Under the pieces are notes generated by a model. The model was not told the DNA's origin. It saw only the letters and a list, made by a program, of their open reading frames with translations, and searched no databases. This document shows, piece after piece, positions 1 to 30,181 of a DNA stretch of 30,181 bases. The first letter of the stretch is position 1, and each line of letters opens with the position of its first letter. Both the position numbers and the translations under genes were made by a program. The stretch is from a virus: positions 1 through 30,181 of IMG/VR virus record IMGVR_UViG_3300043409_002084. One strand, given 5' to 3'.

Positions 1-344
1 TCCATTTGCAACGCGTGCGACATTTGGGAGAATGTCTCGTCGGTCGGCAGATTGTCGTTGATGCCGAAGTTGGCTTTGGCGAACAGGCCGATGCGCCCGT
101 GCAGGTGGCCTTGCTCAGCGCGGAGCTCGTCGCGCTCGGCGGCTAGGGCGGCGAGCTCGCGCTCAAGCGTCGCGCCCTTTTTAAGGAAGTGGTTTCTGTT
201 GGTTTTCTCGGTTTCAAGTTCGCGCTCAAGCGTGGCGCACTCGTCGCGCATGTCGGTCGCCGCGTTGCCTGCGCGGTATTGATTTTCGTCGTCCTGAAAG
301 GTTTTTGCCCAAGCGGCGTCGGTGCGGGGTGTGGGTGTGTTCAT
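1..344 (-). CDS. Coiled-coil small phage protein (3' end beyond left edge)
   Basis: The frame opens at an ATG at 344 and runs off the left edge, giving at least 114 residues. It begins MNTPTPRTDAAW. Residues about 35-80 are rich in Glu, Arg, Leu and Ala with heptad-like spacing (ATLERELETEK, then ATLERELAALAAERDEL), so a coiled coil is very likely. The start overlaps the stop of the upstream gene by ATGA (344-341), which indicates translational coupling. There is no Shine-Dalgarno sequence in front of the ATG. Small proteins with a PRTD-type start followed by a coiled coil are common accessory proteins of phages, but I know of no proven function and assign none. The two LERE repeats are encoded by similar DNA, suggesting an internal duplication. 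Confidence 0.75.
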   Translation of the reverse strand, partial: MNTPTPRTDAAWAKTFQDDENQYRAGNAATDMRDECATLERELETEKTNRNHFLKKGATLERELAALAAERDELRAEQGHLHGRIGLFAKANFGINDNLPTDETFSQMSHALQM

Positions 345-739
345 GTTCGCACGATTGGATTCGGCACCGGCGCCGAGTCTGGATCAAGGCCGCTGGGAAA
401 ACACACCTCATCCGCTCTCGGTAGCGCCGCTGCGAAAACTTGCTGCGACTGCCGCCATGTCTCGCCGGGATCAAAGCGGTAATCATACTTGCGCCCGCTG
501 TGGACGTGAAGAATCACAGCGTGACCCAACCCCAACTCTACTCCCGGCACGAGGAAGAATAGGCCGCGCTGCGGAAACCGGCGGCGTGCGAAGAACTCGG
601 TCCACCAATCGGCGGACTCTTGTTGCGCCGGTGTAAGCGCCGAATCAGGCGCGAGCGCCGCCGCGAGTGCGGGCGGCGTGGCGGGGCTGGGTGCGTCGAG
701 TGTGCTCATGGTTCGTTGATATTCATCGCTAATTTCCAT
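341..739 (-). CDS. Hypothetical protein, first gene after an AT-rich control element
   Basis: The frame has 132 codons from the ATG at 739. An alternative start, MSTLDAP at 709, would give 122 residues. A TGA lies in frame directly upstream of 739, so the gene cannot extend further. The first 45 residues are Ala/Pro-rich and low in complexity. The remainder is rich in aromatic residues (DWWTEFF, GLFFLVPGVELGLGH, YDYRFDPGETW) and looks like a compact globular domain. I do not recognise a family. It is coupled by ATGA to the coiled-coil gene that follows. A GGAGGAG about 20 bases before 739 is too distant for a standard ribosome-binding site; GAGG lies much closer, one base before the ATG. The conserved AT-rich element at 771-810 lies just upstream. 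Confidence 0.7.
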   Translation of the reverse strand: MEISDEYQRTMSTLDAPSPATPPALAAALAPDSALTPAQQESADWWTEFFARRRFPQRGLFFLVPGVELGLGHAVILHVHSGRKYDYRFDPGETWRQSQQVFAAALPRADEVCFPSGLDPDSAPVPNPIVRT

Positions 740-770
740 ACCTCAATTCGGCACACTCCTCCGGCGGCTT

Positions 771-810
771 CAAATCAAATCTTAAAGACTTTACGATTCT
801 TAAATACTAA
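771..810 (-). promoter_or_regulatory. Conserved AT-rich element upstream of a minus-strand unit (copy A)
   Basis: This 40-base AT-rich block in otherwise GC-rich DNA matches 11,541-11,580 without gaps at about 25 of 40 positions. The core TTACGWTTCTTAAA (plus strand) is identical in both copies apart from its W position. In both places the block sits upstream of the first gene of a minus-strand unit. It is a candidate promoter and/or binding site for a phage regulator. I cannot assign -35 and -10 boxes here with confidence. Confidence 0.5.
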
Positions 811-1082
811 CGGGTGCTCGCGCCGGGCGCGAGATACCCGGCGAGTTCAGCCTGGAGGCTCGCAATCTCCGCGATGCGGCCGGCGCAGAGCCCGGCCTCG
901 CGCTCGCTCAGGCGCGGGGCCGTGCTGGCGATGGTGGCCGCGGCCAGGCGTTCGCTCAAAATCTGGTAGAGCGCGCGCGGCACGGGGTCGCTCACGTGTT
1001 GCGTGGCAAAGCTGGCGCGCAAATCGGCTGGCGTGAGCGGCGTGACTGCGGCAGGGTAGTAGACGACGCTGGGGCGTTTCAT
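807..1082 (-). CDS. Hypothetical protein downstream of portal
   Basis: The frame encodes 91 residues starting MKRPSVVYYPAAV at the ATG at 1082, 33 bases after the portal stop. The C-terminal half (about residues 45-85) is predicted to be helical, with repeated Ala/Leu/Glu (ERLAAATIAS, IAEIASLQAELAGYL). Its position just after portal would suit a small head-assembly or scaffold-like protein, but no family motif is visible and it is far shorter than a usual scaffold protein. The bases before the start are CAATCGCCC, with no Shine-Dalgarno. Its stop lies inside the AT-rich element, suggesting that it ends one transcription unit. Confidence 0.65.
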   Translation of the reverse strand: MKRPSVVYYPAAVTPLTPADLRASFATQHVSDPVPRALYQILSERLAAATIASTAPRLSEREAGLCAGRIAEIASLQAELAGYLAPGASTR

Positions 1083-1115
1083 GGGCGATTGGGCCAGAGC
1101 ATTTGCGTGGTGAGC

Positions 1116-3278
1116 TTAGGCTGGCGCGGCACCCGGCCCTTGCAGCGGGGCGGTGCCGAGGCGGCCGATTTGTTTGTTTTGCTCCTGCGCCACCTGCTGC
1201 ATGAGATACTTCTGGCGGTTCTCCACGAGGGCGCGGAAGAGTTCGTCTCCTTGGTAAAGCTGCGCGAGCTTGGGGCTTTGGCCGATGTGTTGTTGCATGG
1301 TCTGGAGGCGCAGTTGCGCGTTGATCCCCTGCTCCGGCATCTCGGGCTCCACGCCTACGGCCATTTGCGCGAGGTTGTTCTTCTCATCGGAGATTTCCTT
1401 TTGCGTCACGTTGGTCTGCGGCTTGATCGCGCGGCGCCCGAGCACGGGATCCAGCGAGTAGGCCGCCCACTCGACGAGCGGGCCGAGATCGAGGATGCCG
1501 GCGGGATCGAGCGAGCGCAGATCGCCGAACGCCTTCATCTTCTTCATGGCAAATTCCATGTTGAGATCGCGGGTGTCGATTTCGATCATCACATCCCATT
1601 CGCCGTAGATGTCTTCCGGCTTGAGTGCGAGGGATTCGCCACCGGGGCCGGTCACGCGCGCGAGCTCCTCCGGGGTGTAAAAGCGGCGGGCTTGGCGGAG
1701 CACGGCCGACATGACCTCACGCCAAAGGCCGAAAAAGGAATCGACGGCGGCCTGCTGGAGCATGGCGATGCGGTTGGGCTCCTGCTCGGAGGTCTGGCGG
1801 CCGGCGTATTCATCGAACTCGCGGCGGGTGGTGGCTTCCATCTCCACGCTGGCGTTCATAAAGGGCGGCATCTGCACGAGCTCAAAATCATCCATGCGCT
1901 GCACGGGGATTTGCGCGTTGGGCCCGAGAATAAGCTCGAAGGCGCCGCGCTGCATGAGGGTCTTGCGCGGGGGCGAGGCCACGAGCTGCGTGTAGTTGGC
2001 GCGCGCATCGCGCTGGGTCTTGATTTCCTGCTGGTGCGTGGCGAGGGGGCGCGTGAGGCCGCGGCTATCGGTGAGCTGGCGGCCGAGGCGCTCGCGAGGG
2101 CGGCAGTAAAACGGGTAGCCACCACCGGGATCATCGTGGAGCTCGCACTTGGCGCACTCTTCGGTGGCGGAGATATTCCAGATCGAAAGGTAAATGCCCG
2201 GCACGCCGAGCTCATCGGCACGGCGTTCGTAGCTCCACCAGATTTCGTAGAGGTGATCGGTTTCATTGACCGCGCCACCGGGGCGCGAGAGCGAAATATC
2301 ATCGAGCACGGGGCGGCCGGTCTGATCGCCGATGCTCTGGCCGCGGCCTTTATCCAAAAGCGTATCCACCCAAGACTGACTCCAACGCTGGGTGACGACG
2401 CGCTCGCGCAGCTCGACTTCGGAAATCCACTCGCGGCGGTGGATGGAGCGCGCGCGCTGGAGATCCGCGGTGCCCACGGGGAAGAAAATATCCTCCATGT
2501 AGTTGAGCGTCTGCACGCCGGGGCGGTTCTGGCGCACGACGGGCACGGGCAGCTCGGCCGAGCCCTCCTTGCGCAGCGTGCGCACGGCGCTCTTCACGGC
2601 GGCCGGGGTGACGCCGGGATAGGCGCGCGTGAGCCAGGCGGTAAATTCACGGTCGCGCAGGGGATTGAGCGCGAGGTCTTGAAAATCGGCGAGCATGGCG
2701 GGCTCCAGCCGGGGATCATCGGGGGCGATGTTATCGGGATTGCTCTCGCCGGTCACGTAAAGCACGCCGAGCTCATCGAACGAAAGCTGGCGGCGCACAA
2801 GGGTGATGTCCTGCCGCCAGTTGACCTCGACGACGGCCAGCGCCGGATCATTGCCAAAGAAATGCTGGGCGGAGAGCTCCACCTCGGTCTCCAGCTCGGC
2901 ACGCATCTCGCAATCGCGCAGCCAGCGCAGGAGCGCAGTCACGCTCGCGGCCTTGGGCGCATCGTTGGGCTCCACGGGAGTAGCCTGCACCTGAGCGCGG
3001 AAGATAGCCTGCTTGGCAAGGGCGACCTTATCGCCGATGATTGAATCCACGGCGGGGATACGGGCATCGCTCGCGCCCTCGAAGGGCAGCGGATCGGTGC
3101 CCATCGCGGCGGCGTGTTTGCGGCCATCGGGCGACTGGCCCTCCCAGATATTGAAGCGCACGTTGCGCGCCTCATCCTGGCGTTGCCAGACCTCCAGCCC
3201 ATCGGCGATAATTTGCTCGAGCTCGGTGCGGAGTTCGCGGATGTCTTCGGGGTCGCGGGTAGTGTCGAGAGCGTTCAT
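1116..3278 (-). CDS. Portal protein
   Basis: At 720 residues this has the length of podovirus-type portal proteins (P22 portal is 725). The protein forms the 12-subunit ring at the head vertex through which DNA is packaged and ejected. Visible features are an acidic, helical N-terminus (ELRTELEQIIADGLEV), a wing/stem-like middle with many aromatics (YEIWWSYERRADELG), the segment ATHQQEIKTQRDARANYTQL typical of the part of portals that lines the channel, and a Gln/Met-rich helical C-terminus (LMQQVAQEQNKQIG) resembling a barrel. It lies downstream of TerL with one small gene between. The ATG at 3278 follows ACTCACCC with no Shine-Dalgarno. The family call rests on overall architecture and context. 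The exact portal subfamily is not resolved. Confidence 0.8.
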   Translation of the reverse strand: MNALDTTRDPEDIRELRTELEQIIADGLEVWQRQDEARNVRFNIWEGQSPDGRKHAAAMGTDPLPFEGASDARIPAVDSIIGDKVALAKQAIFRAQVQATPVEPNDAPKAASVTALLRWLRDCEMRAELETEVELSAQHFFGNDPALAVVEVNWRQDITLVRRQLSFDELGVLYVTGESNPDNIAPDDPRLEPAMLADFQDLALNPLRDREFTAWLTRAYPGVTPAAVKSAVRTLRKEGSAELPVPVVRQNRPGVQTLNYMEDIFFPVGTADLQRARSIHRREWISEVELRERVVTQRWSQSWVDTLLDKGRGQSIGDQTGRPVLDDISLSRPGGAVNETDHLYEIWWSYERRADELGVPGIYLSIWNISATEECAKCELHDDPGGGYPFYCRPRERLGRQLTDSRGLTRPLATHQQEIKTQRDARANYTQLVASPPRKTLMQRGAFELILGPNAQIPVQRMDDFELVQMPPFMNASVEMEATTRREFDEYAGRQTSEQEPNRIAMLQQAAVDSFFGLWREVMSAVLRQARRFYTPEELARVTGPGGESLALKPEDIYGEWDVMIEIDTRDLNMEFAMKKMKAFGDLRSLDPAGILDLGPLVEWAAYSLDPVLGRRAIKPQTNVTQKEISDEKNNLAQMAVGVEPEMPEQGINAQLRLQTMQQHIGQSPKLAQLYQGDELFRALVENRQKYLMQQVAQEQNKQIGRLGTAPLQGPGAAPA

Positions 3279-3311
3279 GGGTGAGTCTATTCAGGGTGGC
3301 GCGGCGTAGCG

Positions 3312-3578
3312 TCAAGTAGGCTGTGCGGCGCGCTGGGCGGCGGCGTTTTCGCGCACGACGGTGGCGAGATCCACGAGGCCATTGAGGCAATCGAGGTAGC
3401 GAAGGATGCGCGGCCGCTCGTAGCGGACCTGCTTGAGCCCAGCGAGACCGCGCACGGGCACGATGGCGCCGAGGCGCTCGGCGCGCGCGAGGGCGCGCAC
3501 GCCGCCCACGGCTTCGGCCACACACTTGCGGCGGAGGTAGTATTGCTGCGGGAGGGCGGTGGCGGTGGGGGGTGGCAT
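3312..3578 (-). CDS. Small HTH-like protein between TerL and portal
   Basis: The encoded 88 residues begin MPPPTATALPQQYYLRRK. Residues 18-63 (CVAEAVGGVRAL, then RLGAIVPVRGLAGLKQ, then RPRILRYLDCLN) follow the pattern of an excisionase/MerR-type winged helix: a helix, a basic wing, and a final helix ending in RYL. DNA binding is therefore plausible. I chose the ATG at 3578 because upstream codons in this frame are overlaid by the C-terminus of TerL. Its leader is a pyrimidine tract (CCCTTTCACTCTCCCTTT) rather than a Shine-Dalgarno. A DNA-binding protein in this position could be a regulator or a packaging accessory protein; TerS normally lies upstream of TerL, so I do not call it TerS. Confidence 0.6.
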   Translation of the reverse strand: MPPPTATALPQQYYLRRKCVAEAVGGVRALARAERLGAIVPVRGLAGLKQVRYERPRILRYLDCLNGLVDLATVVRENAAAQRAAQPT

Positions 3579-3601
3579 AAAGGGAGAGTGAAAGGGAAAA
3601 G

Positions 3602-5365
3602 TTAATACGCGCACACGCCGCGCGTGCGGAACATCTCGGGCTCTACGAAGCCGTAGGCGGCTTCGATAAAATAGCGGTCGGGGTCGATGATGTCCTTGAG
3701 GGCGTCGCGCTCGCTGGTCATGGGCGGGCCGATGTAGCTCGTGTAGCACGTGCGCGTCTGTATCAGATCGTCCACCACATACCATTTCGGGCAATTATTG
3801 AGGGCGTCCATCGGCAGGCTCTCGTCCCACTCCATCGCGGTTTGCAGTTGTTGCAGCCCGTGCTGAATGTGGCGGCCGGGGGCTTCCTCCCAAAACATCC
3901 GGGGGAGCGCGATGCGGCCTTTGGCATCGAGGGTCTCGTTGCCCATGAGGTCGATGATGCTGGTGCCTTCTTCCTGGCCGGGGATGCCAGCGCCACCGAG
4001 GCGGGGGTCGATTAGGCGGCGCTCGATGCGCTCGGAGCGGGAGCCGTCCCACGCGCCAGTCTTGGGATCGTGCGTCCAGCCTTCGAGCTCGAGGATGAGA
4101 CGTTTGTAGCCATCCATGCCGCGCCCGCTATCGAGGCGCTGGGCCTCGCCGGGGCGCCAGTCGTGCTTATCGCCACCCTCGGGCGGCACGGCCCACGGGC
4201 CGTAGCGCTGCGCATCGGGCCACTCGCGATAGACGATGGTGTGGCCGGCAGGGGTGACGGCATACCACTTGATAAACCAATTCTTGGTGCCGGCAGGATC
4301 GGCCACGCAATAGCGCGCGGTGCCACGGTGGGCGAGCGCATCGAACTGCGCGCGGGTGATGAGGTGGGTATTGCCAAACTTCGGCAGGGCGGAGCCGAGG
4401 GGCTTATCCACCCAGCCATAGGCGCGCACAAACCACTGCTCTTTTGGGCGGCCGCCGAGGCGGTCGAGGACCTCGTTATTGGCCCCCATCGGATTCATGC
4501 CCCAGTGGTAAAAGAGGACGCGCGCCTTGGGGTTGGCGCATTGCATCTCAAACGGCATATGGCCGGGCGGGCAATCGCGCACATGCACGACATCGGGCTT
4601 GAGCGTGCCGTGCATCTGCGGGGCCACGGGGCGCGTCTCGGTGATGCGTGCGCCGGCAAAGAACTTGGCGACAACGGGGGTGAACGCCGGCTTATTTCCA
4701 TCGAGCGGGGTGAAGGTGATGAGCATCCGCTGGCGGCGGTTGCGCCCCACGCGGAAGGCCATCGCCTCGTAAAACGCGATCGGCACGAGTTCATCGAACC
4801 ACACGCCATCGAGCTCGTAGCCTTCGAGGTCTTTCACGTCCTGCTTGTAGTTGAAAAACATGCACGTGGAGCCGTTGGGTAAAATGAACTGCGCGCCGGA
4901 GAAACCGTTTTGGCGCTTGTATTTCACGTAGGTCTCGGAGGAGGCCGCGCCGAGGTCGCGCCACTCGGGCGGGAGAGTGTCGTGGATGCGCGATTGCTGT
5001 TTGTTAATCGACGCCTTTTCCGAGGCCTCAAAGACGGCCCACACCTGCTTGCGGGAGCAGAGATTATCGACGACGATCTTGGCCGCATCGCGGCTCTTGC
5101 CCAGGCGATTGGCCCCGAGGACGAGGAGTTCATCGTAATCATCAAGGATCTGCTTGGTGCGCTCGTAGAGCGGGGAATCGTAGCCGTGGCGCAGGGGGTC
5201 GTGCAGCTCCAGCTTGATCTTGGCCTCGCGCTCGCCGTGGAATTTTAGCCAAAAGGCGCCGGCCGCCTCCTCCCCCATCTTCGCATAGGACGCCGCGATC
5301 TGCTCGCGCGTAGGCAGCGCGAGCACGGGATGCGGGGTCCAGCGGAGCTTGGGGGTGGCAGTCAT
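3602..5365 (-). CDS. terL: Terminase large subunit
   Basis: The product (587 residues) is the ATPase/nuclease motor that cuts and pumps DNA into the prohead. The Walker A-type loop GANRLGKS is at residues 84-91, the Walker B segment GVWFDE at 187-192 (Asp plus catalytic Glu), and the coupling motif LITFTP at 215-220. In the C-terminal nuclease half, the first strand with an acidic metal ligand is YCVADPAG (Asp356), and later acidic residues (YVVDD near residue 555) could complete the RNase H-like site. I chose the ATG at 5365 because it overlaps the upstream stop by ATGA; a longer frame to 5431 would run inside the neighbour. Length and motif order are normal for the family. Confidence 0.9.
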   Translation of the reverse strand: MTATPKLRWTPHPVLALPTREQIAASYAKMGEEAAGAFWLKFHGEREAKIKLELHDPLRHGYDSPLYERTKQILDDYDELLVLGANRLGKSRDAAKIVVDNLCSRKQVWAVFEASEKASINKQQSRIHDTLPPEWRDLGAASSETYVKYKRQNGFSGAQFILPNGSTCMFFNYKQDVKDLEGYELDGVWFDELVPIAFYEAMAFRVGRNRRQRMLITFTPLDGNKPAFTPVVAKFFAGARITETRPVAPQMHGTLKPDVVHVRDCPPGHMPFEMQCANPKARVLFYHWGMNPMGANNEVLDRLGGRPKEQWFVRAYGWVDKPLGSALPKFGNTHLITRAQFDALAHRGTARYCVADPAGTKNWFIKWYAVTPAGHTIVYREWPDAQRYGPWAVPPEGGDKHDWRPGEAQRLDSGRGMDGYKRLILELEGWTHDPKTGAWDGSRSERIERRLIDPRLGGAGIPGQEEGTSIIDLMGNETLDAKGRIALPRMFWEEAPGRHIQHGLQQLQTAMEWDESLPMDALNNCPKWYVVDDLIQTRTCYTSYIGPPMTSERDALKDIIDPDRYFIEAAYGFVEPEMFRTRGVCAY

Positions 5366-5601
5366 GCGCGGCGGCGGATGCGGGTGGCGTCCCACGCGCT
5401 GCGCAGGCTGCCGATGGCGCACGCGGGGCACTCGTAAAACCGATTGAAGGGGAAAACATTCACGGCGCGGAGTTCACGGCCGTCGATGTCGGCCAAACAA
5501 TCCGGGCAAACATACGTCCACTGGCCGGGGCCATGCAGCGCGAGCTCGTGCGTGAGCGTCACGCTCGGCACGGTGTTGGTGGTGGTGGTGGTGCAGCTCA
5601 T
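5362..5601 (-). CDS. Small zinc-ribbon-like protein
   Basis: This 79-residue product has two CxxC pairs, VCPDC near residue 32 and ECPAC near residue 58, with 23 residues between them. That spacing fits a four-cysteine zinc ribbon. The N-terminus MSCTTTTTNTVPSV is Thr-rich. Both ends are fixed by ATGA overlaps, with the upstream gene at 5601-5598 and with terL at 5365-5362. Zinc ribbons of this size next to terminase genes may bind nucleic acid or proteins, but nothing visible indicates a specific role. Confidence 0.7.
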   Translation of the reverse strand: MSCTTTTTNTVPSVTLTHELALHGPGQWTYVCPDCLADIDGRELRAVNVFPFNRFYECPACAIGSLRSAWDATRIRRRA

Positions 5602-5885
5602 CGGGTCGGGCGCGTCGCGGCAATCTCCCCCAGCGGTGCATCGACATCGCCGGTCTCGGGGCGGCCAAACCACATTTTTATGAGCCGGGCATCGTCGGCG
5701 TGCGCGGCGAGGTTGAGGCTCTCGCTGCGGCCGAAGACGCGCACGTCGGGCGAGAGCGTGCAGCAGCCGGCGGAGATCGGCCGGCCCACGAGGGAAAGTT
5801 CATCGTGCGAGATACTGGCAGGCAAAAGCACGGGCACGGCTTCGGCCCCGGGGCGGAGGTTGAGGATAGCGTAGTTGATTTTCAT
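5598..5885 (-). CDS. Hypothetical protein with SAG-C and GRSESL motifs
   Basis: The frame encodes 95 residues beginning MKINYAILNLRPGAEAVPVL. The pattern ISAGCCTLSP, followed by a GRSESLNLAAHADDARLI stretch, resembles a family of small uncharacterised phage and mobile-element proteins with conserved SAGFC and GRS-SL segments. That resemblance is from memory and was not searched. There is no catalytic signature or membrane segment. It is coupled by ATGA at both ends (5885-5882 and 5601-5598), so its product should be made at a ratio set by its neighbours. Confidence 0.65.
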   Translation of the reverse strand: MKINYAILNLRPGAEAVPVLLPASISHDELSLVGRPISAGCCTLSPDVRVFGRSESLNLAAHADDARLIKMWFGRPETGDVDAPLGEIAATRPTR

Positions 5886-6409
5886 GGATGCGGGGAAATC
5901 ACAGGAGGCGTCACGGCGCGGGTGAGACGGGCGACGCGCTCGGCGTAGTCGGTGCCGGCGCAGATGCGCGCGGAGGCGGGGCCGTAGCGCCAGGCGGCGG
6001 CCAAATGTTCATCAGTGGCAGGGAGGTGCCGCCGGTAGAGCTCGGCCGTGAGGTAGGCCAGATGCAGCTCGGCGACGTGGCGGGCCGCTACCGGATCGGA
6101 CGAGGCGAACAGAAACGGCAGGGCGCTGTGGCGTGCCCACGTCTCGGGCGTAAATTGCCACGCGCTGCGCTCGCCGCCGGGGCCAATAGCGGTGGCATCG
6201 CCGCCGGTCTCGACGGATGCCAGGGCAAAGAGCAAGGGCGGCAGCCCGGCGAGGGGCGGCGGCGTCTCCTGCTCGCGCGGGGGCGCGGGCGTGGGCTCGG
6301 CGCTGGCGCAGCGCCACCGCTTTGCCGCTGGCCGCCACGGGCAGAGCGAGAGGACAAACAACCCGGCAAACACGAGCACGACAAAGACGGTGACGAGGGC
6401 GGTTTTCAT
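5882..6409 (-). CDS. Membrane-anchored lytic transglycosylase (lysozyme-like)
   Basis: The encoded protein has 175 residues. Residues 3-24 form one hydrophobic segment (ALVTVFVVLVFAGLFVLSL), either a signal anchor or a SAR-type (signal-arrest-release) sequence, followed by a Pro-rich linker to about residue 57. Residues 57-150 look like a small SLT/lysozyme fold: FALASVETGGDATAIG with Glu67 as the likely catalytic acid, then GGERSAWQFTPETW, and AAAWRYGPAS in the position of the usual AYNAG motif. It would cut peptidoglycan glycan strands, either for host lysis or for DNA entry. It sits between helicase and terminase genes, separate from the holin-like genes at the right end of the window. The ATG at 6409 follows a C-rich leader with no Shine-Dalgarno. 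Confidence 0.7.
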   Translation of the reverse strand: MKTALVTVFVVLVFAGLFVLSLCPWRPAAKRWRCASAEPTPAPPREQETPPPLAGLPPLLFALASVETGGDATAIGPGGERSAWQFTPETWARHSALPFLFASSDPVAARHVAELHLAYLTAELYRRHLPATDEHLAAAWRYGPASARICAGTDYAERVARLTRAVTPPVISPHP

Positions 6410-6438
6410 CGGGGGTATGGGGCGAAGTGGCGTGGCGG

Positions 6439-7989
6439 TCAGTAATCGGCCTTGGAGGTAGGGCCGGTGGCGGTGGGCGAGCGGGGCGCGCCGGCTTCGT
6501 GCAGGGGTTTGAAATAGCCGTGCGCTTTCTCGAAGCGGGTCTTCACGATGCCGCGCACGCCGGAGCGGCGTTTATCGACGCAGAGCCACATCTCGGGATT
6601 GGTCGTATCCAGGCCGACTTGCTCGCGCCCGGCCCCATCGACGACGGGCATATGCAGGAAAATCACCACGTCGGCATCGTGGTAGAGCGCTTGCGATTCG
6701 CGCAGCGCGCCGCGGTCGGGCAGCTCGTGGATCACCTTGCCCTCCTTGTCCTTCTTGACCGTGCGGAGCTTGGAGAGCGAAGCCTCGTTGAGCTGGGCGC
6801 CGCCGATGGTCACGCAGCCGAGCTCGCGCTGGAGCGCCTGCCAGGTGTGCGAGATATGCGCGACCTCCTGCTCGCGGGAGCTGCAGCGCTTGCCGACGCC
6901 GATGAGTTGCAGGTAGTCGAGCACGAGCACGTGCGGCGTGCCGTGCTGCGCGCACCAGGCGCGCGCGTGGGCCGCGATGCCCTCAATGGTGTCGAACGCT
7001 ACGTCGTCTTTTTTCTCAAACAAAAACAGTTTCTTGTCGGCCTTGGCTTCGAGCTCGGCGAGCGATCGGTCGAGCCGGGCGACGTGATCCTTGGGCGCGC
7101 GGGCGAGGCCGCGCACACTGGCGCGCGCGGTCGTGGCGGCCATCGACTGCACGAAGGAGTAGCGCGTGGTCTCGATGGTGTAAACGAGGGCGCGCTGGCC
7201 GCGCTCAACGGCGAGGCTCGCGATATTGCGCATGAGGACGCTCTTGCCCATGCTGGAGCCGCCGCCGATGATGACGTTCCCATCCTCGCGCATGGAGCCA
7301 AACGGCATCATGCACGAGGAGGAATCAAGGTTGTCGAACTCCGGGAAGCCGGTGTGAATCCAGCCGGTGCGGTCCTCCGTGCCGGCGGCGCGGGCCGCCA
7401 CATCGGCGCGGATCTGGGCGATCACGACGCCGAGCGTCTCGACGACGGCGCTATCCCCCTGGCGCGCGCGCGCGGTGGCGGTCTGAAACCAGGCGGCGAG
7501 CGGCGCAAAGAACTCAGCAAAGGGCTCGCCCGAATACCGGTGGCAATCCTCAATCGCCTTTTGCGCGCGGCGGATGGTCTGGCGGAGTATCCAGAATTTC
7601 CGCACTTGGTCGATCCAGTGGCGGGCGTGCGCGGAGGTGCCTTGGTAAGTCGTGATTTGGGTGAGCACGGCGTAGCTGCCGATGCGCTCAAGGTCGCCCG
7701 TCTCGCGCAGACGCTCGGCCACGGTGGCAATGTCGATGGGGTGTTGCGCAATGCCCAGCGTGCGCACGGCGGCGTAGATCGTGCCGTGCTTGGGGTCGTA
7801 GAATGAGTTTTTGTCGAAGTTGGCGTTGCGGCAGAGGGGAAACACCTCGTCGGGATAGGCGATCACGAGCGCGAGGAGCGCCTCCTCGGCTTCGAGGGAG
7901 TGCGGGAGCGCGCGGCCGACTTCGGGGAGGGCGGCAAGGGCGCGCGACGCGTGGGCAGAATCGGCGGCGGAATACGTTTCGAGGTGCAT
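6439..7989 (-). CDS. Replicative DNA helicase, DnaB family
   Basis: The 516-residue product has the DnaB layout. Residues about 28-130 are the N-terminal helical domain (PHSLEAEEALLALVIAYPDEV, FYDPKHGTIYAAV). A linker follows, then the RecA-like motor with Walker A GGGSSMGKS at 242-250, catalytic Glu in YTIETTRYSF near 273, Walker B VLVLDYLQLI at 354-363, and IGGAQLNE at 395-402 in the place of the usual sensor/DNA-contact motif. A C-terminal KTRFEKAHGYFKPL matches the terminal strand of phage DnaB helicases. I chose the ATG at 7989 as the first conserved start; it lies 8 bases after the initiator stop. It should unwind the fork loaded by the gene just upstream. No primase or polymerase is visible in the window. 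Confidence 0.9.
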   Translation of the reverse strand: MHLETYSAADSAHASRALAALPEVGRALPHSLEAEEALLALVIAYPDEVFPLCRNANFDKNSFYDPKHGTIYAAVRTLGIAQHPIDIATVAERLRETGDLERIGSYAVLTQITTYQGTSAHARHWIDQVRKFWILRQTIRRAQKAIEDCHRYSGEPFAEFFAPLAAWFQTATARARQGDSAVVETLGVVIAQIRADVAARAAGTEDRTGWIHTGFPEFDNLDSSSCMMPFGSMREDGNVIIGGGSSMGKSVLMRNIASLAVERGQRALVYTIETTRYSFVQSMAATTARASVRGLARAPKDHVARLDRSLAELEAKADKKLFLFEKKDDVAFDTIEGIAAHARAWCAQHGTPHVLVLDYLQLIGVGKRCSSREQEVAHISHTWQALQRELGCVTIGGAQLNEASLSKLRTVKKDKEGKVIHELPDRGALRESQALYHDADVVIFLHMPVVDGAGREQVGLDTTNPEMWLCVDKRRSGVRGIVKTRFEKAHGYFKPLHEAGAPRSPTATGPTSKADY

Positions 7990-7997
7990 GGGGAAAA

Positions 7998-8810
7998 TCA
8001 GGCCGTGGCGGAAGCCGGGTAGGCGCCGCCGGCCCACGTGGGATCGTTGAGCAAGGTGTTGAGCTCGGGAGAAACCACGCTCGCCGGGCTTGCACCGAAA
8101 TTTTTCGGACCAGAGGAGCTGGAAAACGCGGCGCGGCGGGCGGCCTCGCGCATCCAGCGCCGGGCGGCGGCGTGCCACGAAGCGAGCGGCCGGCCGGTGT
8201 TGAGCGTCCAGCCGTTGCTCTCGTAGTGGTCGTAAAACTCCTCGGCGTGGGCTTCGGTGCTGTGACGACTCAGGAAGAAGAGCGCAGCGATGAATAGGGC
8301 GCTCGGTCTTTGGCCGTCAGGCTCTCCGTCGGGCTCTCCGGAAGGTTGAATGACGGTTGGTTTGTTTGGGTTGTATGATGATTGGGGTGTCTGTGTGGCA
8401 CCAGGGGGGTGACGGTGTGGCACCGGTATTTCGGACTGGGTGGCACCCGTGGGGTGACTGTCTGGCACCGGTGGGGTGACGGTCGGGCACCCGTGGGGTG
8501 ACGGTGTGGCACCCATAGGGGCAGCCCGATTGACCGCCTCGCGATGCACAAAGTAATCGTTGGCGCGCCGGCCGCCTTCTCTGCGGCCGCCGTCAACAAT
8601 GTCGATCCAGCCGGCATTTTGGAGGGAGCGAATCGCGCGTTGCACCGACCGCTCGGAAAGTTTCGTGCGTTGGGAAATCTGCAGAACGCTCGGCCAGCAC
8701 TTGCCGAGGTGGTCATTGGCTTGATCGGCCAGCACTAAAAGCACGAAGCGTTGGATAGGATCGGAAGGCTCCGGGCGCTCCAGAACGAGGGTCATCAGTT
8801 TGATACTCAT
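7998..8810 (-). CDS. Replication initiator (lambda O-like) with winged HTH
   Basis: Here 270 codons start MSIKLMTLVLERPEPS. Residues 1-85 are a winged helix-turn-helix of the type found at the front of phage and plasmid initiators (FVLLVLADQANDHLGKCWPS, RTKLSERSVQRAIRSLQNAG). Residues about 97-138 are a Pro/Thr/His-rich linker encoded by the iteron array. The C-terminal part (FIAALFFLSRHSTEAHAEEFYDHYESNG to ASWHAAARRWMREA) is a conserved helical domain that would contact the helicase. A helicase gene directly downstream and iterons inside the gene match lambda O/P organisation. It is coupled by ATGA to the gene upstream. The melting site is probably the AT-richer DNA at about 8341-8396. Confidence 0.8.
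   Translation of the reverse strand: MSIKLMTLVLERPEPSDPIQRFVLLVLADQANDHLGKCWPSVLQISQRTKLSERSVQRAIRSLQNAGWIDIVDGGRREGGRRANDYFVHREAVNRAAPMGATPSPHGCPTVTPPVPDSHPTGATQSEIPVPHRHPPGATQTPQSSYNPNKPTVIQPSGEPDGEPDGQRPSALFIAALFFLSRHSTEAHAEEFYDHYESNGWTLNTGRPLASWHAAARRWMREAARRAAFSSSSGPKNFGASPASVVSPELNTLLNDPTWAGGAYPASATA
8397..8521 (-). repeat. 22-bp iterons inside the initiator gene, putative replication origin
   Basis: On the plus strand, near-identical 22-base units start at 8397, 8442, 8464 and 8486. A degenerate 23-base unit starts at 8419 and a partial one at 8508. Each begins GGCACC and contains GGGGTGAC about 10 bases in. Because 22 is not a multiple of three, the units are read in rotating frames, so the DNA rather than the peptide is conserved. 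The neighbouring stretch 8341-8396 is richer in T/A (TTGGTTTGTTTGGG, GTATGATGATTGG) and is a good unwinding element. Location inside an O-like initiator gene matches lambdoid origins. Confidence 0.75.
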
Positions 8811-9154
8811 AGGGCGAAAAGGTCAGTCTGCGTGCCCTGCGGGCGGCGCTCATCGAGTTTGGCGGCGAGCCACTGGGGCGTCATCTGGAAGGGTTTGCCG
8901 TCAGGATCGGTGGCCGGCGTGAGCGCGATGATCGCGTGAATCTCCTCGAAGAGACCGGGGAAATACGGCGTGTAGCGCAGCCAGAAACCGTAGCCGTTCT
9001 TAATGCCGCCGCGCGGCTGCACGGGCTGCTGCGTGCCGTCGTCGTGCCGCCAGTGGAAATCCAGCGGCAGAGGGTGATTCGCGAGGTAGCGCTCGGTCTT
9101 GGCCTGCGTCCAGAGCTCGGCGGGATCAAAGAATCCATCGGGAGTTGTCTTCAT
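8807..9154 (-). CDS. Hypothetical protein in replication operon
   Basis: The encoded 115 residues start MKTTPDGFFDPAELWTQAKT. The protein is rich in aromatics and Pro (NGYGFWLRYTPYFPGLFEEI) and ends in an acidic, Leu-rich TDLFAL. The ATG at 9154 overlaps the upstream stop by ATGA, and its own stop overlaps the initiator start by ATGA (8810-8807), so it is locked into the replication operon. The C-terminal half (TPQWLAAKLDERRPQG) may form a short helix. I do not recognise a family. Helicase loader and primase accessory proteins are sometimes this small, but no motif supports either. Confidence 0.7.
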   Translation of the reverse strand: MKTTPDGFFDPAELWTQAKTERYLANHPLPLDFHWRHDDGTQQPVQPRGGIKNGYGFWLRYTPYFPGLFEEIHAIIALTPATDPDGKPFQMTPQWLAAKLDERRPQGTQTDLFAL

Positions 9155-9453
9155 GGCAAAAGGTCGGTGGGGCCGAGCGTAGCGCGGGCCTCGTCGGTCT
9201 TGCGCGCAGCGAGCGCGGCGTGGGCGTGGTCGAAGAGCGGCGCGGCGTTCGTCTTGAGCCACTCGCCCATAAACTTCGGGCACGCCTCCGGCCACCGCCC
9301 CGGCGAGCGGCGCAAGTGCGCAAGCAGAGCGGGACCGCGATCATTGAGCCATCGCGCGCTCTCGGTGCGCGTCCACGGCTTGCGGCGCTGCCACGCCTGC
9401 TGCATGACGAGGGAGTGCGCCTCGGTGTGCTGGGAATTTTGAAGCGTGCTCAC
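9151..9453 (-). CDS. Hypothetical helical protein in replication operon
   Basis: This gene encodes 100 residues beginning MSTLQNSQHTEAHSLVMQQAWQRRK. It is basic and Trp-rich in the middle (RKPWTRTESARWLNDRGPALL, GRWPEACPKFMGEWLKT), with an Ala-rich C-terminus. Both boundaries are ATGA overlaps (9453-9450 and 9154-9151). Residues 25-60 could form a helix-turn-helix-like pair of helices, but I cannot assign it to a known DNA-binding family. No Shine-Dalgarno precedes it, so translation probably depends on the upstream gene. Confidence 0.7.
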   Translation of the reverse strand: MSTLQNSQHTEAHSLVMQQAWQRRKPWTRTESARWLNDRGPALLAHLRRSPGRWPEACPKFMGEWLKTNAAPLFDHAHAALAARKTDEARATLGPTDLLP

Positions 9454-9971
9454 CAGCGGCCTTTCCGGCGCGGCAAGCGCCCGGTGAATTGCAGGCCGTT
9501 GGTGCCGCCGTCGATGACTTGAAGCACCATGCCCGGCGTGAAGAGGCGGTTATCCCGCACGCGCACGGCGCGCTCAATCTTGCCGTTGAACGGCGAGCAC
9601 AGAAGGATGCGGATATTGGGTGGCACGCGCCGCACCACCATCATCACGCGCGGCGCAGGCCCATCCTGTATGGCTAGGGCTGGCGCCGCAGGGCTTGCAA
9701 TCGCCGGTGAGGGTAAGGACTCGGGCCGCAGCGCCGAAGCGATTATTTCGAGGCCGCTGGCCGTGAGCACGACGGCGTTGCGCACGATGCGGAAGTGTTT
9801 GCCCTCGGTCAGCCGCTCAACGCGCAAGGCGACGATGCGCTCCCGCGCCACGCCCAGGCTCTCGGCGACCTTGGCCTCCCAGAAGAGCTCACTCCCCGCG
9901 TCGGCGGGAGTCGTCGCCGCCGGAGCGGGTGGAGGTGGCGGCACTTCGCCGGAAGATTTTTTTCGGCTCAT
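9450..9971 (-). CDS. HTH-like protein with C-terminal basic domain
   Basis: The product has 173 residues. After a Lys/Pro-rich start (MSRKKSSGEVPPPPPAPAAT), residues about 27-80 read like a helix-turn-helix with wing (LFWEAKVAESLGVARERIVA, GKHFRIVRNAVVLTASGLEI). A Pro/Ala linker follows to about residue 107, and then a compact basic domain (RVPPNIRILLCSPFNGKI, VRVRDNRLFTPGMVLQVI) shaped like a small beta barrel. A DNA-binding role is likely. It is the first gene after a 157-base GC-rich spacer and is coupled by ATGA to the next gene. The target and role cannot be stated. Confidence 0.65.
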   Translation of the reverse strand: MSRKKSSGEVPPPPPAPAATTPADAGSELFWEAKVAESLGVARERIVALRVERLTEGKHFRIVRNAVVLTASGLEIIASALRPESLPSPAIASPAAPALAIQDGPAPRVMMVVRRVPPNIRILLCSPFNGKIERAVRVRDNRLFTPGMVLQVIDGGTNGLQFTGRLPRRKGRW

Positions 9972-10128
9972 AGGAAACGGAATCGGAAATCATTGGCCCA
10001 AAATTCCGTCGCAATGGAATCAGTCGGCTCCACACCCCCCCCCGCGGAAACGGGCACCCCCCCCTCCCCCCCTCGCGCGCGCTCGCGCCCGCGCGCGCGC
10101 GCGTCGTCGCGGTCAGCCGCGCGCGCGC
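9972..10128. other. GC-rich low-complexity spacer
   Basis: I see no gene here. The DNA contains C runs (eight or nine C near 10,033 and again near 10,060) and an alternating CG tract around 10,078-10,106 that could adopt a left-handed (Z) form. It lies between two minus-strand genes. No promoter boxes or terminator hairpin with a T tract are evident. Confidence 0.5.
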
Positions 10129-10812
10129 TCACGGCCGCACCTCCGCGCCCGCGCCCGTCATCCGCCCACCATCCGCCCGCACCTGCTCGGCTCCATCGTG
10201 CGATGGGCGGAAAACAGGTGACTCAGAATCACCTGACGCCCGAAACTCGATGCCGGCCGCGCCTGGGATCTGCCCGCCGGCCGCCTGGTCGGCGCCCTTT
10301 TGGCCGACAGTCTCCCGACCCTCAACCGGTGCCGGTGCGCAGGCCTGCACCTCGATCACTCCCAGGCTTGCGAGCATATCGTTGAGGCCGGCATGCGTCG
10401 GGCCGGTGACGTGCTCGATCCTGACCGTGGCGCCGCCAGTGAGGAGCAGCGCTTTGTCGGTCATCACGCCGGCGAGGATCGGCAGCGATGCGCGCGGCAT
10501 CTCGTCGATCTCATCCCGGCACCGGTCGATTGCCTCACGCGCCAGGGCGAGGGCATCCAGGCCGATGCTTTGTTTATGGCGGTCTAACTCCCCGCTCTCA
10601 AGCGCCTGCCGGCGCAGCGCACGCACGACCTCGCGCGACACCCCGAACGCGGCCGCCACCCGGCGACTCCCCTGCCCTTCGGCGACCGCACCGAGCACGG
10701 CCGCGCGCAGATCCGCGCGCGCATCTAGGCAGCGCGCCGTGCATCGGCCGCCCTTGCGGTCGTTCTCGATGCTCAACAACTCATCCCCCTCGGTGCCGAG
10801 GGCCGCGTGCAT
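10129..10812 (-). CDS. HTH protein, possibly terminase-small-subunit-like
   Basis: The frame from the ATG at 10,812 encodes 227 residues; a longer frame to 10,893 would overlap the upstream gene by 44 bases. Residues about 28-66 form a clear helix-turn-helix (DLRAAVLGAVAEGQGSRRVA, AAFGVSREVVRALRRQALES). The next helices (DALALAREAIDRCRDEIDEM) lead to MTDKALLLTGGATVRIEH, a segment seen in small-terminase-like and related phage HTH proteins (recalled, not searched). From about residue 165 the sequence is low in complexity and is overlaid by a paired GGGCGGAT repeat and a perfect inverted repeat, so the C-terminus may serve DNA-level signals. Alternatives are a transcription regulator or an origin-binding accessory protein. 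Confidence 0.65.
   Translation of the reverse strand: MHAALGTEGDELLSIENDRKGGRCTARCLDARADLRAAVLGAVAEGQGSRRVAAAFGVSREVVRALRRQALESGELDRHKQSIGLDALALAREAIDRCRDEIDEMPRASLPILAGVMTDKALLLTGGATVRIEHVTGPTHAGLNDMLASLGVIEVQACAPAPVEGRETVGQKGADQAAGGQIPGAAGIEFRASGDSESPVFRPSHDGAEQVRADGGRMTGAGAEVRP
10160..10178 (-). repeat. Third copy of the 19-bp paired GGGCGGAT motif
   Basis: On the minus strand this reads GGGCGGATGGTGGGCGGAT. It has the same 11-base spacing and the same intervening T as the two copies that flank the candidate attP (16,511-16,529 and 16,713-16,731). It lies inside the 3' end of the HTH gene. A single related GGGCGGA is at 10,205-10,211 on the plus strand. Confidence 0.6.
10205..10240. promoter_or_regulatory. 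Nested perfect hairpin / operator-like inverted repeat
   Basis: CAGGTGA (10,214-10,220) and TCACCTG (10,228-10,234) form a perfect 7-bp inverted repeat around a 7-base loop. It is enclosed by GGGCG (10,205-10,209) and CGCCC (10,236-10,240). It lies within the coding 3' end of the HTH gene. The inner stem-loop has the geometry of a tRNA anticodon arm, and CAGGTGACT also occurs in the tRNA-like segment at 16,656-16,664. It could be a protein-binding palindrome or an RNA structure. Confidence 0.45.
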
Positions 10813-10849
10813 CGTTATCTGAGTTCCAAGAGTCAGCACGGCGGAAAAA

Positions 10850-11071
10850 TTACCGATTGCCCGCGGCGAGCGGGTTGGCCCACGCCTCGACAACCTGAGC
10901 CAACTGCGAAGCAGTCCACCGGCAACGCATATGTCCGCCGCCTGGGATGACGACCGCGGCGGGCGGAAACTTACCCGCGGCAGACAGCTCGCGCAGTCGG
11001 TAGGGCGGCAAACGCAAAAGGCGCGCGACCTCCGCCAGTCGATAAAGTTGATCCGCCTCGCGTGCTTTCAT
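10850..11071 (-). CDS. Excisionase/MerR-like HTH protein
   Basis: Its 73 residues match the small winged-helix pattern of AlpA/excisionase proteins: LYRLAEVARLLRLPPYRLRE (helix-turn-helix, residues 9-28), AAGKFPPAAVVIPGGGHMRC (wing, residues 31-50), then RWTASQLAQVVEAW (final helix). It could be the excision factor that pairs with the integrase, or a transcription regulator of this operon. I chose the ATG at 11,071 because it overlaps the upstream stop by ATGA. A longer open frame to 11,449 would lie inside the two upstream genes. Confidence 0.7.
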   Translation of the reverse strand: MKAREADQLYRLAEVARLLRLPPYRLRELSAAGKFPPAAVVIPGGGHMRCRWTASQLAQVVEAWANPLAAGNR

Positions 11072-11301
11072 GCGTGGCCCTCCATTGCAGCCAGGGCGGC
11101 GGCGTAGCTCGACCAGTTGCCGGCGTAGATCCGGGCGGCCGACTGCGTGGCGTCGATCGGCTGCGCGATCGTCCACCCGCCAGACGGATGCCGCACCACC
11201 TCGCGGAAACACATCATCACCGGCACCTCGTCGGCAGTCGGCAGCCGGCGCGGCAGGCCGGGGCCGGCCAGCTCGCGAAAAAATGAGGCTTGGGCGACCA
11301 T
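11068..11301 (-). CDS. Hypothetical small protein, early operon
   Basis: The 77 encoded residues start MVAQASFFRELAGPGLPRRL. The start shares a TAATG overlap with the gene upstream (11,303-11,299) and the end shares ATGA with the excisionase-like gene. The sequence (PVMMCFREVVRHPSGGWTIA, then AARIYAGNWSSYAAALAAM) looks like a small alpha/beta protein with two beta strands and a C-terminal helix. I do not recognise a family. Being second in the early operon, it may be regulatory or counter-defence, but nothing visible proves either. Confidence 0.65.
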   Translation of the reverse strand: MVAQASFFRELAGPGLPRRLPTADEVPVMMCFREVVRHPSGGWTIAQPIDATQSAARIYAGNWSSYAAALAAMEGHA

Positions 11302-11507
11302 TAGGCGGCCTCCTGCGTTGCGCGCCGCCGGGTCTCCGCCGGCACCGCGGCCGGCAAACACGCGGCCGCGAGCGTTGATTTACAAAATTCCGGCGGCGTC
11401 TGCCCGGCGCGCACCGCAGCCAGGTCAATAGCCTGGGCAAGCGGCGCAACGCGCGGGATTCTTAAAATTATCGTGCGATCAGGTCCGCGGCGAGTGGGAT
11501 GGCTCAT
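11301..11507 (-). CDS. Ribbon-helix-helix-like small protein, first gene of early operon
   Basis: This 68-residue product starts MSHPTRRGPDRTIILRIPRV. Residues 11-52 (RTIILRIPRVAPLAQAIDLA, then AVRAGQTPPEFCKSTLAAAC) fit a beta strand followed by two helices, as in Arc/CopG repressors, though the match is loose. It is the first gene of the leftward operon. A candidate promoter (TTGACG at 11,537-11,542, read on the minus strand, with TACAGA-type -10 sequence 17-18 bases on) would place the transcript start within a few bases of the ATG, so the message may be leaderless. The motif ATTTAACATCTGTAAAA overlaps the start codon, suggesting autoregulation. Confidence 0.6.
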   Translation of the reverse strand: MSHPTRRGPDRTIILRIPRVAPLAQAIDLAAVRAGQTPPEFCKSTLAAACLPAAVPAETRRRATQEAA

Positions 11508-11580
11508 TTAACATCTGTAAAAGTGTTACGCATCGCGCGTCAATAAAAACTTTGAAACTGTTACGTTTCTTAAAACTAAA
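11505..11580. promoter_or_regulatory. Divergent control region with operator-like motif (copy B)
   Basis: Two repeated elements are packed together here. CATTTAACATCTGTAAAA (11,505-11,522) matches 14,221-14,238 at 16 of 18 positions and is centred on a near-palindrome. The 40-base AT-rich block at 11,541-11,580 matches 771-810. Between them, read leftward, lies TTGACG followed by TTTTACAG, a plausible -35/-10 pair for the early operon. The whole block lies between the leftward operon and the rightward cassette. Confidence 0.6.
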
Positions 11581-11800
11581 AGCGCGCGCAACTCGCGCCT
11601 CGCTCGGTGTTTGTATTTCTCGCACAGATTTGCGCGCCAATTTGATTGTATTGCGCTCGGCGCTCTGCATCGTGTCTCTCGTCGGTGGGCCTCGTGGCTC
11701 ACCGGTTTTTCTCGCCGATAGTGCCGGGCAGGCAGGCAGGAGAAAACCACCACACTGCCACCCGTTGACGCGGGCCGCCCGGCATCAGCAGAGAAAACAT
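11581..11800. other. Intergenic DNA before the rightward cassette
   Basis: No convincing gene is present; a plus-strand frame through here is only an extension of the next gene and has no supported start. The stretch holds AT-richer DNA near 11,635-11,655 (CCAATTTGATTGTATTG), a GGCAGGCAGGCAGG run near 11,728-11,742, and TTGACG near 11,765. The cassette promoter is probably here, but I cannot fix a -10 box. Confidence 0.45.
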
Positions 11801-12151
11801 ATGCACACGCACACGAACAGCCAAATCGAGCGCCCGGCCCTCAGTCCGTCCGCTCTCGCCGACCGCACCGCCCCGAGCTATTGCAGCCGCCAGCACAGTT
11901 CCGCCCTCGACCTCGCCGACCGCCTAATCTCTGAGCCAGATTGTTCGGCTTGGCTCCGGGGCGCCATTGTCCGCGCCCTCGGCCGCGATCCCGTGGACGC
12001 GGTGGCCGACGCCGAAATCCTGCTTTCCGTGCTCTCCGCGCGCTTGGAAGAGTTGCAGGCCGACCCCCGCACGCCGTATCGCTCCGCCTGGCATGTTGAG
12101 CAAGCCGAGTTCTACGCTGAAAAGTTCGCCAGCGCAGGGGGTGCCAAATGA
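11801..12151 (+). CDS. Small cassette protein with RDPVDAVADAE motif
   Basis: The product has 116 residues from MHTHTNSQIERPALS. After a polar N-terminus, residues about 35-92 form an all-helical domain: SSALDLADRLISEPDCSAWL, then GAIVRALGRDPVDAVADAEI, LLSVLSARLEELQ. A W-L-R...A...RDPVDA..DAE pattern is one I associate with small proteins on proteobacterial plasmids and integrative elements near antirestriction genes (recalled, not searched). Here too it is coupled by ATGA to an ArdA-like gene. Function is unknown, and a counter-defence role is only suggested by the neighbour. The ATG follows AGAGAAAACAT, with no good Shine-Dalgarno at normal spacing. Confidence 0.7.
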   Translation: MHTHTNSQIERPALSPSALADRTAPSYCSRQHSSALDLADRLISEPDCSAWLRGAIVRALGRDPVDAVADAEILLSVLSARLEELQADPRTPYRSAWHVEQAEFYAEKFASAGGAK

Positions 12152-12675
12152 GCACGACCACCAGCGCCGCCCGCATCTATTGCGGCACATATGCCAAATA
12201 CAACTCCGGCAGCATCGCCGGCGCTTGGCTCGACCTCGCCGACTACGCCGGCCGGGATGAGTTGCTTGTCGCGTGCTTCGATTTGCACGCCGACGAGGCC
12301 GACCCTGAGCTCATGTTCCAGGACTGCGAAAGTTTCCCGGCCTGCTGGTATTCGGAATGTTCCGCGCCACCGGATATGCTTTGGGAGTGGCTTGCCCTCT
12401 CCGACAGCGAGCGCCTGGCATTTGAGGCCTACGCCTCGACCAAGGGCCGCGCCGATACCGTCACCATTGACGATTTCCGCGACACCTACGCAGGCACGGC
12501 CGACAGCGAGGCCGATTTTGCCGAGCGCACCGCCGAAGAGTGCGACCAGCTCCCCAAAGATTTACCGAGCTGGATTATGATCGACTGGGCTGCCTCCTGG
12601 TCGTGCAACCTCCGGCACGATTACGTCACCGGCACCGACTCGGAAGGCACCTTGCACTTCTTCCGCAACTCTTAA
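12148..12675 (+). CDS. ardA: ArdA-like antirestriction protein
   Basis: At 175 residues this is slightly longer than typical ArdA (about 165). The N-terminus RIYCGTYAKYNSGSIAGAWL is the hallmark first domain. The middle has MFQDCESF in place of the usual DYEGF-type segment. The C-terminus has FAERTAEECDQLPKDLPSW followed by IMIDWAASWSCNLRHDY, matching the YIDYEAWARDL..DY end of ArdA. The protein is strongly acidic (many Asp and Glu), as expected for a mimic of B-form DNA that occupies type I restriction-modification enzymes and protects incoming DNA. It overlaps the preceding gene by ATGA and is the best-recognised member of the rightward cassette. Confidence 0.85.
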   Translation: MSTTTSAARIYCGTYAKYNSGSIAGAWLDLADYAGRDELLVACFDLHADEADPELMFQDCESFPACWYSECSAPPDMLWEWLALSDSERLAFEAYASTKGRADTVTIDDFRDTYAGTADSEADFAERTAEECDQLPKDLPSWIMIDWAASWSCNLRHDYVTGTDSEGTLHFFRNS

Positions 12676-12687
12676 CCCACCGCACCC

Positions 12688-12954
12688 ATGACCACGCTTT
12701 CCCTGATCACCGGCAACACCTACCCGCACCGCCAGGCGCTCCGCGCGCTCGGCGGCCGGTGGAATCCCATCGCGCAAGGCTGGGAAGTGCCCGCCGAGCT
12801 TGCCGACCGCTGCCGCGCCCTCGTGGCCGGCGGCCGGCCTGCTTACACGCCGCGCACCGTCTCCACGGTCACGCGTTTCTCTTCCGGGGCCGAAATCTAC
12901 ACCAACCGGCGCGGCCGGTGCGAAGATGCCCCGTGCTGCGGCTGCTGCTCTTAA
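12688..12954 (+). CDS. Small protein with GGRWNP-GW domain and cysteine-rich tail
   Basis: The encoded 88 residues start MTTLSLITGNTYPHRQALRA. The segment LRALGGRWNPIAQGWEVPAE resembles a short repeated module found in phage and plasmid proteins (L..LGG.W....KGW.V). It ends in CEDAPCCGCC, five cysteines in ten residues, which could bind a metal. The gene lies 12 bases after ardA, and the start is preceded by CACCGCACCC rather than a Shine-Dalgarno. I cannot name a function; its context within an antirestriction cassette suggests counter-defence or nucleic-acid binding. Confidence 0.7.
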   Translation: MTTLSLITGNTYPHRQALRALGGRWNPIAQGWEVPAELADRCRALVAGGRPAYTPRTVSTVTRFSSGAEIYTNRRGRCEDAPCCGCCS

Positions 12955-12972
12955 CCCTCAAAAACTAAATCC

Positions 12973-13203
12973 ATGTCCCTCCTCACCGATCCCGAGCTCG
13001 CGGCCATCGAGCGCAACCACACCCGCCTTGCCAAAATCGGCGACCGCGGCCACACCTCCAGCCTTTTCGCCGACCTCGACGCCGAGGCCGCACGCGCCGA
13101 GGCTCAGGCCGCCCAGGCCCGCCACGAATCCGCCACCCTTGACCGCCAACGCGCCGCCGCCCTCCGGGCAGTCGGCGCCGATCTCCCTCTGTTCTCCGTT
13201 TAA
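12973..13203 (+). CDS. Small Ala-rich helical protein
   Basis: The product has 76 residues (MSLLTDPELAAIERNHTRLA). Residues 33-67 are strongly Ala/Glu/Arg-rich (ADLDAEAARAEAQAAQARHE) and should form a long helix or coiled coil. The protein ends in DLPLFSV. It is acidic overall and carries no recognisable domain. The start has the leader AAACTAAATCC. A long frame on the opposite strand exists, but this frame fits the spacing, start context and orientation of the cassette better. Confidence 0.6.
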   Translation: MSLLTDPELAAIERNHTRLAKIGDRGHTSSLFADLDAEAARAEAQAAQARHESATLDRQRAAALRAVGADLPLFSV

Positions 13204-13207
13204 CCCC

Positions 13208-13630
13208 ATGAAACCCAAACCCAAACCCAAAAAACCCAAACACGCCAACGTCGGCAACAAGCACGCCCAGCGCGGCCCAGCGCGCCGGGTGCCCGTCTCC
13301 GTTCGCCTCGATCCCGCCGACCTTGCCACCCTTAAAAACCAGGCTGCCACGCGCGGCCTTTCCCAATCCGACACCGTAGCCATAGCCCTTAACGTCCTCA
13401 AATCCTCACCCATGACCAGTCCCGACGACCTAAACGATATTGCCTGCGCTGCGGTCGATTCCATCCACGGCGCCTGCGCCCCCAGCACCTTCAACGACGA
13501 CGAGCGCGACGAATGGCGTGAAACCGCCGGCCGGTTGTTTCTGGCGGCCTGCCAAGCAATCTCCGGCGACATGAACGAAGCGACCGCCAAAGATTCCGCG
13601 CTCGGAGCCGTTCGCAAGGCCACAAAATAA
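13208..13630 (+). CDS. Basic-tailed ribbon-helix-helix protein with C-terminal domain
   Basis: The frame encodes 140 residues. It opens with a Lys/Pro repeat (MKPKPKPKKPKHANVG), a flexible DNA-contacting tail. RRVPVSVRLDPADLATLKNQ and then GLSQSDTVAIALNVLKSS (residues about 30-67) form a ribbon-helix-helix. From MTSPDDLND (residue about 68) a separate acidic helical domain follows (ERDEWRETAGRLFLAACQAI). The internal Met could be a second start giving the C-terminal domain alone. The ATG at 13,208 comes 5 bases after the previous stop and follows TAACCCC. It is a likely DNA-binding regulator of the cassette; the C-terminal domain is unrecognised. Confidence 0.65.
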   Translation: MKPKPKPKKPKHANVGNKHAQRGPARRVPVSVRLDPADLATLKNQAATRGLSQSDTVAIALNVLKSSPMTSPDDLNDIACAAVDSIHGACAPSTFNDDERDEWRETAGRLFLAACQAISGDMNEATAKDSALGAVRKATK

Positions 13631-13651
13631 CCCACCCCACCACCTCATCGA

Positions 13652-13855
13652 ATGAAAACCCAAAAGACAGAGCGCCCCGTTGGCGGAATCATCCGCGACA
13701 ATTCAAACGATCCGCAAGATCCCGACAAGCGGTGGATTCTGGAATGGCCCTCGCCGTTGGGCCACACCTGCTACGAAACCCTCGCGGCCGCAACCGCGGC
13801 AGCGCGGAAAAACAAACTCGTCCCAAAACGCTGGGCTGGTTGCGACCGCGAATAA
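13652..13855 (+). CDS. Small hypothetical cassette protein
   Basis: This gene encodes 67 residues, MKTQKTERPVGGIIRDNSND and so on. DKRWILEWPSPLGHTCYETL followed by AAATAAARKNKLVPKRW suggests a two-stranded sheet and a helix with basic residues, a simple fold seen in many small phage proteins. No known motif is visible. It lies 21 bases after the previous gene and 7 bases before the next, with the same C-rich leader style as its neighbours. Confidence 0.55.
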   Translation: MKTQKTERPVGGIIRDNSNDPQDPDKRWILEWPSPLGHTCYETLAAATAAARKNKLVPKRWAGCDRE

Positions 13856-13862
13856 TCCACCC

Positions 13863-14033
13863 ATGAAAACCAACGACCAACGTATCTACTACGTCGCACT
13901 ACACCCCAACGGAAAAGCGTTCGCCTCATTCTGCGGAGCAAACGCCAAGCGAGATGCCGCCCGCGCCGCAGGCAAAACAGGGAGTGTGAGACGCGTTACC
14001 GGTGCTGACCTTGATCGGCTGATGCGCCGCTAA
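13863..14033 (+). CDS. Small hypothetical cassette protein, last gene before terminator
   Basis: The encoded 56 residues are basic (MKTNDQRIYYVALHPNGKAF, then ASFCGANAKRDAARAAGKTG, VRRVTGADLDRLMRR). The pattern of two strands and a helix resembles the neighbour at 13,652, so the two may be distant duplicates. The ATG at 13,863 follows TCCACCC. A strong hairpin terminator begins 15 bases after its stop, so this is the end of the first cassette unit. Confidence 0.55.
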   Translation: MKTNDQRIYYVALHPNGKAFASFCGANAKRDAARAAGKTGSVRRVTGADLDRLMRR

Positions 14034-14048
14034 CAGACCGCGCCCCAC

Positions 14049-14080
14049 GGGCCGCCCCTCACCGGGCGGCCCTTTCTTTT
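14049..14080 (+). terminator. Rho-independent terminator
   Basis: GGGCCGCCC (14,049-14,057) pairs perfectly with GGGCGGCCC (14,064-14,072) around a 6-base loop and is followed by TTTCTTTT. The 9-bp GC-only stem plus U tract is a textbook intrinsic terminator for the rightward cassette. Confidence 0.85.
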
Positions 14081-14194
14081 GCCCACGTGCCCGCGCCCGA
14101 GCCCGCCCACGTGCTCGCCCACGTGCTTGCCCACGTCCATACCCCACCGCGCCCACGTCCAAACCCCACCGCGCCCACGTCCAGACCCCACCGC
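14081..14194 (+). repeat. Tandem GCCCACGT repeat array
   Basis: Three 22-base units are at 14,129-14,150, 14,151-14,172 and 14,173-14,194. Each begins GCCCACGTCC and ends CCCCACCGC, with one variable base. They are preceded by 12-base units GCCCACGTGCTC (14,105) and GCCCACGTGCTT (14,117) and by GCCCACGTGC at 14,081. The shared core GCCCACGT appears six times in about 100 bases. No gene is supported here; a minus-strand frame across it is a shadow. Candidate roles are protein-binding iterons or a second origin-like element. Confidence 0.75.
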
Positions 14195-14220
14195 GCCGCA
14201 CCGTTTTAAACGCCCCACCT

Positions 14221-14300
14221 AATTTAACATATGTAAAACCGTTGCTTGCTTCTACCAAAACCAATCTTTAAAACCTTTAAACCTTGTTCAGACAAGGGCC
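14221..14300 (+). promoter_or_regulatory. Control region of the second cassette unit (copy C)
   Basis: AATTTAACATATGTAAAA (14,221-14,238) repeats the motif at 11,505-11,522. The AT-rich stretch that follows (ATCTTTAAAACCTTTAAACC near 14,265-14,284) is a looser relative of the 40-base block. CCTTGT (14,282-14,287) and ACAAGG (14,292-14,297) form an inverted repeat three bases before the ATG at 14,301. This looks like a promoter with operators, and a likely target of the nearby RHH-like proteins. Confidence 0.55.
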
Positions 14301-14786
14301 ATGAGCTCCGCCGTCAAATTGACCAAACTGGTTGGCTTCCACGCCGACACCGACATGCAAGCCACCATCTACCGCCGCGCGGCAGAGGTGGCCGAGGGTA
14401 ACGCATCGGCTTATCTCCGGCGCCTAGCGGTCGCCGACATCACCGCCGCCGGGGCACGGCCCACCGGCGTGCAATCCGATATCCTCGCGCGCCTAGCCGC
14501 GCTCTACCGCCCGCGCATTGCCGCGCAGCTCGCCGAGCTCCTCACCCGCGCGCAGATCGATCAGCCCGCGCTCCTTGAGAATTTGCTTTTAGAATTGTTT
14601 ACTACCCTGGCAGCGGGTCACACCGCCGCCGAAATCCACATTCACAATACCCCAAATGCTACCCCGGCTCCGATGGCTCTCCTGCTCCCTCCTCTCCCTG
14701 TTGCGGAAATTCTCGACGCTAAACAAAAACTCGCCGCCGCCGCCCGCACCAACGCTCGCGCATCCGCTCGGCAGTCTCGAAAATGA
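14301..14786 (+). CDS. RHH-like protein, possible regulator
   Basis: The product has 161 residues. The first 50 (KLTKLVGFHADTDMQATIYR, then EVAEGNASAYLRRLAVADI) fit a ribbon-helix-helix: a short strand, a helix, the turn GN-S, and a second helix. Residues 55-115 are all-helical and Leu/Ala-rich (LARLAALYRPRIAAQLAELL) and could mediate oligomerisation. A Pro-rich stretch and a basic C-terminus (RTNARASARQSRK) follow. The organisation resembles plasmid mobilisation accessory or repressor proteins. It follows the copy C control region and precedes the poly-G gene by 7 bases. Confidence 0.6.
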   Translation: MSSAVKLTKLVGFHADTDMQATIYRRAAEVAEGNASAYLRRLAVADITAAGARPTGVQSDILARLAALYRPRIAAQLAELLTRAQIDQPALLENLLLELFTTLAAGHTAAEIHIHNTPNATPAPMALLLPPLPVAEILDAKQKLAAAARTNARASARQSRK

Positions 14787-14793
14787 CAAGGCC

Positions 14794-15180
14794 ATGATTT
14801 TCGACCTCCGGGGCCGGTTGCTCTGGATGTCTCCGGCGTTTGGGGCCGGCAGCCCCTCACCCGGCCGCCTCGTTGGATTGCGTTGGATTGAGTTTATTGA
14901 GACCTGCGATCAATTACGCGTCATGCGTTGGCTCGTGTCCGCCGAGTGCGCGCTCGGTATTGAGTTCCGAGCCATGAACCCATTTGACGGCACGCGCCTG
15001 CATAGTTTTTACCGCAAGATCCCCTACGGCGGCCGCTGGCTCGTCTTAAGCGAATCAGTCCCCTTGTCCCTCGTGCCCCCGCAAAAAGAGTTTGATTTCT
15101 CGACGCTAGAAACCGATAACGACGGCAGTATTGAAGAACCGGATACCTATGAGGGGGGGGGGGGGGGGGGGGGGGGGTAA
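14794..15180 (+). CDS. PAS-like protein with poly-glycine C-terminus
   Basis: The encoded 128 residues start MIFDLRGRLLWMSPAFGAG. The order (FDLRGRLLWMSPAF, VGLRWIEFIETCDQLRVMRW, IEFRAMNPFDG, FYRKIPYGGRWLVLSE) resembles a PAS sensor fold: an N-terminal strand, helices containing a WIEFI..D motif, and a final three-stranded sheet. The match is by eye only. The C-terminus reads YE followed by eight Gly encoded by the run of 25 G at 15,153-15,177, then TAA. A change of one G would alter the end of the protein. It forms a pair with the RHH-like gene upstream and is convergent with the integrase. Confidence 0.6.
   Translation: MIFDLRGRLLWMSPAFGAGSPSPGRLVGLRWIEFIETCDQLRVMRWLVSAECALGIEFRAMNPFDGTRLHSFYRKIPYGGRWLVLSESVPLSLVPPQKEFDFSTLETDNDGSIEEPDTYEGGGGGGGG
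15153..15177 (+). repeat. Homopolymeric tract of 25 G
   Basis: A single run of 25 G ends the preceding gene just before its TAA. It is by far the longest homopolymer in the window. Such tracts slip during replication and are also error-prone in sequencing, so the true length is uncertain. A tract one base shorter would add 12 different residues ending at TAG; one base longer would read on about 57 residues to a TGA at 15,348, antisense to the integrase 3' end. Confidence 0.9.
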
Positions 15181-15210
15181 ACCCACCCCACCCCCCGCGC
15201 CCAGCGCCGC

Positions 15211-16497
15211 CTAGCGTGCCCCTACCGCGCCCAGCGCCGGCATTGCCCGAAAGCCGCCCCGGTTGCCGGTGTAATTCTGCTCGGTCGTTTTCTCATCCGT
15301 GTGCCGCGCAAACCGCGCGGCCGTCTTATTGCCGTAGAGTTGCCCCATGAGTGAAATGGCCTTGCCCCGCAGCCGATACGTGGTCTTGCCCCTGCGCTTC
15401 TCGACTCCGCAAGACTGCAAAAATTGGCTCGCCCCATAGTAGGCTGCCTCGATCCGCTTCGTTACGGTTGTCCCCGGCACAATAAAATCCTGACCCTTCT
15501 GCCCCAGATGCTGCACGCTCGCGAGATCCGCCCACACCTCCACCCGCACCGGCACGAGTCCATCACTCTGCTTGCTCAGATGCTCGCCGGCCGACTCCAA
15601 CCGAAACCCCCGCACCTGCGCGCCGTTGTCGTCGGTCTCGACCGCGCCGAGCCAACTCCACCGCGCCGCCACGGCCTCGATATTACGGATGCCCGCAAAG
15701 AACATCAGCGTCACGGCCGCCCACGCTCCGGGGTCGCGTTCCTTGAGCCCCGGCAGTTCGGCCGCGACCTTGGCAAACACGGCATCGCTAAGAGGCTCCG
15801 GCGGCGCCGCCGGCTTGGCCTTGAGCTTGCGCACGTCGAGCCAACCCAACACCGCATCATGCACCCGCAATCCATGAATGTGATACGCCTCGCGCGCTGC
15901 CCGCGAGAACACTCCGCTCGTATTGGCGAGCATCTGATTGAGGTTCCGCTTGGTGCGCTCGTGCGCCTCCGCGTTCTGCGGCCCCAACGGGCGCCCCTTT
16001 GCATCGCTCGGCAGATGCGCGCGCGCGCTCGCCATCTCCCGCATCTGTCTCCACTTTAGCCTTACGTCGCGCGTCAGCAGCTCCGTGCTCACCGTGCGCC
16101 AATCCTTATCCGGCCAGCACTCCCCTGCCATTGTGCCCAGCTCGCGCGCGCACCGGTCGCGCGTATGCTGCCGGCCATTCGGCCACGTCAGATAAAAATC
16201 CACCACCTCGCCGAGGGTGGCCCAATCGCGCTTGATCCCCAGCGGCTCGGCTCGATCCGTCTGCACCTCAGCCCGCCACGCATCCACCCACGGCACGGCG
16301 ACGGCCAGCGCATCGCGCAAATCTCCGCGCTTCGTGGAGCGTTTAAACTGCCGCACTTGGCGACTGATCGGGTGAGTGATGCTCTTACGCACCCACCACA
16401 CCCCGCCGACCAATTTCAAACCATACTCTTCCGCCATCTGATTAAGCCGAGACGGCGACGACGACGCCAACGCTCGCGCGAGGATTTCGGGGATCAT
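15211..16497 (-). CDS. int: Tyrosine integrase
   Basis: The 428-residue product has the tyrosine recombinase layout: an N-terminal arm/core-binding region to about residue 230, then the catalytic domain. Box I is MFFAGIRNIEAVAARW with Arg271. The second Arg is Arg377 in TYRLRGKAISLMG, where the usual H-x-L-R is Y-R-L-R. ARFARHTDEKTTEQNYTG carries His399 and the nucleophile Tyr409. Lys309 (HLSKQSDG) could be the beta-hairpin lysine. It would insert and excise the phage at an attachment site. Start choice is between 16,497 and 16,434 (MAEEYGLK). A TAAAAT at 16,545-16,540 and the GGGCGGAT pair lie just upstream, suggesting control of int at attP. Confidence 0.85.
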   Translation of the reverse strand: MIPEILARALASSSPSRLNQMAEEYGLKLVGGVWWVRKSITHPISRQVRQFKRSTKRGDLRDALAVAVPWVDAWRAEVQTDRAEPLGIKRDWATLGEVVDFYLTWPNGRQHTRDRCARELGTMAGECWPDKDWRTVSTELLTRDVRLKWRQMREMASARAHLPSDAKGRPLGPQNAEAHERTKRNLNQMLANTSGVFSRAAREAYHIHGLRVHDAVLGWLDVRKLKAKPAAPPEPLSDAVFAKVAAELPGLKERDPGAWAAVTLMFFAGIRNIEAVAARWSWLGAVETDDNGAQVRGFRLESAGEHLSKQSDGLVPVRVEVWADLASVQHLGQKGQDFIVPGTTVTKRIEAAYYGASQFLQSCGVEKRRGKTTYRLRGKAISLMGQLYGNKTAARFARHTDEKTTEQNYTGNRGGFRAMPALGAVGAR

Positions 16498-16510
16498 GCC
16501 CGAAACGAAT

Positions 16511-16529
16511 GGGCGGATAGTGGGCGGAT
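16511..16529 (+). repeat. Left paired GGGCGGAT site (integrase arm-type candidate)
   Basis: GGGCGGATAGTGGGCGGAT comprises two direct copies of GGGCGGAT 11 bases apart. It lies 13 bases before the integrase ATG and about 100 bases to the left of the tRNA-like core. An identical arrangement lies to the right at 16,713-16,731. Confidence 0.65.
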
Positions 16530-16606
16530 TTCAAGTCCAATTTTAGCGCACTTTGATCTACTTTGACACTTGACCAATACAGGATTTCAGCCCACTTTCT
16601 CCTCTG

Positions 16607-16669
16607 TAGCAGGCGTTTTACCACTGAGATTTTGCCCGATGGTGTAATGGTAGCACAGGTGACTTTGAC
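16607..16669. other. Candidate attP core: opposed tRNA-like half sequences
   Basis: On the plus strand, 16,633-16,669 reads like the 5' half of a tRNA-Gln: acceptor TGCCCGA, D arm GGTGTAATGGTAGCAC, anticodon-arm start GGTGA and loop CTTTGAC with anticodon TTG. It then diverges, and no T arm or 3' acceptor follows. On the minus strand, 16,628-16,607 reads CTCAGTGGTAAAACGCCTGC, like the D arm and anticodon stem of a different tRNA. Both break off near the anticodon loop. This is not a working tRNA gene; an integration site adjacent to int is the best explanation. Confidence 0.6.
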
Positions 16670-16679
16670 GCCCCTGTTT

Positions 16680-16958
16680 TTATGGCTCTCTGAGAGGTAA
16701 TCCGCCGACGATGGGCGGATTTTGGGCGGATATTACTTCGAGAAGTTGTAGTTTCCCGTTCACCACTGCGGCCACCTCCACCCGGCCCGTCATCGTGTCG
16801 CACCGCGTGACGCTCGCGCCCTGCTGCGTAAACGTGTACCGGCCCACTTGCGCCGCGCTTCCCGCCTCACTCGCCCGCCCGCGCACCCACCACCCCACCG
16901 ACGCCACGTTCCCCGCCACACTCACGGCCAGCGCCCACGCCATCAGCTTCGGATTCAT
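16680..16958 (-). CDS. Small membrane-anchored protein
   Basis: The encoded 92 residues start MNPKLMAWALAVSVAGNVAS. Residues 5-24 form one hydrophobic segment (LMAWALAVSVAGNVASVGWW). The rest is soluble, with RYTFTQQGASVTRCDTMTGR and VEVAAVVNGKLQLLEVIS looking like a small beta sandwich. It is last in the right-hand minus-strand unit, 39 bases after the 1,928-residue gene. Its final codons overlap the right GGGCGGAT pair. The function is unknown; a lysogenic conversion or superinfection-exclusion protein, or a small virion protein, is possible. Confidence 0.6.
   Translation of the reverse strand: MNPKLMAWALAVSVAGNVASVGWWVRGRASEAGSAAQVGRYTFTQQGASVTRCDTMTGRVEVAAVVNGKLQLLEVISAQNPPIVGGLPLREP
16713..16731 (+). 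repeat. Right paired GGGCGGAT site (integrase arm-type candidate)
   Basis: GGGCGGATTTTGGGCGGAT has the same orientation and spacing as the left site and lies 44 bases to the right of the tRNA-like core. It falls inside the last codons of the membrane-protein gene at 16,680-16,958. Confidence 0.65.
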
Positions 16959-16997
16959 CCCGCAGCCCTGACACCACCGCACCCCGTTCGCAAGACC

Positions 16998-19900
16998 TCA
17001 CTTCACCATCTGCCGCACCACTTCCGGCGTCAGGAGCCGCTTGCGGGCCAGCTCGTGCAAATACTCCAGGCGCTGCGTCTCGCTCTGCTCCCCCATCCGC
17101 AGCCGGATATAGGCCGCCCGCTTGTCAGGATCGAGCGCCGCCACGAGCTTGTCGCGCTGCGTCACCCCGCGCGCGTCGTCGAGCATCGCCCCCTTGACCG
17201 TCGCAATAAACGCCGGGTTCTTCGTGACCTCCGCCACAAACGCGCCGAGCTGTTCGGCCGCCGGTTTCGCGCGGATCTCCGCGAGCAACTCGGCGCCGGT
17301 CTTGGCGTGCAGCCGTTCGCCAGGCGTGTAGCGACCCTCCAGCGCACCCAGCGCGATTTCGGCCGGCACCCCACCCTTGCGCAGCCACCCCACCGTTTTC
17401 TCCTCGTCGTAGCCGAGCACGCGCGCATCGGCGATGTATTGCGTCAGATCCTTGAACACGACTTGCCGGCGTTGCTCGCCGATTTGGTAGGCGGCATCGA
17501 CTTTCTCGGGCGCGTTGGCCTCTTCGCGGCGCCGCACGCCGGCATAGCTGCTGTGGACCTCCGCCAGGCGGCGAGACATGTCGAAGGCTTCGCGCTCAAA
17601 CCGATACGGCAGATTGACGCGGTTGATGCGCCGGCCAAAGAGCCGCTGCATCGCATCGCCGAGCGTGTACACCTGACCATCCGGCCCGGTTTCGCCTTTG
17701 TAACCCTTGGCGATCCGCGAGAGACTGTTCAGGAAGCCGGGGCTGTAAGCCCGATCCGCCAGGTAGGAGATGCGGTCGTTGGCTTGTTTGGCCGCGCTGT
17801 CTTCCGGTGAGGAGATTTGCCGGCCGCGCTCGGTGCGGTTCAGCAGGGTTTCGAGGCCGGGGTTGAGGAGCACGCTGCCCCCGCCAAACGTCTCTTGCCC
17901 GGCCTTCAAGAAGTTGGTGGCCGCCTGCTCCAGCGATTCGCCGCGCGCCGCGGCCGAGCCGCCCGCCAGGAGCACGGCTTGCGGGTTCACGTAACTCTGA
18001 TTCATGTAGGCGATGTTGTCGCCCTCGCGGCCCTGGTAGATGAGCGATTGGTTGCGGTCCCACGGCGCGAACCGGCGGCGGTAGGCCGCATCTTGCTCGG
18101 GGCTGATCCCCTCTTTGCGCATCGACCACGCCGCGACGGCCCCGGTGCCGGCCGCGGCAGCGAGAAACGCGGCCAGCCGGCGCGCGCCCACGGCCACGAG
18201 CGCCTGATTGTTCGTCGCCGCGCCCTTGGTCATGTCGTCTTTCGCGATGCGCGCGATGTTGAAGGCGTGGCGGAATTGTTCGTAGGGGAAATTGACGAAC
18301 GTGCCGAGGATGCCGGCCGTCGAGGCTTTGCGCAACGTCTCGGGGATCATTGCGTAGTTCGTGGTCGTGCTGCGCACTACGCGCGCGGCGTAGGCTTCGA
18401 GTTCCGCCTCGGCCATGGCGGGAAACGCTTTGCGGTAGGCGGCCTTCTCGGCCTGAAACCACATGTAGCGCATGACGTTTTCGCTGGAGGCGTAGGAGCG
18501 GCCGAGGGTGAGCATCGTGCGCTTGGCGCCGCGCTGCGTGGTCTCGCCCCAGGCCATTTCGAGGCCGCGTTGGAAATCCGCACTACTGCCCTGCCCGGCC
18601 AGGCCGAGGCGCTGCATCTTGGCGTAGATGGCGGCGGTGGTGGCACGGCCGGCCGGAGTCTGCGGATTCCAGCCGGTGCCGAGTTCTTCGAGGCCCACGA
18701 GCACGGCATCCTTCCACGCCGGGCCGTTGGCCATGATGCGCACGTTGCCGTTCTTGAGCCCATCGACCACGGCGCCGATGCCGTTCGGCACCCAGCTCTC
18801 GGGGTTGAGCACGGTCTTGGAAAACTTGGCGAGCGTCGTCGCGCCGGCGAGCGTGCGCCAGACGAGGCTTTGTTCGCTCTGCCCGGCGGTGGCGGCTTCG
18901 AGGGCTTCGCGGAGTTCGGGCGTGGTCCAGAGGCCGGCGAGCGGGCCCACGGCCGGAGCGTCGGCGTCCTTGGCGAGCTGCACGATATGGCCGAGGCTCG
19001 GCTCGGACTGCGGCGAGAAATGCCCCATCTGCTGCCCGATGCGGGCGAGGTTCTTTTGTGTCTCGTGCGTCTCGATCAGGCGGGCCATGCGCGGCACGGT
19101 CTGGCCGAGGAGTTCGACCGGCTCGGTGATTTCGCCCAGCAGGGCGAGCGTGGGCGCGTCGAGGGCCTTGCGCGGCCTGAACGAGTCGCGGTTCTGGCGC
19201 AGGAGCGAGCCCGTCATCACAAACTCTTCGGCGTTGCGGCGGTCGAGGAGTTCGAGGGCGAGGTCTTGCGCGTCTTGCGGGGTCTGGGTCGGGTTGGCCG
19301 CGAGGTAGGCCGCCTGCCAGTCGTCGATCACCTTTTGCTCGGGGCGCCAGCCGGGCGATTGGAAGATGCGAAACGCGCGCCGGAGGTAGCTGCCTTTGTT
19401 GGCGTTGATCGTATCGGCGAGGGTGCCGGTCGCGAGGCCGGAGATGATGAGCTTGTCGGAGAGTTCGTCGAGGGCGGCGCGCGCTTCGGTGGCGGCGGCG
19501 GCGAGGCTCGGGCGCACGGCGGGGATCTTGGCCGTGAGGAATTGCCAGACTTCATTGGCCGCGGCGGTGGGATTGGCCTCTTTGCGCAGGGCGATTTCGA
19601 GGGCGCGCTGGGCATTGTTGCCGCGGTGGCCGGTGGCGGCCACGGCGCCGGGCTTGAGGATCAGTTGCTCGCGGAGGTCGAACGGGATCGTGGCCTCGGG
19701 AAACGCGCGCCGGCCGACGGACGTGGTGGAAAACGTCGCGCGGCCGAGCATCTTGGCCAGGGCGGGGCTGGCGGACACGCCGAGCAGGCCGCCGGCCAGG
19801 GCATAGCCGGCGCGCTCCTCGGGGGTATCGGCCAACAGCGTGCCGACGGCAGCCCCGGCCACGCCGCGCGCAGCGGCAAAGCCGACGGCGCGCATCACCT

Positions 19901-22784
19901 TGGGGTCGATGGCGCCGCGTTGGCTGGCCTGCTTGCGGCGGGCCTGTTCGAGCATGTCGGACAAATCGGCGGAGACGGAGTTGCGGGCGTAGCCGCCGGT
20001 GCGGGTTTCGGTGATACCGTAGCCTTTGAGTTCTTCGATCTTGGCCTTGCGGCTCATCGTGTAAATCTCGGGCAAGACCGGCGCTTTGGGTGGGGCAATG
20101 GTGAGTTGTGATTCACGATAAAGCACCTCGCGGCCGAGCGGTGTGTTTACAAAATAACTACGTTCGCCGTTCTGCGTCGGGCCGTTGGAAGTCACGACGC
20201 CTTCGCGAGCGAAATCGCCTTCCCCTTTTGCAAGAACCTCGGCCCCTTTGGTGTATTTCGGCGCCGCGGCCGATAGTTCGTTGGCGTATTCCATGCCGTA
20301 GGAGCCAATTTGAAACTTATCATAGCCCTGCATTTTCCGATTCACGAGCGCCGGCCCTTTTGCGGTCAGCACCACACGATAGCCGGCATCAATCGCCTTA
20401 TCTACTAGGTCGCGCACCGTGCCGCGAACTTCTTGGCCGTGGTAGGGGTCTTTGTAAGTGATGGTGTGTTTGTCGAGGGCGGCGGCTTTGCGGCCGGCCT
20501 CGGACAATTCGGTGGGCGCGATGGGGTTTGCCGGTTTGGCTGGTGCTTGCTGCGCCACCTCCTGCGCACTCGCGCCGGAGAACATGTCGGCATCTTCGGC
20601 GTACAGCTGGCCTTGGTTGACGTTGGAGCTGTCGCCGGTGAGCGGGCGCTCGTTGGCGGCGAGCATGTCGGCGCGGCGCTTGGCGACGAGTTGCGCCTCG
20701 CGCGCGGCCTGGGCTTCGGCCGCCTGTTGGCCCACGCTGGCGGATTCGAGCGTGAGAGCCGGCGCCGCGGCTTGGCGCTCGATGCCGGCTACGAGGTCGG
20801 CTTGCGTGCCGGGTGCGGCCGGCGGCGCCGCGGGCACGTCGGGTTCCGGCACGTAGTTATCGCCAAAGGGATCGTCGCTCTGCGGGCCGGTGTTCGCCGG
20901 GGGTGTTTCGCGCGGGAGCTTCTTCATGCTGCGCGCGTCGGGGTAAATCTCCACGCCAGGCGGGATGATCTGCGTGCCGAAACGCGGGCCGTCTTGGAGT
21001 GTCACGTTGCCGTCATCGTCCACACCGGTCACAATCAACGGCTCACCCTTCACGGCCAATTTGTCGCCGGGAATGAGGTTGTCGCTCATGTCCTTCGTGC
21101 CGGCCTTCGGCTCTTTGCCGCCGCGGCCTTTGCCGGTGAGGATGGCGGTCTGAAACTTGGCCGTGTTTTCTTCGAGGGTGTTGGCGATCTTGAGGCGCGC
21201 GCGCTCGGCGAGGGCATTGCTCACCGCTTGCTTGAACCCATCGGGGTCGCCGGCCAGGTAGGCAAATTCCGTGTCGCTGAAGTTGCCGAGGAATTGGTCG
21301 AGCCCTAGGCCGCGTTTCTTCGCGTTGATTAAAATGCGCGCTTGGCCGCCGAACACTTCGCCAAACCTATTCCACTCGCCACCCGTCGCGCCCTTGGGGG
21401 GCGGCGGCACGCCGCCGAGCGATTGGATGATGTCGATAATGTCGGTGCCACCGTCGGGCCGGGCGCCGAAAGCAAACTTCGAGCCCTTGGAAACCGTGAA
21501 CACGTCGAACCCGCCGACCGGGTTTTCGCGGATCGTCACGCTCTTGAACCGGTCGGCATTGCGCGAGGCCCACGTCTGCGCCGTGGCGGCATCGGGCAAG
21601 GTGATTGCCGGCTTGCTTGTCGGGGCGGCCGGGGCTACCTCTGGCGCACCGCCGACTGCGGGCTTGGTTATTGTGTCTCCGACGTTCGGCGCCTGGTTCA
21701 CGCCGGAAGTCTGGGCCGGGGCCGCCAAGGGCGCCGGCTCGGGCAGGCGGGCCGGAGGAGAGCCCGCCGCGATAGGCGACACTTGGGTGGCCGACATCTT
21801 ATCAGGTGGCACCGGTGGCGCGGATTCAATCGCGGCGGGAGGGAGCGCCCCCACCGGCGCGTTGTCCACGGGAGCCGGAAGCGGCTCGGGCGGGGCGACC
21901 TGGGCGGGAGCAGAGGGGGTTTCGGGCGCGCTGGGCCGGGCTTGCCGTGCGAGGGCGGCGTCGAGGTCGGCTTGCGCGGCCGGCACGGGCACGGGGCTCC
22001 ACCCTTCGGGTAGGGCGAGTTGCCCCGGCGGGCCGTCGAGCTGGCCCACGCGGGCGCCGGCGGGCAATTCGGGCGCAGGCGGGCGCGGCGTCACGTTGCG
22101 CGCTCGCGCGATGCGGCGCTCGACCTCGCTCGGCGCCAGCCCTTCGGCCTGGGCGATGCCGGCGATGACTTCCTCCGGCGTGGCCGCGTCGAAGGCGGCC
22201 GGCGGCGTGCGCCGAAACAGACCGGCGAGGCCCTTGAACCCTTCGATGCCGCCTTGCACGAGGGCGCCGCCGGCCGCACCCAGCGCGCCGGCCGTGGCGA
22301 CTTGCGCGCCATCGAACGCTTGGCCCTCGGGGCGGTCGATCACCTGCTGCACCACGTTGCCCGCGGCACCGGCTCCACCCATGACGGCCGTGCTGCGCGC
22401 GATGCGCCCGGCCACGGTGGCGCCTTTGGCGACCTGGCCGCCGGGGATGGCGGAAATGCCCGCCGCTCCGAGGAGTTGACCGAGCTGAAACCCGTCTTGC
22501 TCGCCGCGCGCCATGCGCCGGCCTTGCGCGATGGTGTTGCCGATGCCGCCGCCGATGAAGCCGCCCAGCGGCACGGTCACAGGCGCAAAGGGCCCGCCAG
22601 CCAGGCCGAGCATCTGGCCCGCGGTGGCGCCGCCGGCTTCGGCCGCCACATCGCCCGCAAGGGCGGCCACGCGCTCCCCTGTCCATGGTTTGCTCTCCGG
22701 TTCAGCGAGGGCCCAGCCTTCGGGCAACCCGGCGGGCCGTTCGTCGAGGAGACTCCAGCCTTGCGGCAGGGTGGCGGTGCTCAC
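16998..22784 (-). CDS. Very large internal virion / polyvalent-type protein
   Basis: The 1,928-residue product is the largest in the window. It starts with repeats of LPQGWSLLDE and LPEGWALAE, with a third ALPEGWSPVP near residue 260. Residues about 40-150 are Gly/Ala-rich and hydrophobic (GQMLGLAGGPFAPVTVPLGG). Residues about 240-400 are a Pro/Ala linker. The C-terminal third (KFSKTVLNPESWVPNGIGAV, SSENVMRYMWFQAEKAAYRK, GILGTFVNFPYEQFRHAFNI) resembles the large polyvalent-protein-associated domains of phage ejection proteins (recalled, not searched). Such proteins are packaged in the virion and enter the cell with DNA. No protease, lysozyme or polymerase active site is evident by eye. It is coupled by ATGA to the gene upstream. 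Confidence 0.7.
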   Translation of the reverse strand: MSTATLPQGWSLLDERPAGLPEGWALAEPESKPWTGERVAALAGDVAAEAGGATAGQMLGLAGGPFAPVTVPLGGFIGGGIGNTIAQGRRMARGEQDGFQLGQLLGAAGISAIPGGQVAKGATVAGRIARSTAVMGGAGAAGNVVQQVIDRPEGQAFDGAQVATAGALGAAGGALVQGGIEGFKGLAGLFRRTPPAAFDAATPEEVIAGIAQAEGLAPSEVERRIARARNVTPRPPAPELPAGARVGQLDGPPGQLALPEGWSPVPVPAAQADLDAALARQARPSAPETPSAPAQVAPPEPLPAPVDNAPVGALPPAAIESAPPVPPDKMSATQVSPIAAGSPPARLPEPAPLAAPAQTSGVNQAPNVGDTITKPAVGGAPEVAPAAPTSKPAITLPDAATAQTWASRNADRFKSVTIRENPVGGFDVFTVSKGSKFAFGARPDGGTDIIDIIQSLGGVPPPPKGATGGEWNRFGEVFGGQARILINAKKRGLGLDQFLGNFSDTEFAYLAGDPDGFKQAVSNALAERARLKIANTLEENTAKFQTAILTGKGRGGKEPKAGTKDMSDNLIPGDKLAVKGEPLIVTGVDDDGNVTLQDGPRFGTQIIPPGVEIYPDARSMKKLPRETPPANTGPQSDDPFGDNYVPEPDVPAAPPAAPGTQADLVAGIERQAAAPALTLESASVGQQAAEAQAAREAQLVAKRRADMLAANERPLTGDSSNVNQGQLYAEDADMFSGASAQEVAQQAPAKPANPIAPTELSEAGRKAAALDKHTITYKDPYHGQEVRGTVRDLVDKAIDAGYRVVLTAKGPALVNRKMQGYDKFQIGSYGMEYANELSAAAPKYTKGAEVLAKGEGDFAREGVVTSNGPTQNGERSYFVNTPLGREVLYRESQLTIAPPKAPVLPEIYTMSRKAKIEELKGYGITETRTGGYARNSVSADLSDMLEQARRKQASQRGAIDPKVMRAVGFAAARGVAGAAVGTLLADTPEERAGYALAGGLLGVSASPALAKMLGRATFSTTSVGRRAFPEATIPFDLREQLILKPGAVAATGHRGNNAQRALEIALRKEANPTAAANEVWQFLTAKIPAVRPSLAAAATEARAALDELSDKLIISGLATGTLADTINANKGSYLRRAFRIFQSPGWRPEQKVIDDWQAAYLAANPTQTPQDAQDLALELLDRRNAEEFVMTGSLLRQNRDSFRPRKALDAPTLALLGEITEPVELLGQTVPRMARLIETHETQKNLARIGQQMGHFSPQSEPSLGHIVQLAKDADAPAVGPLAGLWTTPELREALEAATAGQSEQSLVWRTLAGATTLAKFSKTVLNPESWVPNGIGAVVDGLKNGNVRIMANGPAWKDAVLVGLEELGTGWNPQTPAGRATTAAIYAKMQRLGLAGQGSSADFQRGLEMAWGETTQRGAKRTMLTLGRSYASSENVMRYMWFQAEKAAYRKAFPAMAEAELEAYAARVVRSTTTNYAMIPETLRKASTAGILGTFVNFPYEQFRHAFNIARIAKDDMTKGAATNNQALVAVGARRLAAFLAAAAGTGAVAAWSMRKEGISPEQDAAYRRRFAPWDRNQSLIYQGREGDNIAYMNQSYVNPQAVLLAGGSAAARGESLEQAATNFLKAGQETFGGGSVLLNPGLETLLNRTERGRQISSPEDSAAKQANDRISYLADRAYSPGFLNSLSRIAKGYKGETGPDGQVYTLGDAMQRLFGRRINRVNLPYRFEREAFDMSRRLAEVHSSYAGVRRREEANAPEKVDAAYQIGEQRRQVVFKDLTQYIADARVLGYDEEKTVGWLRKGGVPAEIALGALEGRYTPGERLHAKTGAELLAEIRAKPAAEQLGAFVAEVTKNPAFIATVKGAMLDDARGVTQRDKLVAALDPDKRAAYIRLRMGEQSETQRLEYLHELARKRLLTPEVVRQMVK

Positions 22785-23782
22785 TGTTTGATGGGCTGGC
22801 CGTTTTTGACGAGGTAGATGGCGCCGTCCGGTCCCCGGACGCGCTTGCCCTCATAGGCGGAGAAATCAGGTTTGGCCGCAGGAGCTTGGCCTGGTGCGGC
22901 CGGCGGCGCAGGGGTGGGCGGCTTGTTGCCGACGCCGAAGTTGAAGGTGCCGTCTTTGAAGCCGTCTATCAGTTTATCCAAGGAGCTCGTGTTTTGCGTC
23001 GTGCGCTTCTTGAGGGCGTCGGTCATCGCGGTGACGGTCGCCTTATCGCCGGAGGCTTCGGCCTGCTTGAGCGCGCTCACCATTGCCGTTACTTGATCGG
23101 CCTCGGTCCGGCTGCCAGCGGCCGGGCGCGGCGTGCGCGAGAAATTGACGCCATCCCACACGCCGGTTTCCCCGTTGCCGAGATCCACGCGCTCGGGGCG
23201 CCGTTCGGGCTTGGGCTGGCTGCGCTGTTTGGCCTGCGCCATGTTTTCGACGGTCTGGCTGTAGTTTTGCAGCGTGGCGGCGTCGGCGCCCTGGGCGCCC
23301 ATGTAGCGCATCGCCGACTCGGCATCCATCGCGTTCGGGCCGGGCAAATTGGCGAAATCGGCCCCGCCTTGGATGGCTTGCGCGGTGCCCGTGGTCGGGT
23401 TGAACGCACCGCGCAGCGCGGCTTGGTTGCGCGCCTGCTGCTCGGCGGCCACGGCGTATTGGTCGAGCTGCGACTGAGAAATCCGCTGCTTCAACCCTTC
23501 GTTTTCCAGCGCGAGCGCGCGCATCGGCTCGTCGCGCTTCTGCTGCGCCATCTGGATGATCTGCCCGTATTGCTCGGGCTTGGCGTCCTTCACGTCGAAG
23601 TCTTCGCCGAAGAGGCCCTTGCCGGCGGCGTTGACCGCTTCCTTGGCTTTGCGGTCTTCTTCCTTCTTTTTGCGCTCGGCGATGCTGCGCTGGATACCTT
23701 CGGCGAGACTGCCGATGCCTTGGTTGATTCCCTGGGCGAGGATCTGGCCGGAGTTATCGTTGACGGTCGGGGCGTAGGGCAT
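22781..23782 (-). CDS. Coiled-coil virion/ejection protein
   Basis: The product has 333 residues starting MPYAPTVNDNSGQILAQGIN. Residues 15-60 are helical and highly charged (SIAERKKKEEDRKAKEAVNA), followed by Gln/Ala-rich helices (DQYAVAAEQQARNQAALRG) to about residue 195, a short globular segment (VDLGNGETGVWDGVNFSRTP), another helix, and a Pro/Ala-rich linker to a small C-terminal domain (GKRVRGPDGAIYLVKNGQPI). Position and composition fit an internal virion protein partner of the 1,928-residue protein, with which it overlaps by ATGA. Its leader is CTCCGCCGCC before the ATG, preceded by a CT-rich tract in the message. Confidence 0.65.
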   Translation of the reverse strand: MPYAPTVNDNSGQILAQGINQGIGSLAEGIQRSIAERKKKEEDRKAKEAVNAAGKGLFGEDFDVKDAKPEQYGQIIQMAQQKRDEPMRALALENEGLKQRISQSQLDQYAVAAEQQARNQAALRGAFNPTTGTAQAIQGGADFANLPGPNAMDAESAMRYMGAQGADAATLQNYSQTVENMAQAKQRSQPKPERRPERVDLGNGETGVWDGVNFSRTPRPAAGSRTEADQVTAMVSALKQAEASGDKATVTAMTDALKKRTTQNTSSLDKLIDGFKDGTFNFGVGNKPPTPAPPAAPGQAPAAKPDFSAYEGKRVRGPDGAIYLVKNGQPIKQ

Positions 23783-23908
23783 GGCGGCGGAGGGTCAGAG
23801 GGAGAGGGGGAGACGGAGAGGCGGAGAGAGGGGGAGAGGGGGAGAGGGGGAGAGGGGGAGAGGGGGAGCGTGAGAGGGGAGATGGGGTGGCGTTTGGCGC
23901 GGTCAAGG
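23783..23908 (+). repeat. GA-rich spacer with tandem GGGGGAGA units
   Basis: This 126-base spacer between two minus-strand genes is nearly all purine on the plus strand from 23,791 to 23,884, including about five tandem 8-base GGGGGAGA units near 23,829-23,869. The leftward transcript would carry a C/U-rich tract just before the next start. No gene is visible here. Confidence 0.8.
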
Positions 23909-25558
23909 TCAGCCGTAGGAGCTGCCGCCACCGTAGGCACCGCCGGGGTTGGAGGAGCCGGAGGAGCCGCCGAACGCGCGGCCCACGGCGCCGCCAATCA
24001 TGCCGCCAATCGGACCGCCGAGCACCGCGCCGCCGATGGAGCCCACCGCACCGAGGATCGAGCCCATGCCAGCCGCGCGGTTATTCTGCGCGCTGTTGTA
24101 GCGCGAGGCGGCGGCGTTGTAGTTGGTGTTATTGAGGTCGCTCATGTAGTTGAGCGTTTGGCCGGTGTAGTCGGGTGTGCCTTGGGCGAGCTGCGCGGCG
24201 TAGGTGCCGGGGTTGATCGCTTGCGTGCCGTATTGGCCGGCCACGGCCTGCGAGCGGTTAAACTGGTCGTTGCCCTGCTGGAGCTGGCCTTGGTAGTTAA
24301 AGCGCGCGTTGGCATCGCCCCGAGCGGCGGCGTCTTGGTTCATGGCATTGATGCCGCTGGCGTTGAACTGCTGATTCTGCATCTGGCCTTGATAATTGAA
24401 CCGCGCGTTGGCATCGGCGCGGCTGGCGGCGTCTTGGTTCATGGCGTTCATGCCGGTCGCGTTAAACTGCGAGTTTTGCTGGTTTTGGCCGGCGTTAAAC
24501 TGCGCGAGGTTTGCGCCGATTTGGTTGGCTTGGCCGGTGTTGAATTGCGAAATCCCGGTGCGCTGGCCGGCATTAAACTGGCTCATCTGATTCTGCTGGC
24601 CGGCGTTGAATTGGCTGAGACCTTGGTTTTGCGCCTGCACGCCTTGGGCGTAGCCACGGTTTTGATTGAGTTGCTGTTGGCCGGAGGCATCGACGCCTTG
24701 GGCAAACTGCGCGTTTTGCATTAGGCGGGCGCGTTGGGCTTGATCGGTGCCGAGGATTTCAGCGCTGATGCCAGCATTGCTGCGGCCCATGCCGCGGTCG
24801 CTGTAAGCGGAGCGCGCCGCCTGCTGCGCATCCATCGTCTCGCCTTGGGTGAGGCGGCCGCCGGTGGCGAGGAGCGCGCCGGCTTGGTTTTGGAGCTGGC
24901 CTTGCAGGCCGGACACTTGGCCGAGATTGCGCGCGGCGTCCATTTGCAGCGCGCCGCCAAGGGGGCCGCCTTGAGCCGCAGTAAAGCGCGCATCGGTGGC
25001 GCGGGCTTGGCCGGGGGTGAATTGCGCGTTGGAGGCTTGCGCACCGGTGTAGGTAGCGGAATTGGTCTGCACGCCAGGGAGACCTTGGGAGCCGGTGAAT
25101 TGCGCCGTGTTGGTCTGCACGCCGGGGATCGTCTGGCCGTTGAGGCGGTCGCGGTCGGCGGCGAGTTGGGCGTTGGCGGCGTTTTGCTGCGGGTTGGCTT
25201 GATCGTAGGCGGTGCGCAGATTGGCCCCGAGGGAGCCGGTGTAATACTGGTTGAGCGAGGCATCGCCCGAGGAGAGGCCGGCATTGGCAGCGGCAAAGTC
25301 TGAGAACTGCCAGCCTCCGAGCTCACCGGCGCCCTGTTGGCGTTGAAATTCCGCGAGCACGCCGGGGTTGGCGCGGTCGTAGGCCACCTGGTCGAAGTTG
25401 CCCCGGAGGGCACTGTTCATGTTGGCGAGGTTGGCGCCCGTGTATTGCGGCGAGTATTGGGTGTAGGCATTGGCCCCGGCCCCGGCGATGGTGCCGAGCG
25501 CGGCACCGGTGCCGGCGAGCTCGGTGGTGGCATTGCGATCAGCGGGAAACGTAGGCAT
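23909..25558 (-). CDS. Asn/Gln-rich repeat protein with C-terminal glycine zipper
   Basis: This 549-residue protein has many Gln, Asn, Ala and Gly. Residues about 315-430 contain repeats of SQFNAGQ type (FNAGQQNQM, FNAGQRTGI, FNTGQANQI, FNAGQNQQN) and two near-identical copies of a unit of about 31 residues containing NAMNQDAA and DANARFNYQGQ. The last 50 residues carry a glycine zipper (GAVLGGPIGGMIGGAVGRAF) able to insert into membrane. This combination fits a DNA-ejection or needle-type protein that extends and then crosses the host membrane. It could also be a tail protein. Both neighbours are separated from it by GA-rich spacers. The ATG at 25,558 is preceded by CCCTCCTCCC. Confidence 0.65.
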   Translation of the reverse strand: MPTFPADRNATTELAGTGAALGTIAGAGANAYTQYSPQYTGANLANMNSALRGNFDQVAYDRANPGVLAEFQRQQGAGELGGWQFSDFAAANAGLSSGDASLNQYYTGSLGANLRTAYDQANPQQNAANAQLAADRDRLNGQTIPGVQTNTAQFTGSQGLPGVQTNSATYTGAQASNAQFTPGQARATDARFTAAQGGPLGGALQMDAARNLGQVSGLQGQLQNQAGALLATGGRLTQGETMDAQQAARSAYSDRGMGRSNAGISAEILGTDQAQRARLMQNAQFAQGVDASGQQQLNQNRGYAQGVQAQNQGLSQFNAGQQNQMSQFNAGQRTGISQFNTGQANQIGANLAQFNAGQNQQNSQFNATGMNAMNQDAASRADANARFNYQGQMQNQQFNASGINAMNQDAAARGDANARFNYQGQLQQGNDQFNRSQAVAGQYGTQAINPGTYAAQLAQGTPDYTGQTLNYMSDLNNTNYNAAASRYNSAQNNRAAGMGSILGAVGSIGGAVLGGPIGGMIGGAVGRAFGGSSGSSNPGGAYGGGSSYG

Positions 25559-25642
25559 GGGAGGAGGGAGTCGGGAGAGGGAGAGACGGGAGACGGGAGA
25601 CGGAAGAGGGGGAGACGGGGAGAGGGGGAGAGGGAGTGGGCG
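25559..25642 (+). repeat. GA-rich low-complexity spacer
   Basis: An 84-base spacer made mostly of GGGAGA, GGGAGACG and GGGGGAGA units on the plus strand, related to the spacers at 23,783 and 29,229. No gene or hairpin terminator is seen. Confidence 0.8.
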
Positions 25643-26704
25643 TTAGCTCCGGTCTTCTGCGGTGAGCACGCAGGTGAGGTTGATTTGGTTGGCGGCAGTC
25701 CAGTTAGAGGCTCCGTTGGCGCAGGCGAAGATGACTTCGGCGGCGTAGCCGGAGATCACGGGCGTGCCGTTGGAGCCGCCGCCCACCGCTGTGAAATAAT
25801 CGTCCGTATTATTGGCGGTGCTGCTATTATTACCATCGAAGACGGGCTTGGCGCGCATCGTCGTCGGGTAGGTAAATATGCCTTTGTTTTCGAGGTTATC
25901 TGGGGTGCTGGCAAAGCCGACTACTTGGCCGCTGGCGCCGCCGAGCTTGAGGCAATAGCGCTGGCACAAGATGAGCTCGAAGGTGATGAGGCGGGGCTCT
26001 TGCGCCGTCACCACACTGCCGGGCTCGCATTGGAGCTGCGTAATTTTGACGGATTTGCCGGTGCTGGAAAGCGAACCATCGGGGATGCGCAGCACGAGCT
26101 CGATGCCGTTCGTCGCATTGGTGTAGCTGGAGCCGGTAAAGGTCGTGCTCACTTGCGTCCACGCACCGGAGGGGCAGGCTTGAAGCGTGGCGTCGAGGCG
26201 GTTAGTATTGGTGGTGTAATCATCGGCCGCGCTGGGCGTATTGAGCCGCAGCGTGGGGGTGAAGGCGGTGCCGGTATCGTTGTAGATGTAGGCGGAAAAC
26301 GTGCGCTCGCGCTGCCAGTTGGTGATGGCATCGCTGGACTCGATGCGCTGGCCGAAATCTACCGTAGTCACGGAGGCCGCGCCGGTGAGCAGGGCCGAGT
26401 AGGTGGCGATGGCGCCGCTGGGCACCGTGGCGCTCTGCGCGTAGGTAATGGCCGCGCCCACGGGGCGGGCAAACCAGCGATCCGCCCGCCAGGTCTTCGT
26501 GGCGGCGGGGCAGCTCTTGGCCGTCGTGCCGCGCTGCCAGAGCTGGAGATTGCCGTTGATAAAGCCGTTCTTAAACGCGGTGAGGATGTTGAAGAGATCC
26601 GTCGTCAAGCTCACGACGGGCTGGCCGAGCAAGTTGAGCTTGGCGTAGGTGAGCGGCTCGTTGGCTGCAAAAGTGTATCCGGGAGTGACGACGAGGTAGG
26701 CCAT
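25643..26704 (-). CDS. Tail receptor-binding-type protein
   Basis: The product has 353 residues. The N-terminus (MAYLVVTPGYTFAANEPLTY, AKLNLLGQPVV) looks like a short virion-attachment segment. Residues about 48-210 read like the jelly-roll module found in many phage tail tips: NGNLQLWQRGTT, TWRADRWFARP, FGQRIESSDAITNWQRERTF, SAYIYNDTG, WTQVSTTFTG. The C-terminal part (about 255-353) holds Thr/Ser/Asn-rich strands (TTMRAKPVFDGNNSS, DDYFTAVGGGSNGTPV) suggestive of a trimeric tip. Binding to host surface sugars is likely by analogy. It is flanked by GA-rich spacers and starts after CTTCCTCCC. Confidence 0.7.
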   Translation of the reverse strand: MAYLVVTPGYTFAANEPLTYAKLNLLGQPVVSLTTDLFNILTAFKNGFINGNLQLWQRGTTAKSCPAATKTWRADRWFARPVGAAITYAQSATVPSGAIATYSALLTGAASVTTVDFGQRIESSDAITNWQRERTFSAYIYNDTGTAFTPTLRLNTPSAADDYTTNTNRLDATLQACPSGAWTQVSTTFTGSSYTNATNGIELVLRIPDGSLSSTGKSVKITQLQCEPGSVVTAQEPRLITFELILCQRYCLKLGGASGQVVGFASTPDNLENKGIFTYPTTMRAKPVFDGNNSSTANNTDDYFTAVGGGSNGTPVISGYAAEVIFACANGASNWTAANQINLTCVLTAEDRS

Positions 26705-26765
26705 GGGAGGAAGAGGGGGCGGAAGAGGGAGAGAGGGGGAGACTTGGAGAGGGGGAGACGGGGGG
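26705..26765 (+). repeat. GA-rich low-complexity spacer
   Basis: A 61-base, almost pure purine plus-strand spacer (GGGGGAGA, GGAGAGGGGG) between the two tail genes, belonging to the same repeat family as the spacers at 23,783, 25,559 and 29,229. Confidence 0.8.
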
Positions 26766-29228
26766 CTAGGCGTGGCGGAGGTTATTGCGGGGGCCGAGCT
26801 GGGCTTGGAGGTCGATGGCGCGCACTTTCATCGCGCCGGTGGTGTTGGTGACGGTGAGCTGGCACCAGGCGGCCTCGCGGCCGATGTCGCGGCGCTCCAC
26901 GCCGCTTTGGAAATCTTCGAGGCGCACAGAGTCTGGGCCGGCCGTCGTGGCGGCCAGCGCCCCGGGGGTGAAGCCATCTTCGGTGCCTACTTGCACATGA
27001 TACGCTCCGCCAGAGGTGATGAGGAGCTCGACTACGCGCGTGAGCTCAAGCAGGCTGATGCTTCCGAGTTGATTGGTATCGGCCGAGTGGTAGGTGGTGA
27101 TAGCACCGGGGCCGGGGGCAAAGCCTGAGTAGGCCAGCGCATCGGTGTGGTATTCGCCGGTGCGAATCCCGCCAGAGCGGTAATTGTAGAGATCCAGCAC
27201 GCGCTCATAATCGCGAAACGAAATCACGCCGTCGCGGTTCGCATCGGCCGAGTGGTAGCTAGAGAGCGCCGTGGGCACGGAGGGCGTGCCGAGATAGAAG
27301 ACGATGTTGGCCGTATCGAAGCCGAGGTCGGTCCAATACTCGGGGTGAAAGAGGGGATCGTTGCCGTAGCTTGCGACATTGGCCGTGAGGCATTGGTAGT
27401 TGTGTTGATACGTTGCGCGCTGGCCTACGGTGTAGCTGCTGCCGGCGACCCACGTAGGCGTGGTGGAGCTGCCACCGGTGACCTTCCACCAGAAAGCAGG
27501 GTCTTCGCCCGGCACATTGGTGGCGATGCCCGTGGAGCTCTGGAGGGCGCGGTAGTTATGGCCGTTGACGGGGGAATAGACGTTATCGTTAGTCGCGTAG
27601 GTGCCGCCGACTGCCCAACTCGCGTAGCCGCTGGCAGGGCTGGCAGTGATGATGACACTGTAATCTTGCCGGCGCGCGTTGTGGAAATCGCCATTGATGT
27701 TGGACGCCACGAAATCCGCCGTGCTCGTGAAATACTTGGTGCGGTCGCGGCTGACAGCGGCGAGCGATTGGCTCTCGGCGGGGCCGTCAAACTGCGCGGT
27801 GAGGCCGGGGCTGGCATACCACGTATCGAGGAGCACTTGCGCGCGGGTGAACTTCTTGGCCTCGGCGCTGCCTGCCGTGTAGCCGCGCGTCGTGAGCGTG
27901 CTGGTGATGTCTGCGCGCCTGGGCGTGGTGCCGATGTAGCCTACGAGATCCTCGCCCAGATGGAAGTCGTAGGCGGCTTGGCGGCCGTTGGCGGAGATGG
28001 CAAAGAGCCGGGGCTCATTGAGCCAGGGCACGGCGGGAGCCCACGCGAGCACGGCAAAATTGACGAGGGTGGTGGTATTCCACTGATCGTAGCTCTCCCA
28101 GGCGTTTACTTGGCGATTCCACACGAGGAGCGTCTGCGGGAGGGTCTGCAAATCGAGCGCGACGGAGAAGAAGATGCGCTCGGTGGTGACGGCAGCGCTG
28201 AACAACGCGGCGTATTTCCACGCGATCCGGCGGATGAGGGGGGCGATGCGGTCGCTCACCGTGGAGTCGATGCGGAGGAGGACTTTATTATCGACTTCGA
28301 TGGAGCCGATTTCGGCGGTGCGCACGCCCCGGCGGTCGAGCCACCAGACTTTGTTATCGGCGGCGATGGCCGTGAGCGGGCTATCGAACTGCATTTCCAC
28401 GGGCTGCGTATCAATGCGCGCATCCGTGAGCGCGGCGGCCACGGAGGTGTAAACGTGGAGGCTCTGGCTCTTGAGCACGAGGAGCGAGGAGGAGCCCAGC
28501 GGCACGGCGGCGCGCAGGGTATCGCCCCGGCCACGGTTGACGAAAATGACGCCGTAGGTGGCGTGATACTGCGTGGAATCGAAAATCGCCGAGAGCACGA
28601 GTTCATCCCGCCCCGAGAGGAGGACCGTGCGCTCGCGCCAGGCGAGGCCATAGCTGGCGGGCGGCACGGCGGCGTAGCCGGAGGCGATGGAGCTCGGCAC
28701 GAGCTCTTTGACGCCATCCGACCACGCACCGGCCCAGACGAGGGAGGTGAGCTCGCCGCCCCGGATGATAATGAGCTGGTTAAAATTCTGAATGATTTGG
28801 CAGGCCGCGGATACGGTGATGCCCGGCGCAAAGGGCACGATCCGGCCAATTTCCGTCTCGCGAGTAAAGACGAGGGACGTGGCGCACACGCGCACGATCC
28901 ACGTATCGCCCTCGGTGCCGGGATCGGCAAAGACGCCGCCGCCGTAGGTGGTGGCGTAGGTGGCGATGTAGGCCGCATCATCATCCCGCAGGTAGCTTGA
29001 GCGGTAGGGGAAATCTTCGCTCGCGTGGCGCGACCACGCTGGGGCCGCCCAACCGCGGCGGCTCTCATAGACGCCTTCGACGAGGCGCAGATTCAGGGCC
29101 GTTGAGACAAAGCCCGGCGGCACGAGCGGCGGCGCACGCATATCCACGCCGGCAAACGCGAGATCGCCCGACTCCGCTGCGAGGGCGGGGGTATCGCGGG
29201 GGCCGAGCGGAGTGTGGCGGGGGAGCAT
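26766..29228 (-). CDS. Tail protein with CBM-like and dockerin-like modules
   Basis: Its 820 residues divide into parts. Residues 1 to about 440 form a beta-rich platform with alternating hydrophobic strands (PPGFVSTALNLRLVEGVYES, WWLDRRGVRTAEIGSIEVDN), resembling podovirus tail-tube/hub proteins. Residues about 540-640 hold two CBM5/12-like modules (GGTYATNDNVYSPVNGHNYR; WVAGSSYTVGQRATYQHNYQ) ending in FWWKV and YWTDLG. Residues about 655-745 carry two dockerin/EF-hand-like repeats, HSADANRDGVISFRDYERVL and HSADTNQLGSISLLELTRVV. The first keeps the D-x-N-x-D-G calcium loop; the second has lost the third Asp (DTNQLG). A C-terminal beta domain follows. It probably forms the tail and grips host surface polysaccharide or protein. 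Confidence 0.7.
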   Translation of the reverse strand: MLPRHTPLGPRDTPALAAESGDLAFAGVDMRAPPLVPPGFVSTALNLRLVEGVYESRRGWAAPAWSRHASEDFPYRSSYLRDDDAAYIATYATTYGGGVFADPGTEGDTWIVRVCATSLVFTRETEIGRIVPFAPGITVSAACQIIQNFNQLIIIRGGELTSLVWAGAWSDGVKELVPSSIASGYAAVPPASYGLAWRERTVLLSGRDELVLSAIFDSTQYHATYGVIFVNRGRGDTLRAAVPLGSSSLLVLKSQSLHVYTSVAAALTDARIDTQPVEMQFDSPLTAIAADNKVWWLDRRGVRTAEIGSIEVDNKVLLRIDSTVSDRIAPLIRRIAWKYAALFSAAVTTERIFFSVALDLQTLPQTLLVWNRQVNAWESYDQWNTTTLVNFAVLAWAPAVPWLNEPRLFAISANGRQAAYDFHLGEDLVGYIGTTPRRADITSTLTTRGYTAGSAEAKKFTRAQVLLDTWYASPGLTAQFDGPAESQSLAAVSRDRTKYFTSTADFVASNINGDFHNARRQDYSVIITASPASGYASWAVGGTYATNDNVYSPVNGHNYRALQSSTGIATNVPGEDPAFWWKVTGGSSTTPTWVAGSSYTVGQRATYQHNYQCLTANVASYGNDPLFHPEYWTDLGFDTANIVFYLGTPSVPTALSSYHSADANRDGVISFRDYERVLDLYNYRSGGIRTGEYHTDALAYSGFAPGPGAITTYHSADTNQLGSISLLELTRVVELLITSGGAYHVQVGTEDGFTPGALAATTAGPDSVRLEDFQSGVERRDIGREAAWCQLTVTNTTGAMKVRAIDLQAQLGPRNNLRHA

Positions 29229-29312
29229 GGCGGCGGAGGTGGAGGCGGAGGCGGAAGAGGGAGAGGGACGAAAGAGGGGGAGAGGGGGAGACGGAGAGAG
29301 GGGGAGACGGTC
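29229..29312 (+). repeat. GA-rich low-complexity spacer
   Basis: An 84-base spacer that moves from GGAGGTGGAGGCGGAGGCGG into GGGGGAGA-type repeats on the plus strand. It separates the lysis cluster from the large tail gene. In the leftward transcript the bases before the tail start read CCTCCGCCGCC. Confidence 0.8.
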
Positions 29313-29468
29313 TCAGCGGCTCGCCTCGCGCCGCCAGCGCCAGAGCAAGAACGCAATGCCGAGGAGCGTGCCGACAAGCGCGGCGACCTCGTTGACTTGC
29401 GAGAGCGAGACCATCGCGGCGGCAGGCGTTGCGGCGGTGAGGGCGGCCTTGATGTTGTCAGCGTTCAT
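29313..29468 (-). CDS. Small one-TM protein, holin or anti-holin candidate
   Basis: The 51 encoded residues start MNADNIKAALTAATPAAAMV. Residues about 24-44 form one transmembrane segment (VNEVAALVGTLLGIAFLLWR), followed by a basic tail (WRREASR). Short single-span proteins of this shape act as holins or regulators of holins. The ATG at 29,468 overlaps the stop of the larger holin-like gene by ATGA, so the two are made together. No Shine-Dalgarno is present. Confidence 0.65.
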   Translation of the reverse strand: MNADNIKAALTAATPAAAMVSLSQVNEVAALVGTLLGIAFLLWRWRREASR

Positions 29469-29872
29469 TTTGATTTTCGCGCCATGCGGTCCCCGAACCA
29501 CCAGCCGACGCAGTTGAACGCGGCGAAGTTGATCTGCTCCACCATCGGCGCTCGCTCCGGTCCGACCGAGTGGAAATACACCACTGTCGCGATGCCGACG
29601 AGCGCGAGCGTGATAAACGGGCGAAAGAGCGTGATGATGTTAGCGCACCAAGGAGCGACGTTGCTCGGCACGGTCGCGGCCTGCTGGCTTGCCGTGAACG
29701 CTGCCCACGCTGCGGCGTCTGCTGCGATCGTCGCCATCGTCTTGGCCTCTTCGAGCTTCCGTGCGTGGTCGCGTCCGGCCTTGAACTCCTCGAAGAAGCC
29801 GTTGCCGATGCGGAGAATCACACCGAGCGCGCCACCACCGAGAGCGTTTCCAAGCAAATCGAGGATGTTCAT
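29465..29872 (-). CDS. Holin-like membrane protein
   Basis: The product has 135 residues. The N-terminus (NILDLLGNALGGGALGVILR) is amphipathic or a weak membrane segment. Residues 22-60 are charged and helical (FFEEFKAGRDHARKLEEAKT). Residues about 72-104 (NVAPWCANIITLFRPFITLA, LVGIATVVYFH) form a clear membrane hairpin with the W...FRP.IT motif of 3-TM phage holins, followed by a C-terminal WWFGDRMARKSK. It would control the timing of lysis by letting the cell-wall enzyme act. It is coupled by ATGA to both neighbours. Family resemblance is recalled and was not searched. Confidence 0.7.
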   Translation of the reverse strand: MNILDLLGNALGGGALGVILRIGNGFFEEFKAGRDHARKLEEAKTMATIAADAAAWAAFTASQQAATVPSNVAPWCANIITLFRPFITLALVGIATVVYFHSVGPERAPMVEQINFAAFNCVGWWFGDRMARKSK

Positions 29873-30015
29873 TTTTTGTTAAAAAGGTCGAAGAGCGATT
29901 TCATTTTCTCCTCTAATACGGCCACGCGCAGGTCGAGCTTCGAGAGCACGATAATCAGGGTTATCATTCCCAAGAAAATCGGCCACCCCTTCACGAGAAT
30001 TTCGAGTGCGTCCAT
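29869..30015 (-). CDS. 48-residue one-TM coiled-coil protein of the lysis cluster
   Basis: This small gene starts at the ATG at 30,015 and ends in a TGA that overlaps the holin-like start by ATGA (29,872-29,869). The product, MDALEILVKGWPIFLGMITL and onward, has one membrane segment (residues 11-25) followed by a helix with heptad character (VLSKLDLRVAVLEEKMKSLF). It resembles XhlA- or spanin-like partners in lysis clusters in size and shape only. Confidence 0.6.
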   Translation of the reverse strand: MDALEILVKGWPIFLGMITLIIVLSKLDLRVAVLEEKMKSLFDLFNKK

Positions 30016-30044
30016 ACATCAGGGCCAGATGTAAGTTCGCGCCT

Positions 30045-30181
30045 TCACGACGTCGGCTTGTCAGCGGCAGCGGCCTTGAGCTGTTCGATCTCGGCGAGCG
30101 CAGCCGCAAGAGACTCCACCAGCAAGTTCAAGCTCTGCTGCTGGAGTTGCGTCACGATCGCAGATTTGTGTTCGTCTTTGG
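30045..30181 (-). CDS. Coiled-coil protein, C-terminal fragment (continues past right edge)
   Basis: The frame is open from the right edge to a TGA at 30,047-30,045, giving 45 residues of C-terminus (SAIVTQLQQQSLNLLVESLA, AALAEIEQLKAAAADKPTS). It is Gln/Leu/Ala-rich with heptad spacing, so it is a helix or coiled coil. A GTG within the fragment could be its start, but the frame stays open upstream of it. It lies 29 bases upstream of the 48-residue gene. Its role is unknown. Confidence 0.5.
   Translation of the reverse strand, partial: KDEHKSAIVTQLQQQSLNLLVESLAAALAEIEQLKAAAADKPTS

Follow-up and report, generated by a model that had tools for sequence, protein, structure and literature searches.

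The window, meaning the whole stretch of DNA that was analysed, is a viral record of 30,181 bp. No end repeats were detected at the ends of the contig, which may be incomplete. A scan of bacterial genome contigs with the helicase found no relative; the terminase in such a scan gave a best match of 47%, to a Verrucomicrobia MAG, which is only a weak hint of the host. An ArdA-like antirestriction gene lies at 12148-12675 (Pfam ArdA 2.5e-19). The features of the initiator locus, and of a second repeat region, are:

7998..8810, minus strand: replication initiator gene P0001, 270 aa (Pfam HTH_36 and PHROG matches), encoding a winged-helix domain (residues 1-95), a disordered linker (96-172) and a C-terminal helical domain (about 171-229)
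6439..7989, minus strand: DnaB-type replicative helicase gene, 516 aa, directly downstream of the initiator
8386..8513, minus strand: iteron array of six 22/23-bp units, each a 17-bp dyad GGTGCC-N5-GTCACC
8497-8513, 8475-8491, 8453-8469, 8431-8447 (degenerate), 8408-8424 and 8386-8402: iteron units 1 to 6
8339..8383, no strand assigned: AT-rich stretch of low stability that flanks the array toward the C terminus, a candidate unwinding element
8322..8716, minus strand: cassette that spans the iterons, the AT-rich stretch and the greater part of the DNA-binding domain (blastn breakpoints versus L004)
8637..8639, minus strand: codon for Arg58, in the recognition helix (residues 53-66 of the AlphaFold2 model), associated with GTGAC-type half-sites
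14081-14197: second tandem array, 12-bp units followed by 22-bp units GCCCACGTCCAAACCCCACCGC

P0001 has both marks of an HTH_36, O-like initiator: an N-terminal HTH_36 domain (residues 20-69, 5e-11) and an O-like PHROG match, its best matches being PHROG 1032 ("replication initiation protein", 1e-25) and 391 ("replication initiation (O-like)", 1e-19). AlphaFold2 pLDDT is 69-95 at residues 1-90 and 30-40 for most of the linker, and the predicted disordered linker spans the iteron array as well as the AT-rich stretch. The direct repeats fall between the two functional domains that the initiator gene encodes, which is the lambda-type arrangement. Neither P0001 nor lambda O had relatives in a PDB sequence search, and Foldseek with the P0001 model returned generic winged-helix proteins only (MarR, TFE, RPC62, TubR; best E 0.002, none below 0.001). 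The initial annotation had placed a helicase gene after the initiator and AT-richer DNA beside the array, and both are borne out: the downstream gene is DnaB-type by Pfam (DnaB N 2e-18, DnaB C 4e-27) and PHROG (19, 1e-48), and 8339-8383 is 58% AT versus a median of 33% (top 1.3% of the window). The least stable 45 bp of the initiator gene are positions 8340-8384 (top 1.0%).

Tandem Repeats Finder (TRF) reports a 22-bp unit in 6.0 copies at 8383-8514. On the minus strand GGTGCC starts at window positions 8513, 8491, 8469, 8447, 8424 and 8402, with spacings of 22, 22, 22, 23 and 22. Each dyad is an interrupted inverted repeat of 17 bp whose arms are complementary at 5 of 6 positions. When the units are aligned, as the initial annotation had proposed, the 17-bp core GGTGCCNNACNGTCACC is exact in units 1, 2, 3 and 5 and has one mismatch in unit 6, while the degenerate unit 4 lacks the right arm. 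If as many as 2 mismatches are allowed, the core occurs 5 times in the whole window, always within the array, versus 0.33 expected. The repeat score of the initiator gene is 192.5, compared with maxima of 22 in 300 dinucleotide shuffles and 80.5 in 300 synonymous-codon shuffles. TRF, the unit spacing, the shuffles and the AlphaFold2 linker thus agree with the earlier placement of iterons in the initiator linker. The earlier count of four units plus a degenerate and a partial one becomes six units in one array, and the earlier unit, GGCACC..GGGGTGAC, which runs across the boundary between two adjacent units, has to give way to the natural one, GGTGCC-N5-GTCACC. The array does not include the 12-bp repeat at 8314-8340, an in-frame protein repeat that varies among relatives.

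Units 1-6 fall in reading frames 0, 1, 2, 0, 2 and 0, so that all three frames are used. The initial annotation took this rotation as a sign of selection on DNA; the rotation is real, but a period not divisible by three is by itself no proof of selection because tandem duplication could give the same pattern. Support for DNA-level selection comes instead from the shuffle control and from the relatives. The array might, on this account, be a neutral minisatellite, produced by tandem duplication in a tolerant, disordered linker and without a DNA function, and tandem arrays do occur elsewhere in the contig, such as the copy-number-variable one at 14,081-14,197. However, the close relatives L002 and L003, whose initiator proteins are 94-95% identical to P0001, retain six units at constant positions, and their array DNA is 98.6 and 99.3% identical to that of the window, exceeding the identity of the parts encoding the DNA-binding and C-terminal domains.

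More distant relatives have a different repeat at the same place. The L004 initiator (51% identical) carries ACGGGTGCA-AACCT-TGCACCCGT, likewise a dyad, with 5 bases at its centre and units spaced at close to 22 bp. By blastn, L004 aligns with the window in two blocks, one running from 9700 down to 8716 at 93% identity and the other beginning at 8322 at 83%; the DNA between them has no match. L011 and L012 match at 74-86% as far as 8814 and 8853, just upstream of the initiator start codon, and again from 8260 and 8259; the segment replaced in these two contigs thus extends from about the start codon to about 8260. Their N-domains are unrelated to that of the window and give no HTH_36 match, and their linkers hold purine-rich repeats of 10-11 bp. 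Their C-domains, in turn, are 44-56% identical to that of the window, and the helicases of L004, L011 and L012 are 78-87% identical to the window's. Elsewhere, the C-domain's relatives are joined to several other types of N-domain; 13 were tested, and in each of them the linker repeats surpass all synonymous shuffles (the set was not de-duplicated). From the cassette swaps and the presence of linker repeats across N-domain types it follows that the DNA-binding domain travels with the repeats and the C-domain with the helicase; judged by these alignments, the DNA-binding domain and the repeats are inherited and exchanged as one cassette, between flanks that are 74-93% identical. Two PHROGs of "unknown function", 15768 and 28809, match initiators that combine the window-type C-domain (AEEFYDHYESNGW...) with other N-domains (examples are L011:3218-3994, L012:909-1694 and L005:5347-5880); these proteins are probably replication initiators with intragenic origins.

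Conservation of position without conservation of sequence extends to the family. A survey of 37 non-redundant HTH_36 initiators from IMG/VR, fetched by protein similarity, found linker repeats beyond all of 40 synonymous shuffles per gene in 37/37, versus 1/36 neighbouring ORFs; lambda O, the positive control, likewise scores beyond its synonymous shuffles. The repeats of all 37 stand at the same place and differ in sequence. In 38 genes, dyads with perfect 6-bp arms around 5 or 7 central bases occur about 3.6 times as often as in synonymous shuffles.

Scans of 2.9 million viral contigs with DNA patterns alone lead back to the same kind of gene. GGTGCCN5GTCACCN5GGTGCC occurs in five contigs: two of the window's lineage, two (L249 and L250) in which it lies in structural-type ORFs and looks like chance, and one from another phage, L177, with the pair inside an HTH_36 initiator's linker; the HTH of that initiator shares 39% identity with the window's. 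The single 17-bp unit is found in 104 contigs; outside the lineage these include five O-like genes (L146, L148, L177, L215 and L233). The pair pattern of the L004 type is present in 67 contigs, and in 53 of them it is inside ORFs with this N-domain, usually some tens of residues downstream of it; at least 6 of the other 14 have a winged-helix-like domain by eye. That a DNA pattern retrieves initiator genes is, at the sequence level, strong evidence that the pattern is the initiator's target. A neutral minisatellite is already contradicted by these comparisons (the survey and the residue code described below): repeats recur at the same place with different sequence in every relative surveyed, nearly the same unit lies in the initiator linker of an unrelated phage, and repeat sequence is linked to the recognition helix. 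We regard it as extremely improbable.

An origin of this layout is well known from lambda. The iterons of ori-lambda lie in the O linker and are 18-bp interrupted inverted repeats, with an AT-rich region on the C-terminal side and the partner gene next; each iteron is bound by O dimers, which open the AT-rich region by straining it (PMC6022878, PMC7466680). When lambda (L021) is used as the control, the window shares with it linker iterons between the DNA-binding and partner-binding domains, an interrupted inverted repeat in each iteron (17 bp in the window, 18 bp in lambda), an AT-rich stretch on the C-terminal side of the array (8339-8383, with a putative role in unwinding) and a replication partner gene that adjoins the initiator. 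Unlike lambda, the window has an HTH_36 initiator rather than Phage_rep_O, an unrelated iteron sequence in 6 units at 22-23 bp rather than 4 at 20-24 bp, and a DnaB-type helicase rather than the loader P. Pfam PF04492 (Phage_rep_O) has no match in P0001, whereas the lambda O control matches at 6e-36, and an HMM of the window's N-domain family does not find lambda O. The earlier description "lambda O-like" therefore holds for the architecture and the PHROG naming and fails for the DNA-binding family; because the initiator lies outside lambda O's Pfam family, there is support for saying that it "works like" lambda O but not for calling it one.

Closer in domain and in the position of the linker repeats are the HTH_36 "O-like" or "primosomal protein I" genes of Pseudomonas, Escherichia, Vibrio, Bifidobacterium and other phages, many of which contain arrays of 17 bp and/or 22 bp and adjoin a helicase or P gene. 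They differ from the window in iteron sequence, many having GTGCA half-sites, and some have a second, 17-bp array that the window lacks. In four Pseudomonas-type O-like genes (L013, L014, L026 and L071) the linker repeats begin with a 17-bp period and continue with a spacing of 22 bp or another length, which looks like two arrays one after the other. Within the window's own lineage, L004, L011 and L012 share the helicase, the flanking DNA and the initiator C-domain, and differ in the DNA-binding domain and repeats, which are replaced jointly.

Two other readings concern where replication begins. The dyads could be operator or copy-control sites, bound by the initiator for autoregulation or timing, with replication starting elsewhere. 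Initiator binding would explain the repeats and the code equally well in this case, and GC skew does not single out 8.4 kb: cumulative skew reaches its maximum at about 9.5-10 kb and its minimum near 17.3 kb, so that as an origin marker it is uninformative or mildly against 8.4 kb, where there is no classical origin minimum. The stretch at 8339-8383 is also only modestly AT-rich, and its 58% AT is counted against an origin, as are the lack of end repeats on a possibly incomplete contig and the initiator's place outside lambda O's Pfam family. However, an array in mid-gene with low-stability DNA adjoining and the helicase next is the ori-lambda layout (PMC7466680), and a search limited to the sigma-70 consensus found no promoter-like site on the initiator's strand at 7900-10200. 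These points are ones of analogy and layout only; with them, operator or copy-control sites appear highly unlikely. Alternatively, the origin could be the array at 14,081-14,197, which has a 22-bp period too, or could lie at the skew minimum. That array, however, is intergenic, behind a terminator-like hairpin (about 14048-14080) and ahead of a gene at 14301-14786, and it has no initiator-type dyads. Its unit number differs in a close relative, L136, the L002 contig has fewer of the 22-bp units, and no match to it was found in the L011 contig, its two flanks there standing about 4 kb apart. We have rejected it as an unstable intergenic repeat, and an origin at either of these places is scarcely credible. 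The contig holds further repeats: purine-rich arrays of about 8-bp period (GGGAGAGG-like) at 23788-23892, 25559-25636, 26705-26763 and 29207-29310, which recur at large-gene boundaries on the right side, and about two copies of a 99-bp unit at 24284-24470 within ORF 23909-25558. Since 99 is divisible by three, the latter repeat may be one at the protein level.

Repeat sequence is associated with the recognition-helix residue at position 58 (window numbering). Each non-redundant gene was assigned to a class according to which half-site, present in at least 3 copies, prevails in the 270 nt that follow the domain. Under this rule, which was fixed after the data had been looked at, Arg58 goes with GTGAC and other residues with GTGCA at 13:1 versus 1:54 overall (p = 5e-12), and at 8:0 versus 0:22 in the subset retrieved from viral data by protein similarity (p = 1.7e-7); 41/110 genes, 11 of these with Arg58, belong to neither class. 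Among 807 residue-by-column tests across the whole domain, Arg58 is strongest by far, the next best having p = 0.003. When genes not chosen by DNA are anchored on GTG..N5..CAC only, those with Arg58 have AC 29 times, with CA absent among the pairs listed, and the non-Arg58 genes have CA 73 times, with AC absent among the pairs listed. Arg58 is present in all five O-like genes that the GGTGCC..GTCACC unit retrieved. When the recognition helix is excluded from tree building, Arg58 and the half-site class each change 11 times on the tree, and 6/7 well-supported independent pairs agree with the rule, at most 1 being opposite (p = 0.03); without the DNA-chosen genes, 4/4 pairs agree in most pairings, which is too few for significance. 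A strictly out-of-sample set gives 2:0 versus 1:3 (p = 0.4) and is underpowered because the 288 and 395 genomes searched hold few clear phage initiators. The window itself fits as a hybrid, in which Arg58 is found with GTGAC in the right arm and GTGCC in the left. At the neighbouring residue, Arg57 is accompanied by CCGGCA repeats in 6/6 classed genes and in L348, and Gln57 relatives have CCCGCA; the genes with Arg57 and CCGGCA-type repeats are L032, L033, L060, L077, L082, L104 and L348, and this link may reflect one clade. It therefore seems rather probable, from these correlations, that HTH_36 phage initiators follow a readable code, in which residue 58 would set the last two bases of the half-site (GTGAC for Arg, GTGCA for others) and a change of Gln57 to Arg may go with a change of CCCGCA to CCGGCA. 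Searches of open-licence papers found no earlier report of such a specificity code.

Taken with the analogy to lambda, the comparisons make it very probable that this phage has its replication origin within its own initiator gene and that the array supplies the iterons of that origin. The initial annotation had called the repeats direct sequence evidence for an origin. The origin reading is supported, since every comparative prediction that could be tested holds (conservation in close relatives, repeats in all surveyed HTH_36 relatives, joint replacement, DNA-only retrieval and the link to a recognition-helix residue), although "direct" is too strong for evidence of this comparative kind. Because all 37 relatives have the repeats, the cassette is swapped jointly and a DNA-only pattern falls in O-like genes in 53 of 67 contigs, the origin is, as far as sequence comparison can tell, a lambda-like intragenic one, a known type, here found in phages remote from lambda whose initiators belong to another DNA-binding family. 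By analogy we infer initiator binding, strand opening, helicase recruitment and replication start at the array: dimers of the winged-helix domain would bind the 17-bp dyads, several dimers would wrap the array and strain the adjacent AT-rich stretch until it opens, and the C-terminal domain would then recruit the DnaB-type helicase encoded next door.

Since the repeats sit in codons of the disordered linker, the initiator gene carries its own target, and initiator-origin pairs of O-like initiators can thus be read straight from metagenomes. The cassette swaps and the Arg58 correlation make the specificity of initiator for origin testable by single point mutations in purified domains. If the code is true, the origins of uncultured phages, and the phages that share an origin specificity, would be readable from sequence.
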